This document shows positions 1 through 64,000 of a stretch of 64,000 nucleotides of DNA, piece by piece; the stretch's first letter is position 1, and each line of letters starts with the position of its first letter. The notes beneath the pieces are model-generated. The model was not told the DNA's origin. It searched no databases and saw nothing but the letters and a program-made list of their open reading frames with translations. This stretch comes from Corynebacterium marinum DSM 44953. Its GTDB lineage: Bacteria; Actinomycetota; Actinomycetes; Mycobacteriales; Mycobacteriaceae. The stretch covers positions 1,736,001 to 1,800,000 of the forward strand of contig NZ_CP007790.1 in assembly GCF_000835165.1 (NCBI RefSeq). The letters run 5' to 3'. The position numbers and the translations under genes are program-made.

Positions 1-226
1 CCAGATCAGGGCCCCACACCACCTGCACCCAGGCGAGCCTGCCCACCAGCGCCACGGTGATCACCGTGAAAATGGTGAGGATGACCCGCAACCTGCGGGT
101 CATCACCGACTTCTGGTCCTGCGGTTTCTTCACCGGCGGTCTCGGCGCCCGGCTCTGTGCGGAGCGTGCGTCAGAATAGGGACGGGAGGACGAACGTCGG
201 ACGCCTCCGGCGCCTGGTCGTGTCAC
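1..226 (-). CDS. ftsI: FtsI/PbpB penicillin-binding protein, N-terminal part (runs off the window)
   Basis: Only the first 75 codons are present. The predicted protein starts at a GTG with a GAGG-type ribosome site upstream. It has a basic, Pro/Arg-rich cytoplasmic tail of about 45 residues followed by one hydrophobic segment (about residues 47-70), then leaves the window. This is the N-terminal shape of a class B penicillin-binding protein, the septal transpeptidase FtsI (PbpB in mycobacteria). The transpeptidase domain lies outside, so identity rests on the anchor and on position: it follows mraZ, rsmH and the ftsL-like gene on the same strand, the standard order of the dcw cluster. It would act in the septal membrane, crosslinking peptidoglycan. 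Confidence 0.8.
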   Translation of the reverse strand, partial: MTRPGAGGVRRSSSRPYSDARSAQSRAPRPPVKKPQDQKSVMTRRLRVILTIFTVITVALVGRLAWVQVVWGPDL

Positions 227-269
227 TGGGCGTCCTCACCTGCTCGTTCTGCTCGGGTATTCGGGTTGG

Positions 270-971
270 TCACTGATCCTCGGTGGGCACATTCGGAGCG
301 TACGGGAGCACACCCCGCTCGACCGGCGCCGGGGCCTGGAGCCGCTCGGCCTGCGGGATCGCCTCCAGGTTGTCGCCCAGCTCATCGATCGCGTCCGGAT
401 CGCTGGACGCCTGGCCCGGACGGACCGGTGCGCCGTTCACGTCAATGATAGGGCTCGTGGCGGGATCCGCCGGACGCTGTTCCACGATGTCGCCGTTCTC
501 CTGCACCGCCAGGATTCCCGGCTGCGAGGGGACCGCCATGCCGAGCTCACCTGCGCGGCGGGCGATCTCCGCGGAGGACCGGACGTTCTCCAGGTCCCGG
601 TTGAGGGTCTCCAGCTGGTTCGACAGCTGCCGGTCCTGCGACTGCAGCACCTGCATCTGGAAGGTCTGCTGGGTGGACACGCCGGACAGCCACATCGCCA
701 CCGCGACGCCGGCGATCGCCAGCATGATGGAGAGGCTGACCAGCTTGGCCAGCAGGGTGGTTCGTTTGACCTCCGCCACGCGCCGTCCGCGGACGGACAC
801 CACCTGCCTGGAGCCGAGGCGGTTCGGGGGCGGAATCGGCCTGCTGCGCCGGGGCAGCGGTGTCTGCGGGGGGACGGTCCTGGTCCGCTGCCCGCGTTCG
901 AGGACAGCAGTGCTGGTGAAGTCGCGGCTGGCGCCCATGCGTCGCTCTTTCCTGGTCGTCTGCTGTGTCAC
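270..971 (-). CDS. ftsL: FtsL-like septum protein (single-pass membrane protein with coiled coil)
   Basis: The protein has 233 residues: a basic, Pro-rich cytoplasmic tail, one transmembrane segment (about 74-96), a heptad-like coiled coil (about 100-135, rich in Gln/Leu) and an acidic, Pro-rich extracellular tail. This matches the FtsL/DivIC-type division protein of actinobacteria (Rv2164c in M. tuberculosis), which links the divisome to FtsI. The GTG start overlaps the rsmH stop as GTGA, so the two are translationally coupled. An internal ATG at codon 12 preceded by AGGAAAG is an alternative start. FtsI follows 43 bp downstream. FtsL proteins diverge quickly, so the name rests on topology and position more than on sequence. 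Confidence 0.78.
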
Positions 972-1999
972 TGTTGTTCTCCCGTCGGGCCAGGGAGCTT
1001 CTCGACGGCCCGCACCCGCACGGGTGCCGCCCGAGGATTCTCCTCGATCTCGGCTTCGGTCGCCTTTTCCGCCCCGCGCGTCACGCTGCGGAAACGGGGC
1101 GCGGTGCCCGGAAGGTCCATCGGGAGGCCGGGCGGGGTCTTTGACGCGGTCAGGTCGGCGAACGCGAGTTTGACGATGCGGTCCTCCAGGGACTGGTAGC
1201 TCATGAACACCGCGCGTCCGCCGACGGCGAGCAGGCCGGTGATGACGGGGATGACGTTCTCCAGTGCCTCGAGTTCGGCGTTGACCTCGACCCGCAGCGC
1301 CTGGAAGGTGCGCTTGGCGGGGTGGCCCCCGGTGCGCCGGGTGGCGGCCGGGATGGCGTCGTAGAGCAGCTCGACCAGGCGGCCCGAGGAGGTGAAGGGC
1401 TCCCGTTCCCGCTCCCGCAGGACGGCGGAGGCGATCTTCCCGGCGAAGCGCTCGTCGCCGTAGGTCTTGAGGATGCGCGCCAGGTCGCCGTGGCTGTAGG
1501 TGTTGAGCACGTCCGCCGCGGTGCGCCCGTGGGTGGGATCCATCCGCATGTCCAGCGGGGCGTCGGTGCGGTAGGCGAAACCTCGCTCCACCTGGTCCAG
1601 CTGCATCGACGAAACGCCCAGATCGAACAGGGCCCCGGCGATGCCGTACCCGCGGGCGAGATCGAAGATCTTCCCCTCGCCTTCCGCGATGGCCTCGCCG
1701 ACACCGTCGAAACGGGTCTGCACGCCGACGAAACGGTCCCCGAAGGGCGCCAGGCGGGCGCGGGCGTCGGCCAGGGCACGCGGATCGCGGTCCACGCCGA
1801 TGACGTGCGCCTCCGGGAAGGTCCGCAGGAAATGCTCGGTGTGGCCGCCGGCGCCGAGGGTGCCGTCCACGATGACCGCGTGCTCACCCAGAGCCAGGAT
1901 GCCGGGCGCCAGAAGATCCGCCATGCGGTCGCGCAGGACGGGGACGTGCCCGAAGTTCTCGCCGATGTCGAAGCTCATGTCGGCCTTGTGGTCGGTCAC
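968..1999 (-). CDS. rsmH: 16S rRNA (cytosine(1402)-N(4))-methyltransferase RsmH (MraW)
   Basis: This enzyme methylates N4 of C1402 in 16S rRNA using S-adenosylmethionine. The N-terminus carries the family signature [10 protein letters not shown], followed by the SAM-binding loop [15 protein letters not shown] and the [14 protein letters not shown] motif, all typical of MraW. I chose the GTG that gives 343 residues because it has a strong G-rich Shine-Dalgarno and the usual family length. An in-frame ATG 28 codons upstream (2083) would add an atypical Arg/Gly-rich leader. It lies between mraZ and the ftsL-like gene on the same strand, with a GTGA overlap to ftsL. A gap of about 170 bp separates it from mraZ. 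Confidence 0.93.
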
Positions 2000-2172
2000 G
2001 GCGTCCCCGCCCCCCTTCCTAATCGAGTGTGTCGGTCTGCCCACGATGCGGGGCGCGTACAGGGCCCTGCCCGATGTGTCCATCTGATGTCGGGGAAGTA
2101 CACCAGAGCATCACCTCGGGCAGAGTCCTTACACGCACTCCGCCCCGCTCCTCCACTCCCTGCCGGGAATGA

Positions 2173-2607
2173 TCAGAGCAGTCCGCCGAGGACGTCTTCT
2201 GCGTCGGCCGCCGAGAAAGCGGCCTCCGTTTCCTTCTGATACGCGGCCCAGGACTCTGCGTCCCAGATCTCGAGAAAATCCACCGATCCGATGACCACGC
2301 ACTCCTTGGTCAGACCCGCATACTCGCGGTGCCCGGCCGAGATGTTGATGCGCCCGTTGCCGTCAGGACGTTGTTCATCCGCACTGGCAGCCAGATTGCG
2401 GATGAAGGCACGTGCCTGCGGGTTGGTGCGGGACACCGCCGCGGCCTTCCGGACGCGGGCGGCGAACTCCTCCCGGGGATAGACCGCAAGACTGTGGTCC
2501 TGCCCCTTCGTGATCATCAACCCGCCGGCGAGCTCCTCGCGGAACTTCGCCGGCAGTGTGAGACGACCCTTGTCGTCGAGTTTGGGAGTGTAGGTACCGA
2601 GAAACAT
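2173..2607 (-). CDS. mraZ: Transcriptional regulator MraZ
   Basis: A 144-residue protein starting [15 protein letters not shown]. It contains two SpoVT/AbrB-like swapped-hairpin repeats, each with the DxxGR core ([12 protein letters not shown] near residue 11 and [12 protein letters not shown] near residue 95). MraZ forms a ring-shaped oligomer that binds TGGGG repeats upstream of its own gene and controls the division and cell-wall cluster. Those repeats are present upstream here (separate entry). The ATG is preceded by AAGGTGG at a normal distance. The reading frame stays open far upstream, but the extra 88 codons overlap the operator and are not protein-like. Confidence 0.95.
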
Positions 2608-2714
2608 CCCGGGGCCACCTTCCTTCAGTCTCGACTCCTCGGATCGCTTCAGACCAGATTCAGTTCTCGCCATGGATCCGAAAGGCCACGTGACCCCTCT
2701 TCTCCACCGCTGTG

Positions 2715-2740
2715 CCCCACAATACCCCACTTCCCCCCAC
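2715..2740 (-). promoter_or_regulatory. MraZ operator (three GTGGGG repeats, 10-bp period)
   Basis: Reading the minus strand, GTGGGG occurs three times at exactly 10-bp spacing (2740-2735, 2730-2725, 2720-2715) about 110 bp upstream of the mraZ start. A weaker fourth element (GGTGG) lies at 2709-2704. TGGG(G) repeats with 4-5 bp spacers one helical turn apart are the established MraZ binding site, so autoregulation of the division operon is the natural reading. Confidence 0.85.
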
Positions 2741-2957
2741 CAACAACCCTCATTGGCCCCGCCTGCCACAGAATCAGCAGAGGATTCCCAGGTAAGCGGC
2801 CTGAAAGTTGTGGGGCCCCTGCCCGCGGCCTCCCCGAGGCCGAGCGCGACCCCCGCCACGTCGACACGCACCCCTGCCAGGGACCCGGGTTTCAGGTCTA
2901 GCTCGGGGCATGGTGGGGCAAGGTGGAGGATCTCCGTGGGGCGAAGTGGTGAATCAA

Positions 2958-2995
2958 CTCAGGCCCGCCGCACATACATGTGCGGCGGGCCTGAG
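2958..2995. terminator. Long hairpin terminator downstream of the DUF3040 gene
   Basis: CTCAGGCCCGCCGCACAT pairs with its exact complement ATGTGCGGCGGGCCTGAG (18 potential pairs, minimal loop). It starts 14 bases after the DUF3040 stop on the minus strand. The following bases on that strand are T-rich only weakly (TTGATTC), as is common for corynebacterial terminators. Confidence 0.75.
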
Positions 2996-3009
2996 GAAAA
3001 GGTGGAGGG

Positions 3010-3405
3010 TTAGCGCTCCTCGAAGCGCCGGCGGAAGTTGTCTTCCATCCTGCTGGTCGGGGATCCGGAGCCGCCGCCGCCACGCTTCGGTCCGCGCTTG
3101 CGCCCGATCCCACCGGGGTTTCCGCCGCCGCCACGGAGCATCCAGACACCTGCGCCGAACATGACGAGGAATCCCACCACGCTCAGCGCGATGAACCAGA
3201 GGCTCTGCTGAGCCAGCGCAACGCCGCCGATGAGCATGACGAGACCGACGACCGCGATCGCCACACCTCGAAGGGTGATGCCGGGCGTTCCGGATGCACC
3301 GAAAACGTGGTCACCAGCCACGGATGACCCGAACTTGGGGTCATCAGCAAGGAGAGATTGTTCAATCTCCCGGAGCGCTCGTTGCTCCTGCTCTGAAAGC
3401 GACAC
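3010..3405 (-). CDS. DUF3040 domain membrane protein
   Basis: A 131-residue protein beginning SLSEQEQRALREIEQSL, the hallmark N-terminus of DUF3040, a family confined to actinobacteria (Rv2169c is the syntenic M. tuberculosis member). Two hydrophobic segments (roughly residues 45-65 and 68-88) predict a small membrane hairpin, followed by a Gly/Arg/Lys-rich tail. The GTG start has a strong GGGAGGAACA ribosome site. A longer frame upstream is Arg-rich and would read through the promoter region, so it was dropped. Function is unknown; its constant position beside mraZ suggests, but does not show, an envelope role. Confidence 0.88.
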   Translation of the reverse strand: MSLSEQEQRALREIEQSLLADDPKFGSSVAGDHVFGASGTPGITLRGVAIAVVGLVMLIGGVALAQQSLWFIALSVVGFLVMFGAGVWMLRGGGGNPGGIGRKRGPKRGGGGSGSPTSRMEDNFRRRFEER

Positions 3406-3457
3406 TGTTCCTCCCGGATATCGCTGGGCGCTTTTTCTTCTTACTGGTTCAACGCCC

Positions 3458-3488
3458 AGACTAACGGGATTGTTCCCGTGAACGCCAA
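3458..3488 (-). promoter_or_regulatory. Candidate promoter of the DUF3040 gene
   Basis: On the minus strand TTGGCG is followed after 19 bases by TAGTCT. The spacer contains the short inverted repeat CGGGA-ACAAT-CCCG. The spacing is slightly long, so this is tentative. Confidence 0.35.
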
Positions 3489-3493
3489 ACCAG

Positions 3494-3919
3494 TTACGCC
3501 GCCGCTGGCGCCCACCCGGCCTCGGCCTCCACTTCGGCGAGAAACTCTCCGGCGAGATCCATGATCCGGCTGACCAGCCGGGGGTCAAGGTCCCGCTCCA
3601 GACCCGAGGCGACCCGCGATCGCAGGCGCGAGTACTGCTCGAAAGAACCTGCCCAGCGCTCGCCGTCAGCGTCGACGAGCCGGAGCTGATCCCACGCGCC
3701 AGTCGGGCGGCGGCGCTTCCCTGCCACCGCCGAGGCAGAGATCCTCGCCCCGGCCGACCTCAGGGCGGCCTGGTAGGCGGCCTCCAGCGCCAGGTCCCAC
3801 TCCCCCGCCACCGCATGATCGGCGGCCTGGGCGAGCAGCCCGCGGGCCTTGAAGATGAAGTCGGCCCGGCGGGTGCCCGCACCCGAGAACCTCGTAGTAG
3901 CGGAAATAATCTGTGCCAT
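3494..3919 (-). CDS. SAV_6107-type HEPN domain protein
   Basis: A 141-residue, Ala-rich, largely helical protein (MAQIISATTRF start). The pattern of an N-terminal FKARGLLAQAADHA helix and a central LEAAYQAALRSAGARI helix fits the SAV_6107-type HEPN family found next to DUF3040 and mraZ in many actinobacteria. HEPN proteins include RNases and nucleotidyltransferase partners. I see no clear R-x(4-6)-H RNase motif, so activity cannot be claimed. The ATG is supported by AAGGAG at a normal distance. It lies 88 bp upstream of the DUF3040 gene on the same strand. Confidence 0.7.
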   Translation of the reverse strand: MAQIISATTRFSGAGTRRADFIFKARGLLAQAADHAVAGEWDLALEAAYQAALRSAGARISASAVAGKRRRPTGAWDQLRLVDADGERWAGSFEQYSRLRSRVASGLERDLDPRLVSRIMDLAGEFLAEVEAEAGWAPAAA

Positions 3920-4144
3920 GGGGACCAACTCCTTTCCTCGTACTTTCGACCACCTGCCAGCGTGTTGCCCCCACCCTAGAAGTGGCACGGAACATCACAC
4001 TTCAATCGTAGAACAGCCTTTCGAACCCGTCAATGGTTGTGCTGCACTTTCCTCCCCTCCGCCGTCCCGCGTGTTCGAGAGCCGGGAATGCCCCGGCGCG
4101 GCGATCGCCACCGCCCGATCCGGGGTTCATGGTTCAGTGGAGGG

Positions 4145-4714
4145 GTGACCATCGAGATCCGCCGGTTGTCCGGCGCCGAATTTGCCGTGCTGGCTCCCCA
4201 GTTCGTCGACCTCTACATCGACGCGATGGGCTACGACCCGGCCATCCGCGCAGGCCGGATCGAGGTCTGGCGCCACGAGATAGTCCAGCCCGGGTTCACC
4301 GCACTCGCCGCCTTCGAACACGGCACCCTCCTCGGGCTGGCCTACGGCTACCTCGGTGCCCCCGATCTGTGGTGGGACCGCCAGGTACGCCGCGGCTTCC
4401 GCGAGGCCGGCGGGCCGGACACCCGTCAGGCGGTGCTCATGCGCGACTACTTCGAGGTCGCCGAGATCCACGTCGACCCGGCGCATCAGGGCAAGGGCAT
4501 CGGCCGCCGCCTGCTCTCCCAGCTGCTGTGGCTCGTTCCCGCAGGCCACGCCCTCCTGTCCACCCCGGAGGTCGACAACGAGGCCAACAATGCCTTCTCC
4601 CTGTACCGCTCCATGGGCTTCCGCGACGAACTACGCAACTTCCAGTTCGACGGGGACTCCCGCCTGTTCGCGGTGCTCTCCGTCCCCCTCCCCCTGGCGG
4701 ACCCGGCGAAATAG
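4145..4714 (+). CDS. GNAT family N-acetyltransferase
   Basis: A 189-residue protein with the GNAT fold signature. The acetyl-CoA loop is visible as DPAHQGKGIGRRLLSQLL (about residues 120-137, Q/RxxGxG/A type), preceded by the strand VAEIHVD and followed by TPEVDNEANNAFSLYRSMGF, the typical C-terminal NxxAxxLYxxxGF element. It transfers an acetyl group from acetyl-CoA to an unknown amine. M. tuberculosis has a GNAT gene (Rv2170) in the same place. The GTG start follows an AGTGGAGGG ribosome site. It is transcribed away from the HEPN gene and ends 81 bp before idsA. Confidence 0.88.
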   Translation: MTIEIRRLSGAEFAVLAPQFVDLYIDAMGYDPAIRAGRIEVWRHEIVQPGFTALAAFEHGTLLGLAYGYLGAPDLWWDRQVRRGFREAGGPDTRQAVLMRDYFEVAEIHVDPAHQGKGIGRRLLSQLLWLVPAGHALLSTPEVDNEANNAFSLYRSMGFRDELRNFQFDGDSRLFAVLSVPLPLADPAK

Positions 4715-4795
4715 ACCGCCGTCACTGACTCCCGCCGGCGGACGGCTGGGTATCGTGGACTCGACAATCCACCGCCCCGATGAAGGATCGCCACA

Positions 4796-5896
4796 TTGAG
4801 CAGCCAGGACCTCCGCACGCTGACCCTCGACCAGATCCCGGACGCCGCCCGCGATGAACTCTCCCGGTTCTTCGCCGACCGCCGGCCGCAGGTCGCCGCG
4901 ATCGGCGGTCCGGTCACGGACGCCGTCGCCCATCTGGAGAAGTTCGTCCTCGGCGGAGGTAAACGGATCCGCCCGCTGTACGTGTGGGCCGGTTTCGCCG
5001 GCGGAGGAGGCTTCGACGCGACTTCCGAGGATCCGGCGGCCGTGCTGCGCGCAGCGGCCTCGCTGGAGTTCATCCAGGCCTGCGCGCTGATCCACGACGA
5101 CATCATCGACGCCTCCGACACCCGGCGCGGCAACCCCACCGTCCACCGGGCGGTGGAGGAGGCGCACCGGACCAGCGGGTGGTCCGGCGACCCCGCCCAC
5201 TTCGGCGAATCCGTGGCCATCCTCGTCGGCGACCTGGCGCTGGTGTGGGCCGAGGACATGTTCCAGGACTCCGGGCTGTCGGTGGAGGCTCTGCAGCGGG
5301 CCCGCGAGGCCTGGCGGGCGATGCGGACCGAGGTGATCGGCGGGCAGCTGCTCGACATCTCCCTCGAAGCCACAGCGGACGAGGACGTTGAGCTGGCGGA
5401 TTCGGTCAACCGCTTCAAGACGGCCGCCTACACCATCGAGCGGCCCCTCCACCTCGGCGCGTCGATCGCCGGCGCCGACGATAAGACCATCGAGGCCTTC
5501 CGCGGCTACGGCCGCGACATCGGCATCGCCTTCCAGCTGCGCGACGACCAGCTGGGGGTCTACGGCGACCCCGCGGTCACCGGCAAGCCCGCCGGTGACG
5601 ACCTGCGGGAGGGAAAGCGCACGGTCCTGCTGGCCACCGCGCTGAAGCGTGCCGACGACCGCGACCCCGCCGCCGCCGCCGAGCTGCGGGCCGGGGTCGG
5701 GGCGGTGGCCGACCCGGGAGAGGTCTCCCGGCTGGCCGACATCATCGCCGGGACAGGGGCCGTCGAGGAGATCGAGGAGCGCATCACCGCGCTGACCGCC
5801 TCCGGCCTCGCACATCTGTCGGCCGCCCACACCTCCCCGGAGGTCACCGCCACCCTCACCGACCTGGCGCACCGCGCGACCGCGCGCCGGCACTGA
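4796..5896 (+). CDS. idsA: Polyprenyl (geranylgeranyl/farnesyl-type) diphosphate synthase
   Basis: A 366-residue trans-isoprenyl diphosphate synthase. The first aspartate-rich motif LIHDDIIDASDTRRGNPTVH (DDxxD near residue 101) and the second RDDQLGVYGDP (near 250) are intact, with GGGKRIRP for substrate binding near residue 47. The enzyme condenses isopentenyl diphosphate with allylic diphosphates. In C. glutamicum the syntenic idsA makes geranylgeranyl diphosphate, and the neighbour mptA uses a polyprenyl-phosphate sugar donor. Product length cannot be read from the sequence. Its TGA overlaps the next gene's start as TGATG. I started it at the TTG after a CACAT context; other nearby starts are possible. 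Confidence 0.92.
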   Translation: MSSQDLRTLTLDQIPDAARDELSRFFADRRPQVAAIGGPVTDAVAHLEKFVLGGGKRIRPLYVWAGFAGGGGFDATSEDPAAVLRAAASLEFIQACALIHDDIIDASDTRRGNPTVHRAVEEAHRTSGWSGDPAHFGESVAILVGDLALVWAEDMFQDSGLSVEALQRAREAWRAMRTEVIGGQLLDISLEATADEDVELADSVNRFKTAAYTIERPLHLGASIAGADDKTIEAFRGYGRDIGIAFQLRDDQLGVYGDPAVTGKPAGDDLREGKRTVLLATALKRADDRDPAAAAELRAGVGAVADPGEVSRLADIIAGTGAVEEIEERITALTASGLAHLSAAHTSPEVTATLTDLAHRATARRH

Positions 5897-7413
5897 TGAC
5901 CGTCCGGCTCCCCGGCCCCCTCTGGCTGGGGCTCATCGGCTCCCTGCTGCTCCTGCTGGGTTCCTTCGGGGGCGGCGCCACCCGCAACCGCGGGGGCCTG
6001 CTCGAGGCCGCCGGCCTGGATTTCCTCGCCTACGGCCGGGGGGCGGGCATCTCGAACACCGTGTTCTGGGCGGGCGTGATCCTCCTCCTGCTCGGCTGGG
6101 CGGTCCTCGGCCGGAGGCATGTGCTCAGGGAAGGGACAGACGGCGGGAAGATTGTGCGCACGTCGATGTGGGCGTGGGTGCTCCCCCTCATTCCGGCGGC
6201 GCCCATGCTCTCGAGGGACGTGTATTCCTACCTCATGCAGGGCGCGATGCTGCGCGACGGTTTCGACCCCTACACCCAGGGCGCGGCCGTCAATCCCGGG
6301 CCCTTCCTCCTGGAGGTCTCCCACGACTGGCGCAACACGACCACCCCCTATGGGCCTCTCCACCTCTGGATCGGCGAGGGCGTCACCCGGCTGGTCGGCG
6401 ACAACGTCACCGCCGGGGTCGTCGTGTACAAGCTGATCTCCGTCGCGGGTTTCGCCGCCATCGCCTGGGCGGTGCCCCGGATCGCTCGTGCGCTGGGCGG
6501 GGATCCGGTGCTCGCCCTGTGGCTGGGTGTGGCCAACCCGGTGATGATCCTGCACATGGTGGGCGGAATGCACAACGAATCCGTCATGGTCGGCCTGGTG
6601 AGCATTGGTCTCCTGGCCTGCCTGAACCGTCGTTTCGTGCTGGGGGTGGCGTTGATCGCCGTGGCGGTCTCGCTCAAGGCGACGGCCGCGATCGCCCTGC
6701 CGTTCGTGGTGTGGATGGCCACCCGCCGCTTCGCGGAACGGATCAACCGGGTGGCCGCCTTCCTGCTGGCCGGTGTCCTCGTCGTCGTGGAGACCTTCGT
6801 GGTGGTCGCGGCCGTGACGTTGATGTCCGGATCCTCGTGGGGCTGGCTCTCGGAGATCTCCGGCAACTCCAAGGTGATCAACCCCCTGGCGTGGCCGTCG
6901 CTGGCCGCGGGCGGTGTCACCACGTTCATGCAGCTGTTCCGGGACGATTTCGACTACAACGTGGCGCTGAGCATCCTGCGGCCGATCTCGATGGCCGTCA
7001 TGCTCCTCGGCCTGGTCCTCGTCTGGTGGGTGTTCCGGCAGGACGACCGCCGCGCCATCGCCGGCACCGCGGCCGCCTACCAGGTGGCCTTCGTGTTCAA
7101 CTCGGTGACGCTGCCCTGGTACTACGCGTCGGTGATCAGTCTCGTCGGCACGGTCGACCCGCCCCGGTGGGTGCTCCGCCTGGCGGTGGGGGCGTCCGCG
7201 GTGGTCACCCTCTCCTTCACCGGCAGCGGCAACCACCAGCTCTACAACACCTGGTGGATGGCGGGCGTGCTCGCGCTCGCCTGGGTGCTCAGCGACTGGG
7301 TCTTCGGGAGGGACCTCAGATGGCCATGGCCTGAGCCCGGCGCAGCACCTCGCGCGCCAGCTGGCCGTGCAGCGCGTCCACCGGCCGGCCCGGCAGGGTC
7401 TCGTCCTCGGTGA
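5896..7413 (+). CDS. mptA: Alpha-(1->6)-mannopyranosyltransferase MptA (GT-C membrane enzyme)
   Basis: A 505-residue polytopic protein with about 11-13 hydrophobic segments and the first-loop acidic motif of GT-C transferases (SRDVYSYLMQGAMLRDGFDPY near residue 110). It is followed by GPLHLWIGEGV, as in the mycobacterial and corynebacterial MptA/Rv2174 family. MptA extends the alpha-1,6-mannan core of lipomannan and lipoarabinomannan from a polyprenyl-phosphate mannose donor on the outer face of the membrane. It overlaps idsA as TGATG, so the two are coupled. Its Pro/Ala/Arg-rich C-terminal tail overlaps the convergent Rv2175c-type gene by 98 bp. Confidence 0.88.
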   Translation: MTVRLPGPLWLGLIGSLLLLLGSFGGGATRNRGGLLEAAGLDFLAYGRGAGISNTVFWAGVILLLLGWAVLGRRHVLREGTDGGKIVRTSMWAWVLPLIPAAPMLSRDVYSYLMQGAMLRDGFDPYTQGAAVNPGPFLLEVSHDWRNTTTPYGPLHLWIGEGVTRLVGDNVTAGVVVYKLISVAGFAAIAWAVPRIARALGGDPVLALWLGVANPVMILHMVGGMHNESVMVGLVSIGLLACLNRRFVLGVALIAVAVSLKATAAIALPFVVWMATRRFAERINRVAAFLLAGVLVVVETFVVVAAVTLMSGSSWGWLSEISGNSKVINPLAWPSLAAGGVTTFMQLFRDDFDYNVALSILRPISMAVMLLGLVLVWWVFRQDDRRAIAGTAAAYQVAFVFNSVTLPWYYASVISLVGTVDPPRWVLRLAVGASAVVTLSFTGSGNHQLYNTWWMAGVLALAWVLSDWVFGRDLRWPWPEPGAAPRAPAGRAARPPAGPAGSRPR

Positions 7414-7687
7414 ACAGGAACCGCAGGATCTCCGCGTCGGAGTAGCCACCGTCCGTGAGGAGGGTGATCACGCCGGGCACGAACTTTCCGGTCGTGGGTT
7501 CGTCCTTCTCGAAGAGCGCCACCGGAATGTGTCGCTTGCCGTCGACGATGTGGGCGATGAGTTTGTTAGCGGTCAGGAGGTCGTCGACTCGGGTGACCAC
7601 CACGCCGAGCCGCTCCGCCGCCTCGGGCAGGGTGAGCATGGGTTCATCAGCCAGCAGGGCCTCGAGGGAGATGTCGTTCGAATTCAC
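7316..7687 (-). CDS. Rv2175c-type DNA-binding protein (winged-HTH; likely PknL substrate)
   Basis: A 123-residue protein with an N-terminal helix-turn-helix (LTLPEAAERLGVVVTRVDDLL) and a conserved C-terminus (PVDALHGQLAREVLRRAQAMA) closely resembling M. tuberculosis Rv2175c. Rv2175c binds DNA and is phosphorylated by PknL. Here it is divergent from pknL, the same arrangement. The GTG start sits 7 bases after TAGAGT, suggesting a leaderless message. An upstream ATG at 7720 gives an N-terminus (PTLVATRVGEV) that also resembles the mycobacterial leader carrying the phosphorylated Thr, so the start is open. Its 3' end overlaps mptA. Confidence 0.85.
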   Translation of the reverse strand: MNSNDISLEALLADEPMLTLPEAAERLGVVVTRVDDLLTANKLIAHIVDGKRHIPVALFEKDEPTTGKFVPGVITLLTDGGYSDAEILRFLFTEDETLPGRPVDALHGQLAREVLRRAQAMAI

Positions 7688-7750
7688 CTCTCCTACTCTA
7701 GTGGCGACCAGCGTTGGCATCAGCAGCGACCTGTGGACCATACTGTTCGC

Positions 7751-9868
7751 ATGGCTCAACTGGCAGTGGGAGATCTCCTCGAGGACCGTTACCGCATCGA
7801 TCACCCGATCGCACGCGGCGGCATGTCCATGGTCTACCGCTGCGTCGACCTCCGGCTCGGGCGCGCCGTGGCCGCCAAAGTCCTGGACGAGAAGTACCTC
7901 GCCGACCCCGTGTTCCGGCAGCGTTTCCGCCGGGAGGCCCGCGCCATGGCGCAGCTGACCCACCCGAACCTGGTCAACGTCTACGACTTCGGCTCCGACG
8001 GCGACCACCTCTACCTCATCATGGAACTGATCACCGGGGGCACCCTGCGCGAACTCCTCGCCGAGCGTGGCCCCATGCCCCCGCACGCCGTCGCCACGGT
8101 GATGCGGTCGGTTCTCACCGGCCTGTCCACCGCCCACAAGGCGGGACTGGTGCACCGGGACATCAAGCCGGACAACATCCTCATCAGCGGCGACCACCGG
8201 GTGAAGCTCGCTGACTTCGGCCTCGTGCGAGCCGCCAGCGCTTCGACGGTGTCGTCCAGCCAGATCGTCGGCACCGCCGCCTACCTCTCCCCCGAACAGG
8301 TCGACGGCTCGGACATCACGCCCGCCTCGGATGTGTATTCCGCGGGCGTCGTCCTCTTCGAACTGCTCACCGGCACGGTCCCCTTCTCCGGCGACAACCC
8401 GCTCGACCACGCCTACCGCCGGCTCGCCGACGACGTGCCGGCGCCCAGCTCCCGGATCGGGGGCGTGCCCTCCCTCATGGACGCGCTCGTCGCCACGGCG
8501 ACGGCGCGGGATCCGCGGGACCGCTTCGCCGACGCCGCGGAATTCCTCGCCGCGCTGGACGACGTCGCCGCCGAACTCGCCCTGCCCGACTTCACCGTCC
8601 CCGTGCCGAAGAACTCCGCGGCGCACCGGGCTGCGGCGGTGCCCACCGACATCACCGATCTCGTCGGCCCGCCGACCATGGTCACGGAGATCACCCGCCC
8701 CCCGGTCGAGCAGACGCGGGTCCAGGAGGTGGCGGTGCCTGCCCGGATCCCCGAGGCGGCCGTAGAGGAGCCGCCCGCCGAGCAGCCCGTGAGCAACCGC
8801 TCCCGGGTGGGGCTGATCGCGTGGCTCGTGGTCGTCGCGGTGCTCACCGCCGCTGTGGCGGTGGGCGGCTGGTGGTTCGGGTCCGGGCGCTACGGCGAGA
8901 TCCCCCAGGTTCTCGGGATGGACCGGGCCGGGGCGGTCACCCTGGTCGAGGAGGCCGGGTTCACGCCCGTCACCCGCATCGTCTACAGCGACGACGTGCC
9001 CGTGGACCAGAGCGCGGGCACCGACCCCGCGGACGGGGAGAAACTGGTCCGTGGCGGTGAGGTCACCGTCCTCGTCTCCCAGGGCATGCCCACCGTGCCG
9101 GCGGCCGAGGGCATGGACGTCCTCGCTTACCAGGCGGCCGCCTCCGAGCGGACCCTCGCGGTCACCACCGGGGAACCCGTCTACTCCGCCGACGTCGAGG
9201 AGGGCATGGTCGCCGTCACGGAGCCGGCGGGCGGGGAGGCAGTGCCCATCGGGACGACCGTCACGGTGCGGGTCTCCCGCGGGCCGGAGCCCGTCCAGGT
9301 CCCGGCGGTCGTCGGCGGGACGCTCGCCGACGCCGAGGCCCGCCTCGCCGAGCTCGGCCTCACCGTCGCGTCCGTGGACCAGCGTTACGACGGGGACTCC
9401 CCCGCCGGCCGCGTGCTCGCAGTCTCCCCCGACCAGGGGACGACCCTGACCCGCGGCAGCGAGGTGTCCCTGGTGGTCTCCAGCACACTGACCGTGCCGG
9501 ATGTATCCGGGATGGACGAAGCGGCGGCGAAGGCCGCGCTCGAGGCCGCCGGTTTCACCGTCTCCGACTCCCGCCGGGACAGCGGAGCCACCGGCACGAA
9601 CGCCGGCACCGTGGTGGGCACCAGCCCGGAAGCCGGAGAGCTCGTCGACCCCGCCGACGCAGAGGTCACCCTCACGCTGGCGGGACGAGTGACGGTCCCG
9701 GACGTCGTCGGCATGACGGCCGGCCAGGCCCGCACGGTGCTGGAGGGCGTGGGACTCGAGAGCGGCGCCCGCGAGCGCGACGACGACCGGGTGGTCACCC
9801 GCCAGCGCCCCTCCGCCGGCGACGACGCCAGGGTCGACTCCTCCGTGCGTCTGACGCTGGAACGCTAG
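7751..9868 (+). CDS. pknL: Serine/threonine protein kinase PknL with five PASTA domains
   Basis: The protein has 705 residues. The kinase domain (about 1-275) has GxGxxG as ARGGMSMVY, the catalytic loop HRDIKPDN (Asp137), the DFG loop and the APE equivalent SPEQ. A juxtamembrane linker rich in Thr/Pro, one transmembrane segment (about 353-378) and five extracellular PASTA repeats of about 65 residues follow (380-705). PASTA domains sense muropeptides or lipid II. The M. tuberculosis PknL is short and lacks them, while the C. glutamicum type carries them. The ATG start (MAQLAVGDLLEDRY) matches the family. CATACT (7739-7744) close to the ATG suggests a leaderless promoter. Confidence 0.95.
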   Translation: MAQLAVGDLLEDRYRIDHPIARGGMSMVYRCVDLRLGRAVAAKVLDEKYLADPVFRQRFRREARAMAQLTHPNLVNVYDFGSDGDHLYLIMELITGGTLRELLAERGPMPPHAVATVMRSVLTGLSTAHKAGLVHRDIKPDNILISGDHRVKLADFGLVRAASASTVSSSQIVGTAAYLSPEQVDGSDITPASDVYSAGVVLFELLTGTVPFSGDNPLDHAYRRLADDVPAPSSRIGGVPSLMDALVATATARDPRDRFADAAEFLAALDDVAAELALPDFTVPVPKNSAAHRAAAVPTDITDLVGPPTMVTEITRPPVEQTRVQEVAVPARIPEAAVEEPPAEQPVSNRSRVGLIAWLVVVAVLTAAVAVGGWWFGSGRYGEIPQVLGMDRAGAVTLVEEAGFTPVTRIVYSDDVPVDQSAGTDPADGEKLVRGGEVTVLVSQGMPTVPAAEGMDVLAYQAAASERTLAVTTGEPVYSADVEEGMVAVTEPAGGEAVPIGTTVTVRVSRGPEPVQVPAVVGGTLADAEARLAELGLTVASVDQRYDGDSPAGRVLAVSPDQGTTLTRGSEVSLVVSSTLTVPDVSGMDEAAAKAALEAAGFTVSDSRRDSGATGTNAGTVVGTSPEAGELVDPADAEVTLTLAGRVTVPDVVGMTAGQARTVLEGVGLESGARERDDDRVVTRQRPSAGDDARVDSSVRLTLER

Positions 9869-9878
9869 AAACGCAGGA

Positions 9879-9912
9879 ACGCCGCGTCCCCCCGGGGGGA
9901 GGGGCGCGGCGT
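9879..9912. terminator. Bidirectional terminator between pknL and aroG
   Basis: ACGCCGCG (9879-9886) pairs with CGCGGCGT (9905-9912), with an inner CCCCCC/GGGGGG pairing. It lies between two convergent genes, 10 bases after the pknL stop. Confidence 0.7.
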
Positions 9913-9927
9913 CGATAAGCGGGCGGG

Positions 9928-11361
<1,434 letters not shown>

Positions 11362-11874
11362 TCACCTGAGGACGCGGTTGCCGCTGCCCAGGGGGAGGAC
11401 TGCCGCGCAGATCCGGAACTTCTCCAGGTTGTGACGGGCGTCGATGAGCGCGTCGTGCGAGTCGTCCGGGCTCTTCGGCAGGGGCGGTTTGCCCGCGAAC
11501 TCCCAGTACTGCTTGAGCTCGCGCGTGTAGCGCGGGATCGGCCGCGGCAACCCCGTCATGTCGCCCCAGAGCTGGGCGAGCAGCACATGGTCGTAGGCCC
11601 CGACCCACGCCCACAGCTCCGGGTCGCCGTACTTGTGGGAGGTGAGGAAGGCGAGCACCTCCCGGCGGATGGTGTCCCGGGACTTCCACACCCGGTCGCC
11701 CGGGTTGGGCAGCTGGTTGAGCACGTTGTCCCGGACCCAGGCGTTCGCCTTCGAGGAATCGAAATCGGTGGACACGGCGTAATACTCCCGGCCGTCCTCC
11801 GCGACGATGCCGATGGAGACCAGCTCGATGGTCCGGCCGTCCTCGATGAACTCGGTGTCGTAGAAGTAGCGCAC
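11362..11874 (-). CDS. Rv2179c-type 3'-5' exoribonuclease
   Basis: A 170-residue protein starting VRYFYDTEFIEDG, near-identical in pattern to M. tuberculosis Rv2179c, the founding member of a DEDD-type 3'-5' exoribonuclease family. Acidic metal ligands are visible as YDTEF (Asp/Glu pair), GAYDH and HDALIDAR. It should trim RNA 3' ends in the cytoplasm. I chose the GTG aligned with the mycobacterial start; another GTG three codons upstream has a closer ribosome site. It probably shares a transcript with aroG. Confidence 0.9.
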   Translation of the reverse strand: MRYFYDTEFIEDGRTIELVSIGIVAEDGREYYAVSTDFDSSKANAWVRDNVLNQLPNPGDRVWKSRDTIRREVLAFLTSHKYGDPELWAWVGAYDHVLLAQLWGDMTGLPRPIPRYTRELKQYWEFAGKPPLPKSPDDSHDALIDARHNLEKFRICAAVLPLGSGNRVLR

Positions 11875-11969
11875 TGCGCGCACGTCCCTTCCGGAGGTGT
11901 GTCTGGTCAGAGGCAAGCCTAATGCGTGGCAACCCCGCGTCCGGCGAGGGGGTCCGTCGGAGACCCCGT

Positions 11970-11982
11970 TATAGTCATGGCG
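11970..11982 (+). promoter_or_regulatory. Leaderless -10 element of mptC
   Basis: TATAGT (11970-11975) lies 6 bases before the GTG start at 11982, so transcription would begin at or next to the start codon. No clear -35 is visible. Confidence 0.55.
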
Positions 11983-13265
11983 TGCAGTCGATCAGCGTCT
12001 CCCCCGCCGCCCCCCGGTTCATCCTCCCGCGCCACCGGATCGGGGTTGTCCTGGCGCTGCTCGCGTCGGCGGCGGCGCTGTTCCCCTGGCTGATCGACTC
12101 CGGCCCCTCCCTGCGCTACGCCATCGACATCGACGTCTACCGGGAGGGCGCTAAGGCGTTCCTGGCCGGCGACAACCTCTACACCCGCAGCTACTCGGTC
12201 GGCGGCATCGAGCTGCCGTTCACCTATCCCCCGCTGGCCGCCATCCTGTTCATCCCCCTGGCGCTGGTGCCCTACGGCGTGGCGCTGGTCGGGTGGACCC
12301 TGCTGACCGCCGTGCTGATGTGGTGGTGCCTGGCCGTCGTGCTGCGTCACGTGCTGCCCGCGCTGGCGGACGCCGACCACCGGGTGATCGCCGTGTGGCT
12401 GCTGCCGCTGGCACTGGTGGCCGAACCTGTCCGGGAGACGCTGGCCTTCGGGCAGATCAACGTCATCCTCATGGCGCTGGTGCTCGCCGACACCCTCACC
12501 CGCCGGCCGCTCCTGCCCCGCGGCGTGCTCATCGGCCTGGCCGCAGCCATCAAGCTGACCCCCGCGGTGTTCATCCTGGTGTTCCTGGTGCAGCGCCGGT
12601 GGCGGTCCGCGGCGGTCACCTTTCTCTCTGGGGTCGGCTTCACCCTGGCGGCCGCCGCGGTGAGCCCGGGTACTTCGCTGACCTACTGGCTGAACACGCT
12701 GAGCGACACCAGCCGGATCGGCAACGAGGCGTACTCCTCCAACCAGTCGATCAGGGGCTTCCTCGCCCGGCTCACGGAGCCCGGCGAGCAGGCCTCCACC
12801 GTGGTGTGGTCCGTTCTGGTCGTCCTCGCGCTCGGGCTGATCACCGCGGCGATGCTGCGGGTCCACCACGTCACGCGTTCCGCGGAACCGGCGCTGGGGG
12901 TGGTCCTCCTGGCGTCGACGGTGGCGCTGGTGTGCTCCCCGGTCTCCTGGTCGCACCACTGGGTGTGGCTGATCCCTGTCGCCGTGGCCCTGGCCGGGAT
13001 GGCCTGGCAGCGGCGCAGTGCCCCGGAGGCGGTCCTGGCGGCGCTGACGCTCGCGGCGGTCCTCGCTTCCCCGCACTGGCTGCTGCCCAACGACTACGGC
13101 CTCGAGTACACGTGGCCGTGGTGGGCGCACGTGGCCGGCAACTCTTATGTGGTGGTGGCGCTCGCGGTCGTGGCGACGGCCGTGGCCGCCCCGCGGGTGC
13201 TGGTGCCGGCGGCGGGCTTCCGGGCGGCCGGCAGCAGCGGAGGCATCACGGACCACCGCAGGTAG
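11982..13265 (+). CDS. mptC: GT87 alpha-(1->2)-mannosyltransferase, MptC (Rv2181) type
   Basis: A 427-residue polytopic GT-C enzyme of the GT87 family with about 10-11 membrane segments. The first loop carries the catalytic acidic pair (AIDIDVYREGAKAFLAGDNLY, near residue 45), followed by FTYPPLAAILFIPLA and FGQINVILMALV, hallmarks of GT87. By synteny (exoribonuclease, this gene, plsC) it corresponds to Rv2181/NCgl2100-type MptC, which adds alpha-1,2 mannose branches to the lipomannan backbone from a polyprenyl-phosphate donor outside the membrane. The exact linkage made is inferred. The 3' end overlaps the convergent acyltransferase gene by 121 bp. Confidence 0.82.
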   Translation: MQSISVSPAAPRFILPRHRIGVVLALLASAAALFPWLIDSGPSLRYAIDIDVYREGAKAFLAGDNLYTRSYSVGGIELPFTYPPLAAILFIPLALVPYGVALVGWTLLTAVLMWWCLAVVLRHVLPALADADHRVIAVWLLPLALVAEPVRETLAFGQINVILMALVLADTLTRRPLLPRGVLIGLAAAIKLTPAVFILVFLVQRRWRSAAVTFLSGVGFTLAAAAVSPGTSLTYWLNTLSDTSRIGNEAYSSNQSIRGFLARLTEPGEQASTVVWSVLVVLALGLITAAMLRVHHVTRSAEPALGVVLLASTVALVCSPVSWSHHWVWLIPVAVALAGMAWQRRSAPEAVLAALTLAAVLASPHWLLPNDYGLEYTWPWWAHVAGNSYVVVALAVVATAVAAPRVLVPAAGFRAAGSSGGITDHRR

Positions 13266-14332
13266 GGGACGCGGGTGACCAGCCACAGCGCGAAGGCACC
13301 GATCGCGGAGATCACCAGTCCGGCGATGACCCACAGGGCCGTCTCGTGCAGCGGGTGGTCGCTGCCGCGGGCGATCGGCAGCTCCACGCCGCGCATGTTG
13401 TAGTGGTAGAGCACCGTCAGTGCGATGGGGTGGCCCAGGTAGATGACCAGAGTGTGGCGGCCGAGGAAGCACAGGATGTCGGAAACCACCGGGATCCGCG
13501 CCAGCAGCACCGCCACAATCACCGCCATGGGCAGCATGAGCAGCTGCACCGCCGCGTTGACGACGAGGCGCAGGTCGGCGTAGCCCACCGTCTCCGCGCC
13601 GGGCAGAGGCCACGGCAGCGACACGTCCGCCACCGAGTTCCCCCACGCCCAGACGGCGGCCAGCGTGAATCCGGCCGCGTAGAGCAGGGATCCGCGGGTG
13701 AGGTTGCGCAGGCCAGTCGCCGCACCGGAGAAGTCCCGGATGTGGTGGCGCAGGTGCGCGCCGAGCAGGAACGCCGGCAGGTACAGCACCGCCTTGCCGA
13801 CCATGTGCTGGTCCGCATGCAACGGCAGGATGAGGATCGGCGCGAAACCCACGAGGATGCCGGCCCACCAGGGGAGCTTCCGGCTGGCCCACAGCACGAT
13901 GTTGAAGATCACCAGAGCGTAGAGGAACCAGTACATGTTCCGGCCCTCGACGATGTGCTCGAGGTACTTCCCCGCCCCGGGCATGGGACGGTCGTTGAAC
14001 ATCTGCCATTCGCGGAACTTGAACCACAGCTCGATGGGCACCCATACCAGGTAGGGCACGAGGAAGAACCACAGCCTGCGCAGGAGGAGGTCGCGGAAGG
14101 TGTATCCGAAGACCTTCGCGGAGAAGAATCCGCTGACCATGAAGAACAGCGGCATGCGCAGCGGATCGAGGATGCGGTTGACCTGCGCCGCGATCGTGTC
14201 CATCCCCTCGGGCACCGCCAGGCTCACGTGCAGGAGCACAACGCCGAGGATGGACAGGCCCTTAGCCACGTCGGGCCAGCGCATGCGGGCGGCGGGTGCG
14301 GGGGACGCAGTCGGCTGAATGTTCGCGGACAC
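13145..14332 (-). CDS. Acyltransferase family 3 membrane protein
   Basis: A 395-residue protein with 10 or so membrane segments and the N-terminal signature of acyltransferase family 3 (RMRWPDVAKGLSILGVVLLH, catalytic-type His near residue 40), then MPLFFMVSGFF. These enzymes move acyl or acetyl groups onto surface polysaccharides or lipids. The substrate is unknown. It sits between mptC and plsC, which suggests an envelope glycolipid target. The C-terminus is a low-complexity Ala/Thr tail encoded opposite the end of mptC. The GTG start is 96 bp after the plsC stop. Confidence 0.85.
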   Translation of the reverse strand: MSANIQPTASPAPAARMRWPDVAKGLSILGVVLLHVSLAVPEGMDTIAAQVNRILDPLRMPLFFMVSGFFSAKVFGYTFRDLLLRRLWFFLVPYLVWVPIELWFKFREWQMFNDRPMPGAGKYLEHIVEGRNMYWFLYALVIFNIVLWASRKLPWWAGILVGFAPILILPLHADQHMVGKAVLYLPAFLLGAHLRHHIRDFSGAATGLRNLTRGSLLYAAGFTLAAVWAWGNSVADVSLPWPLPGAETVGYADLRLVVNAAVQLLMLPMAVIVAVLLARIPVVSDILCFLGRHTLVIYLGHPIALTVLYHYNMRGVELPIARGSDHPLHETALWVIAGLVISAIGAFALWLVTRVPYLRWSVMPPLLPAARKPAAGTSTRGAATAVATTASATTT

Positions 14333-14428
14333 GTGGTTCCCCCCAATCCCTCACCGGTGCATGCCGGCGGGCCCCGGCAGAGTACAGCATATGACTCTAC
14401 AGGGTGCCCGGCGGGGCGACCAAGACCG

Positions 14429-15163
14429 CTACTTCGGCTCCGTGCCGTGCGGGTAGCCCTTGCCGGCGGCCAGGGAGGCCTTGACCTCCGAGGCGTACAT
14501 GTCCACGTAGGGCTGTCCGGAGAGCTCGGCCAGGACGGCCATCACGTGGTCGGTCAGCGGGCGCGCCGCCTCACGCGAATCGGGGTCGATGCCGAGCGAC
14601 TCAACGTAGGCGCGGCCGTCGATCGGCTCACCCACCTTCATGCGGACCTTCTTGGGGCGGGGAATCCAGGTGCCGATGGGGTTGGCCTCGCGGGAACCGA
14701 TCATGGCCAGGGGGATGATCGGGGCGTCGGTGGCCAGCGCGATGCGCGCCATGCCGGTGCGCCCCTTGTAGAGGCGGCCGTCCGGGGAGCGGGTGCCCTC
14801 GGGGTAGATGCCCAGCACTCCGCCCTTCTCCAGCAGCGGGCGGGTGGCGGCGAGGGTGGCGGCCCCCGCGTCGGGGGCGCCACGGTCCACCGGGATCTGG
14901 CCGATGGACTTGAAGAACCACCGCTGCACCGCGCCCACGACTCCGGGGGCGGTGAAGTACTCGGACTTGGCGGGATAGGTGATGCGGCGCGGGATCATCA
15001 GCGCGAGGAAGAAGGAGTCCATCACCGACTGGTGGGTGGACGCGACGATCGCGGCGCCCTCCGCCGGGATGTTCTCGACGCCGTCCATCACCGGACGGTT
15101 CCACACGTGGAGGAAAGGCCCGATGAGAACGTTCTTGAACATCCAGTACAACTTCTTTTCCAT
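14429..15163 (-). CDS. plsC: 1-acyl-sn-glycerol-3-phosphate acyltransferase (PlsC family)
   Basis: A 244-residue PlsC-type enzyme. The catalytic HX4D motif is visible as HQSVMD (near residue 44) and the phosphate-binding motif as YPEGTRSPDG (near 120), with FKSIGQIPVDRG between them. It acylates lysophosphatidic acid or a related lysolipid at the cytoplasmic membrane. M. tuberculosis Rv2182c is the positional equivalent. Being 22 bp after glk and downstream of pimB on one strand, it probably belongs to that transcript. A role in acylating PIM precursors is possible but not shown by the sequence. Confidence 0.92.
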   Translation of the reverse strand: MEKKLYWMFKNVLIGPFLHVWNRPVMDGVENIPAEGAAIVASTHQSVMDSFFLALMIPRRITYPAKSEYFTAPGVVGAVQRWFFKSIGQIPVDRGAPDAGAATLAATRPLLEKGGVLGIYPEGTRSPDGRLYKGRTGMARIALATDAPIIPLAMIGSREANPIGTWIPRPKKVRMKVGEPIDGRAYVESLGIDPDSREAARPLTDHVMAVLAELSGQPYVDMYASEVKASLAAGKGYPHGTEPK

Positions 15164-15185
15164 CTGATTCTTCCCGTCTCGTCGC

Positions 15186-16136
15186 TCACATCTGCCCGCG
15201 GGCCAGATCTGCCACGCCGATCATACCCGCGTGGGCGCCCAGTTCCGCGGTTCCCACGACCGGCAGGGGCCGGTGTCCCGCGCCGACGATCTCCTCCGCC
15301 ATCCGCCCGCAGGCGGCGTCGAGGAACAGGTCCGCGTCGAGGGGCACTCCCCCGCCGAGGACGATGAGCTCAGGGTCGAGCACGTCTGTGACCATCGCCA
15401 GTCCCCGGCCCAGCCAGCCCGCGAAATCCGCCAGCACCGCCATCCCCGTGGGGTCGCCGGCGCGCGCCGCGGCCATGATCTCCGCGCCCGTCACCGCGTC
15501 CCGCTTCTCGACGACCCTCCGCGCCAGCCCGCCCGCCCCCGGCACGGCGAGCTCCGCGGCGGTGTCCACCAGCGCTGTTCCCGAAGCGTAGCGCTCCAGG
15601 CAACCACGCTTGCCGCAGGCGCACTGCCGGCCACCGGGGACAACGGTGAGGTGACCGAACTCCGGGGCGGTGCCGTGCGCGCCGCGGAAGATCTCCCCGT
15701 CGATCATGAGGGTCGCGCCGATTCCGGTGCCGACGGCGAAGAACACCCAGGTGCCGGCACCCTGCGCCGCGCCAAAGCGGTATTCCCCCCACGCCGCCGA
15801 GTTGGCGTCGTGCTCCAGCGTGACGGGCAGTCCGATCCGCCCGGCCAACCTGGCCCGCACGGGGGCGTTGCGCCACGGCAGGTGCGGGGCGAAACGCACG
15901 GTCTCCCGCGCCGGGTCGAGGAACCCCGCGACAGCCAGGCCCACGGCGGCGGGGTCGTGGGTGGCCCGCAGTTGATCCAGGAGGCGGACGATGGTGTCCT
16001 CGAGCGCTTCCACGGTGGTGGGCGTGGCGGTGCTCAGGGTCTCGAGGATCTCGCCGCCGGCCGTCACCACAGCGGCCCGGCAGTGGGTGCCGCCGATGTC
16101 GAAACCCACCGTCGGACGGGGATCGGTGAAGTCCAT
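15186..16136 (-). CDS. glk: ROK-family glucokinase
   Basis: A 316-residue ROK sugar kinase. The ATP phosphate loop GFDIGGTHCRAAVV is at the N-terminus, LEHDANSAAWGEYRFGAA carries the catalytic Asp, and the zinc-binding ROK signature HLTVVPGGRQCACGKRGCLE follows near residue 165-185. In C. glutamicum the syntenic glk (cg2399) is the ATP-dependent glucokinase. It phosphorylates glucose to glucose 6-phosphate in the cytoplasm. The ATG (MDFTDPRPTVGFD) is preceded by AAGGTGG. The neighbours are plsC and pimB on the same strand. Confidence 0.92.
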   Translation of the reverse strand: MDFTDPRPTVGFDIGGTHCRAAVVTAGGEILETLSTATPTTVEALEDTIVRLLDQLRATHDPAAVGLAVAGFLDPARETVRFAPHLPWRNAPVRARLAGRIGLPVTLEHDANSAAWGEYRFGAAQGAGTWVFFAVGTGIGATLMIDGEIFRGAHGTAPEFGHLTVVPGGRQCACGKRGCLERYASGTALVDTAAELAVPGAGGLARRVVEKRDAVTGAEIMAAARAGDPTGMAVLADFAGWLGRGLAMVTDVLDPELIVLGGGVPLDADLFLDAACGRMAEEIVGAGHRPLPVVGTAELGAHAGMIGVADLARGQM

Positions 16137-16184
16137 GGCACCACCTTGGGGTCGGGTCGAACTCAACTCCGGAAGTATATCCGC

Positions 16185-17312
16185 TTAACCGGACGTAACC
16201 AGTTCCCGCAGGCGTGCGCCCATGATGTCCCAGGTCCAGTGCCCGGTCGCGTGCCGACGACCCGCCCGGCCCATCTTCTCCCGCAGCTGCGGGTCGCCGA
16301 GCAGGCCGCCGAGTACTTCCGCCAGTTCCTGCAGGTCCCGCCCGTCGACGACGACTCCCGTCTCCGGGGTCACCGTCTCCGGGGCGCCGCCGGAATCGCC
16401 GGCCACGACCGGGACGCCGCAGGCCTGCGCCTCGAGGTAGACGATGCCGAGCCCCTCGACGTCGAGCCCCCGGCCGCGGGTGCGGGCGGGCATGGCGAAG
16501 ACGTCCGCGGCCGCGAGCAGGGACCGGAGATCGGCGGCGGGGAGGGGGCCGGTGAACACGACGGCGTCGGCGAGCGGGGCGGCGAGCTTGCGCAGGGCGC
16601 GTCCGTGGGAACCGGCGCCCACGATGACCAGCCGCGCGGCCGGGTGGGAGCGCTGGACGGCGGGCCAGGCCCGGATGAGCTGGTCCTGGCCCTTGCGCGG
16701 CACCAGCCGGGAGATGCAGACCACGAGGGGGCCGTCGCCCAGGCTGAACCTGCGGCGCGTGGCGGCGCGCTCGGCGGAGGTGTCGGGGCTGAACCACTCG
16801 ACGTCCACGCCCGAGGGCAGGTGCACGAAGGTGGGGCCGGAGCCGAAAGCGCTGCGGAAGCGGCGCAGCGTGTAGTCGGAGATGTAGGTGACCACGTCGG
16901 CGGAGCCGCCGATGCGGCGCAGGACCTGCCGGGCGCCGGGCAGCATCGACCAGCCCACCTCATGTCCGTGGGTGCTCGCGATGACGCGGGTCGCTCCCGC
17001 GCGGCGGGCGGCGGCGCCCATGAGCGCCAGCGGCGCGGCGGCGCCGAACCACACGGTGTCGATGTCCTGCTCGCGGATAATCCGCTCCATTTCCCGGGCG
17101 GTGCCCGGCGTGGGCAGCATGACGCGACGCGGCCAGCGGATCACCGGGTACGGAAGCTCTGCGTCATAGGCGGTGGCCGCCCCGGCATCCTGCGTGGACG
17201 CGAAGACCACGACCTGCGAGGGGTCGAGCGTGGCCAGAAAGTCCCGGAGATAGGACTGGATCCCGCCGACGGTGGGCGGGAAGTCGTTGGTTACCAGCAG
17301 AGTCCGGGACAT
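16185..17312 (-). CDS. pimB: GDP-mannose-dependent phosphatidylinositol monomannoside mannosyltransferase PimB'
   Basis: A 375-residue GT4 glycosyltransferase with a GT-B fold. The N-terminus LLVTNDFPPTVGGIQSYLRDF, the donor region LVVCISRLVPRKGQDQLIRAWP and the E-x7-E region EGLGIVYLEAQACGVPVVAG match PimB' (C. glutamicum NCgl2106, Rv2188c). It adds the second mannose to PIM1 on the cytoplasmic face, the step that starts LM/LAM anchors extended by MptA and MptC encoded nearby. It begins 3 bp after the NlpC/P60 gene stop, so the two are co-transcribed. Confidence 0.93.
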   Translation of the reverse strand: MSRTLLVTNDFPPTVGGIQSYLRDFLATLDPSQVVVFASTQDAGAATAYDAELPYPVIRWPRRVMLPTPGTAREMERIIREQDIDTVWFGAAAPLALMGAAARRAGATRVIASTHGHEVGWSMLPGARQVLRRIGGSADVVTYISDYTLRRFRSAFGSGPTFVHLPSGVDVEWFSPDTSAERAATRRRFSLGDGPLVVCISRLVPRKGQDQLIRAWPAVQRSHPAARLVIVGAGSHGRALRKLAAPLADAVVFTGPLPAADLRSLLAAADVFAMPARTRGRGLDVEGLGIVYLEAQACGVPVVAGDSGGAPETVTPETGVVVDGRDLQELAEVLGGLLGDPQLREKMGRAGRRHATGHWTWDIMGARLRELVTSG

Positions 17313-17315
17313 GGG

Positions 17316-18335
17316 TCAGTAGCGTACCGCCCCGGCCCAGGGCATCGAGTCGACGGACACGACCTGCACGGGGATGCCGTAGTCGGAGGCGTGCACCAGC
17401 TGGCCGTTGCCGATGTACATGCCCACGTGCGTGACGCCCGGGAAGTAACCGACGATGTCGCCCGGCTGGAGTTCGGCGCGCGAGACCGGGGTGCCGCCGG
17501 CCAGCTGCGCCTGGGAGGTCCGCGGGATGGTCTTGCCCTGCTGCTGGTACGCCCAGAGCATCAGGCCGGAGCAGTCGAACTGGCCGGGACCGGCCGCACC
17601 CCACCCGTAGGGGGAGCCCAGCTTGCCCAGGGCGGCCGCCACCGCGCCGGATCCGGCGGCGGGGATGACCGGCTCGAGCGGGTTGTTCTTGTTCTCCCAC
17701 GCGGCGCGCGTCTCCGCGTCGAGCGAGGACACCTTCTCCTCTATCTCCCGGACGCGCACGTCGAGACGCTCCTGCTCCTCCGCGAGCTCGCGGTGGCGGT
17801 TCTCCAGCTGCGACTGCTCGAAACCGGCCTCCGCCAGCATCCGGGAGGCGTCGGTGTGGGAGCGGCCCGCTTCTGCGGTGGCGTCCGCGAGCTTGTCGAC
17901 GGCGCGTTCCGTGTTCCGCGTCAGCGTCGCCAGATAGGCCGCCCGGTCGATGGCGTTCTGCGGCGTGGCCGCCGCGATGGCGTTGGTCACCGGGTCGATC
18001 ATCAGCCCGCGGTACTTCGCCCCCGCCAGACCGTCGACTTCCTGCTGGTGGTCCTGCTGGGCGGCCAGGGCGGCTTCGGCCCGCCGCTGAGCCTCGTCCG
18101 CGCGGTTACGCAGCCCGTCGATACGGTCCTGGCCTCCCTCGATCTCGGATGCCAGCTGCTTGACCTGTTCGCTCGTGGCCGAGGCCTCGTGCGAGACCTC
18201 CTCCATCGTGGCGATGAGCGAGTCGATGTCGTCGGCGTGCGCGGGGACGGCGACGCCCGAGGTGAGTATGACAGCGCCCAGGGCGGCGGCGGTCGTGCTG
18301 CGGAGGCGGTGGGAGAAGACCGTGTGGAGACGCAA
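17316..18335 (-). CDS. Secreted NlpC/P60 peptidoglycan hydrolase with coiled-coil domain
   Basis: A predicted 339-residue exported protein: signal peptide ending near PAHA, a long coiled coil (about 36-190), then an NlpC/P60 cysteine-peptidase domain (about 233-339) with Cys in FDCSGLMLWAY, His in THVGMYIG and a third residue in VHASDYG. This is the RipC/Rv2190c-type architecture, cutting peptide stems in the cell wall during division; the coiled coil is thought to keep it inhibited until an FtsEX-type partner acts. I placed the start at a TTG just before RLHTVFSHRLRS; upstream in-frame starts exist. Synteny agrees with cg2401. Confidence 0.9.
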   Translation of the reverse strand: MRLHTVFSHRLRSTTAAALGAVILTSGVAVPAHADDIDSLIATMEEVSHEASATSEQVKQLASEIEGGQDRIDGLRNRADEAQRRAEAALAAQQDHQQEVDGLAGAKYRGLMIDPVTNAIAAATPQNAIDRAAYLATLTRNTERAVDKLADATAEAGRSHTDASRMLAEAGFEQSQLENRHRELAEEQERLDVRVREIEEKVSSLDAETRAAWENKNNPLEPVIPAAGSGAVAAALGKLGSPYGWGAAGPGQFDCSGLMLWAYQQQGKTIPRTSQAQLAGGTPVSRAELQPGDIVGYFPGVTHVGMYIGNGQLVHASDYGIPVQVVSVDSMPWAGAVRY

Positions 18336-18462
18336 GTGGGAATCTTTCAGAAGACAGGTGGCCGGCGGGAAGACAGGCACAACTATAGCCATCCGGACCC
18401 GGAACGCACGCTGCCCGCGCCCCCGGGTACGGACCGGGGACACGGGCAGGGTCAACGCTGGA

Positions 18463-19101
18463 CTAGAAGCGGACGGCGGAGTGGATCGGCTGGAAGTGCA
18501 GCGGACGCTCGCCGACCGGGGTGCCGGAGTTGAGGGCGTCGATGATCATGCCGTTGCCGGCGTAGATGCCCACGTGGGTGGCGCCGCCGTAGTAGGCGAT
18601 GATGTCGCCCGGCTGGAGCTGGTCCAGCGGGATCTGCTGGCCCTGGGCGGCCTGCGCCTGGGAGGTGCGCGGGATGGACTTGCCGACCTGCTGGTAGGCC
18701 CAGGTGGTCAGACCGGAGCAGTCGAAGGCGCTCGGGCCGGTCGCGCCCCAGGCGTAGGGTGCGCCGACCTTGGAGCGGACGGCGTCGACGATGGCCTGGC
18801 CGCTGGAGGACGCTGCCGGGGCGGCTGCGGGAGCCTGTGCCGGGGCCGGGGCGGCGACGTTGGCCACGTAGGTGTTGGCGGACTGCTGGAGCGAGGGGAC
18901 GAACTGCTCGACGTTCGGCACGGCCTGCAGGCCCTGGACGTTCTCCAGACCCGGGACCTCGACGCGGACGTCGGTGTTCGGGATGACGACCTCGACGGCG
19001 CCGGCGACTCCCGGGGCCAGGACGGTGGCGCCCATGACAACCGCGGAGGCGGTTGCGATACGACGGGTGAAGGTCTTGTTGATGCGACGGTGCTCGACCA
19101 C
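18463..19101 (-). CDS. Secreted NlpC/P60 hydrolase under a ydaO riboswitch
   Basis: A 212-residue exported protein with a signal peptide ending near residue 35, a spacer rich in Ala/Pro/Gln, and an NlpC/P60 domain (about 103-212). The catalytic residues are Cys128 (FDCSGL) and His176 (ATHVGIY). It corresponds to C. glutamicum cg2402 (NlpC), a cell-wall peptidase. The catalytic domain is very close to that of the next gene, suggesting duplication. The GTG start has GGAG about 10 bases upstream. A long leader containing a c-di-AMP riboswitch precedes it, so expression should respond to that second messenger. Confidence 0.93.
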   Translation of the reverse strand: MVEHRRINKTFTRRIATASAVVMGATVLAPGVAGAVEVVIPNTDVRVEVPGLENVQGLQAVPNVEQFVPSLQQSANTYVANVAAPAPAQAPAAAPAASSSGQAIVDAVRSKVGAPYAWGATGPSAFDCSGLTTWAYQQVGKSIPRTSQAQAAQGQQIPLDQLQPGDIIAYYGGATHVGIYAGNGMIIDALNSGTPVGERPLHFQPIHSAVRF

Positions 19102-19118
19102 GAATGTTTCTCCAAATC

Positions 19119-19277
19119 TTCCAGTGTGCCTACCGGGTTAGCTGTCGGGTTGGGATGTACGGAAGCTTCCCTCGCCCGCTCCACGTCGTGCACCTGTGTG
19201 CGTGACGCTCTCGCGGAGGATGTACCCCAGAAAAAGCTGGTTGGTTCCCCGGCTCCCCGTGGCGGGGATTCGGCGTA
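19119..19277 (-). promoter_or_regulatory. ydaO-yuaA type c-di-AMP riboswitch
   Basis: On the minus strand the leader reads, in order, CCGCCACGGGGAGCCGGGGAACCAA, then CTGGGGTACATCC, then near its 3' end CCGACAGCTAACCCGGTAGGC and ACTGGA before the ribosome site. These match the conserved blocks of the ydaO riboswitch (compare the B. subtilis elements GGTAGGGGAACCCA, GGGGTGAATCC and CCGTCAGCTAACCTCGTAAGC). In actinobacteria this class often precedes NlpC/P60 or Rpf genes. Boundaries are approximate. Confidence 0.85.
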
Positions 19278-19615
19278 ATTTTCAGTTCTGTCATTCGGCG
19301 TCTTCTGCCGAAGTACCTCAATGTCTCGATCAGGTTACGAAATTGCAACGAAGGTTGTCCAATGGAGCGCCCCGATCGACCACTGTTACCTCGCCGTTAT
19401 TCTTCAGCGGCACCGCGCACCGCCGACAGGCACAACCGGACAGCCGCCAGATCCGCACCCCCCTCCCCTCCCCTTGACCTCGGGTTTCGCAGACTTCCGG
19501 GATGTCCCGCAGGAGCATGGCAAGGCCGCCGGTACCGGGCGACCACGGACCCGAAATTCACCGGGTGATTTGGGTCACTCACCCTCTTTCCGGCCCGGAA
19601 AGACCCGGGAACGAC
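19278..19615. other. Intergenic region upstream of the riboswitch
   Basis: No gene is supported. On the minus strand it should carry the promoter of the NlpC gene. TTGGAC is followed after 19 bases by TAACCT, which overlaps a pair of direct repeats, TCGTTGC and TCGTAAC, 10 bases apart (about 19336-19353). The repeats resemble MtrA sites reported before corynebacterial nlpC and rpf genes; this is tentative. Confidence 0.4.
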
Positions 19616-19655
19616 GGAACCCCGCCTCCCCCAGGTACCGGGGAGACGGGGTTCC
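19616..19655 (-). terminator. Terminator downstream of qcrB
   Basis: A 16-bp stem GGAACCCCGCCTCCCC / GGGGAGACGGGGTTCC with one mismatch and an 8-base loop. It lies 27 bases after the qcrB stop on the minus strand, closing the ctaE-qcrCAB operon. Confidence 0.7.
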
Positions 19656-19682
19656 GCCTGTGAGCGCAGCGACTGCGGGGGC

Positions 19683-21311
19683 CTAGTCGAGCAGGCCGGC
19701 CTCGCGGTCCTTGGCACGGTTGGCCTCCTGGAGGTTCTCCAGCATGGCCTTCTCTTCACGCTCGTTGGCGTGCGCGGTTTCGACGGCGGCGTCGGTGTAA
19801 CGCGCCTCGTCCGCCTTGATGAGGGAACCGCGGGAAATGCGGTCGGCGTAACCCAGCTCGTTCATCTGCTTCGGCACGCGGGCGCCGGCGTAGGCGAGCG
19901 GGACCGGGTGGCCGTGCTCGTCGACCGGGCCCAGGGGCTGGTGGATCTCGACGAACGCGCCGTTCGGCATCTGCTTGATGACACCGGTTTCGATGCCGTG
20001 CTCGAGAACCGCACGGTCGGAACGCTGGAGCCCGACGCAGATGCGGTGGGTGATCCAGTAGGCCAGCGGCGGCAGCAGGATGATGCCGACTCGGCCGAAC
20101 CAGGTCATCGCGTTGAGCGAGATCTGGAAGAAGTGCGCGACATGGTCGTTGCCGCCGGAGATGGTCACCAGCATGAAGAAGGTGATCGCCATGACACCGA
20201 TGGCGGTGCGCACCGGGACGTCGCGGGGGCGCTGAGCCAGGTTGTGGTGGTTGTCGTCGCCGGTGGCGCGCTTCTCGATCCACGGGTAGGCGAAGAGCAC
20301 GACAACCATGAGGCCGGCGAGCAGGGCCACCCAGACGGCGTTCGGGATGGTGTAGTTGCCGAGGTAGAGCTCCCACGCCGGCATGACACGGGCCAGGCCG
20401 TCCGTCCACAGCATGTAAACGTCGGGCTGCGAACCTGCGGAGACCTGCGACGGGTTGTACGGGCCGAGGTTCCAGATCGCGTTGATCGTCAGCAGGCCGG
20501 ACATCAGGGCCAGAACGCCGGCGGTCAGCAGGCCGAAGCCGATGGCCTTGGTGGCGAACAGCGGCATGATGCGGATACCGACGACGTTGTTCTCGGTGCG
20601 CCCGGCGCCCGGGAACTGGGTGTGCTTCTGGTACCAGACCAGGGCGAGGTGCGCCGCGATCAGGCCGAGGATGATGCCCGGCAGGATGAGGACGTGTGCG
20701 ATGTAGAAACGGTCCAGCATCAGGTCGGACGGGAAGTCCCCGCCGAAGATCAGCCAGTGCAGCCAGGTGCCGATGATCGGGAGGCCGATGATGATCGCGG
20801 ACATGATGCGCAGGCCGACGCCGGAGAGCAGGTCGTCGGGCAGGGAGTATCCCATGAAGCCCTCGGCCATGCCCAGGATGATCAGGGTGCTGCCGATGAT
20901 CCAGTTCGCCTCACGCGGGCGTCGGAACGCACCCGTGAAGAAGACGCGGAGCATGTGGGCCACCATCGACATCATGAACATGAGGGCGGCCCAGTGGTGC
21001 ATCTGGCGGACGAAGAGTCCGCCGCGGACCTCGAAGGAGATGTCCAGCGCAGTTGCGTACGCGCGGGACATTTCGACGCCGTTGAGCGGCAGGTAAGCGC
21101 CGTCGTAGATCACCTTGGTGATCGAGGGGTCGAAGAACAGCGCCAGATAAACACCGGTCAGCAGGAGGATGATGAAGCTGTACAGCGCCATCTCGCCGAG
21201 CATGAAGGACCAGTGGGTCGGGAAGACCTTGTTGAGCTGCGGACGCAGCATTCCCGCGACGGTGTAGCGGGAATCAATGTTGTCGGCCATCTTGGCCATT
21301 TTGTTGCTCAT
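19683..21311 (-). CDS. qcrB: Cytochrome bc1 complex cytochrome b subunit QcrB
   Basis: A 542-residue membrane protein, the cytochrome b of the menaquinol:cytochrome c oxidoreductase. Haem-ligand histidines are visible in the second and fourth helices ([20 protein letters not shown], and later LHWL and [18 protein letters not shown]). The quinol-site region [11 protein letters not shown] is also present. An actinobacterial C-terminal extension of about 120 residues follows the last helix. Its start overlaps the qcrA stop region on the same strand, and the order ctaE-qcrC-qcrA-qcrB matches C. glutamicum, where the products form the bc1-aa3 supercomplex. Confidence 0.97.
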
Positions 21312-22531
21312 TAGGACCTACGCTCCCAGAATGCCGGGCCAACGGGCTCAATAAAGTTGCCCTTGGCGATGAGGTAACCCTCTTCATCAACTTCGATCGG
21401 CAGCTGCGGCAGTGCACGTGCGGCCGGGCCGAAGATCGGCTTGCCGTACTGGAGTGCATCGAACTGCGACTGGTGGCACGGGCACAGGATTCGGTTGGTC
21501 TGCGCCTCGTAGAGCGAGGTCGGGCAGCCGATGTGCGTGCAGATCTTGGAGTACGCGTAGTAGTCGCCGTAGTGGAAATCCTCCTGGCCCTGACGCTCGA
21601 TGGCCTTCTCGGCATCGGCGGAGCGCAGGCGGATGAGCATCACGGCGTTACGCGGACCGTGCAGCGAGTGCATCTGGCTCTCGTACACGTTGGTCTCGGG
21701 GTTGTAGACGTCGCCGTCGTTGACGTACGGAGCCGGGAGCGGGAAGACCGTCTCCATGGCGCCGGCGTCGAGATCCTCCGGGCGGACACGGACGAGACGG
21801 GACACGCCGGTGGTCTCCCAGTGGGTGCCGGTTTCGCCGGTGTGCTCCTCGGCGATGGCGCCGGTGTCGCGACCCAGGTAGATCTTGACGCCCTCCTCGT
21901 GGAGGGTCCAGCCGGAGGTCCACAGGGTGCCGTCGCCCATGACGTTGAGCTCACCGCGCTTCCACGGGTTCTTGATCATGCCGCCCAGCGGGGCGACGAC
22001 GACCAGGCCGGCGAGGATGCCGGCGCCGCCGAGCAGACCCTGCAGAGCCTTGCGGCGTCCGAGGGTGGAGGTGTTCCACGAGTCGTTGAGCAGAGCCGTC
22101 AGCGTGCGGCGGTCCACCTCCGAGGAGGGGCCGTCGTGGCGGCGCTGGACGGAGATCTCCTCGGGGACGATGTTCTTCACGTAGAGAACGACCGCCATGC
22201 CGAGAGACAGGATGGAGAGACCGGAGGTCAGGCCCAGGAGCGGGGTGTAGATGGTGTGGAGGAAGTGCCCCTCCTCGCCGAGGTTCTTGAACTCCCAGGG
22301 CCAGAAGATGTACACCCCCAGGAAGGCGATCGCGGCAATGATGCCTACTGCCAGCCAGATCATCACGCCGCGCTCGGCGCGCTTCTCGGCCGGGTCGTTC
22401 GGGACCGGGAAGCGCTCCTTGCGGTACGCGACGGTGACGTCATCAAGCTCGGTGCCCAGACGCGCGAGCTCGTCGTTGCTCATCGCGTTGATTTCCTGCT
22501 TGGTGTAGTTCCTCTTAGCTTCGTTGCTCAT
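21311..22531 (-). CDS. qcrA: Rieske iron-sulfur subunit QcrA of cytochrome bc1
   Basis: A 406-residue protein with three hydrophobic segments in the N-terminal half (about 60-80, 100-120, 170-190), as in actinobacterial QcrA. A C-terminal Rieske domain has both cluster motifs, CTHIGC and CPCHQSQF (about residues 333-358). It passes electrons from menaquinol to QcrC. The ATG at [10 protein letters not shown] overlaps the qcrC stop by 4 bp (ATGA); an upstream extension is Arg/His-rich and inside qcrC. Confidence 0.97.
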
Positions 22532-23421
22532 GAACGCGATCCAATCCACATAGCGGCGGCACCGAGAACGGTGATGCCGATGAACCACATGGCCATGCCC
22601 TCAGACACCGGGCCGAGGCCGCCGAGGCCCCAGCCGCCCGGAGACGGAGTCTCCTTGGTGGCCTTGATGAAGGCGATGATGTCCTTCTTCTCGTCGGCGG
22701 AGAGCTGACGGTCGGAGAACTTCGGCATGTTCTGCGGGCCGGTGAGCATGGCCTGGTAGATCTCCTGCTCGTTCGCCGGGTCCAGCGGCGGCGCGTACTT
22801 GCCGGAGGACAGTGCGCCGCCGCGGCCGGTGAAGCTGTGGCAGGAGGCGCAGTTCAGACGGAACAGCTCACCGCCGCGGGCGATGTCCTGCGCATCCATG
22901 ATGCCGTCGTAGTTGGAGCCACGGAGTTCCTCCATGGCGATGGTGCCGTCCTCGTTGTACACGAGTTCGGGGCCGCCGCCGTTCGCCGAGATGTACGCGG
23001 CCATGGCCAGCGTCTGAGCCTCGGTGTAGCGCGGAGCCTTGCGCTCGGCCTGGGCGTCGTTGGACATCATCGGCATACGGCCGGAGTGCACCTGGAAGTA
23101 CACCGCGCCTTCACCGACGCCGACGAGGGAAGGACCGCGGTCCTGGACACCCTGCAGGTTGGCACCGTGGCAGGTGATGCAGGCCACGTCGTAGAGGTCC
23201 TTGCCCTCCTGGATCAGTGCCTGATCGTCACGCTGTGCGGTGGCGATCTGCGCATCCGGGGTCAGGGCGGTGGCGAGGACGCCGGCGCCGGTGAGCCCGA
23301 TGGTGAGAGCGAAGGCGCCTGCTACGGTGCGGCGCATCTTGCGGCGCCCGCGGGCCTTCTTGGCCGGGGTCGACGACGCGGAGTCGTCGCCTGCGGCGAT
23401 GTTCGGATTGGTATCCATCAT
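22528..23421 (-). CDS. qcrC: Dihaem cytochrome c subunit QcrC
   Basis: A 297-residue protein with an N-terminal membrane anchor or signal (about 35-55), two class I cytochrome c domains with CITCH and CASCH haem motifs (about residues 82 and 180), and a C-terminal transmembrane helix. The dihaem form is specific to actinobacteria and replaces a soluble cytochrome c, shuttling electrons from the Rieske protein to the CuA centre of CtaC. GAGGAAA precedes the ATG; either of two consecutive ATGs can serve. It lies 66 bp downstream of ctaE. Confidence 0.97.
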
Positions 23422-23487
23422 TTTCCTCTTGAAAATTCGGTTACGGAAAGTGAATGGCTGCAGGCCGATTGCTCGGCAGGCTACGGC

Positions 23488-24102
23488 CTACTGGACTAGA
23501 TAGATGGTGATGAAGACGCCGATCCAGATGACGTCGACGAAGTGCCAGTAGTAGGACACTGCCATTGCGGCGGTGGCCTGGGCCGGCGTGAACTTGGATA
23601 CGGTCACTCGACGGAGCACGACGATGAAGGCGATAACACCTGCCGTCACGTGTGCGGCGTGGAAGCCCGTGATGATGTAGAAGACCGAGCCGAAAACGCT
23701 CGACTGGATGGTCACTCCGTGATGGATCAGCTCGTACCACTCGTAGGCCAGGAAGGCGAGGAATGCCAGAGCCAGAGCCACGGTGATGAGGTACCAACGA
23801 CGAAGACCGAAAACGTCACCCCTTTCTGCTGCGAAGACGCCGAACTGCGAAGTAAACGAGGAGGCGACCAGAATGGCCGTGATGATGAAGCCGTACAGGA
23901 CATTGAGATTGCCTGTCTGCTCATTCCAGTCGCCTGCCAGGCCGTTCGCACGCGACGTGAAATACATCGCGAAGAGTCCGGCGAAGAACATCAATTCCTG
24001 AGACAGGAACACAATCGTGCCGACACTGACCATATTGGGGCGGTTCAGTGCGGGAACACGCTGTGGTGCTGCCATACCTGAGTTTGAAACTGCGCTCGTC
24101 AC
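23488..24102 (-). CDS. ctaE: Cytochrome aa3 oxidase subunit III CtaE
   Basis: A 204-residue protein with five predicted transmembrane helices, starting [23 protein letters not shown] as in C. glutamicum Cta[16 protein letters not shown] contains the lipid-binding Glu of subunit III, and [15 protein letters not shown] is the conserved C-terminus. It stabilises the oxidase core encoded by ctaD, which is not in this window. A longer in-frame extension upstream is Gly/Cys-rich and non-homologous, so I took the GTG giving the family length. It is first in the ctaE-qcrCAB operon. Confidence 0.95.
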
Positions 24103-24488
24103 GCTGATCAGTATGGCCGGTCCTACGACGGAAGTCACGTCATATCCCCCCGCCCTTGGGTGGCAAATAGGAATATCACCTGCGGTTTTAGTCGGGGTTC
24201 CGTCTCCGGAAAAATTTCCCCTGATCCCGGGAACTAATAGCTGCCCCCGTCCGACGCAACATTTCTGCAGGTCATCTCCCCCGGCCCCGCCGCACACCCC
24301 TGAGCGACATTCTTCTGGGGTCACCTTACCTGATTCCGCGGGCAGAGAGGGAAGAACCGCCAACAGTCCCGGGAGACGTAAATCACAGGGGAAAGTCACC
24401 GAAAACTGCGGTTTCAAACTTTCGGATGACCCCCTCTGACCTGGCTATTTCCACCCCCTTTCGACCGGGGCCGCGCCGGCGAGGAAAC
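24103..24488. other. Leader and promoter region of ctaE-qcrCAB
   Basis: No gene is supported here. On the minus strand, CATACT lies 15-20 bases before the ctaE GTG and is the nearest -10 candidate. Further upstream there is a CGACTA element about 20 bases after GGGAAA; the order is that of C. glutamicum SigC promoters but the spacing is 3-4 bases too long. Confidence 0.4.
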
Positions 24489-24528
24489 GACTGAGGCACC
24501 CGCCCCAGTGGGGGCGGGTGCCTCAGTC
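24489..24528 (-). terminator. Strong terminator after ctaF
   Basis: A perfect 18-bp stem, GACTGAGGCACCCGCCCC and its complement, around an AGTG loop, 35 bases after the ctaF stop on the minus strand. Confidence 0.88.
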
Positions 24529-24562
24529 GAGATTCGTGTGGCTGTTGAAGGCCGCGGGAAAG

Positions 24563-24994
24563 CTAGTGGCTTTCCTTCGGGGCACCGTACTGCATGTTGA
24601 GGAGGTAGGCGCCCCAGATGAGCAGGACCGCACCCAGGGCAATCAGCCAGAAGTGCCAGAAGGCGATACCGAGACCCATGACACCGACGGCGCCGGCCAT
24701 CCACGCCGGGTAGATGGAGCCCGGGGAGAAGAAGCCGAGGATACCGGACTTGTCCTCGACCTCCGCCTCTTCCCAGTCCTCGGGCAGGATGTCTGCGCGG
24801 GAGTCGGTGAAGTGGAGGTAGACGCCGAGCATGATCGCCAGGGCGGTAGCCAGGACGAGCGCGGTGACGCCGGCCCATTCGGTGCCGCCGCGGTTGGCGT
24901 CGTCAGCGACGAAACCGGTGCCGACGATGTAGATGACGGCCATCAATCCAAGGAAGGCGGCGATGCCGTACAGAAGTTTAGAGCTTGACTTCAT
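24563..24994 (-). CDS. ctaF: Cytochrome c oxidase subunit IV CtaF
   Basis: A 143-residue protein with four hydrophobic segments and the actinobacterial subunit IV pattern: MKSSSKLLYGIAAFLGL at the start, a conserved loop DILPEDWEEAEVEDKSGILGFFSPGSIYPAW in the middle and WHFWLIALGAVLLIWGAY near the end. It is a small subunit of the aa3 oxidase in the bc1-aa3 supercomplex. It follows ctaC by 15 bp on the same strand. Confidence 0.94.
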   Translation of the reverse strand: MKSSSKLLYGIAAFLGLMAVIYIVGTGFVADDANRGGTEWAGVTALVLATALAIMLGVYLHFTDSRADILPEDWEEAEVEDKSGILGFFSPGSIYPAWMAGAVGVMGLGIAFWHFWLIALGAVLLIWGAYLLNMQYGAPKESH

Positions 24995-25009
24995 TGCGAA
25001 ACTCCTCGC

Positions 25010-26104
25010 TTAGATGTTGGCGTTGTTGTCGACGTAGTTCTCGCCGTCCCAGGTCTGGCGGGACGAGTTGAACGGGTGGGTGGAGGTGGCGTAGGGAGCC
25101 TCACCGATCGACGCGAGAGCCTCGGAGTTCGGGGCGTCCGGGTTATCGATGCGGAACTGCATGTAGTCCTGGAAAGCCTCCGGGGAGACGGCACGCAGCT
25201 CGAAGTTCATCATGGCGTGGTAGGTGCCGCACATCTCGGCACAGCGTCCGACGAAGGCACCCTCCTCCTCGATGGCCTCGATCTGGAACGCGCGCTGCTG
25301 CTGGTTGGCCTCGGGGTGGGCGAAAGCGTCACGCTTGAACAGGAACTCCGGGATCCAGAAGGAGTGGGCGACGTCGCCGGAGGCGAGCTGGAACTCGATC
25401 GGGGTGTTGGTCGGCAGGACCAGGACCGGAACCTCATCGGTGGAGCCGAGGGTCTCGATCTGGTTGAAGTGGAGGTAGGACTGGTCGCCCTTGGACATAC
25501 CGTGGATCGGGTTCGGGTTGTCCACCAGTTCCGGATCATCGATGCTGGAGGCCTCCGCCAGCTCCTGGCGCTCCGTGTCCAGGCCGACGTACTCGGAACC
25601 GGTGGGGCTCAGGTCGGCGGAGACGTTCTGGTAACCGAACTTCCAGTTCCACTGGAAGGCCGTGACGTCGACGACGACGTCCGGGTCCTTGTCCAGCGCG
25701 GTGACCTTCTGCTGGGTCTGGATGGTGAAGAAGAACAGCCCCATGACGATGATGATCGGTGCGATGGTCAGGACCAGTTCAAGGGGGACGTTGTACTGCA
25801 GCTGCTTCGGGAACTCTCCCTCGCCCCGCTTTTCAGCCTTCTTCGCGTTCCAGCTGAAGACCGCGGTGAGCATGAGTGCCCACATGATGATGCCGATGAT
25901 CCAGGCCACGACCCAGACCCAGACCCAGAAGTTGTACATGGAGGTCGCCTCCGGGGTGATACCCGTCGGCCAACCCATACCGAGAATCTTGCCGACGCTC
26001 TCCGGGGGAGCTACGTCGCAACCGGCGAGTGCGAGGCCGCCGAGCGCCATCACACCGCCGAGTCCCGCCTTACGGGCGAAGCTGCGCTTCTTACGCTTTT
26101 CCAC
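25010..26104 (-). CDS. ctaC: Cytochrome c oxidase subunit II CtaC (lipoprotein, CuA centre)
   Basis: A 364-residue subunit II. The N-terminus has a basic region and a lipobox (LALAGC, Cys29), so it is a lipoprotein, then two transmembrane helices and a periplasmic cupredoxin domain. The CuA ligands are visible as CAEMCGTYHAMM near residue 290, with the first ligand His in AHSFWIP. An extra loop (about 160-210), rich in charged residues, is typical of actinobacterial CtaC and contacts QcrC. The GTG start before EKRKKRSFARK gives the family length. Confidence 0.96.
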   Translation of the reverse strand: MEKRKKRSFARKAGLGGVMALGGLALAGCDVAPPESVGKILGMGWPTGITPEATSMYNFWVWVWVVAWIIGIIMWALMLTAVFSWNAKKAEKRGEGEFPKQLQYNVPLELVLTIAPIIIVMGLFFFTIQTQQKVTALDKDPDVVVDVTAFQWNWKFGYQNVSADLSPTGSEYVGLDTERQELAEASSIDDPELVDNPNPIHGMSKGDQSYLHFNQIETLGSTDEVPVLVLPTNTPIEFQLASGDVAHSFWIPEFLFKRDAFAHPEANQQQRAFQIEAIEEEGAFVGRCAEMCGTYHAMMNFELRAVSPEAFQDYMQFRIDNPDAPNSEALASIGEAPYATSTHPFNSSRQTWDGENYVDNNANI

Positions 26105-26480
26105 GTGTGTCTGCCTTCCTGTCCACACTAAATCTTTGAACACTGGTTTAAGCATTCCTAACAACGCAGGATAGTTCATCGATGAGGGTCGTCCACACTG
26201 TTTCCGTCCTCCTCAGATTCGCCGGTCTGCACCGGTATCCCTCGAAGTACCCCGGATGTTACAGCCCATGTGGGTTAACCGGCGAATGTCGCCCCCGCCC
26301 CCTCCGGCCGGTGTGTAACCCAATTCACAATGGCCTTCACGCTGCATCATCCGAAAGTTTCCACCCGTTGGGGGACACTTTCCACCCCCTCCCCCGCGGC
26401 CCGCGATTTTGCTTTCCATTCGGGGCCGAACCCGTGCCGGTGTGGCCTGTCGACGCCCGCTGCCCGTATCGTAGGACCGG
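26105..26480. other. Divergent regulatory region between ctaC and ltsA
   Basis: No gene is supported. For ctaC (minus strand) TGGACG and TATCCT spaced 16 bp form a promoter candidate about 75 bp upstream. The half-palindrome TGTAACCCAATTCACA (26314-26329) matches the GlxR consensus TGTGANNTANNTCACA at all but two defined positions. GlxR, the cAMP-responsive regulator, is known to act on respiratory genes in C. glutamicum. Confidence 0.5.
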
Positions 26481-26510
26481 TTACTGCAACGCGTCCCTTT
26501 CCGTTATATA
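26481..26510 (+). promoter_or_regulatory. Promoter of ltsA
   Basis: TTACTG (26481-26486) and TATATA (26505-26510) are separated by 18 bp and lie just before the GAGGAGAAC ribosome site and the ltsA ATG. Confidence 0.65.
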
Positions 26511-26527
26511 GAGGAGAACATTTCCAG

Positions 26528-28450
26528 ATGTGCGGCTTTCTTGGCATGCTCACCGCCGGCGGAGACGCTGACACCTACGTCGACGCCGTCACCCGGGCCC
26601 TGCCGTGCATGCGGCACCGCGGCCCGGACGAAGCCGGCACCTGGCACGACACGGACGTCATCTTCGGCTTCAACCGCCTGTCGATCGTCGACCTCGAGCA
26701 CTCGCACCAGCCGCTGGTGTGGGGCCCCGCGGAGCAGCCGGAGCGCTACGCCCTGATCTTCAACGGCGAGATCTACAACTACGTCGAACTGCGCGAGGAG
26801 CTTTCCGCCGCCGGACACACCTTCCGCACGCAGGGCGACTCGGAGACCATCGTCGTCGGCTACCACCACTGGGGTGAGGCCGTCGTCGAGCACCTGCGCG
26901 GCATGTTCGCCTTCGCCATCTGGGATACCGAGGAGAAGCTCCTCTTCGTCGGCCGCGACCAGTTCGGCATCAAGCCCCTGTTCTACGCCACCACCTCCGC
27001 GGGCACCGTCTTCTCCTCCGAGAAGAAGTCCATCCTGGAGATGGCGCCCGAGCTGGGTCTAGGCCTCGAGCTTGATCGGCGCGCCATCGAGCATTACGTC
27101 GACCTCCAGTACGTTCCCGAGCCGGAGTCCCTGCACGCGGGGATCCGCCGCCTGGAGTCCGGCTGCACCGCCACCCTCCGCGCCGGCGGGGAGGTCGTGG
27201 CCGAGCGCTACTTCAAGCCCGGCTTCGAGGTGGCACCCGTCCCCAAGGGGGCCGAGCAGGACCTCTTCGACCGCATCGCCCGGGCGCTGGAGGACTCCGT
27301 CGAGAAGCACATGCGCGCCGACGTCACCGTCGGATCCTTCCTCTCCGGCGGCATCGACTCCACCGCCATCGCCACCCTGGCCAAGCGTCACAACCCGAAC
27401 CTGCTGACCTTCACCACCGGCTTCGAGCGGGAGGGCTACTCCGAGGTCGACGTCGCCGCCGAGTCGGCCGCGGCGATCGGCGTCGAGCACATCGTCAAGG
27501 TGGTCTCCCCCGAGGAGTACGCGGGCGCGATCCCGAAGATCATGTGGTACCTGGACGATCCGGTCGCCGACCCGTCCCTGGTGCCCCTGTACTTCGTGGC
27601 GCAGGAGGCCCGCAAGCACGTCAAGGTGGTGTTGTCCGGTGAAGGCGCCGACGAGCTGTTCGGCGGCTACACCATCTATAAGGAACCGCTGTCGCTGGCG
27701 CCCTTCGAGAGGTTCCCCACCCCGCTGCGCCGCGGACTGGGCCGCCTGTCCCGCGTCCTGCCCGACGGCATGAAGGGCAAGTCGCTGCTCGAGCGCGGCT
27801 CGATGACCATGGAGGAGCGCTACTACGGCAACGCCCGCTCCTTCAACTTCGAGCAGCTCCAGCGGGTCCTGCCCTGGGCGAAGGAGGAGTGGGACCACAA
27901 GGAGGTCACCGCCCCGATCTACGCGCAGTCGACACATATGGACCCGGTCGCCCGTATGCAGCATCTGGACCTGTTCACCTGGATGCGCGGCGACATCCTG
28001 GTCAAGGCCGACAAGATCAACATGGCCAACTCCCTGGAACTGCGCGTGCCCTTCCTGGACAAGGAGGTCTTCGCCGTCGCCCAGACCATCCCGCACGACC
28101 TGAAGATCGCCGGCGGCACCACAAAGTACGCCCTGCGCAAGGCGATGGAGCAGATCGTCCCGCCGCACGTCCTGCACCGTAAGAAGCTCGGCTTCCCCGT
28201 GCCGATGCGCCACTGGCTCGCCGGCGACGAGCTCTTCGGCTGGGCGCAGGACACCATCAACGATTCGCAGACCGACGATATCTTCCACCGCCCGGCTGTC
28301 CTGGAGATGCTCAAGGAGCACCGCGACGGCGTCTCGGACCACTCGCGCCGCCTGTGGACGGTGCTGGCGTTCATGGTCTGGCACGGCATCTTCGTGGAGA
28401 ACCGGATCGACCCGCAGATCGAGGAGAAGGACTACCCGGTCAATCTCTGA
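26528..28450 (+). CDS. ltsA: Glutamine-dependent amidotransferase LtsA (AsnB family), peptidoglycan amidation
   Basis: A 640-residue class II amidotransferase, exactly the length of C. glutamicum LtsA. Cys2 (MCGFLG) is the nucleophile of the N-terminal glutaminase domain, with RHRGPDE and FNGEIYNY as glutamine-site motifs. The C-terminal synthetase domain has the ATP pyrophosphatase loop SFLSGGIDST (near residue 280). LtsA amidates diaminopimelate in peptidoglycan rather than making asparagine; loss causes lysozyme and temperature sensitivity in C. glutamicum. A good ribosome site precedes the ATG. It is monocistronic, ending at a strong terminator. Confidence 0.95.
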   Translation: MCGFLGMLTAGGDADTYVDAVTRALPCMRHRGPDEAGTWHDTDVIFGFNRLSIVDLEHSHQPLVWGPAEQPERYALIFNGEIYNYVELREELSAAGHTFRTQGDSETIVVGYHHWGEAVVEHLRGMFAFAIWDTEEKLLFVGRDQFGIKPLFYATTSAGTVFSSEKKSILEMAPELGLGLELDRRAIEHYVDLQYVPEPESLHAGIRRLESGCTATLRAGGEVVAERYFKPGFEVAPVPKGAEQDLFDRIARALEDSVEKHMRADVTVGSFLSGGIDSTAIATLAKRHNPNLLTFTTGFEREGYSEVDVAAESAAAIGVEHIVKVVSPEEYAGAIPKIMWYLDDPVADPSLVPLYFVAQEARKHVKVVLSGEGADELFGGYTIYKEPLSLAPFERFPTPLRRGLGRLSRVLPDGMKGKSLLERGSMTMEERYYGNARSFNFEQLQRVLPWAKEEWDHKEVTAPIYAQSTHMDPVARMQHLDLFTWMRGDILVKADKINMANSLELRVPFLDKEVFAVAQTIPHDLKIAGGTTKYALRKAMEQIVPPHVLHRKKLGFPVPMRHWLAGDELFGWAQDTINDSQTDDIFHRPAVLEMLKEHRDGVSDHSRRLWTVLAFMVWHGIFVENRIDPQIEEKDYPVNL

Positions 28451-28468
28451 TCCGCCCCCTGAACGGCA

Positions 28469-28509
28469 GACAGCCCGCCCCCTCCCGGACAGGGAGGGGG
28501 CGGGCTGTC
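28469..28509. terminator. Bidirectional terminator between ltsA and erpA
   Basis: A perfect 18-bp stem starting GACAGCCCGCCCCC with a 5-base loop and trailing TTCT, lying between the convergent ltsA and erpA genes. Confidence 0.9.
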
Positions 28510-28532
28510 TTCTGGTGCGGGGTGCCGGACCC

Positions 28533-28877
28533 CTAGTTGAAGGAGTCGCCGCAGGCGCAGGAGCCGCCGGCGTTCGGGTTGTCGATGGTGAATCCCTGGG
28601 ACTCGATGGTGTCGGAGAAGTCGATCTTCGCGCCGCTGAGGTACGGGACGCTCATCTTGTCGACGACGAGGCGGACGCCGTCGACCTCGTCGGTCTTGTC
28701 CCCGTCGAGCGAGCGGTCATCGAAGTAGAGCTGGTAGCGCAGGCCGGCGCAGCCGCCCGGCTGGACGGCGATGCGCAGGGACAGATCGTCGCGGCCCTCC
28801 TGGTCGAGCAGAGCCTTGGCCTTCGCGGCCGCCGCGTCAGTGAGAACGACTCCGGTGCTGGAGGTGGGAGCGGTCAT
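28533..28877 (-). CDS. erpA: A-type iron-sulfur carrier protein (HesB/IscA/ErpA)
   Basis: A 114-residue HesB-like protein with the three conserved cysteines: VQPGGCAGLRYQLYFD and the C-terminal GGSCACGDSF pair. It carries and hands over Fe-S clusters. Mycobacterial Rv2204c is the syntenic member. Likely clients nearby include LipA (two clusters) and the Rieske protein QcrA, although no direct link is visible. The ATG at MTAPTSSTG has a GGGGGTCTCC context; an earlier start (8 codons) is possible. Confidence 0.92.
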   Translation of the reverse strand: MTAPTSSTGVVLTDAAAAKAKALLDQEGRDDLSLRIAVQPGGCAGLRYQLYFDDRSLDGDKTDEVDGVRLVVDKMSVPYLSGAKIDFSDTIESQGFTIDNPNAGGSCACGDSFN

Positions 28878-29079
28878 GGTGGGGGTCTCCTTGCGTGTCA
28901 AAACTAATTGTCGTGCGCCGGGGCCTCCCTCTTCGGGTGGCCCGTGTAGGCGCCCACCATACTCCTGCGGGATCAGCTGGGGCCGAAACCGCGTGGTGGC
29001 CTAGGCGCTCACATAGTATCAACGCCTATCGCCGAGCCGTATTCCCGATTTCTTTCCCCGGCCTTGTAGCCTGGGATTC

Positions 29080-29781
29080 GTGAAATTCCCCTGGCAGAAA
29101 TCTGAAGACCCCTCCCCCGCCGAACCGGCCTCCCAGGCCGCCGACGCCGTGGCGCAGGAGGAGACCGACCGTTCCGTCCCGAAGGGCTACACCCCGCCCA
29201 AGGGCCGGCCGACTCCGAGGCGGCGCGAAGTGGAGATCGAACGCGGAGTGATCCGCGACCCGAAAACCGCGGGCTCCGCCGCGCAGGCGAGCGCACGCCG
29301 GCGGGACCTGAAGAAGTCCATGTCCAAGGCCGAGTGGAAGGAACACAAGGCAAAGGAGCGCGCGGAGAGCCGGAAGCGGCAGCAGGAGGTCCAGAAGGCC
29401 ATGGACGCCGGCGACGAGCGTTACCTGCTCGCCCGCGACCAAGGCGCGGAGCGCCGCCACGTGCGCGACTGGGTGGATTCGCGCCGCTTCATCAACAACG
29501 CCGTGCTGCCGGTGGCCCTGGGCCTGCTGGTGATCATGTTCATCGGTACGTGGGCGCCGGAGTTCGCCAACATCATGTCGCTCATCGCCATGGGCCTCAT
29601 GGTCGTCTTCTTCATCGAGGGCGTGTGGGCCGGCCGGAGCGCCAACCAGGCGGTGCGCGCGAAGTTCCCGGGCACCACGGCCACGGGGCTTGGGCTGGGC
29701 TTCTACGCCTACTCGCGTATGACGCAGCCGCGTAAGTGGCGTTCGCCGAAGCCGCGGGTCTCTGTCGGCGAGCAGGTCTAG
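29080..29781 (+). CDS. DUF3043 membrane protein
   Basis: A 233-residue actinobacterial protein. A long charged cytoplasmic region (1-140, with a Lys/Arg/Glu-rich helix, SKAEWKEHKAKERAESRKRQ) is followed by two transmembrane segments (about 148-165 and 170-188) and a basic tail ending RKWRSPKPRV. This is the DUF3043 pattern; a member sits near the same place in M. tuberculosis. TAGCCT lies 7 bases before the GTG, consistent with a leaderless transcript. Function is unknown. Confidence 0.88.
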   Translation: MKFPWQKSEDPSPAEPASQAADAVAQEETDRSVPKGYTPPKGRPTPRRREVEIERGVIRDPKTAGSAAQASARRRDLKKSMSKAEWKEHKAKERAESRKRQQEVQKAMDAGDERYLLARDQGAERRHVRDWVDSRRFINNAVLPVALGLLVIMFIGTWAPEFANIMSLIAMGLMVVFFIEGVWAGRSANQAVRAKFPGTTATGLGLGFYAYSRMTQPRKWRSPKPRVSVGEQV

Positions 29782-29842
29782 CCGCCACTTCACTAGAGTC
29801 TTAGAGGGTACCCACCCGTCGCCGTCAACCAGGAGGCCCGAC

Positions 29843-30826
29843 ATGCCCTTCGACTCAGCAGAACCGATCGCCGCCCCCGATGCGCAGGCCCGCGCCGGGG
29901 CGCTCGCCGCAGCCGCGGGATCGGGGCTGGGTCGGCTGCGGGACCTCGGGGCCTGGGTCGCCGCCTGTCAGGGGACCTTCCCGCCGGTCCCGCTCGAACG
30001 CTGCCGGGTGGTGGTCTTCGCTGGCGACCACGGCGTCGCGAAGCGGGGGATGTCCACCCTGCCGCCGGAGCATTCCGCGGCGCGGGCCGCGGACATCGGG
30101 CGCGGGGCCGGCGCGGTGAACGTGCTTGCGCGGGCCGCGGGGGCGTCGGTGCGCGTGGTGGACGTCTCCCTCGACCATGAGGCATGGGGCGACGAGCGCG
30201 TCTCGCGCGCAAGCGGCGCCATCGACGTCGAGGACGCGATGACTCCCGAGCAGTTCGAACGCGCCGTGGAGGTCGGCCGGCGCGTGGCCGACCAGGAGAT
30301 CGATTCGGGGGCCGACCTGCTCATCCCGGGCGACCTCGGGGTGGGCAACACGACCGTCGCGGCGGCCGTGCTCGGCGCCTTCACCCGCACCGAACCTGTC
30401 GCCGTGGTGGGCCCCGGTTCGGGGCTCACGGATGAGCTGTGGAAGATCAAGGTCGAGGTGATCCGCGACGCGATGTTCCGCGTCCGCACGCTCGGGGCCG
30501 AGCCGGAGGAGGTCATGCGGAAGATCGGCTCCCCCGACCTGGTGGCGCTGACAGCGTTCATCGCGCAGTCCGCCTCGCGCCGCACGCCGGTGCTTCTCGA
30601 CGGCGCCCCCGTCACCGTCGCCGCCTTCCTCGCCGAGCGCCTGTCCCCCGGGACGAAGCACTGGTGCCAGGCCGGTCAGCTCACCCCGGAACCCGCGCAC
30701 CTCATCGCGCTGCAGGCCCTCGAGCTGACGCCGCTGATCGCCCTGGACATGAACGCCGGCCAGGGCGCCGGCGCGCTCGCGGCGCTGCCCCTGGTGAAGG
30801 CGGCCGCCGAACTGTTGGCCGACTAG
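29843..30826 (+). CDS. cobT: Nicotinate-nucleotide--dimethylbenzimidazole phosphoribosyltransferase CobT
   Basis: A 327-residue CobT-family enzyme, which makes alpha-ribazole phosphate for the lower ligand of cobalamin. Family blocks are clear: VVVFAGDHGVAKRGMS, GAGAVNVLARAAGA, GDLGVGNTTVAAAV and PVLLDGAPVTVAAFLAERL. The C-terminal block, usually LGEGSGAA with a catalytic Glu, reads NAGQGAGA, so the expected Glu is Gln. The partners cobU and cobS, adjacent in C. glutamicum as I recall, are absent here. An AGGAGG ribosome site precedes the ATG. The 3' end overlaps ilvE by 4 bp (CTAG). Confidence 0.88.
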   Translation: MPFDSAEPIAAPDAQARAGALAAAAGSGLGRLRDLGAWVAACQGTFPPVPLERCRVVVFAGDHGVAKRGMSTLPPEHSAARAADIGRGAGAVNVLARAAGASVRVVDVSLDHEAWGDERVSRASGAIDVEDAMTPEQFERAVEVGRRVADQEIDSGADLLIPGDLGVGNTTVAAAVLGAFTRTEPVAVVGPGSGLTDELWKIKVEVIRDAMFRVRTLGAEPEEVMRKIGSPDLVALTAFIAQSASRRTPVLLDGAPVTVAAFLAERLSPGTKHWCQAGQLTPEPAHLIALQALELTPLIALDMNAGQGAGALAALPLVKAAAELLAD

Positions 30827-31929
30827 GCCTCGACCAGGGTGTGCACCCAGCCGTGGGTGTCCTCGTACTCGCCGCGCTGGATGGCGGTGAGCCGCTCGCG
30901 CATGGCCATGGTGATCTCGCCCGGCTGGTTGCCGTTGACCACGAACTCCCCCTGGTTGGACAGCACGCGTCCGACCGGGGTGATCACGGCGGCGGTGCCG
31001 CAGGCCAGGGCCTCGGTCATCGCGCCGGATTCGGCGTCCGCGCGCCACTCGTCCTTGGAGATGCGCCGCTCCTTAGTCTCGTAGCCGAGGTCGCGGGCGA
31101 CCTGGAGCAGCGAATCGCGGGTGACGCCCGCCAGCAGCGAACCGGACAGCTCGGGAGTGACCACCTTCGCGTCCGCGCCGGAGCCGTACACGAAGAAGAG
31201 GTTCATGCCGCCCATCTCCTCGATGTAGGTGTGCTCGATGGCGTCGAGCCACACCACCTGGTCGCAGCCCTTCTCCTCCGCCTGGGCCTGCGCGAGCAGG
31301 GAGGCGGCGTAGTTGCCGGCGAACTTCGCCGCGCCGGTACCGCCCGGGGCGGCCCGGACGTAGTCCTCGCTCAGCCAGACGGAGACGGGTTTGACGCCGC
31401 CGGTGAAGTAGGCGCCGACAGGCGAGGCGATGACGAAGAAGGTGTACTTGTTCGCCGGGCTCACGCCCAGGGAGACCTCGGTGGAGATCATGAAGGGGCG
31501 CAGGTAGAGGCTGGCCTCGCCGCCGGCGGCAGGCACCCAGTCCCGGTCGACGTCGACCAGCAGCCGGACGGCCTCGAGGAAGTCTTCCGTCGGCAGCGGC
31601 GGCATGGCCATGCGCTCGGCGGAGCGCTGCATGCGCTCGGCGTTGCGCGTGGGGCGGAAGGTGGCGATGGATCCGTCGGGCTGACGGTACGCCTTGATGC
31701 CCTCGAAAATCGCCTGGCCGTAGTGGAACACGGTGGTCGCCGGGTCCATGGGGATGGATTCGTAGGGGCGGACCTGTGCGTCGTGCCACCCCTTCTCCTC
31801 GGTCCACTCGATGGTGATCATATGGTCGGTGAAATTCTTGCCGAACCGCGGATTCCGGAGAATCTCCTCGCGCGCCGCATCGGACGTCGGGGTGCTCGTA
31901 CGGTTCACGGAGAAATTGAGAGACGTCAT
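30823..31929 (-). CDS. ilvE: Branched-chain amino acid aminotransferase
   Basis: A 368-residue fold-type IV PLP enzyme that transaminates leucine, isoleucine and valine with 2-oxoglutarate. Visible features are FHYGQAIFEGIKAYR, the PLP lysine in GGTGAAKFAGNYAASL, and the C-terminal phosphate-binding segment EALACGTAAVITPVG. The length and N-terminus (MTSLNFSVNRTSTPT) match C. glutamicum IlvE. It converges on cobT with a 4-bp overlap and is divergent from pepA across an 82-bp gap. Confidence 0.96.
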   Translation of the reverse strand: MTSLNFSVNRTSTPTSDAAREEILRNPRFGKNFTDHMITIEWTEEKGWHDAQVRPYESIPMDPATTVFHYGQAIFEGIKAYRQPDGSIATFRPTRNAERMQRSAERMAMPPLPTEDFLEAVRLLVDVDRDWVPAAGGEASLYLRPFMISTEVSLGVSPANKYTFFVIASPVGAYFTGGVKPVSVWLSEDYVRAAPGGTGAAKFAGNYAASLLAQAQAEEKGCDQVVWLDAIEHTYIEEMGGMNLFFVYGSGADAKVVTPELSGSLLAGVTRDSLLQVARDLGYETKERRISKDEWRADAESGAMTEALACGTAAVITPVGRVLSNQGEFVVNGNQPGEITMAMRERLTAIQRGEYEDTHGWVHTLVEA

Positions 31930-32011
31930 GCGGACAACGGTACACCGGCGCCATTCTGGTGCCATCTATAAGCTGGGGGCATCTGAAACACAATCTCAGG
32001 AGGTATTTCTC

Positions 32012-33517
32012 ATGGCGAACCCCACGTTCACCCTTCCCGCACGCGGTGCCACCCCGGAGCTGAAACTGTCGAAGAAGGCACCGAAGTCCACCGACGCGAT
32101 CCTGGTTCCGGTGCTGCTCGGCGAGGAGGGCCCGGAGCTCCCGGCCTCCCCGCTGCTTGACGACGCCGCGCTGCGCGCCGTCCTCACCTCCCTCACCGCC
32201 GTCGGCGCCACCGGCAAGGCCGGCGAGGTCACCCGCGTGCCCGCCCCGGAAGGCGCGGCCGGCACCTCGGTGATTGCGGTCGGGCTGGGCGACCCGGAGG
32301 AGCTGACCGACGAAACCGTCCGCCGCGCCGCCGGCTGCGCCGCCCGCTCGCTCACCGGCCTGAAAACCGTCTCCACCTCCCTGGGGGTGTTCGGGTTGGC
32401 GGCCGCCGTCGAGGGCATCGCGCTCGGCGCCTACAACTACCGCGGGATCCGCGGCGGGGCCGAGGACAACGGCACCCCGGTGGGCAAGGTCGTCTTCGTG
32501 GGCGACACGAAGGTCGACGCCGACGCCTTCGAGACCGCCCGCGTCACCGCAGAGGCCGTCATCCTCGCCCGTGACCTGGTGAACACCCCCTCCTCCCACC
32601 TCTACCCCGAGTCCTACGCCGGCATCATCGCCGCCGAGGCGGAGGCCTCCGGCCTGGAGGTCGAGGTGCTCGCCGAGAAGGCCCTGGCCAAGCAGGGCTA
32701 CGGCGGCATCCTCGCTGTCGGGCAGGGTTCCTCCCGCGGACCGCGCCTGGTCCGCCTGACCTGGACCCCGAAGAAGTCGAAGAAGACCGTCGCGCTGGTG
32801 GGCAAGGGCATCACCTTCGACACCGGCGGCATCTCCATCAAGCCGGCCGCCAATATGGAGAACATGATCTCCGACATGGGCGGTTCCGCAGCCGTGGCGG
32901 CCACGATCATCGCCGCCGCGAAACTCGACCTTCCGGTGAAGATCACCGCCACCCTGCCGCTGGCGGAGAACATGCCCGACGGCCTCGCCCTGCGCCCCGG
33001 CGACGTGATCACCCACTACGGCGGCGTCACCTCCGAGATCATCAACACCGACGCCGAGGGCCGGCTCGTGCTCGCCGACGCCCTGGTCCGCGCCTCCGAG
33101 GACAAGCCCGACTACCTCATCGACACCGCCACCCTCACCGGCGCCCAGATGGTCGCCCTCGGCGTGCGCACCGCCGGCGTCCTGGGTTCCGAGGAACTGC
33201 GCGACCGCATCGCCGCCACCGGCCGCGACGTCGGCGAGCCCGCCTGGGCCATGCCGATGCTGGAGGAGCAGGAGGAAGAGCTGAAATCCCCCGTCGCCGA
33301 CATCCGCAACGCCCACCCCAACCGCTGGGGCGGCATGGAGTTCGCGGCGCTGTACCTCTCGCGTTTCGTCGGCGAGGGCATCGAGTGGGCCCACGTCGAC
33401 ATCGCCGGCCCCTCCTACAACACCTCCGGGGTCCACGGTTACACCCCGAAGCGCGCCACCGGCGTGCCGGTCCGGACCTTCCTGGCGCTGCTCGCCGAGG
33501 TTGCCCAGGAGGACTAG
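32012..33517 (+). CDS. pepA: Leucyl aminopeptidase (M17 family)
   Basis: A 501-residue cytosolic aminopeptidase. The C-terminal catalytic domain carries the two-metal site: GKGITFDTGGISIKP (Lys and Asp ligands), MISDMGGSAA, and the M17 signature NTDAEGRL (Asp/Glu ligands and Arg). It releases N-terminal residues from peptides. CAGGAGGT precedes the ATG at a good distance. TATAAG (31967-31972) is a -10 candidate without a recognisable -35. Confidence 0.96.
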   Translation: MANPTFTLPARGATPELKLSKKAPKSTDAILVPVLLGEEGPELPASPLLDDAALRAVLTSLTAVGATGKAGEVTRVPAPEGAAGTSVIAVGLGDPEELTDETVRRAAGCAARSLTGLKTVSTSLGVFGLAAAVEGIALGAYNYRGIRGGAEDNGTPVGKVVFVGDTKVDADAFETARVTAEAVILARDLVNTPSSHLYPESYAGIIAAEAEASGLEVEVLAEKALAKQGYGGILAVGQGSSRGPRLVRLTWTPKKSKKTVALVGKGITFDTGGISIKPAANMENMISDMGGSAAVAATIIAAAKLDLPVKITATLPLAENMPDGLALRPGDVITHYGGVTSEIINTDAEGRLVLADALVRASEDKPDYLIDTATLTGAQMVALGVRTAGVLGSEELRDRIAATGRDVGEPAWAMPMLEEQEEELKSPVADIRNAHPNRWGGMEFAALYLSRFVGEGIEWAHVDIAGPSYNTSGVHGYTPKRATGVPVRTFLALLAEVAQED

Positions 33518-33544
33518 CGGACCGGGCGAGGGCCCCGGCCTCTT

Positions 33545-33937
33545 CTAGTCCGGGAGCTCGCCCCGCTCGAAAGCCGCGCGGCGCCGACGCTGCTCCTCGC
33601 GCTTGCGCAGGAGACGGTCCCGTTCGATGCGTTCGCGCATCCGTTGGGGGTAACCGGTCTCCTCGACGTCGTAGACGGGGACGCGGAGCAGTTTCGCCAC
33701 GTCGTCGATACCCTTCGGCCCACCGATGCGCCGCCTGGTGAACCCGCCGTTCTCGTCGACCAGCACCACCGACATCTCGTTGACCACCGTCTCCGGCTCG
33801 ATAAACGCCTCCACGAAGGCGCGGCCCCGGACCCACTCACGGAGGTGGTCGGCGTCCTCCGGGCGGATAGTGCCGCCGGGTGCGCGGGGAGGGCGTAGAC
33901 CCGACTTGGGCTTCTTGCGGCCGAATAGGTTGAACAC
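33545..33937 (-). CDS. Conserved hypothetical protein
   Basis: A 130-residue, highly charged soluble protein that I do not recognise. It begins MFNLFGRKKPKSG, has a mixed alpha/beta core (EPETVVNEMSVVLVDENGGFTRRR) and ends in a long Arg/Glu-rich helix. No catalytic motif or membrane segment is visible. It is convergent with pepA (27 bp gap) and divergent from the E2 gene. TACAAT upstream of the ATG is a -10 candidate. Similar small charged genes lie between pepA and the E2 gene in other corynebacteria, so it is probably real. Confidence 0.7.
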   Translation of the reverse strand: MFNLFGRKKPKSGLRPPRAPGGTIRPEDADHLREWVRGRAFVEAFIEPETVVNEMSVVLVDENGGFTRRRIGGPKGIDDVAKLLRVPVYDVEETGYPQRMRERIERDRLLRKREEQRRRRAAFERGELPD

Positions 33938-34064
33938 GCTTTACTATTGTAGGAGCAGTGCGACTCCGTACGGGATACTCGGTGTCAACGCACCGGACAA
34001 ACCCGGTACGCTTGGGTCTATTAGCTATCGACATACTTACGACTTTCGAGGAGTCAGAATAAAC

Positions 34065-36164
34065 ATGGCGTTCTCCGTAGAGATGCCCGAACTGGGCGAA
34101 TCCGTCACCGAAGGCACCATCACCCAGTGGCTGAAGCAGGTCGGCGACCGCGTCGAGGTCGACGAGCCGCTGCTCGAGGTCTCCACCGACAAGGTCGACA
34201 CCGAGATCCCCTCCCCCGTCGCCGGCGTGCTGCTGGAGATCCGTGCGGAGGAGGACGACACCGTCGACGTCGGCGCTGTGATCGCAGTCGTCGGCGAGGA
34301 GGGTGACGCCCCGGCCGAGGACTCCGGCGAGGCTGAAGCTGAGGCCGCCGAGGAGGCTGAAGCACCGGCTGAAGAGCCGGAGGAGGAACCTGAAGCTGCT
34401 CCGAAGGCCGCTCCGAAGGCTGCTTCGGGCAAGGCTACCGACGTGGAGATGCCGGAGCTGGGCGAGTCCGTCACCGAGGGCACCATCACCCAGTGGCTGA
34501 AGTCCGTCGGCGACACCGTCGAGGTCGACGAGCCGCTGCTCGAGGTCTCCACCGACAAGGTCGACACCGAGATCCCCTCCCCCGTGTCCGGCACCCTGCT
34601 GGAGATCCTCGCCGAAGAAGACGACACCGTCGACGTCGGCGCCGTGATCGCACGCGTCGGTGACGCCGACGCCGCGGCAGACGAGGCCGGGGAAGACGAA
34701 GCCGAGGACGTCCCCTCGGAGGAGGCCATCGAAGAGGCCGAGTCCAAGGACGAGAACGAGACCGTCGAAGAGGCCGCACCGGCCGCCGGGTCCGACGACT
34801 CCGGCGCCGAGGGCGAGTCCACCGACGTGGAGATGCCGGAGCTGGGCGAGTCCGTCACCGAGGGCACCATCACCCAGTGGCTGAAGTCCGTCGGCGACAC
34901 CGTCGAGGTCGACGAGCCGCTGCTCGAGGTCTCCACCGACAAGGTCGACACCGAGATCCCCTCCCCCGTGTCCGGCACCCTGCTGGAGATCCTCGCCGAA
35001 GAAGACGACACCGTCGACGTCGGCGCCGTGATCGCACGCGTCGGTTCCGGCGCCGCCAAGAAGGCTGAGCCGAAGAAGGAAGCTCCGAAGGCCGAGGAGA
35101 AAAAGCCCGAGCCGAAGAAGGAAGCTCCCAAGGCCGAGGAGAAAAAGCCCGAGCCGAAGAAGCCCGAGCCGAAGAAGGAAGCTCCCAAGGCTGAGGAGAA
35201 GAAGCCCGAGCCGAAGAAGGTCAACAACGACAACGTCCCCTACGTCACCCCGCTGGTGCGCAAGCTCGCCGACAAGCACGGCATCGACCTGAGCACCGTC
35301 GAGGGCACCGGCGTCGGCGGCCGCATCCGCAAGCAGGATGTCCTGGCCGCGGCCGAGGGTGGCGCTGCCGCTGCACCGGCCGCCGCAGAGAAGGGCGAGC
35401 GGGCGAACTGGTCCACCAAGTCCGTGGATCCGGAGAAGGCCGAGCTGATCGGTACCACCCAGAAGGTCAACCGCATCCGCGAGATCACCGCCGCCAAGAT
35501 GGTCGAGTCGCTGCAGACCACCGCACAGCTGACCCATGTCCAGGAAGTTGACATGACCCGCATCGCGGAGCTGCGCAAGGAGGTCAAGCAGGCGTTCGTG
35601 GAGAAGCACGGCTCCAACCCGACCTACCTGGTCTTCATCGTCAAGGCGGTCGCCGAGGCGCTGGTCTCCCACCCGAACGTCAACGCTTCCTACAACGCGG
35701 AGACCAAGGAGATGACCTTCCACGCGGACGTCAACATCGGCATCGCCGTGGACACCCCGCAGGGCCTGCTGGTCCCGGTCATCAAGAAGGCCCAGGAGAA
35801 GACCCTGCCGGAGATCGCCGCCGCGATCGTCGACCTGGCGGAGCGCGCGCGCAACCGTAAGCTGCGCCCGGACGACCTCTCCGGCGGCACCTTCACGGTG
35901 ACCAACATCGGTTCCGAGGGCGCCCTGCTGGACACCCCGGTGCTCACCCCGCCGCAGGCCGGCATCCTGGGCACCGCGGCCATCGAGAAGCGTCCGGTCG
36001 TCGTCACCGACGACGGCGTCGACTCGATCGCCATCCGCCAGATGTGCTACCTGCCGTTCACCTACGACCACCAGGTCGTCGACGGCGCCGACGCGGGTCG
36101 TTTCATCACCACCGTCAAGGATCGCCTGGAGACCGCGGACTTCCAGTCCGACCTGGGTCTCTAG
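34065..36164 (+). CDS. sucB: Dihydrolipoamide acyltransferase (E2) with three lipoyl domains
   Basis: A 699-residue E2 subunit, called aceF in C. glutamicum, where it serves the pyruvate dehydrogenase and hybrid 2-oxoglutarate complexes. Three lipoyl domains (about 1-77, 126-202, 254-330) each contain the lipoyl-lysine motif STDKVDTEIPSP. Acidic Glu/Ala linkers separate them, and a Lys/Pro/Glu repeat linker (about 332-385) leads to the E1/E3-binding domain (YVTPLVRKLADKHGID, 391-430). The catalytic domain (about 465-699) ends with the active-site HQVVDGADAGRF. Domains two and three are encoded by a perfect 225-bp repeat. Confidence 0.96.
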   Translation: MAFSVEMPELGESVTEGTITQWLKQVGDRVEVDEPLLEVSTDKVDTEIPSPVAGVLLEIRAEEDDTVDVGAVIAVVGEEGDAPAEDSGEAEAEAAEEAEAPAEEPEEEPEAAPKAAPKAASGKATDVEMPELGESVTEGTITQWLKSVGDTVEVDEPLLEVSTDKVDTEIPSPVSGTLLEILAEEDDTVDVGAVIARVGDADAAADEAGEDEAEDVPSEEAIEEAESKDENETVEEAAPAAGSDDSGAEGESTDVEMPELGESVTEGTITQWLKSVGDTVEVDEPLLEVSTDKVDTEIPSPVSGTLLEILAEEDDTVDVGAVIARVGSGAAKKAEPKKEAPKAEEKKPEPKKEAPKAEEKKPEPKKPEPKKEAPKAEEKKPEPKKVNNDNVPYVTPLVRKLADKHGIDLSTVEGTGVGGRIRKQDVLAAAEGGAAAAPAAAEKGERANWSTKSVDPEKAELIGTTQKVNRIREITAAKMVESLQTTAQLTHVQEVDMTRIAELRKEVKQAFVEKHGSNPTYLVFIVKAVAEALVSHPNVNASYNAETKEMTFHADVNIGIAVDTPQGLLVPVIKKAQEKTLPEIAAAIVDLAERARNRKLRPDDLSGGTFTVTNIGSEGALLDTPVLTPPQAGILGTAAIEKRPVVVTDDGVDSIAIRQMCYLPFTYDHQVVDGADAGRFITTVKDRLETADFQSDLGL
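34437..34661 (+). repeat. Perfect 225-bp direct repeat, copy 1 (lipoyl domain 2)
   Basis: Every base of this segment recurs 384 bp downstream. It encodes the whole second lipoyl domain of the E2 subunit. Confidence 0.95.
34821..35045 (+). repeat. Perfect 225-bp direct repeat, copy 2 (lipoyl domain 3)
   Basis: Identical to the copy 384 bp upstream, including all third codon positions. The first lipoyl domain (about 34068-34290) is similar but diverged. Confidence 0.95.
35070..35222 (+). repeat. Tandem repeats encoding the Lys/Pro/Glu linker of the E2 subunit
   Basis: Four imperfect copies of a roughly 33-45 bp unit encode KKEAPKAEEKKPEP-type repeats in the flexible linker before the subunit-binding domain. 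Such low-complexity repeats vary in number between strains. Confidence 0.85.
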
Positions 36165-36183
36165 CCCTCCCCGCGGTGAGCTG

Positions 36184-36216
36184 ACCGCCGTCCGACCATC
36201 CTGGTCGGGCGGCGGT
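36184..36216 (+). terminator. Terminator after the E2 gene
   Basis: A 15-bp stem ACCGCCGTCCGACCA / TGGTCGGGCGGCGGT with one G-U pair and a 3-base loop, 20 bases after the stop codon. Confidence 0.75.
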
Positions 36217-36252
36217 TCTGCGTTCCCCGCCCCCGGTGGCTTCTTCCGGCCA

Positions 36253-36258
36253 TATAAT
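36253..36258 (+). promoter_or_regulatory. -10 element of the gcvPTH promoter
   Basis: A perfect TATAAT 37 bases before the gcvP ATG, just after the upstream terminator. No convincing -35 is visible. Confidence 0.55.
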
Positions 36259-36295
36259 CGGGGGACCTGCCCCCGCACCGAGGAGTCGCTTCCGC

Positions 36296-39184
<2,889 letters not shown>

Positions 39185-39186
39185 CC

Positions 39187-40290
39187 GTGTCCGACTTTCG
39201 ACGAAGCCCCCTGCACGACCGCCACGAGGCGCTGGGCGCCGCGTTCACCCCCTTCGGGCCCTGGGAGATGCCGCTCAAGTACGGCAACGAGCTCGACGAG
39301 CACCGCGCCGTGCGCACCGCGGCGGGTCTTTTCGACCTGTCCCACATGGGCGAGATCCGGGTGACCGGGCCGGACGCTGCCGCGTACCTGGACCACACAT
39401 TCATCTCCACCCTGTCGACCATGCCGCAGCACAAGGCGAAGTACACCATGCTCGTGGACGAGGACGGCGGCATCCTCGACGACCTCATCATCTACCGCCT
39501 GGGCGAGGCCGAATTCCTGGTCGTCCCGAACGCCGGGAACACGGACGTGGTGTGGGGTGCCATGCAGGCCCGCGCGGAAGGCCGCGACGTGACCCTGGCC
39601 AACGAATCCCTGGACTCCGCCCTCGTCGCCGTCCAGGGCCCGCGGGCGGAGGAGATCCTCCTGTCCGTGGTGTCCGATCAGGACCGCGCGACGGTCGCCG
39701 ACATGAAGTACTACACCTGCGCCCCCGTCGACGTCCTCGGCGAGGAGGTCCTCTGCGCCCGCACCGGATACACCGGCGAGGACGGCTTCGAGCTGATCAC
39801 CTCCAACGCCCACGCCCCCGCAGTCTGGGACGCCCTCCTGGAAGCCGGGCGGGGGCACGGGATCCAGCCGGCCGGCCTGGCCGCCCGCGACTCCCTGCGC
39901 CTGGAGGCCGGGATGCCCCTGTACGGCAACGAGCTCACCCGCGACATCACACCCGTCGAGGCGGGCATGTCCGCGGTGATCCAGAAGAAGGCGGTCCCCT
40001 TCGTGGGCGGCGCGGCCCTCGTCGACCGCGAGCCGTCGGAGTACATCATCGGCATGCGCGGGCTGGGCCGCCGGGCCGCGCGCTCCGGCGCGGAGGTCTA
40101 CCTGGACGACGAGCTCATCGGGCACGTCACCTCCGGGCAGCCCTCCCCCACCCTCGGTTACCCGATCGCCCTGGCTCTGCTGCGCACCGACGTCACCGGG
40201 GAGGGTGTGGAACTCCAGGTGGACATCCGCGGCAAGCGGCATCCCTTCGAGATCGTCGCAACCCCCTTCTACAAGCGCCCCCAGCGCTAG
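39187..40290 (+). CDS. gcvT: Aminomethyltransferase, T-protein of glycine cleavage
   Basis: A 367-residue T-protein. It moves the methylene group from aminomethyl-GcvH to tetrahydrofolate and releases ammonia. Conserved elements are FTPFGPWEMPLKY near the start, the catalytic-type LFDLSHMGEIRVTGPDA, QHKAKYTMLVDEDGGILDD (Asp) and the C-terminal GHVTSGQPSPTLGYPIALAL. The GTG start lies 2 bases after the gcvP stop. gcvH follows after 42 bp. Confidence 0.96.
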   Translation: MSDFRRSPLHDRHEALGAAFTPFGPWEMPLKYGNELDEHRAVRTAAGLFDLSHMGEIRVTGPDAAAYLDHTFISTLSTMPQHKAKYTMLVDEDGGILDDLIIYRLGEAEFLVVPNAGNTDVVWGAMQARAEGRDVTLANESLDSALVAVQGPRAEEILLSVVSDQDRATVADMKYYTCAPVDVLGEEVLCARTGYTGEDGFELITSNAHAPAVWDALLEAGRGHGIQPAGLAARDSLRLEAGMPLYGNELTRDITPVEAGMSAVIQKKAVPFVGGAALVDREPSEYIIGMRGLGRRAARSGAEVYLDDELIGHVTSGQPSPTLGYPIALALLRTDVTGEGVELQVDIRGKRHPFEIVATPFYKRPQR

Positions 40291-40332
40291 AATCACCCAC
40301 TGACACACCCTCTACCGGAAGGCCCGATCATC

Positions 40333-40722
40333 ATGTCTGCCCTGCCCGAGAACTACTCCTACTCCGAGGACCACGAGTGGATCGACTCCGCCCCCGAGGC
40401 CGCCGCCGGCACCACCGTGAAGGTGGGCATCACCTCCGTGGCCACCGAGCGCCTCGGTGAGGTCGTCTTCGCCGAGCTGCCCGAGGTCGGCGACACCGTC
40501 ACCGCCGGAGAGCCCTGCGGCGAGGTGGAGTCCACGAAGTCGGTCTCAGACCTCTACGCCCCGGTCACCGGCACCGTCACCGAGGTCAACGACGCGATCC
40601 ACGACGACTACGCCGTGGTCAACTCCGACCCCTTCGGCGCGGGCTGGCTCTTCGCCGTGGAGGTCGACGAGGTGGGCCCCCTCATGACGGCCGCGGAGTA
40701 CGCCGCCGCCAACGGCATCTGA
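40333..40722 (+). CDS. gcvH: Glycine cleavage system H protein
   Basis: A 129-residue lipoyl carrier. The lipoylated lysine is in GEVESTKSVSDLYAP (near residue 65). NYSYSEDHEWID at the start and WLFAVEVDEVGPLMTAAEY at the end are typical of GcvH. It shuttles the aminomethyl group between GcvP, GcvT and the lipoamide dehydrogenase. It stands directly upstream of lipB and lipA, which lipoylate it. Confidence 0.97.
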   Translation: MSALPENYSYSEDHEWIDSAPEAAAGTTVKVGITSVATERLGEVVFAELPEVGDTVTAGEPCGEVESTKSVSDLYAPVTGTVTEVNDAIHDDYAVVNSDPFGAGWLFAVEVDEVGPLMTAAEYAAANGI

Positions 40723-40732
40723 CGTGCCGGCC

Positions 40733-40749
40733 GGGGTACCCTGTACCCC
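40733..40749. promoter_or_regulatory. Short inverted repeat before lipB
   Basis: GGGGTAC and GTACCCC are separated by 3 bases and lie immediately before the lipB ATG. It contains TACCCT, a possible -10, and could be an operator, part of a promoter or a weak hairpin. Confidence 0.35.
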
Positions 40750-40752
40750 ATT

Positions 40753-41517
40753 ATGAGTGCACCGCGTGAGCCCTTCTTCCCCGCCGACCGTTCGATCCGC
40801 GCCGATGAGGCCCCCCTGGAGATCCGTCACCTGGGTCTGGTGGACTACCAGCAGGCCTGGGATCTGCAGGCGGAACTAGCCGCGCGGCGCGCAGCGGACG
40901 AGATCGGCGATCAGGTGCTCGTCCTGGAGCACCCGAGCGTCTACACCGCGGGCAAACGCACCCAGCCGGAGGACCGCCCCACCAACGGCCAGCCCGTCGT
41001 GGACGTGGACCGCGGCGGGCGCATCACCTGGCACGGGGAGGGCCAGCTGGTGGCCTACCCCATCATCAAACTGGCCGACCCCGTCGACGTGGTCGACTAC
41101 GTCCGCCGCCTCGAGGAGGCGTTGATCGAGACGGTGCGCAACGTCGGGGTCGATGAGGCGGGGCGTATTAACGGCCGCTCCGGCGTCTGGGTCCCCGCCT
41201 CCGGCACCCGCCGCGACCGCAAGCTGGCAGCCCTGGGCATCCGCATCACGCGCGGCGTGACCATGCACGGCCTGGCACTGAACTGCAGCAACACCCTCGA
41301 GTTCTACGAACACATCGTGGCCTGCGGCATCGACGACGCCGACGTGTCCACCCTCAGCCTCGAGCTGGACCGCGAGGTCACCGTCGAGGAGATGACGACG
41401 CCGCTTATCGACGCCCTCGACGCCGCCCTCGCCGGCCGGCTCAAGGTCGCCGACCACACTTTCGCGGAGGCGCCGGACCCGACGAAGGGTCTGCCGCGGG
41501 TGCCACGCCAGGGCTGA
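40753..41517 (+). CDS. lipB: Octanoyltransferase LipB
   Basis: A 254-residue enzyme that transfers octanoyl from acyl carrier protein to lipoyl domains. The active-site Cys is in [17 protein letters not shown] and the catalytic Lys in [25 protein letters not shown] and [14 protein letters not shown] are family blocks. It acts before LipA, encoded 43 bp downstream; the substrates E2 and GcvH are encoded just upstream. An N-terminal extension of about 18 residues is longer than in E. coli. Confidence 0.96.
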
Positions 41518-41548
41518 CCTGGACTTTCCCGCCTATCAACAAAAAGAG

Positions 41549-41561
41549 TAGGGTGAGGGCG
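41549..41561 (+). promoter_or_regulatory. Leaderless -10 element of lipA
   Basis: TAGGGT (41549-41554) lies 6 bases before the GTG start codon at 41561, indicating a possible own, leaderless transcript for lipA. Confidence 0.45.
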
Positions 41562-42604
41562 TGACTATCGCACCTGAAGGACGCAAGCTGCTGCGGGTGG
41601 AGAAACGCAACGCGCAGACCCCCATCGAGACCAAGCCGCGGTGGATCCGCAACGCGGTGAAGACAGGCCCCGAGTACGAGGACATGAAGAAGAAGGTGGC
41701 CGGCGCTTCGCTGCACACCGTCTGCCAGGAGGCCGGCTGCCCCAACATCCACGAATGCTGGGAATCCCGTGAGGCCACGTTCCTCATCGGCGGAGCGAAC
41801 TGCTCCCGCCGATGCGACTTCTGCCAGATCAACTCCGCGAAGCCCGACCCCCTCGACCGGGACGAGCCGCGCCGCGTGGCCGAGTCCGTCCGGGAGATGA
41901 ATCTGAACTACTCCACCATCACCGGCGTGACCCGTGACGACCTCGAGGACGAGGGCGCCTGGCTCTACGCCGAGGTCGTCCGCCAGATCCACGAGCTCAA
42001 CCCGAACACCGGCGTGGAGAACCTGGTCCCCGACTTCTCCGGCCGGCCGGAGCTTCTGGCCGAGGTCTTCGAGTCCCGCCCGGAGGTCTTCGCCCACAAC
42101 GTGGAGACCGTGCCGCGCATCTTCAAGCGCATCCGCCCGGCCTTCCGTTACGAGCGTTCCCTCGACGTGATCCGCCAGGCCCGCGACTTCGGGCTGATCA
42201 CCAAGTCGAACCTCATCCTGGGCATGGGCGAGACCCCGGAGGAGATCCGTGAGTCGCTCACCGACCTGCACTCCGCGGGCTGCGACATCATCACCATCAC
42301 CCAGTACCTGCGCCCCGGCCCGATGTACCACCCGATCGACCGGTGGGTGAAACCGGAGGAGTTCGTCGAGCACAAGGAGTTCGCCGAGGAGCTCGGTTTC
42401 GGCGCAGTCATGTCCGGCCCGCTGGTGCGCTCCTCTTACCGTGCCGGCCGCCTCTACTCGGAGGCCATGGCCGCCCGCGGCCTGACCGTCCCGGAGAACC
42501 TCAAGCACCTGGCCGAGACGTCCCAGGGCAGCACCGACCAGGAGGCCACGACCCTGCTGGCCAAGTACGGCCCCTCCCAGGACACACCGGTCACCTCACG
42601 TTAG
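41561..42604 (+). CDS. lipA: Lipoyl synthase LipA
   Basis: A 347-residue radical SAM enzyme that inserts two sulfurs into octanoylated lipoyl domains. The radical SAM cluster motif is CSRRCDFC, and the auxiliary cluster ligands are [12 protein letters not shown]. The C-terminal RSSYRAG contains the conserved serine ligand. It depends on Fe-S supply, for which ErpA encoded in this window is a candidate. The GTG start fits the family N-terminus. Confidence 0.97.
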
Positions 42605-42624
42605 GCGCATGTCACCGGCTGGCC

Positions 42625-42638
42625 TAAAGTAGAGGCCA
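42625..42638 (+). promoter_or_regulatory. -10 element of the DUF4191 gene
   Basis: TAAAGT (42625-42630) lies 7 bases before the ATG, again consistent with a leaderless transcript. Confidence 0.45.
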
Positions 42639-43426
42639 TGGCAGACGACAAGCAGAAGGCGGCCGCCAAGGCCGCGAAGTCCGAGGAGAGGGCCGCAAAG
42701 CGGGCCAAGCGCAAGCAGACGTGGAGCCAGTTCTGGCAGGCCTTCAACTTGCAGCGCAAGCAGGACAAGAAGCTCCTGCCGCTGATGATCCTGTCGATCG
42801 TCGGCGTGGCCGCGCTCTTCTTCCTCATCGGTCTGATCTGGGGCGGGCAGTGGTACATGCTCCCCCTGGGCATCGGCCTGGGCATCGTCCTGGCGATGTA
42901 CATCTTCTCCCGCCGGCTCGAGACCTCGATGTACGACCGCGTCGGTGACCAGCCCGGAGCCGCCGGCTGGGCGCTCGACAACCTGCGTAACACCGTCGGC
43001 ATCGTGTGGCACTCCAAGCAGGGCGTGGCCATGAACCGCTCGCTGAGCGCCATCGTCCACCGCGTGGTGGGCAACCCGGGTGTGGTCCTCGTCGCCGAGG
43101 GCAGCCCGACGGCAGCCAAGGAGCTGGTGAACCAGCAGAAGCGCCGCCTCGACCGCCTGGCGGGCGACGTGCCGGTCTACGAGGTCTACGTCGGCGACGG
43201 CGAGGGCCAGGTTCCCCTGAAGAACCTGCAGCGCGAGCTGCTCAAGCTGCCCCGCAACTACAAGAAGAACGAGGTCTACGCGGTCAACGCCCGGATCGAG
43301 TCGGTGGACTCCATCGGTTCCTCCGCCCCGGGCGCCGGCCTTCCGAAGGGCCCCATGCCGAAGGGCGGGAACCTTTCGGGCATGAACCGCCGGATGCGCC
43401 GCGCCAGCGAGCGCCGCTCGAAGTAG
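42638..43426 (+). CDS. DUF4191 membrane protein
   Basis: A 262-residue protein with a charged Lys/Ala-rich N-terminus, two transmembrane segments (about 48-68 and 73-90) and a soluble C-terminal domain ending in a basic tail rich in Met/Arg. It matches the DUF4191 family, found next to lipA in mycobacteria (Rv2219) and corynebacteria. Function is unknown. It ends at a clear hairpin terminator. Confidence 0.9.
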   Translation: MADDKQKAAAKAAKSEERAAKRAKRKQTWSQFWQAFNLQRKQDKKLLPLMILSIVGVAALFFLIGLIWGGQWYMLPLGIGLGIVLAMYIFSRRLETSMYDRVGDQPGAAGWALDNLRNTVGIVWHSKQGVAMNRSLSAIVHRVVGNPGVVLVAEGSPTAAKELVNQQKRRLDRLAGDVPVYEVYVGDGEGQVPLKNLQRELLKLPRNYKKNEVYAVNARIESVDSIGSSAPGAGLPKGPMPKGGNLSGMNRRMRRASERRSK

Positions 43427-43453
43427 CGGCCTCCCCGCCTGCCAGTCCCCGCG

Positions 43454-43485
43454 ATCCCGCGCACCTTCCCCGAGGTGCGCGGGAT
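43454..43485 (+). terminator. Terminator after the DUF4191 gene
   Basis: A 13-bp perfect stem ATCCCGCGCACCT / AGGTGCGCGGGAT with a 6-base loop, followed by TTCGTGCTTCT. Confidence 0.8.
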
Positions 43486-43533
43486 TTCGTGCTTCTACGG
43501 CTGCCCGGGGGGCGCGTCTGGCACGATGATCAG

Positions 43534-45153
43534 GTGACCATCTTCGTGGAGAATCCCCTACTCGCCCTGCTGCTCATCATGGCGGTGGGTCTGTTCATCG
43601 GCCGGATCAGGGTGTTCGGCTTCCAGCTCGGGGTCGCCGCGGTCCTCTTCGTCGGCCTGGTGATGGCCGCCGTCGAGCCGGCGATCCAGATCCCCCCGCT
43701 CATCTACGTCGTGGGCCTGTCCCTGTTCGTCTACACGATCGGCCTGGAGTCCGGGCACGACTTCTTCGCCACCTTCCGGAGCAAGGGCCTGCGCAACAAC
43801 GCCCTGGCGGTCGGCATCTTCCTCGCCGTCACCGCCGCCGCCTTCGGGCTGGTCAAGCTCTTCGACATCGGCGCCGTCACCGGCGCGGGGCTGTTCACCG
43901 GAGCGTTGACCAACACCCCGGCGATGGCCGCGGTCGTGGATGCGCTGCCCTCGCTGATCACGGACGCCGGGGAACTGCGCACGGCGGAGTCCCTGCCGCT
44001 GGTCGCCTACTCCCTGACGTACCCGTTGGGCGTGATCATCGTCATCCTGGCGATCGCCGTGACGGCCAAGGCCTTCAAGGTCGACCACCGGCAGGAGGCC
44101 ATCGACCACGGGGTGGCCGTGCATGAGCTCTACACCCGGCGCATCCTGGTCCGACGGGAGGACCTGGGCGCGATCGTCGAGCTGCCGGAGGACCTGGGCC
44201 TGGAGGTCATCGTGTCCCGCCTGGAGCGCGAAGGCACGCAGCGCCTGCCGGGCCGCAGCGCGTGGGCGAAGAAGGGCGACGTCCTGTCGGTGGTGGGCAC
44301 CGCCGAGGAGCTCGACCGGGCGGCTGAGCTCATCGGCGAGGCGCTGCCCGGCGAACCCGCCCACGGCCACGACCTGGACTACCGGCGCATCTTCGTCTCC
44401 AACGAGGACCTCGTGGGCATCCCCCTGTCGCGGCTGCGCCCCCAGCTCTCCGGGCTGCTGATCACCCGGGTCCGCCGCGGCGACCACGACATGGTGGCCA
44501 CCCCGGAGACGATCCTGCAGCTGGGCGACCGGGTGCGCGTCGTCGCCGCGCACGACCGCATGGGCAAGGTGACCCGCCTGTTCGGCGATTCTTATCGACG
44601 CCTCTCCGACGTCAACCTCCTGCCGCTCGTCGCGGGCCTGACGATCGGCGTGGCCGTCGGCCTGATCGCCCTTCCCCTGCCCGGTGGCGCGACCCTCAAG
44701 CTGGGCAGCGCCGGCGGCCCGCTCGTGGTGGCCTTGATCCTCGGCGCGTTGGGGCGCACCGGCCGGATCGTCTGGCAGGTGCCCTACGGCGCGAACCTGG
44801 CGCTGCGCCAGATCGGCATCACCCTGTTCCTCGCGGCAATCGGCACAACCGCCGGCGCCGGGTTCCGGGCGGCGCTGTCCGACCCGACGTCCTTGACGAT
44901 CATCGGCGTCGGAGCGCTGGTCACCCTCCTGATCTCGGTGCTGGTGCTGGTGGTCGGCCACAAGGTGATGCACCTGTCCTTCGGCGAGACCGCCGGCATC
45001 CTCGCCGGTATGCAGACCCACCCCGCGGTCCTGTCCTACGTCAACGACGTCACCCGCAACGATCTGCCCGGCCAGGGGTACACGTCCGTGTACCCGGTGT
45101 CCATGGTGGCGAAGATCCTCCTCGCCCAGGTCCTGCTCTTCCTGTTGATCTAG
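43534..45153 (+). CDS. AspT/YidE/YbjL-type transporter with two TrkA-C domains
   Basis: A 539-residue membrane protein with five or six helices on each side of a cytoplasmic region (about 190-370) that contains two RCK/TrkA-C-like domains (the second is RIFVSNEDLVGIPLSRLRPQL). The helical halves carry the AspT repeats (GLSLFVYTIGLESG and GITLFLAAIGTTAGAGF). The family includes aspartate:alanine antiporters and putative carboxylate or amino acid exporters. The substrate cannot be read from the sequence. The GTG start (TIFVENPLLALLL) follows CAG. It converges with the RDD gene, overlapping by 4 bp (CTAG). Confidence 0.87.
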   Translation: MTIFVENPLLALLLIMAVGLFIGRIRVFGFQLGVAAVLFVGLVMAAVEPAIQIPPLIYVVGLSLFVYTIGLESGHDFFATFRSKGLRNNALAVGIFLAVTAAAFGLVKLFDIGAVTGAGLFTGALTNTPAMAAVVDALPSLITDAGELRTAESLPLVAYSLTYPLGVIIVILAIAVTAKAFKVDHRQEAIDHGVAVHELYTRRILVRREDLGAIVELPEDLGLEVIVSRLEREGTQRLPGRSAWAKKGDVLSVVGTAEELDRAAELIGEALPGEPAHGHDLDYRRIFVSNEDLVGIPLSRLRPQLSGLLITRVRRGDHDMVATPETILQLGDRVRVVAAHDRMGKVTRLFGDSYRRLSDVNLLPLVAGLTIGVAVGLIALPLPGGATLKLGSAGGPLVVALILGALGRTGRIVWQVPYGANLALRQIGITLFLAAIGTTAGAGFRAALSDPTSLTIIGVGALVTLLISVLVLVVGHKVMHLSFGETAGILAGMQTHPAVLSYVNDVTRNDLPGQGYTSVYPVSMVAKILLAQVLLFLLI

Positions 45154-45626
45154 CCGCGGATGACGGCGGTGCCGGTGGCGCGGTCGTGGAGTCCGCGGCC
45201 GTCGGAATCCACCATCGCGGCCGGAAGGATCAGCGAGGTCAGGACGGTGCGCAGGGCGGCGCGCCAGAGGCCCACCTTGGCCCCGCCGGCGTCGATGCGC
45301 GCGATGCCCATCCCGAGGACCATGTGGCCCGGGGTGCGGGCGAAGAGCCAGCCGGTGACGATGCCGAGGGCCATCCAGAAGAGGAGCGTGACCGTGGGGG
45401 TGGAACCGAGGAAGTCGGTGAAGCGGACGAAGACTCCGGCCAGCAGCCAGCAGAGGAGCCAGTCGATGGTCACCGCCCCGGCGCGCCGGCCCACCGACGC
45501 CAGGGCGCCCGGTCCGGACTCCGGGAGCCCGAGTTTCTCGCCGGGCCAGCGGCCGGGGGCGTAGGGGTCGTCGTGTTCACCGGGAATCTGGGGGCCGTCG
45601 AGCCAGCTGCGCTTGGGGTTCGCCAT
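45150..45626 (-). CDS. RDD family membrane protein
   Basis: A 158-residue protein with an N-terminal soluble stretch and three transmembrane segments. The RDD signature appears as GRRAGAVTIDWLL near residue 45 with a later FARTPGHMVLGMGI and a C-terminal DGRGLHDRATGTAVI. A member lies between lipA and glnA in mycobacteria too (Rv2219A). The role is unknown. TAGTCT lies 7 bases before the ATG, suggesting a leaderless start. Confidence 0.88.
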   Translation of the reverse strand: MANPKRSWLDGPQIPGEHDDPYAPGRWPGEKLGLPESGPGALASVGRRAGAVTIDWLLCWLLAGVFVRFTDFLGSTPTVTLLFWMALGIVTGWLFARTPGHMVLGMGIARIDAGGAKVGLWRAALRTVLTSLILPAAMVDSDGRGLHDRATGTAVIRG

Positions 45627-45684
45627 ACACTAGAGACTAGCCGGGGGTTCTGGGGCGGAGAAAACGTGATTCACATTTCACCTT

Positions 45685-45714
45685 TTGATAGCTCGACAGG
45701 TAATGGTCTAACAT
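45685..45714 (+). promoter_or_regulatory. Promoter of glnA
   Basis: TTGATA (45685-45690) and TAACAT (45709-45714) are separated by 18 bp, about 90 bases before the glnA start. No convincing AmtR box overlaps it. Confidence 0.65.
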
Positions 45715-45803
45715 GGTCGCCAGGTACCCAGGATGTCCTGAACCCACCTGTAGGCTTAAGCGAGATACCGCCCGACTGAGCGTCAACCCCACTAGGAGTC
45801 ATC

Positions 45804-47240
45804 GTGGCATTCCAGACCACCGAAGATGTCGTCAAGTTCATCAAGGACGAAAAGGTCGAGTTCGTCGACGTCCGGTTCACGGACGTCCCCGGCACCGAAC
45901 ACCACTTCACCATCCCGGCCTCGATGTTCGACGAGGAGGCGGCGGAAGAGGGCCTCGCATTCGACGGCTCCTCCATCCGCGGCTTCACCACCATCGACGA
46001 ATCCGACATGAACCTGCTCCCGGACATCGCCACCGCGAAGATCGACCCCTTCCGTGAGGCCAAGACGCTGAACATCAAGTTCTTCGTCCACGACCCCTTC
46101 ACCCGCGAGCCCTTCTCCCGCGACCCGCGCAACGTGGCCCGCAAGGCGGAGGAGTACCTGGCCTCCACCGGCATCGCCGACGCCTGCTTCTTCGGCGCCG
46201 AGGCGGAGTTCTACCTCTTCGACTCCGTCCGCTTCCAGACCGACATCAACTCCGGTTTCTACGAGGTCGACTCCGACGAGGGCTGGTGGAACCGCGGCGC
46301 CGAAGGGCGTCTCGACGGCCGCCCCAACCTCGGCTACACCAACCGCGTCAAGGGCGGCTACTTCCCGGTCCCGCCGTACGACCAGTCCGTGGACATCCGC
46401 GACGAGATGGTCCGCCACCTGAGCAACGCCGGCTACCAGATCGAGCGCTTCCACCACGAGGTGGGCACCGGCGGCCAGCAGGAGATCAACTACCGCTTCA
46501 ACACCCTGCTCCACGCGGCGGACGACCTGCAGTCCTTCAAGTACATCGTGAAGAACACCGCCTTCGCCAACGGCAAGACCGCCACCTTCATGCCCAAGCC
46601 GCTCGCCGGCGACAACGGCTCCGGCATGCACGCCCACCAGTCCCTGTGGAAGGACGGCAAGCCGCTGTTCCACGACGAGTCCGGCTACGCCGGCCTGTCC
46701 GACATGGCCCGCTACTACATCGGCGGCATCCTGCACCACGCCGGCGCGGTCCTCGCGTTCACCAATGCGACGCTGAACTCCTACCACCGGCTGGTCCCGG
46801 GCTTCGAGGCACCGATCAACCTGGTGTACTCCCAGCGCAACCGCTCCGCCGCGATCCGCATCCCGATCACCGGCTCCAACCCCAAGGCCAAGCGCATCGA
46901 GTTCCGCGCACCGGACCCGTCCGGCAACCCCTACTTCGGCTTCGCCGCGATGATGCTCGCCGGCCTGGACGGCATCAAGAACCGCATCGAGCCGATGGCC
47001 CCGGTGGACAAGGACCTCTACGAGCTCCCGCCGGAGGAAGCCGCCGCCATCCCGCAGGCGCCCACCTCCCTCGAGGCCTCCCTGGCGGCCCTGCAGGCCG
47101 ACAGCGACTTCCTCACCGAGGGCGACGTCTTCACCGAGGACCTCATCGAGGCCTACGTCAAGCTCAAGTACGACAACGAGATCTCCCCGGCCCGGCTGCG
47201 CCCGACGCCGCTGGAGTTCGAGATGTACTACGACTGCTAA
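45804..47240 (+). CDS. glnA: Glutamine synthetase type I (GlnA)
   Basis: A 478-residue GSI-beta enzyme that makes glutamine from glutamate, ammonia and ATP. Visible motifs are [20 protein letters not shown] (metal ligands), [15 protein letters not shown], the ATP-site [21 protein letters not shown], and the adenylylation-site loop DLYELPPEE with Tyr406, so GlnE control is likely. The position after lipA and RDD equals cg2429/Rv2220, the main glutamine synthetase. The GTG start has TAGGAGT upstream. A second, closely related copy lies about 7 kb downstream. Confidence 0.97.
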
Positions 47241-47250
47241 CAGACCTGCG

Positions 47251-47285
47251 TAGAGCCCTCTCCGTCCATGACGGAGGGGGCTCTA
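47251..47285 (+). terminator. Terminator after glnA
   Basis: A 15-bp stem TAGAGCCCTCTCCGT / ACGGAGGGGGCTCTA with one G-U pair and a 5-base loop, 10 bases after the stop. Its right arm touches the end of the convergent SGNH gene, so it can serve both. Confidence 0.85.
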
Positions 47286-48143
47286 CAGCTTCTCCAGCAC
47301 CGCGTCCGCCATGACCGCCTGGCCGGCTGGGGTGGGATGCATCGGGAACGCGCCCGTCTCCGAACCGAGGAAATCCACCCAACGATCCCCCGGTGCCGCG
47401 CACCCGGTGTGGTTCTCCGCAGCTTCCGGTAGGACGATCTCGGCGCCGTGGCGTTCAGCGGCCTCGGCGGCGATGCGATTGACTTCATCGGTGAGCGAAA
47501 CCACCCACGCACGGTCGGCATCGCCGAGCAGCTCCACCTCGGTGCAGCGATCTCCCGGTGCGAGAAGCGGCAGATAACCGGTGGCGATCACGCGGGCGCC
47601 GCCGGAGCGCTCCTCGATGGCCCGGTACACCTCATCCAGCTGCGCCGGGAGCCCGGTCATGCGCGCGGCAACGGACTCCTTCCACGCCGCGGCGCAATCC
47701 GACTCCCGGCCGGCGAGCATGGCCGTGAGGAAACAGCCGGCGATGTCGCCGAAACCGATGTCGTTTCCGCCGATGGAGAGCGTCACCAGTTCCGTGGAAT
47801 CCGTGAGCGCGTCGAGCTGCGCGGGAATGGTTCCGGAGCCGGTGTGCCGGGGCCGCAGGAGATCGGCGGTGACAGCCCCCTGGCAGGTGGCGTCGCGGCC
47901 GGTGACGCGGGCGTCGGCAAGCACGCCGGCCGGATAGTTGTCGCTGGAGCGCAGGCAGTGATCGGGTCCGGTGGTGTCGGCGGATGTGCCGCCCAGGGCG
48001 GCGTAGGAGTCGCCCAGGGCGACGTAGTCCCGGGCGACCTGGACGGGCGCCGACACGTCGACGGGGGCGGGAACGGCGGAGCCGCAAGCGGCCAATCCGA
48101 GAGAGGCGAGGACGACGGGGGCGGATGCCAGGGCGCTTCTCAT
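47283..48143 (-). CDS. SGNH/GDSL hydrolase lipoprotein
   Basis: A 286-residue secreted esterase-like protein. The signal peptide ends in a lipobox (SLGLAAC, Cys20). Block I is YVALGDSYAALGG (nucleophile Ser), block III is SIGGNDIGF, and the C-terminal MHPTPAGQ supplies the catalytic His. Several cysteine pairs suggest disulfides. Such enzymes hydrolyse lipids or acyl groups at the cell surface; the substrate is unknown. GGAG precedes the ATG at 48143. Confidence 0.9.
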   Translation of the reverse strand: MRSALASAPVVLASLGLAACGSAVPAPVDVSAPVQVARDYVALGDSYAALGGTSADTTGPDHCLRSSDNYPAGVLADARVTGRDATCQGAVTADLLRPRHTGSGTIPAQLDALTDSTELVTLSIGGNDIGFGDIAGCFLTAMLAGRESDCAAAWKESVAARMTGLPAQLDEVYRAIEERSGGARVIATGYLPLLAPGDRCTEVELLGDADRAWVVSLTDEVNRIAAEAAERHGAEIVLPEAAENHTGCAAPGDRWVDFLGSETGAFPMHPTPAGQAVMADAVLEKL

Positions 48144-48173
48144 CACACTCCACACACTAACGCCGCCGCTGGT

Positions 48174-48308
48174 TCAGCGGTATCCGGGCAACGGCTCCAG
48201 CGTCGTGCCCGGGTCGCGGAGCACGGCCGCCACGCGGGCGATGACCTCCCCGTACCAGTCCGCGGGGTCGGGGATGCCCACCCACATGCCGACGATCTCC
48301 GGCCCCCC
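48174..48308 (-). pseudogene. 3' remnant of an unidentified gene
   Basis: On the minus strand an open frame of about 44 codons ends at a TGA and reads like real protein (EIVGMWVGIPDPADWYGEV, then ARVAAVLRDPGTTLEPLPGYR). It has no start or ribosome site of its own and runs abruptly into the terminator of the upstream reductase gene. The high proportion of G/C third positions and the protein-like composition suggest the C-terminal stub of a deleted gene. I do not recognise the family. A chance frame in GC-rich DNA is the alternative. Confidence 0.45.
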
Positions 48309-48320
48309 CGCAGACAACGC

Positions 48321-48357
48321 GCAGCCCCGCACCGGAGCAGTTCCGGTGCGGGGCTGT
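48321..48357 (-). terminator. Terminator after the FMN reductase gene
   Basis: A perfect 15-bp stem CAGCCCCGCACCGGA and its complement around a 5-base loop, 18 bases after the reductase stop on the minus strand. Confidence 0.85.
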
Positions 48358-48374
48358 TGCGTGTGCGGCAGGGC

Positions 48375-48932
48375 TTAGGCGTTGACGGAAACCTTCTCGT
48401 CGACCTTGACCAGCTCCTCGGCGACGGCCGCGAGCAGCTCGGCGGTGGTGTCGTTCGGGGCGAACTGGAAGTCGACGAAGTGCTCGTCGAAGACGAGGCT
48501 GGCCTGGGCCTCCAGCGGCTGCATGCCGACGTTGGCGACCACGTCGCGCCAGTGGTTGACCGCGCGGACTCCGCCGCCGCCGCCGTAGGAAAGGAAGCCG
48601 ACCGGCTTACCCTCCCACTCCACCTTGAGGAGGTCGAAGGCGTTCTTCATGGTGCCCGGCATGGAGGCGTTGTACTCCGGGGTGACGAAGATGTAGCCGT
48701 CGAAAGCCTTGATGGTCTCGGACCAGGCGATGGTCTTCGGCTCTTCGTAGACGCCGGCCGCCATGATGGGCGGGGTGGCTGCGGTGAGCTGGTCGAGGTC
48801 CTGCTCAGCCAGGTCGATGAGCTCGTAGGTGTGGCCGTCGCCGCGGGACTGGAGCTGGCCGAGGGCCCACTCGCCGATGGTGCGGCCGTGGCGGCCGTTG
48901 CGGATGGAACCGACGAACACTGCGATCTTCAT
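48375..48932 (-). CDS. NADPH-dependent FMN reductase/quinone reductase family protein
   Basis: A 185-residue flavodoxin-fold protein. The FMN phosphate loop is VFVGSIRNGRHGRTIGEW at the N-terminus, TPEYNASMPGTMKNAFD is the conserved central motif (TPEYN) and SYGGGGGVRAVNHWRDV binds the flavin ring. It reduces FMN, quinones, azo compounds or metal ions with NAD(P)H. The ATG (MKIAVFVGS) has GGAG 10 bases upstream. It has its own promoter with a palindrome overlapping the -35, and its own terminator, so it is a single, probably inducible gene. Confidence 0.92.
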   Translation of the reverse strand: MKIAVFVGSIRNGRHGRTIGEWALGQLQSRGDGHTYELIDLAEQDLDQLTAATPPIMAAGVYEEPKTIAWSETIKAFDGYIFVTPEYNASMPGTMKNAFDLLKVEWEGKPVGFLSYGGGGGVRAVNHWRDVVANVGMQPLEAQASLVFDEHFVDFQFAPNDTTAELLAAVAEELVKVDEKVSVNA

Positions 48933-48968
48933 GTTTTCTTTGTCTCCTCTGATTTTTGATGTCATGGC

Positions 48969-49017
48969 CACACTAGCCATATATTGTAGATGCGTCAACA
49001 TGTAAGTGTCCACATGT
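48969..49017 (-). promoter_or_regulatory. Promoter and palindromic operator of the FMN reductase gene
   Basis: On the minus strand TTGACG and TAGTGT are separated by 17 bp, a near-ideal promoter. Immediately upstream, ACATGT-N8-ACATGT (48998-49003 and 49012-49017) forms an inverted repeat whose inner half touches the -35. This placement suits a repressor or redox-sensing regulator of the MarR/HxlR type. Confidence 0.65.
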
Positions 49018-49073
49018 GTCACGATCCTTCATTACGGTGGTCCGGTGACCGGGCACACGGTTGAATGGGGGGC

Positions 49074-49892
49074 ATGGACACGGGAAGTGCGCGCAGCGCA
49101 ACACAGAAGGCCCACAACACCGCCGACCGGGCCGGGGACCATCCCGCGCTGACCACCCTCGCCCGGGGAGGGTTCATCGTCCTGGGCATCCTGCACATCA
49201 TCATCGGCTGGATCGCCGTCCAGATCGCCCGCGGTTCGAGCAGCGAGGAGGCGTCGAACTCGGGGGCGCTGGAGACGATCGCCCAGGCCCCGGGCGGGCA
49301 GATCGCCCTGTGGGCCGCGGTGCTCGCCCTGGCGGCCCTCGCGTTGTGGCGCCTGACCCAGCTTTTCACGGGAGAGGACGCCAAGGCCAAGGCCAAGGGC
49401 GGCGTGATGACCGTGGTCTACCTGTCGCTGGCCGTCACGACAGCCACCTTCGCGGCCGGCGGCACCACCTCGGACGGAGAGACCGCCACTGACGTGACGG
49501 CCCGCGTCCTGGCCCAACCCTGGGGCGCGGTGCTGGTGATCATCGGCGGCCTGGTCGTGCTCGGCGTCGGCCTGTACAGTGTCGCGCGCGGCGTGACCAG
49601 AAGCTTCAAGAAGGACCTGGAAGCTGGCGCCGGATCAGGCGAGGTGGGTTCCGCCATCATCGCCGCCGGGACGGTCGGCTACATCGCCCGCGGCATCGCG
49701 TTCGCGGTGCTCGGCGTGCTCATCGTGTGGGCCGGCTGGGCGAACGACCCGGAGGAGGCGGGGGGCCTCGACGCCGCGCTGCGCGCCCTCGGGGAGCAGC
49801 CCGCCGGAAGCGTGCTGCTGCTCGTCGTGGGCGCGGGGGTGGCCCTCTACGGGGTGTACTCGCTGGCCCGGGCCCGCTACGTGAAGATGTAG
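49074..49892 (+). CDS. DUF1206 membrane protein
   Basis: A 272-residue protein with six transmembrane segments arranged as three repeats of a two-helix unit, each starting with a conserved LARGGFIVLGILHIIIGW- or YIARGIAFAVLGVLIVWAGW-like sequence. That is the DUF1206 layout common in actinobacteria and cyanobacteria. Function is unknown. The ATG at 49074 has GGGGGG upstream; an ATG three codons earlier is possible. The stop is adjacent to the end of the convergent ABC gene. Confidence 0.87.
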   Translation: MDTGSARSATQKAHNTADRAGDHPALTTLARGGFIVLGILHIIIGWIAVQIARGSSSEEASNSGALETIAQAPGGQIALWAAVLALAALALWRLTQLFTGEDAKAKAKGGVMTVVYLSLAVTTATFAAGGTTSDGETATDVTARVLAQPWGAVLVIIGGLVVLGVGLYSVARGVTRSFKKDLEAGAGSGEVGSAIIAAGTVGYIARGIAFAVLGVLIVWAGWANDPEEAGGLDAALRALGEQPAGSVLLLVVGAGVALYGVYSLARARYVKM

Positions 49893-50654
49893 CTAGCACT
49901 CCTCGCGCGGGCTGTCGATGAAGATGCCGCCCGGTTCGTGCAGTTCACCGAGGTTGTAGGCCTCGCGCAGATTCGCCTCCGTGAGCACCTGCGCCGGGGG
50001 CCCGTAGGCCACCACCCGCCCGGCCATGAGGACGACGTGGTCCGCCGCCCGCGCCTCGTCCAGGTCGTGGGTGGTGTGGACGACGGTGCGTCCCGCATGG
50101 GTCTCGTCGTGGATGATCTCGTCGATGATCCGCGCGGAGACGATGTCCAGGCCGGTGAGCGGCTCGTCGAGAAGCAGGACGTCGTGGTCCTGGGCCATTC
50201 CCTGCGCGACGTAGACGCGCTGGCGCTGGCCGCCGGACAGCTCGTCCAGGTGGCGCCGGGCCAGGGCGGTGACGTTCAGCCGCTCCATGACCTCTTCCAC
50301 CCTGTGCCTGTCCCCCGCCCGGAAACGGCCGAACCAGCCCGTCGAGGGGTAGCGGCCCATGTGCACGACCTCACGGACGGACAGGGGCACGCCCTCCGGG
50401 TAGGTGACGGACTGCATGACGTAGCTGACGCGGCGTCGTGAGGCGAGCGCCGTGCCACCCAGGACGCTGAGCTCGCCGGACTGTGGTTCGATGAGCCCGC
50501 CGAGCGCGTGCAGCAGCGTCGACTTGCCCGAGCCGTTGGGCCCGATGATGGCCGTGAGCTTCCCCTGCGGGATGCTCACGTCAGAGGGGCGCACCGCGAC
50601 GACCCGCTCGTAACCGAGCTGCAGCTGCTTTCCGACGGCGAAGTTCCCGCTCAT
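49893..50654 (-). CDS. Zinc/manganese-type ABC transporter, ATP-binding protein
   Basis: A 253-residue ATPase with Walker A GPNGSGKST (near residue 40), signature LSGGQRQR (near 140), Walker B VLLLDEP and the switch His in TTHD. It belongs to the MntB/ZnuC group that energises metal uptake. Its ATG overlaps the permease stop as ATGA, and the binding protein lies further upstream. Given the Zur-like operator and the His-rich binding protein, zinc is the likely substrate. Confidence 0.9.
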   Translation of the reverse strand: MSGNFAVGKQLQLGYERVVAVRPSDVSIPQGKLTAIIGPNGSGKSTLLHALGGLIEPQSGELSVLGGTALASRRRVSYVMQSVTYPEGVPLSVREVVHMGRYPSTGWFGRFRAGDRHRVEEVMERLNVTALARRHLDELSGGQRQRVYVAQGMAQDHDVLLLDEPLTGLDIVSARIIDEIIHDETHAGRTVVHTTHDLDEARAADHVVLMAGRVVAYGPPAQVLTEANLREAYNLGELHEPGGIFIDSPREEC

Positions 50655-51505
50655 GCCACCACCTCCTGGCGCACCACGGTGCCCCGGAAGCGGCGGCGCA
50701 GGTGCTGGACCTCCATGATGACCAGGAACGCGGCGATGGGCACGAGCGCCATGGTGGCGGCGGCGGCCGTCCCCAGGTGGAAGGACAGGATCAGCCCGAT
50801 GAACACGGCGGATGCGCCGATGGCGGCGGAGACCACGATCATGGTGGGGATCGACCGGGTCAGCAGGGCCGCGGTGGCCGGCGGGGCCACCAGGAGGCTG
50901 AACACCAGCATGGTGCCCACGGCCTGGAAGCTGCCGATCACGCTGGTGGCGATGAGCACGAGGAGCAGGGCGTGCGTCAGCTTCGGACGCATGCCCAGCG
51001 ACTCCGCCTTGACCGGGGAGAAGGACAGCGCCAGCAGCGGACGGTAGAGCAGGAGCGAACCGGCGATGACGACGACCGCGAGGATCGCCTGCTGCCCGAT
51101 GGCCTCCCACGACACACCCAGGGCGTCGCCGAAGAGGATGCTGGTCAGCGAGCCGCTGTAGGAGTCGGAGCGGGAGATGATGACCACGCCCAGCGCCATC
51201 ATGCCCACGAATAGCAGGCCGATGGCGGTGTCCTCCTTGAGGTGCGTGTGCCGGTGGATCACCTCCACCGCACCGACCATGAAGGCCGCCGCGACGGCCG
51301 CGCCCAGGAGGGGGTTGAAGTCGAAGACGACGGCCGCGGCGATGCCGGGCAGGACGCCGTGGACGAAGGCGTCGCCGAAAAAGCTCATGCCGCGAAGCAC
51401 CAGCCACACGCCGACGGTGGCGCTCATCACCGCGGCGATGAGCCCGCCAATGAGGGCCCGCTGCTGGAAGCCCAGCAGGAACGGGTCAAGTATCCAGTCG
51501 ATCAC
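50651..51505 (-). CDS. Zinc/manganese-type ABC transporter, permease
   Basis: A 284-residue membrane protein of the ABC-3 family (ZnuB/MntC) with about eight helices. GGLIAAVMSATVGVWLVLRGMSFFGDAFVHGVLPGIA is the N-terminal signature of the family. It forms the membrane channel for the ATPase encoded just downstream. The GTG start (IDWILDPFLLG) lies 26 bp after the binding-protein stop on the same strand. Confidence 0.92.
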   Translation of the reverse strand: MIDWILDPFLLGFQQRALIGGLIAAVMSATVGVWLVLRGMSFFGDAFVHGVLPGIAAAVVFDFNPLLGAAVAAAFMVGAVEVIHRHTHLKEDTAIGLLFVGMMALGVVIISRSDSYSGSLTSILFGDALGVSWEAIGQQAILAVVVIAGSLLLYRPLLALSFSPVKAESLGMRPKLTHALLLVLIATSVIGSFQAVGTMLVFSLLVAPPATAALLTRSIPTMIVVSAAIGASAVFIGLILSFHLGTAAAATMALVPIAAFLVIMEVQHLRRRFRGTVVRQEVVA

Positions 51506-51531
51506 GAATTAACTGTAGTCCCCTTCTGGGA

Positions 51532-52530
51532 TCAGGCCAGGGCGTCGACGATGAGACGCGCGTTCTCGCGCATCATGCCCTGGTAGTCGGCCGCCGGGGA
51601 ACCCTCCGGGCCGACGGAGCCGACGTGGAGGGGGACGACCTTCACCTCCTCGCCGACCTCGGCGGCGAGCGCGTCGACGAGCCCCGGGTTGACCGCCGAG
51701 TTGGAGAAGATCGCGGGCACGCCTTCTCCCTCGATCACCCCGGCCAGGCGGGCCAGGTCCTGGGAGGAGGGCTGGGCCTCCGTGGATCCGCCCGGCACGA
51801 CGACCCCCACGGAGCGGAAGCCGTAGGCGTCGTTGAAGTAGCCGAAGGAGTCGTGGTCGGTGATCAGCGCGCGGCGGTCCCCGGGGACGACAGCCAGGGC
51901 CTCGCGGAGTTCCGCGTCCAGCGCGGTCAGCTCCCCGGCGACCTCGGCGCCGCACTCGGACCATGAGGCGTCACCGGTCTGCTCGGCGACCTTGTCGCCG
52001 ATCTGCCCGGCCGCGTCGGCCATGCGGGCGGCGTCGAGCCAGAAGTGCGGGTCGAGGTCGCCGTGCCCGTGCTCGTCCTCCTCCGCGTGGGCGGCGTGCT
52101 CCTCCGCGGTCTCCCCTTCGTGGCCGGGCTCCTCCTCCCCGAAGGGCAGCGGGTCGATCTTTTCCGCGACGTGGAAGACCTCGGTGCCGTCCTCCTCGAC
52201 CTGGTCGAGGGAGGCGTCGAGACCGCCCTCGAGCCCCAGGCCGTTGGCGATGACGAGGTCCGCCTTGACCATGTCGGCGACCTGGGACGAGGAAGCGGAG
52301 AAGTCGTGCGGGTCCGCCCCGGCCGGCATGAGAGTGGTGGAGGCGCCCCCGGCGCAGGCGGCGATCTGGGAGGTGACGCTGCCCAGCGGGGTGGTGGTGA
52401 CGACGAGGGAAATATCCCCGGGCCCGGCATTGTTGCCGCTGTTGTCTGCCCCGTCCGTACCATCGGCCGAGCAGGCGGACAGGGTCAGGGCGGCGGTGGC
52501 CGAGAGGGCGATGGCGATACTGGCCCGCAT
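51532..52530 (-). CDS. Zinc-binding lipoprotein of the ABC importer (ZnuA-like)
   Basis: A 332-residue cluster A-I solute-binding protein with a lipobox (LTLSAC, Cys20). Metal ligands fit ZnuA: His in GADPHDFSAS, a His/Glu-rich flexible loop (about 125-155, many His) followed by DPHFWLDAARM, a later TDHDSFGYF, and an Asp or Glu near the end. The His-rich loop is characteristic of zinc rather than manganese binding proteins. It is first in the three-gene operon, with a Zur-like box 35 bp upstream. Confidence 0.92.
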   Translation of the reverse strand: MRASIAIALSATAALTLSACSADGTDGADNSGNNAGPGDISLVVTTTPLGSVTSQIAACAGGASTTLMPAGADPHDFSASSSQVADMVKADLVIANGLGLEGGLDASLDQVEEDGTEVFHVAEKIDPLPFGEEEPGHEGETAEEHAAHAEEDEHGHGDLDPHFWLDAARMADAAGQIGDKVAEQTGDASWSECGAEVAGELTALDAELREALAVVPGDRRALITDHDSFGYFNDAYGFRSVGVVVPGGSTEAQPSSQDLARLAGVIEGEGVPAIFSNSAVNPGLVDALAAEVGEEVKVVPLHVGSVGPEGSPAADYQGMMRENARLIVDALA

Positions 52531-52564
52531 GGCGGAACCTCCTGGAATGTTGTTGAAAACCTAA

Positions 52565-52579
52565 TGAAAACCATTATCA
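52565..52579 (-). promoter_or_regulatory. Zur-like operator of the zinc importer operon
   Basis: TGAAAACCATTATCA is a 15-bp imperfect palindrome of the type bound by actinobacterial Zur (TGAAAATNATTTTCA-like). It sits 35 bp upstream of the binding-protein start. Together with the His-rich binding protein it points to zinc-repressed uptake. Confidence 0.75.
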
Positions 52580-53008
52580 ACAGTACTCCGATCCCGCGGG
52601 CCGGACAACTCTTCCGCAGACCCCGGCCGGCCGCAGCGGGCGGCCGGAGGGCCGGTCCCGCGCGAGATGCCGGGCCCCGACCACTTCGCGCACGCGACAG
52701 GCCCGGGCACCGTCGCGAAGCGGGCCGCCGAAGCTCTCGGCCAGCCCCGTTCAGGGGTGACGGCCAGCCACGGGCCGGACATCCCCATACTTCGGCTTCT
52801 CACCTTGCCGTATTCCGTCCCGCGTCCCCGATTAATCGGCCGGGATCCACCTCGCACACGAAATCCGCAGGTTTTACTTATGTAGCGTGGAAGGCGAAGG
52901 CATCACCGCATAAGATGCGCCATGGGTTTTAGGGCGGTCCCGGTCTTCATGGCCCGGCCACGTCGGCGGGCCCGGGAGCGTCATTGGAACCCCTTGAGAA
53001 AGGTATAT
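52580..53008. other. Long non-coding stretch between the zinc operon and the TynB-like gene
   Basis: No gene can be supported. There is a GC-rich segment (52590-52680), then a frame reading MPGPDHFAHATGPGTVAKRA near 52667 that looks protein-like for about 27 codons only, then lower-GC sequence near 52860-52885 (GGTTTTACTTATGTAG) that may hold the promoter of the next gene. Confidence 0.5.
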
Positions 53009-54166
53009 GTGAGCTCCCCGTACGCAGACGCACCCCGTATTGACACCCTCTGGCTCTCCGAGGACGACATGATCCAGGCCGGCGTGACCGACTCCGCCGC
53101 CTGCGTGGAGACGATGGAGGAGACCCTCATCCTGCTCGCCGACGGCGACTACCGGATGGCGGGAGCCTCCGCGAACTCCCACGGCGCGCAGATCAACTTC
53201 CCCGCGGAACCCGCCCACGAGGGGATGCCCGCTGACGGCCCCGACCGCCGTTTCATGGCGATGCCCGCCTACCTCGGCGGACGCTTCCAGTCGGCCGGCG
53301 TGAAGTGGTACGGCTCGAACACGGAGAACCGCAACCACGAGCTGCCGCGTTCCATCCACGTGTTCGTGCTCAACGACGCCGTCACCGGAGCCCCGAAGGC
53401 CATCATGTCGGCGAACCTGCTGTCGGCGTACCGCACCGGCGCCGTGCCGGGCGTGGGCGTCAAGCACCTCGCCGTGGAAAACGCCGAGACCGTGGGCATC
53501 ATCGGCCCCGGCGTGATGAGCCGCACCATCTTCGCCTCCGCCCTCTCCCAGCGGCCGGGCATCCGGCGCGTGAAGATCAAGGGCCGTTCCGAAGGTTCCA
53601 CCCGACGCGTGGCCGAGGAGCTGCGGGCGAAGTACCCGGAGATCGAGGTCGAGGTCGTCGATTCCGAGAAGGCCGCGATCGAGGGCTCCGACATCCTCAT
53701 CGCCGGCACCTCCACCTCCCCGGACGGGCCTTCCGGCTTCCCGTACTTCAAGCGGGAGTGGATCAAGCCGGGCGCGCTCATCCTGTGCCCCGCCGCCGCG
53801 CGTTTCGACGACGACTTCATCGCCTCCGACGACGCCAACCTCGTCGTCGACTACACGGGCCTGTACGGCGAGTGGTTCAACGAGAACGGCCCCGACATCA
53901 CCTACGAGCAGCTGCTGGGCATCCCCGGCAACCGCTGGTGGGACATGACCGCCGAAGGAACCCTGGCCAAAGACCACCTGGTCAACATCGGCGACATCGC
54001 CGCCGGGCGCGCCCTGGGCCGGGTCGACGACGAGCAGATCTTCATCTACTCCATCGGCGGCATGCCCGTCGAGGACGTCGCCTGGGCCTACGACGTGTAC
54101 CACAACGCCCTCGAACAGGGCATCGGCACCAGCCTCAACCTCTGGCACACCCCCGCACTGACCTAA
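53009..54166 (+). CDS. Ornithine cyclodeaminase/mu-crystallin family protein (TynB-like)
   Basis: A 385-residue protein with the Rossmann-fold architecture of the ornithine cyclodeaminase/mu-crystallin family. [22 protein letters not shown] (near 135-155) is the family substrate/NAD block, and [17 protein letters not shown] (near 165) is the NAD-binding loop. The sequence [22 protein letters not shown] and the long N-terminus resemble proteins annotated as tyramine oxidase subunit B. The reaction is unknown: NAD-dependent imine or amino acid chemistry releasing ammonia is the family theme. GAAAGG precedes the GTG. A GlnA-type gene follows 31 bp downstream. Confidence 0.8.
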
Positions 54167-54197
54167 CATCCCCTACCCAGGAGCCCTGACACCCGTC

Positions 54198-55634
54198 GTG
54201 TCTTTCACAACCACCACTGACCTGATCACGTACCTGCGCGATGAGGAGGTGGAATACCTGGACATCCGGTTCACGGACGTCCCTGGCATTGAGCACGCAC
54301 TGACTGTCCCCGCCTCCGCCCTCACCGAGGAATCGGCGGCGGAGGGCTTCGCCTTCGACGGTTCGTCGATCGCGGGTTTCACCTCCGTCGACGAGTCGGA
54401 TATGACACTCATGCCGGACGTCTCGACCGCCTACCTCGACCCTTTCCGGCGCCGGAAGACGGTGAACATGCAGTTCTTCGTCCACGACCCGTTCACCCGG
54501 GAGCCCTTCTCCCGCGACCCGCGCAACATCGCCCGCAAGGCCGAGGAGTACATGCGGGCCAGCGGCATCGCCGACGAGTGCTTCATCGGCGCGGAGGCCG
54601 AGTTCTTCGTCTTCGACTCCGTGCGCTACTCCACCGACGTCAACCGTGCCTTCCACGAGGTCGACTCCGACGAGGGCTGGTGGAACTCGGACGCCAAGAC
54701 GATGATCGACGGATCCCCCAACCTGGGCAACAAGATCCGCGTCAACGACGGATACTTCCCCACCGCCCCCTACGACAAGACCATCCCGGTGCGCGACGAG
54801 ATCGCCCACAACCTCTCCCAGGTCGGCTTCGAGATCGAGCGTTTCCACCACGAGGTCTCCACCGGCGGCATCCAGGAGGTCAACTACAAGTTCAACACCC
54901 TCCTGCACGCGGCGGACGACCTGCAGAAGTTCAAGTACATCGTGAAGAACACCGCCGACGAGCACGGCAAGGTGGCGACCTTCATGCCGAAACCGCTTCT
55001 CGACGACGGCGGTTGCGGCATGCACGCCCACCAGTCCCTGTGGAAGGACGGCAAGCCGCTGTTCTACGACGAGGAGGGCTACGCCGGACTGTCGGACATG
55101 GCCCGCCACTACATCGGCGGCCTGCTCGCGCACGCCCCGGCGGTGCTCGCCTTCACCAACCCGACCGTGAACTCCTACCGCCGCCTCTACTCCGGTTTCG
55201 AGGCCCCGGTGAACCTGGTGTATTCCCAGCGCAACCGCTCGGCCGCCATCCGCATCCCGGTCACCGGACCCTCGCCGAAGGCCAAGCGCATCGAGTTCCG
55301 CGCACCGGACCCCTCCGGCAACCCGTACCTGGGTTTCGCCGCGCAGCTGCTCGCGGGCCTCGACGGCATCAAGAACCGCATCGAGCCGGGCGAACCGGTG
55401 GACAAGGACCTCTACGAGCTGGAGCCCGAGGAGGCCGCGAAGGTCCCCCGCGTCCCGCATTCCCTGGAGAACGCCCTCTATGCGCTGGAGAACGACCACG
55501 ACTTCCTCACCGAGGGCGACGTGTTCACCGAGGACCTCATCGAGTCCTACATCGCGCTGAAGTACGACAACGAGATCAACCCGCTTCGCCAGGGCCCCAC
55601 CCCGAAGGAGTTCGAGCTCTACTTCAACTGCTGA
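54198..55634 (+). CDS. Second type I glutamine synthetase (GlnA paralogue)
   Basis: A 478-residue GSI, the same length as GlnA encoded upstream and roughly 70% identical by eye. The catalytic motifs are intact: [56 protein letters not shown]. The adenylylation-type Tyr406 (DLYELEPEE) is kept. Differences cluster in the N-terminal region and in the residues after SDEGWW. It is not the shorter GlnA2 type. Being 31 bp after the TynB-like gene it is probably co-transcribed, suggesting it captures ammonia released by that enzyme or acts on a related amine. It could also be a plain housekeeping duplicate. Confidence 0.9.
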
Positions 55635-55641
55635 CCCTGCC

Positions 55642-56364
55642 CTACCCCGCGGCGCCGAACAGCGCGCCCGCGAAGTAGGTCAGGGCCAGGCCCGCGGCGC
55701 CGCCGACCACCAGGCGCAGACTGGCCCGGAGCCGGGAGGTTCCGGCCAGCGCCGCGGAGATGAACCCTGTGAGCAGCAGGGCGATGAGGGTCACCACGGT
55801 GACGGTCACCGGGGCCCATTCCGCCGGCACGAGGAGCACCGCGATCAGCGGCAGCGCCGCGCCGAGGGTGAAGGCGACAGCCGAGGAGACCGCGGCCGCG
55901 ACCGGGCTGGTCAGCTCCTCCGCCTCGATCCCCAGCTCGAGCTGCAGGTGGGCGGGCAGGGCGTCCTTCTGGTGGATCTCTGTGGCCGCCTGCGCGGCGG
56001 TCGCGTCGCTGATGCCGTAACCGGCGAGAATGCCCGCGAGTTCGGCGAGCTCCGCCGCCGGGTCCTCCGCCAGCTCGGTGCGCTCCTTCGCGACGAGCAT
56101 CCGCTCCGAATCGCGCTGGGCCGAGACCGAGACGTACTCGCCCAGCGCCATGGAGACGGCACCCGCGATCAGGGATGCCACACCCGCCGCGAGGACCGCC
56201 CCCTCCCCCGCGCCCGCGGCGATGACGCCGAGCAGAAGCGCCGCGACGGACACGATGCCGTCGTTCGCGCCGAGGACGCCCGCGCGCAGCCAGTTGAGCT
56301 TCGATCCGTGGCCTGCGCCGTGGGGTTCGTTCGCGTGCCCTGCCAGGGCGGCTGAGAAGGTCAT
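55642..56364 (-). CDS. VIT1/CCC1 family iron/manganese transporter
   Basis: A 240-residue protein with five transmembrane segments. NWLRAGVLGANDGIVSVAALLLGV at the start and SMALGEYVSVSAQRDSE are the VIT/CCC1 signatures; a charged cytoplasmic region (about 95-150, rich in Glu) separates helices two and three and is the metal-binding domain. Family members export or sequester ferrous iron or manganese. The ATG (MTFSAALAGH) gives the usual length. It converges on the GlnA paralogue with a 7-bp gap and no hairpin between. Confidence 0.9.
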   Translation of the reverse strand: MTFSAALAGHANEPHGAGHGSKLNWLRAGVLGANDGIVSVAALLLGVIAAGAGEGAVLAAGVASLIAGAVSMALGEYVSVSAQRDSERMLVAKERTELAEDPAAELAELAGILAGYGISDATAAQAATEIHQKDALPAHLQLELGIEAEELTSPVAAAVSSAVAFTLGAALPLIAVLLVPAEWAPVTVTVVTLIALLLTGFISAALAGTSRLRASLRLVVGGAAGLALTYFAGALFGAAG

Positions 56365-56383
56365 GGCCTTATTATCCCCGTTA

Positions 56384-57601
56384 TCATCCCGGCTCCGCCG
56401 CGGCCTGCAGTTCCCGGAGGGTCCGCGCCTGTCCGCGGGAGTCGAAAACGTCCTCCACCAGGCGGCGGGCGTTGCGGACCAGCGGCGAGGCATCGGTGCG
56501 CAGCGCCTCCTCGACGGCGTCGGTGAGCGCGTCGACGTCGCCCGTGGGCACCAGCCAGCCCGTCCTCCCGGGGATGACCACCTCCCCCACTGCGGTGACG
56601 TCGGCCGCGACGCACGGGATGCCCCGGGCCATGGCCTCCAGGAGCACCGTGGGCAGCCCGTCGGCGTTGCCGTCCCTGCCGACGATGAAGGGGGCGACGA
56701 AGAGCCGGCGTGTGCCCAGCAGCCCGCTGACCTCGTCCTGGGTGAGCGGCCCGAGCAGGGTGACCGCGCCGCCGAGGCCCGCCCGGACGATCTGCCCCTG
56801 CAGCGCCGCGCGCAGCGGACCGTCGCCGGCGATCTCCGCGGTGACCGGCAGGCCGCGTTCCCGCAGACGCCGGACTGCCTCGATGAACAGCGGAAAGCCC
56901 TTCTTCTCCACGAGCCGACCGACGGCGAGCAGGCTGAGGTCCCTGCCCCGTTCCGGGCGGAAGGGGAACCTCCCGAGTTCCAGGCCGTTGTACACCAGGC
57001 GCATGCGGGCGGCTGATTCCGGAAAGCGGGCGCGCAGATGGTCGAGGTTGTGGCGGCTGATGGTGACCGCGTGGTGGGCGTCGGCGAACTTGGCCCGGAG
57101 ATCCTCCTCCGCCACGGACTCGTGGAAGATGTCGGTGGCGTGGGCGGTGAAGGAGTAGGGCAGTCCCGCGATCCGCGCGGCCAGGCGGGCGACGGTGGTG
57201 GGCAAGTTGGCGAAGTGCGCATGCAGGTGCGTGACCCCGTTTTCCTGCGCCTCCGCCGCCACCTGGACCGCCTGCGCGGCGTCGTCCGGCCGGTGCCGCA
57301 GGAGTTCACCCAGGTGGGGCCCCGCCGAGGGGTCGAGCATGTCCCAGAGTGCAGCCGCGGAGTGCGGGTGCGGGATATGGACGGCCGCGGCCCGGACACG
57401 CGCCAGCTCGGGGTGGAAACGCGGATCCGTGCAGGGCCGCAGCGAAAAGATCACCACCTTCTCCCCCGCCGCCTCCCGGGCCAGGATCTCCGAGACGATG
57501 AAGGTCTCGGAGAACCGCGGGTACGCCTCGACCACGTAGCCGGTGACGGGGCGATTCCGCCCGGCGGCGTCCTGGGCGGGTGGGTGGTCCGTGGGTGTCA
57601 T
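56384..57601 (-). CDS. GT4 family glycosyltransferase
   Basis: A 405-residue GT-B enzyme. The acceptor domain begins YVVEAYPRFSETFIVSEI, the pattern of colanic-acid WcaL-type and exopolysaccharide GT4 transferases. The donor domain has LLAVGRLVEKKGFPLFIEAV and DGLPTVLLEAMARGIPCVA (the E-x7-E region). Acceptor and sugar are unknown. The ATG (MTPTDHPPA) has GAGGAC upstream, and the stop is 19 bp before the VIT gene on the same strand. Confidence 0.88.
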   Translation of the reverse strand: MTPTDHPPAQDAAGRNRPVTGYVVEAYPRFSETFIVSEILAREAAGEKVVIFSLRPCTDPRFHPELARVRAAAVHIPHPHSAAALWDMLDPSAGPHLGELLRHRPDDAAQAVQVAAEAQENGVTHLHAHFANLPTTVARLAARIAGLPYSFTAHATDIFHESVAEEDLRAKFADAHHAVTISRHNLDHLRARFPESAARMRLVYNGLELGRFPFRPERGRDLSLLAVGRLVEKKGFPLFIEAVRRLRERGLPVTAEIAGDGPLRAALQGQIVRAGLGGAVTLLGPLTQDEVSGLLGTRRLFVAPFIVGRDGNADGLPTVLLEAMARGIPCVAADVTAVGEVVIPGRTGWLVPTGDVDALTDAVEEALRTDASPLVRNARRLVEDVFDSRGQARTLRELQAAAEPG

Positions 57602-57732
57602 GGGTACCGTCCTCAGGGTCGGTTCGGCCGGGTTCACCCGCAGTCTAGGAACTGCGGGTGAACGCGCCGTGACGCGCACGTGAAGAGCTGCTGCGGTTCA
57701 GAGCGCCGTCCGAGCCCGGTACCCTGGCCCCC

Positions 57733-58215
57733 GTGGAGACTCCGGCTCAACTTTTCTGGCTCGTCCTCGCGACCCCCGAGGGGCCGGACCCGGCGGGCGT
57801 CGAGAAGCTGCGTCATCTGCTGGAACGCCACGGGCTCGCGGCCGGCGGCGGCGACGCCCTCCTGCGGACCCGGGACGGCCGGCTGCCCGTCTTCGGCGGC
57901 GAGGTCACCCCGGTTGAATCCGCGTGGCTCGGCCCCGGCGCGCACACCCCCTACCTCCAGGTCCACGGCATCAGCGCCAACCCGGCGCAGTGCGGCCTGC
58001 TTTTCGACGCCGCCGTCGCCGCCCGCCTGCTCATCGGCGTGGAGCCGGGGCCGCCGCACGCGGTCGTTTGCGGCGGTGCGCTGGATCCGGAGGATTACCT
58101 CGACCCCTCCCGACCGCCCGAGCTGGAGGTGTTCTGCCGCGTCGGGTCACCCGAGGAACTCCGTGACTGCCTCCGCGGTAACGCGGATGCCTACCGCTAT
58201 GACCGGCCTGACTGA
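57733..58215 (+). CDS. Hypothetical protein
   Basis: A 160-residue soluble protein that I do not recognise. It begins METPAQLFWLVLATP and is rich in Gly/Pro/Ala, with two cysteines (QCGLLFD, VFCRVG). No signal peptide, membrane helix or catalytic motif stands out. TACCCT (about 57720) lies 8 bases before the GTG start, a leaderless arrangement seen elsewhere in this window, and codon use matches the neighbours, so it is likely expressed. The stop is 13 bp before the PhnA-type gene. Confidence 0.65.
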   Translation: METPAQLFWLVLATPEGPDPAGVEKLRHLLERHGLAAGGGDALLRTRDGRLPVFGGEVTPVESAWLGPGAHTPYLQVHGISANPAQCGLLFDAAVAARLLIGVEPGPPHAVVCGGALDPEDYLDPSRPPELEVFCRVGSPEELRDCLRGNADAYRYDRPD

Positions 58216-58228
58216 CATAATAAGCGGC

Positions 58229-58585
58229 ATGAGCGAAACGAACCTCCCACCCTGCCCCGAGTGCGGCAGCGAATACACCTACGAGATGGATCCCCTCCTG
58301 GTCTGCCCCGAGTGCGGCCATGAATGGGACCCCGCCGCCGTCGCGGCCCCCGCCGAGGCCGAGGGGCCGGTGATCAAGGATTCGGTGGGCAACGTGCTGG
58401 CCGACGGCGATTCCGTCACCGTCGTGAAGACCCTCAAGGTCAAGGGTGCCAGCCAGCCGATCAAGGCCGGCACCACCGTGCGCAACATCCGGCTGGTCGA
58501 CGCCACCGACGGCCACGACATCGACGCCCGCGTGGAGGGCTTCGGCCAGATGAAGCTGAAGTCGAGCATCGTCAAGAAGATCTAG
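58229..58585 (+). CDS. PhnA/YjdM-type zinc-ribbon protein
   Basis: A 118-residue protein with an N-terminal zinc ribbon (CPECGSEYTYE and CPECGHEW, four cysteines) and a C-terminal domain VIKDSVGNVLADGDSVTVVKTLKVKG, the YjdM/PhnA pattern. The name PhnA came from the E. coli phosphonate region, but phosphonate use is not shown for this family. The ATG start (MSETNLPPCPECG) is clear. It ends 16 bp before the convergent flavin-protein gene. Confidence 0.93.
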   Translation: MSETNLPPCPECGSEYTYEMDPLLVCPECGHEWDPAAVAAPAEAEGPVIKDSVGNVLADGDSVTVVKTLKVKGASQPIKAGTTVRNIRLVDATDGHDIDARVEGFGQMKLKSSIVKKI

Positions 58586-58601
58586 GCTCCGTTTTTCGGG
58601 G

Positions 58602-59078
58602 CTAGAGCTCCATCGTCTCTGAGCCGCCGCCGGCGCGTTCGCCGGTGACCCGCGACTTCACGATGCGCGCCAGGGCGGACATCTTCCCGCCCGGCAGGCC
58701 CCAATACTGGGCGGACTCGGAGTCTGCCCGGATCAGCCCCAGGGCGGGATCGTCCTTGCCCTCGAACCAGCCCTCGACGTCCTTGTTCCACAGCTCGTCG
58801 ACCTTCGCCCGGTCCTCGACGAAATCGACCTCGGCCGCCACCGACAGCCAGGTGCCGGCCTCGGACACCGCAAGGTTGACCTGCGGGTTAGCCTTCAGCG
58901 CCTGCGCCTGCCCGCCCCGCAGCGAGATGAAGAACCACACGTCCGCGTCGTCGGTGACCTGCTGGGGAACCATGGGGTGGGACAGCAACTTTCCGTCCGT
59001 GTCCGTGGTGGTCATCATGACCCAGCTCGCGTCGCGGAGCTTGGCCACGACGTCTTCCTTCGTGATCTCATCGGCCAT
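58602..59078 (-). CDS. Pyridoxamine 5'-phosphate oxidase-like (general stress protein 26 type) flavoprotein
   Basis: A 158-residue split-barrel protein of the PNPOx-like superfamily. WVMMTTTDTDGKLLSHPM is the N-terminal flavin/F420-binding strand pair, and DVWFFISLRGGQAQALKANPQVNL and the C-terminal WGLPGGKMSALARI fit the general stress protein 26 subgroup. The cofactor (FMN, F420 or haem) cannot be told. GGAGGTAAT precedes the ATG (MADEITKED). Confidence 0.88.
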   Translation of the reverse strand: MADEITKEDVVAKLRDASWVMMTTTDTDGKLLSHPMVPQQVTDDADVWFFISLRGGQAQALKANPQVNLAVSEAGTWLSVAAEVDFVEDRAKVDELWNKDVEGWFEGKDDPALGLIRADSESAQYWGLPGGKMSALARIVKSRVTGERAGGGSETMEL

Positions 59079-59212
59079 GGCGATTACCTCCTGTGTGAGA
59101 GAGTCCGCGGTGGGGTGCCGCGTCGTACGCCGCCCAGCATAGGTACGCCGCCGACTGTGCGCCAGGTCACTCGCAAGGCTGTCGGCCGGCCTCCCAGGTT
59201 CCTGCGGTTCTG

Positions 59213-59746
59213 CTACATCTGCCCCCGCTTGGTGTAGCCCATCCGCGGGCGGAAACCGGCCGGGTGCTTCATCTGGGCCACCGCGTCGGAGATGACCATG
59301 CGGAAACGCGGGCCGATCGGCGGCAGCTTCGAGATCTCGAACCAGCCGACGTCCATGGACTCCTCGTCGCCGACCGCCGGGGTGTCGTCGCCGACGACGC
59401 TCAGGCGCATGGCGGTGTCCATGTAGCGGGTGACGTCGCCGTTACCGTAGGTGACGGGCCCGGTGGCGCCGACGCCGAGGAGGGCCTCGACGCGGGCGTC
59501 GAGAAGCGTCTCCTCCTTGACCTCCCGCACGGCGGTGACGTGCGGCTCCTCGCCGGGGTCGCTGATGCCGCACACGGGGGTCCACTCGCCGTTGTCGGCG
59601 CGCTTGACCAGCAGCACCTCCGGGACAGCCCAGATCGGGGCGCCCGGCGGGACGTCGCGGACGACCACGGCGGTGACGGCGGGCAGCCAAAGTTCCTGGT
59701 TTCCCACCTTCTCGCGTAGGCGGAGGATGAAATCGGGAGTGGGCAC
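59213..59746 (-). CDS. NUDIX hydrolase
   Basis: A 177-residue Nudix protein. The box reads GISDPGEEPHVTAVREVKEET, giving the essential REVKEE helix, but the usual Gly after EE is Thr. It hydrolyses a nucleoside diphosphate linked to some moiety; the substrate is unknown. A leading LRLREKVGNQELWLPAVTAVVV strand pair and a C-terminal MDVGWFEISKLPP complete the fold. The GTG start (PTPDFILRL) has AAGGAACC upstream, 19 bp after the large exonuclease gene stop, so they are probably co-transcribed. Confidence 0.88.
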   Translation of the reverse strand: MPTPDFILRLREKVGNQELWLPAVTAVVVRDVPPGAPIWAVPEVLLVKRADNGEWTPVCGISDPGEEPHVTAVREVKEETLLDARVEALLGVGATGPVTYGNGDVTRYMDTAMRLSVVGDDTPAVGDEESMDVGWFEISKLPPIGPRFRMVISDAVAQMKHPAGFRPRMGYTKRGQM

Positions 59747-59765
59747 TGGAAGGTTCCTTTCGTTT

Positions 59766-62700
59766 CTACAGCTCAGCAATGAGATCGGCGATAGCGTCCT
59801 GGCGGCGGTACCGGAAGCGCGACACCAGCCGGCGCCGGGGAGCGGCGGGATCGAGCCCGACGGCCTGGCTGGTGCGGCCCAGCGCCCCGGGGTCGGCCGG
59901 GTTGACCCAGGTGTCCAGCCCGGTGGCGTTGAGGACCTCCGCGATACCGCCCAGCCCCTCCCGGCGCGGGGTGGCGTGCTGGACGTCGAACCCTCCCCCG
60001 CCGGTGAAGGTGAGCCAGATGCGTTCGCCCTGGCCGATGCCGGCGGCTTCGAGGAAGCGACGGATGGTGCTGACGGTCGCGCCGGTGCGCGACATGGCCA
60101 CGGTCTGCTCGCCGAGCGGGCTGGGCAGCGTGCGCTTGTCCAGCATGGGCACCTCCAGCGCCACGGCCACTCCCCGGGGGACGCCGGAGCCGGAGCCGCG
60201 GAGGTGGTCGGAGGTGACGGTGGTGAGCCACACCAGGTCCCCGCCGATGCGGTAGAGGCCGGGGGTCTCCTGGGGGTCTGCCTCGACCTCCTGGATCTCC
60301 TCCGCCCGGCTGACCTGGCCCTCGACGGTCTGGAACTCGGCAGAGGAGGCGTAGGCTCGCACGGAAGACTCCGCCACTCCGAGGGTGCCCACGGCCTCGT
60401 CCAGCAGGCGGTCGAGAGGGACCGGGCCGGCCTCGACGCGCCTGCCGATCCAGTCGGCCAGGTTGGAGTACTCCTCCAGCCCCCAGCCGCTCAACGCCCA
60501 GCGGTCGCGTCCGGTGCGGGTGATCCGCCCGTCGGCGGACATCGCGTTGGTCAGCGTCCGCGGGTTGATCTCGCCGAGCCGCCGCGCGATGTCCAGGCTG
60601 CTCAGCGGCTCGCCCTCGATGGCCAGCAGGGCGGCGGCGCGGTCCTGCGTGGAGCGGTCGCGGGTGAGGATGTGGTCGCCGTACAGGGTCTTGTCCTCCG
60701 CCAGGCGGTCCTTGAGCACCTGCGTGTCGACGCCCAGGTTGTCCGCCAGCGCCGGCAGGGACACCACGCCGAAGTCGTCGGCGAAATCGGCCAGCGCGGC
60801 GTCGAGGTCGTCGGCGAATCCGGCGCGCTGGAACCAGTCGCCGGAGATCTCCCACTCGTCGGCCAGCCACGCCAGGGTGTCCAGCACGGGGTTGCCCGGG
60901 ACGGGGCCCTCGTCCATGAGCGCGGGCAGCTCACTGCGCAGGTCGGCCAGCGGGGCGAGCACACCGAAACGCCGGCCCAGCGCGTCGAGCACGAGGTGGA
61001 TCGAGTCGGCGGGTTCCACCAGGCGGCGCTTGAGCCCGGTCTCCAACTGGCGGATACGTTCCCGGGTGACCTGGTGGCGGGAGCCGATCTCCTCGAGGGT
61101 CCGCTTCCCCAGGATCCGGCCGGTGAAGATGTCGAGGTCGCGGGCGTCGTACCCGATGCGTTCCGCCACCTCGGCGCGGGCGCGGTGGATTGCCGCGGTG
61201 GCAGGGTCGGACCAGTAGGTGTCCCCGGCCAGGGCGTCCAGTGCGTGAGCGACGGCCGGCGGGGCGGAATCCTGCGGGATGACCGGCAGGTGCCCGAGCA
61301 GGGCCAGCCACTCGACGACGGTTGCCACGCCGGTCTGCGGGGCCGGGCCCGGCTGGCCGTCGAGGTAGATGTCCTCGGACTCCACCGACAGGTAGTCCTG
61401 GACGTCCGGGGCGTCGAGCGCGGAGTGCACCACCGCGACGAGTGTCCGGTGGACGCGCAGGCGCCCGAAACCGGGGACGTCCGCGAGCTGGGTGACCGAG
61501 GCGTCGAGCGGCCGCGGGTAGAGGTTGAGCCAGCGCGCGACCACCGCGCCTGTGCGCGGCAGCGAGTCCGGCACCTCCGCCGGGTCGAGCAGCGGGGAGA
61601 GCTCGCGCAGGGGGACGTGCCGGTGGCGCTGCAGCCAGGCGCGGGCGATGTCGTCCGGGCCGGACGGTTCCGCCCCGAGGTTCTCCAGCCACGGGAAGAC
61701 GCCGGTGTAGCGCGCCGGGGCGGGTTGCGGCGTGTCAGGGGTGCCCGGGGCTTCCGGGGCTCCCGGTGTCCCGTCGAGGGGAATCAGGTCGCGCAGCATG
61801 CGGGCGAAGGTCGTCTCGTCGACGATGGGGATGCCGTGATCACGGGCCTTGCGGGCCTTCCCGCTCATCGAGTCGGGGTTGGCCGCCACCAGCAGGGTGG
61901 TCGAACGGGTGACGGCGCCGGCCTCCAGCCCGGCGGCGCGTGCCCGCAGCTCCCAGGTGTCGCGTCCGAGGGCCAGGGCACCGGTGAAGGCCACGCGGCC
62001 GCCGGGGCGCAGGCCGGCGTCCTCCGCCTCGCCGTGGACGGGCTCGGCCAGCAGCGCGTCGACCGATTCGGGGTCGACGCCCAACTGGACGGCGATGTCG
62101 TGCAGCTGGGTGCGCTCCGCGACGGTGACCACACCGTCGGTCCAGGCCTCCACCGCGAGCTGCCGCAGGTAGTCCAGGTGGATGTCGGCGGCCTCCTCCC
62201 GGCTGAGCCCGGCCTGCTCCGCGGCGGCCACGAGCTGCCCGATCTCGGAGCGGGACAGGGAGGCGTCGAGCAGCGCGCCGCGCAGGAGCCGACGGTAGCC
62301 GTCGACCTCGGCGACACCGGTGGCGGGCACGTTGGCGGACAGTCGCTCGAGCCAGTGGTCGGACTCCGTCTCTTCCCGGCCGCAGAGCGCCTGACGGGGA
62401 AGGTCGACCGGAGACAGCCACCGCAGCGGCCCCGCCGCGCCCTGGGTGGCGCCGTGGCGGGTCGACAATGCCCGGTAGAGGTCCGCGGCGGCGGCCGCGT
62501 CGGCGAGGGCGGCGTGCGGGCGGTCGTTGCCCAGCCCGGCCGTGTCCAGGCAGTCGGCCAGCCGCTGCGGGGCGCCGGGCAGCAGCCTCCGGGACAGGAC
62601 CCGCGTGCACTGGAACCACCCCGTGCCCGCGGGCAGTTCCACCCCCAGGCGGGCGTACTCGGCGGCGAGGAAGCGGATGTCGAAGGGAGCGTTGTGGGCG

Positions 62701-62963
62701 ACGATCACGCGGCCGTCGAGAAGCTCCGCAAGCTCCGCGGCCACACCCGCGAACGTCGGCGCGTGCACCAGATCGGTGGCGGTGACGCCGTGGATGTGGG
62801 AGTTGTCGATGTCCCGCTCGGGCTGCACCAGCGTCTGCCAGGTAGCCTCCTGCCGGAGCTCGCGGTCGAGGAGGACCACGCCGATCTCGAGGATCCGGTC
62901 GGACGGCCCCAACCCGGTGGTCTCCAGGTCGAGGACGGCGACGGCGTGCGGCACAGAGGGCAT
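59766..62963 (-). CDS. Exonuclease-TerB-BRCT-sigma region 4-HTH fusion protein
   Basis: A 1065-residue cytoplasmic protein. An N-terminal DnaQ-type 3'-5' exonuclease (1-175) has DLETTGL, a central HNAPFDIRFL and a C-terminal HAALADAAAAADLY, so the DEDDh set looks complete. Next come a TerB-like helical domain (about 220-310), a BRCT domain (about 318-389, GGRVAFTGALALG), a Pro/Ala linker, a mixed region, a helix-turn-helix (about 620-647) matching sigma-70 region 4 (TLEEIGSRHQVTRERIRQLE), and a C-terminal part containing a HARE-like winged helix ending ITRTGRDRWALSGW. A role in DNA repair or proofreading linked to transcription is inference. The ATG has GGGAGAT upstream. Confidence 0.85.
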   Translation of the reverse strand: MPSVPHAVAVLDLETTGLGPSDRILEIGVVLLDRELRQEATWQTLVQPERDIDNSHIHGVTATDLVHAPTFAGVAAELAELLDGRVIVAHNAPFDIRFLAAEYARLGVELPAGTGWFQCTRVLSRRLLPGAPQRLADCLDTAGLGNDRPHAALADAAAAADLYRALSTRHGATQGAAGPLRWLSPVDLPRQALCGREETESDHWLERLSANVPATGVAEVDGYRRLLRGALLDASLSRSEIGQLVAAAEQAGLSREEAADIHLDYLRQLAVEAWTDGVVTVAERTQLHDIAVQLGVDPESVDALLAEPVHGEAEDAGLRPGGRVAFTGALALGRDTWELRARAAGLEAGAVTRSTTLLVAANPDSMSGKARKARDHGIPIVDETTFARMLRDLIPLDGTPGAPEAPGTPDTPQPAPARYTGVFPWLENLGAEPSGPDDIARAWLQRHRHVPLRELSPLLDPAEVPDSLPRTGAVVARWLNLYPRPLDASVTQLADVPGFGRLRVHRTLVAVVHSALDAPDVQDYLSVESEDIYLDGQPGPAPQTGVATVVEWLALLGHLPVIPQDSAPPAVAHALDALAGDTYWSDPATAAIHRARAEVAERIGYDARDLDIFTGRILGKRTLEEIGSRHQVTRERIRQLETGLKRRLVEPADSIHLVLDALGRRFGVLAPLADLRSELPALMDEGPVPGNPVLDTLAWLADEWEISGDWFQRAGFADDLDAALADFADDFGVVSLPALADNLGVDTQVLKDRLAEDKTLYGDHILTRDRSTQDRAAALLAIEGEPLSSLDIARRLGEINPRTLTNAMSADGRITRTGRDRWALSGWGLEEYSNLADWIGRRVEAGPVPLDRLLDEAVGTLGVAESSVRAYASSAEFQTVEGQVSRAEEIQEVEADPQETPGLYRIGGDLVWLTTVTSDHLRGSGSGVPRGVAVALEVPMLDKRTLPSPLGEQTVAMSRTGATVSTIRRFLEAAGIGQGERIWLTFTGGGGFDVQHATPRREGLGGIAEVLNATGLDTWVNPADPGALGRTSQAVGLDPAAPRRRLVSRFRYRRQDAIADLIAEL

Positions 62964-63009
62964 GGGATCTCCCAGTTCAGAGGGTGGAAAAATCGAACAG
63001 GTCCAGACC

Positions 63010-63888
63010 TTAACCGGTGACCCCGACACGGGGTTCGAACCGGGCCCCCGGAACGACCCGGTCGAGCACGGTCTGGATCGCGGGCATGGAGGTGTAGGAC
63101 ATCGTCATCGGCCCGGCCCCCGGTTCGGTGCAGGCCAGCTCGCCGCCCGCGTCACGGGTGCCGGAGACGAGCCCGACGATGACGCGGCGGCCGTCGAAAT
63201 CGGCGTACACCGGGCCGCCGGAATCGCCCGCCCGCGCGCACACCCGGGCGGTGGCGGCCACGGCGCGCAGCTCCACCCCGTCGTGGTCGGCGAGGATCTC
63301 CACGCCGGTCGAGTTGATCGGCTCGCCGCAGGTCTCGCCCGTGGTCACCCCGAACTTGCAGATGACCTCCGGCAGCTCCCCGACGCTCTCCGCGACGACG
63401 GTATCCGCCAGCGGGTCGGGCGAGGCCATCACGTACCGGGGGTTGGTGATCTCGATGACGCCGACGTCCAGGCGGCTGGACGCGGCGTCGTAGAGGTCGG
63501 AGTAGATGAACGTCCCCACCGGGGCGCTGAAGTCGGCGTTGACGCCGTCGACGGTCGCCCAGACGTGGTCGCCGGGCATCCCGCAGTGGGAGGCCGTCAC
63601 CGCGTAACCGCGGTCGTCGGCGGTGAAGCTGTAGGCCACGGTGCACTGTCCGACCTGGATGGTCTCCCCGGGAACGGGCACGGTTTTCGTGATGGTCACC
63701 CCCGTGCCAGGCGCCCACGGGCTGGCTGCCGGGGCGCGCAGCTGCGTCGGCGTCTGCCGGGGCGCGGCGGCGGCCACCTCCGCTGCGGGGGTGGGGTTGC
63801 GCTCCTGTTCCTCCACGGACCAGGAGATGAGCGAGCCCACGCCCACGGCGGTCACCGCGGCCAGGCCCGCCCAGAGGCGGGTGTTCAC
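63010..63888 (-). CDS. Secreted trypsin-like serine protease
   Basis: A 292-residue exported chymotrypsin-fold protease. A signal or anchor segment (about 7-25) and an Ala/Pro/Thr spacer precede the catalytic domain (about 75-292). The triad is visible: His in VTASHCG, Asp in SRLDVGVIE and Ser in AGDSGGPVY. Cysteines near His and elsewhere could form disulfides. Its target is unknown. The GTG start overlaps the stop of the upstream partial gene as GTGA, and the fusion nuclease gene begins 46 bp after its stop. Confidence 0.9.
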   Translation of the reverse strand: MNTRLWAGLAAVTAVGVGSLISWSVEEQERNPTPAAEVAAAAPRQTPTQLRAPAASPWAPGTGVTITKTVPVPGETIQVGQCTVAYSFTADDRGYAVTASHCGMPGDHVWATVDGVNADFSAPVGTFIYSDLYDAASSRLDVGVIEITNPRYVMASPDPLADTVVAESVGELPEVICKFGVTTGETCGEPINSTGVEILADHDGVELRAVAATARVCARAGDSGGPVYADFDGRRVIVGLVSGTRDAGGELACTEPGAGPMTMSYTSMPAIQTVLDRVVPGARFEPRVGVTG

Positions 63889-64000
63889 TGCTTGTCGACG
63901 CCGTCTTCCTCGCCCGGCTTGTCCTCCTCGGCCGCCTGTTCCGCGGCCCGTGCCTTGATCTCGGCGGCGAACTTCTCGGGATCGAAATCCTCGAAGTACT
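63885..64000 (-). CDS. C-terminal end of an unidentified gene (runs off the window)
   Basis: Only the last 37 codons or so are present: an acidic, Glu/Ala/Lys-rich tail (YFEDFDPEKFAAEIKARAAE onward) ending in TGA. The stop overlaps the GTG of the serine protease gene by 4 bp, so the two are coupled. The family cannot be named from this fragment. Confidence 0.6.
   Translation of the reverse strand, partial: YFEDFDPEKFAAEIKARAAEQAAEEDKPGEEDGVDKQ

Follow-up and report, generated by a model that had tools for sequence, protein, structure and literature searches.

A Corynebacterium exonuclease fused to a putative promoter-like DNA reader: a candidate guided nuclease

What might a bacterial protein do that carries an exonuclease at one end and transcription-type DNA-binding domains at the other? 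This question is raised by one gene in the window analysed here, a stretch of 64,000 nucleotides from Corynebacterium marinum DSM 44953 (contig NZ_CP007790.1, positions 1,736,001 to 1,800,000). The gene, its predicted domains and its two neighbours are listed below.

63010..63888, minus strand: secreted serine protease, upstream, Rv1815-like (weak match); neighbour, candidate partner at most
59766..62963, minus strand: exonuclease/DNA-reader fusion gene, uninterrupted frame, 1065 amino acids
62439..62963, minus strand: DEDDh (DnaQ-type) 3′–5′ exonuclease domain, residues 1–175
62019..62354, minus strand: helical TerB-like domain, residues 204–315 (all-helix in the model; TerB/DUF533 of relatives below cut-off)
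61782..62012, minus strand: BRCT domain, residues 318–394 (Pfam, PDB sequence search, relative L143)
61404..61676, minus strand: helix-hairpin-helix (HhH) region, like or derived from the RNA polymerase (RNAP) alpha C-terminal domain (alpha-CTD), residues 430–520 (profile-profile comparison)
60999..61196, minus strand: sigma-70 region 4 helix-turn-helix, residues 590–655 (Pfam, RpoD alignment)
60294..60968, minus strand: four tandem winged helices, residues 666–890 (model pLDDT 92)
60477..60659, minus strand: winged helix 3, HARE/RNAP-delta-like, residues 769–829
59964..60272, minus strand: predicted B3-like DNA-binding domain with DHLRGSG motif, residues 898–1000 (Foldseek on the model)
59769..59951, minus strand: C-terminal helices, residues 1005–1065 (structure model)
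59213..59746, minus strand: Nudix hydrolase, downstream, GTG start at 59746; neighbour within the clade, candidate partner at most

One protein and its domains

The frame running from 62963 to 59766 on the minus strand gave a stop-free translation of 1065 residues. Among 31 homologues with E < 1e-160, 29 aligned over 99–100% of this query in the same order and the remaining two over 89% and 48%, demonstrating full-length conservation among related corynebacteria. The pN/pS ratio was 0.29 against L114 and 0.41–0.47 against three further relatives, and it stayed below 0.6 for every segment in all four comparisons, indicating purifying selection on all of them. Full-length conservation and purifying selection thus spoke against an assembly error joining separate genes, which the original prediction had named as its possible undoing. 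By these comparisons the protein is one real fusion, comprising from N- to C-terminus a DEDDh exonuclease, a TerB-like domain, a BRCT domain, the HhH region, sigma-70 region 4, four winged helices and a B3-like domain.

The exonuclease was assigned by Pfam RNase_T at residues 10–163 (E 1.8e-24, over the cut-off), the RNase_T/DnaQ fold carrying the D, E, D, H, D motifs. We aligned 23 homologues including the window protein, chosen partly by the motif patterns RGS and ER[IVL][RG]Q (L067, which has neither, was excluded); in this set D12, E14 and H150 were invariant, D155 was present in 22 and D95 was replaced by E in six. Several paralogues in G412 and G510 had altered exonuclease motifs. Some paralogues have thus lost catalytic motifs, and nuclease activity is not required in every case. 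Residues 204–305 were all-helical in the structure model; Pfam TerB matched relatives below the cut-off and was not found in the query protein. BRCT matched residues 330–384 below the cut-off (E 0.0028; 18.3 versus 21.3 bits), and residues 322–392 matched a DNA ligase A (LigA) chain in a PDB sequence search (E 0.0015). We accepted the BRCT domain because L143, a stand-alone N-half relative of 406 residues on an Arthrobacter plasmid, reached 38 bits (E 2e-9); TerB in L143 stayed below the cut-off (E 0.0014).

In the C-terminal half, Sigma70_r4 matched residues 607–642 over the Pfam cut-off (E 4.7e-6). The stretch TLEEIG..VTRERIRQLE aligned with RpoD chains, and R634, E635, R636 and Q639, the −35-reading sigma motif, were invariant in all 23 of the pattern-selected homologues. 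Neither sigma-70 region 2 (core binding, −10 reading) nor region 3 was reported for the window protein at Pfam E values up to 1; with region 4 alone seen, a sigma factor was rejected. The HhH region resembled the alpha-CTD region of relatives in a profile-profile comparison (probability 66.9, E 5.3e-5), and the relatives' profile in turn matched RNAP alpha at 1e-5. The Corynebacterium HhH profile matched general HhH proteins alone, at E 0.08 and weaker (DisA, Hef and DNA ligase among them, 0.08–0.39), and PF03118, the RNAP alpha C-terminal domain, was matched in relatives and not reported for the window protein. Foldseek related the winged-helix array to those of UFL1 and SelB. Winged helix 3 resembled the RNAP delta subunit in structure, with Z-alpha domains scoring higher, and HARE-HTH (PF05066) hits in relatives fell below the cut-off. 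For the B3-like domain, Foldseek returned the plant B3 domain 1yel (prob 1.00, E 6.6e-3), VAL1, TEM1 and ARF chains (E about 0.005–0.065 for B3 matches; prob 0.44–0.89 for some ARF chains) and the restriction enzyme LlaJI.R1 (6c5d; prob 0.99, E 0.017). A sequence profile of this domain matched no B3 chain. H920 and R922–G925 were invariant in 23 of 23 homologues, the invariance of RGS being partly built in because sequences were chosen by that pattern.

The original prediction of a DnaQ exonuclease, TerB-like domain, BRCT domain, sigma region 4 and HARE-like winged helix in one protein was thus borne out over Pfam cut-offs for exonuclease and sigma region 4 and through relatives and the LigA match for BRCT; the TerB, HARE, alpha-CTD, BRCT and B3 labels come from matches below curated cut-offs or from structure models. 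It was correct as far as it went and had missed the HhH/alpha-CTD-like region, three further winged helices and the B3-like domain. Our structure search with the whole-protein model tests residues 1–183 only; a search of a viral structure library returned mostly winged-helix and unnamed proteins, with three matches at E ≤ 0.001. No description of an exonuclease/sigma-4/winged-helix/B3-like architecture was found in the literature searched.

Two families, apart and fused

Comparison with known families showed that the N- and C-terminal halves are two families that are separate in other actinobacteria and fused in Corynebacterium. The PADLOC profile PDC-S48 matched residues 8–393 with its positions 6–408 of 411 (E 4.5e-126). 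It shares exonuclease, TerB and BRCT with the fusion, but nothing in it corresponds to the half with HhH, sigma-4, winged helices and B3-like domain. As PMC11514479 explains, PDC is short for phage defence candidate; PDC-S48 itself is only a candidate defence family, and its name was not mentioned in the literature searched. Stand-alone N-half genes of other genera contained the exonuclease, TerB and BRCT segments in all five loci checked (L118–L122), and one stand-alone gene lay on a conjugative Arthrobacter plasmid. The actinobacterial DEDDh exonuclease PRK06063 (NCBIfam NF004719) also matched the exonuclease and a second stretch (E 1.8e-51), but its score of 175 bits falls short of the cut-off of 389 and the fusion protein is not a member; the 331-position profile has no reader half.

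The C-terminal half corresponds to an actinobacterial "sigma factor-like helix-turn-helix DNA-binding protein" with alpha-CTD, sigma region 4, winged-helix and DHLRGSG/B3-like end. This name is found on Microbacterium chocolatum plasmids; family examples are P0049, L063 and L144. The readers examined lack exonuclease, TerB and BRCT, and many have a nuclease or helicase gene beside them instead. Counted without a control and in loci several of which are related, the partners outside Corynebacterium were PbeA/PbeC-type genes (L063 and L068; by similarity to the L063 genes also L064 and L145), GmrSD (L065), a REase-ARP nuclease gene overlapped by 4 bp (L070) and UvrD genes (L061, L062, L076, L148, L144). 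In L063, L064 and L145 the reader gene overlapped pbeA by 4 bp.

Among described systems, PbeABCD and CxC ABC-ATPase–DndE systems (PMC6459918; PMC10853773) are related through these neighbours, but no such partners were seen in the neighbourhood of the window gene, and the account in PMC10853773, in the parts consulted, names no sigma or alpha-CTD component. The type-2 BREX protein PglW is described as having an enzymatic N-terminus, an alpha-CTD-like helical domain and then winged helices (PMC12839542), a layout shared by the fusion protein. PglW, however, is a kinase that ends in an inactive ATPase, and the sections of that account consulted mention no DEDDh exonuclease, sigma-4 or B3-like domain. 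Sigma-70 factors share region 4 with its motif TRERIRQ, whereas the fusion protein has no reported region 2 or 3.

In four Corynebacterium genes the N-half was kept and two hydrophobic membrane helices replaced the sigma/winged-helix/B3 part. The two halves of the fusion diverged in parallel (r 0.88, a value reached by none of 999 permutations) in 24 proteins selected because their exonuclease and RGS motifs could be recognised, a correlation that the species tree alone may cause. Plasmid-borne relatives exist for both halves; for the whole fusion, no plasmid record covered 80% of the query. A tblastn search of the C-half against 50,697 phage records (E ≤ 1e-5) gave no match, and a phage-borne family was rejected.

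Distribution and neighbouring genes

The reader end was present in 83 of 242 Corynebacterium genomes (E ≤ 1e-5) and without a match in 159, and the family occurred patchily in a class-wide sample (52 of 394 genomes). Because the gene is accessory, a replicative proofreading subunit, a form of the proofreading role considered originally, is unlikely and was set aside. Within the window's clade the gene was vertically kept, in this genome among core or housekeeping genes that we read as thrC, glnA and glnE; elsewhere its positions varied. The protease, fusion and Nudix genes follow each other on one strand, as the proposed operon had it, but this arrangement was kept among close relatives only and was broken in G417, where the Nudix and protease genes directly adjoin each other, with the exonuclease gene not between them.

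A crude PADLOC comparison (E ≤ 1e-40) covered 129 proteins from 20 loci with fused, N-only or C-only genes and 131 proteins from 17 control loci 200–500 kb away in the same genomes. Restriction genes were found near family loci, but control loci gave type III RM, Cas3, Jet and type IV matches too. The two sets were not clearly different, and we do not claim enrichment because the controls also held defence genes. The families listed comprised 25 of 41 and 25 of 31 in the two sets, with members unnamed, and matches were assigned to loci only for ten singly scanned test proteins plus L082 and L083. A DNA polymerase I-like protein among the test-set matches is plainly not defence; nor are the DndA/SspA matches of the control set, which we take to be of the cysteine-desulfurase type. 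Of the 142 neighbour proteins of the test set, 13 were not included (a single protein from each of L081, L083, L087, L103, L108, L109 and L112 and three from each of L094 and L104), and only part of the L082 restriction gene was used. The omitted L087 protein is homologous to the L082 restriction protein (73%) and would thus have added a test-set match. From the control set, 27 of 158 were dropped (all of L140–L142, three of L128, one of L123).

A guided nuclease and its alternatives

We propose that the fusion surveys DNA on its own, as a nuclease that carries a promoter-like reader in the same chain, and that it probably serves to restrict phage or plasmid DNA; for this reading as a whole we see an even chance. 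That the protein is a guided nuclease is probable, and foreign DNA is perhaps its target. Of the two functions originally suggested, the defence-type effector is the better supported, by the PDC-S48 match and the nuclease and helicase neighbours of the reader outside Corynebacterium, and we infer a defence role on these grounds. The reader would hold double-stranded DNA at several contacts: sigma region 4 would read a −35-like hexamer, the HARE-like winged helix and the B3-like domain would sample sequence or base modification, and the BRCT and HhH parts would sense ends, nicks or partner molecules. The tethered exonuclease would degrade the bound DNA at its 3′ ends. Outside Corynebacterium, actinobacterial readers would work with a separate partner in trans (PbeA/PbeC, UvrD, GmrSD or a restriction endonuclease); the window protein has its nuclease in cis.

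Recruitment to promoters, also raised in the original prediction, seems a sound idea because the −35-reading motif is invariant in the 23 homologues. In a bolder version, which we consider quite unlikely, the reader would imitate RNAP holoenzyme with its alpha-CTD-like, sigma region 4 and delta-like parts and deliver the exonuclease, or a helicase-nuclease in trans, to promoter-bearing foreign DNA. A promoter-pattern count in the own genome was uninformative (10 matches, 12 in the reversed control).

The same domains could serve a housekeeping or stress DNA-repair nuclease, in which BRCT and HhH detect nicks or forks that have stalled, 3′ ends are trimmed by the exonuclease and the sigma/winged-helix array recruits the protein to RNAP or promoters during transcription–replication conflict. 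The LigA match, the weak HhH matches to repair proteins, a position between core genes that is fixed in the window's clade and purifying selection on all segments would fit; but the reader end has no match at E ≤ 1e-5 in most Corynebacterium genomes, its positions vary outside the clade, both halves have plasmid-borne relatives and the reader is linked to restriction-type genes, so that we hold this account to be rather unlikely. That the C-half is an autoregulator, binding its own promoter through the sigma-4/winged-helix/B3 array to restrain a toxic nuclease and not to aim it, is distinctly improbable. All reader domains are of transcription type, and the reader gene precedes pbeA/pbeC in L063, L064 and L145, a position typical of regulators. 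Here, however, reader and nuclease form one chain, and repression would therefore bring the nuclease itself onto the promoter of its gene; moreover, a multi-site reader of about 600 residues is larger than autoregulation needs, and fused forms persist across the genus. Least credible to us is an N-half with a partly structural task, a scaffold that can do without catalysis and whose exonuclease is a decoy, a sensor or an RNA/dinucleotide hydrolase: the altered paralogues of G412 and G510 and the change of D95 point that way, but the remaining catalytic residues are kept in all or nearly all of the aligned homologues, the window protein included.

If a guided nuclease does read promoters, it would exploit a hallmark that is hard for invading phage and plasmid genomes to shed, and a single reader could be common to many nuclease partners. 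Should sigma region 4 aim the nuclease, host-type promoter recognition would find invaders, a mode absent from the recognition modes of the systems compared. The natural exchange of the reader for membrane helices offers a ready internal control. The fusion links the candidate PDC-S48 to a reader family that also has Pbe, GmrSD, UvrD and restriction-endonuclease genes as its partners, and one Corynebacterium protein could therefore give a function for the whole reader family.

Integrity and surroundings of the fused gene

The window gene occupies the following frame:

62963-59766, minus strand: stop-free on translation, 1065 residues

A protein search restricted to proteins of similar length, which stand-alone halves would escape, yielded 31 homologues at E below 1e-160, 29 of which aligned over 99–100% of the query. 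The nearest homologue with a named organism came from Corynebacterium comes (84% identity). Comparison with the gene at locus L114 gave a pN/pS of 0.29 overall and 0.19–0.34 by segment; three further relatives gave 0.41–0.47 overall, with a segment maximum of 0.57. Judged from these alignments, the window gene is real and under selection as a single unit. At another locus (L085:7073-10419, genome G062), a stop codon splits the fused gene into two frames.

The gene is flanked by protease and Nudix genes and lies near what we take, from reading the sequences, to be thrC, glnA and glnE; this position is kept in close relatives. In genome G417, the Nudix and protease genes adjoin each other with the exonuclease gene outside the pair, and thus no functional tie to them is indicated. 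In the rest of the genus, the neighbourhood differs from locus to locus: L082, L087 and L107 have large type IIG/I restriction enzymes nearby (those of L087 and L107 being 73% and 81% identical to that of L082), L112 has a type IIG gene, L099 type III restriction and L111 a DrmD-like helicase. Since control points 200–500 kb off also gave type III, Cas3, Jet and type IV matches, these neighbours are no evidence of enrichment.

Distribution, fusion history and variants

Of 242 Corynebacterium genomes, 83 have the winged-helix/B3-like end (E<=1e-5), counting those whose only forms are short and stand-alone; so do 52 of 394 class-sample genomes (E<=1e-8), among them two from Corynebacterium, and 6 of 296 phylum-sample genomes (E<=1e-8). 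In the gene maps L059-L116, the exonuclease fusion was confined to Corynebacterium. Distances of the N- and C-terminal halves correlated with r 0.88 (0/999 permutations as high) across 24 fused proteins selected by recognisable exonuclease and RGS motifs. The correlation agrees with a single ancient fusion, but also with both halves simply tracking the species tree.

Other arrangements were also seen. The genome itself carries a 171-aa stand-alone frame (C1:1938201-1938692; L060/L028) matching the winged-helix and B3-like stretch, and similar short matches are present in other Corynebacterium genomes. Frames of 724–797 aa at L074 and L075 match only the B3-like end. A 570-aa exonuclease on a Georgenia plasmid (L147:5572-7284), outside the L059-L116 maps, showed weak HTH_23 and Sigma70_r4_2 matches near its C-terminus, below cut-off; it may be a further case of an exonuclease combined with an HTH in a genus other than Corynebacterium.

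In five Corynebacterium genes (L091, L097-L100), the exonuclease, TerB, BRCT and HhH region are retained and the sigma/winged-helix/B3 part is missing. Four of them terminate in two hydrophobic helices, predicted to be membrane helices:

L091:8181-10271, exonuclease-TerB-BRCT-HhH with two predicted membrane helices
L097:5748-7742, same arrangement
L099:6429-8378, same arrangement
L100:5534-7549, same arrangement

The frame of the fifth, L098, contains no hydrophobic helices, and this gene looks frameshifted. Genomes G412 and G510 hold several family copies with changed catalytic motifs (such as DLKTTG, DFKTTG and LELSILG). In G510, one copy retains DFETTG, and its later motifs appear altered. 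At L102, L103, L104 and L105 in these two genomes, where copies mostly have changed DEDDh motifs, some stand in tandem.

Stand-alone readers outside Corynebacterium

We examined 18 loci in which the C-terminal half family (the reader) occurs outside Corynebacterium (L061-L073, L076, L144-L146, L148). A helicase or nuclease gene directly adjoined the reader in 11 of the 18, an uncontrolled count over loci that are not independent, four sharing a common UvrD operon and four being Pbe-type. Genes beside the reader were:

L063, L068: PbeA/PbeC-type genes (opposite strand in L068)
L064, L145: PbeA/PbeC-type genes, by similarity to those of L063
L065: GmrSD
L070: REase-ARP
L061, L062, L076, L148: UvrD
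L144: UvrD with a PD-(D/E)XK domain

The reader overlaps its neighbour by 4 bp in L063, L064, L145 and L070, which points to coupling. An annotated thermonuclease gene lies immediately upstream of the reader in L146; L072 and L073 have a related gene at a distance of one to two genes. The neighbours scanned in L066, L067 and L071 showed no nuclease or helicase domain; those of L069 were left out of the domain scan.

In the Streptosporangiaceae-like operon of L061, L062, L076 and L148, the UvrD helicase sits between two reader-type proteins. The nuclease gene of L070 (6898-8052) matches Pfam REase-ARP with E 5.5e-41, a family present in 2 of 197 class-sample genomes. The 1297-aa reader of L063 (7087-10980), located ahead of the PbeA/PbeC genes, begins with a repeated-unit array weakly like a His-Me endonuclease zinc-binding loop (E 3.3e-4, below cut-off); the N-terminus of protein P0050 is seemingly similar.

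Possible roles of the window protein

Among the titles and abstract starts listed for combinations of exonuclease, sigma, HARE, alpha-CTD, TerB or BRCT, with thin coverage of the subscription literature, there was no paper about this protein. The effector and the reader resemble exchangeable modules of the kind found in known conflict systems. PglW is described (PMC12839542) as having an alpha-CTD-like domain and, after it, winged helices, the same grammar as in the reader. PbeABCD are described as CxC-ATPase-DndE systems (PMC10853773), section 16 of that paper naming no sigma/alpha-CTD partner. On these grounds we favour a guided DNA-degrading defence protein, a reading to which we give an even chance.

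The first rival, a role of the window protein in DNA repair, is rather unlikely. Autoregulation by the C-terminal half seems distinctly unlikely, and it is more improbable still that the N-terminal half is a catalytically optional scaffold. The boldest reading compatible with the evidence, a nuclease aimed at promoters, is itself unlikely; the preferred reading is that the window protein may be a defence protein that degrades DNA under guidance.
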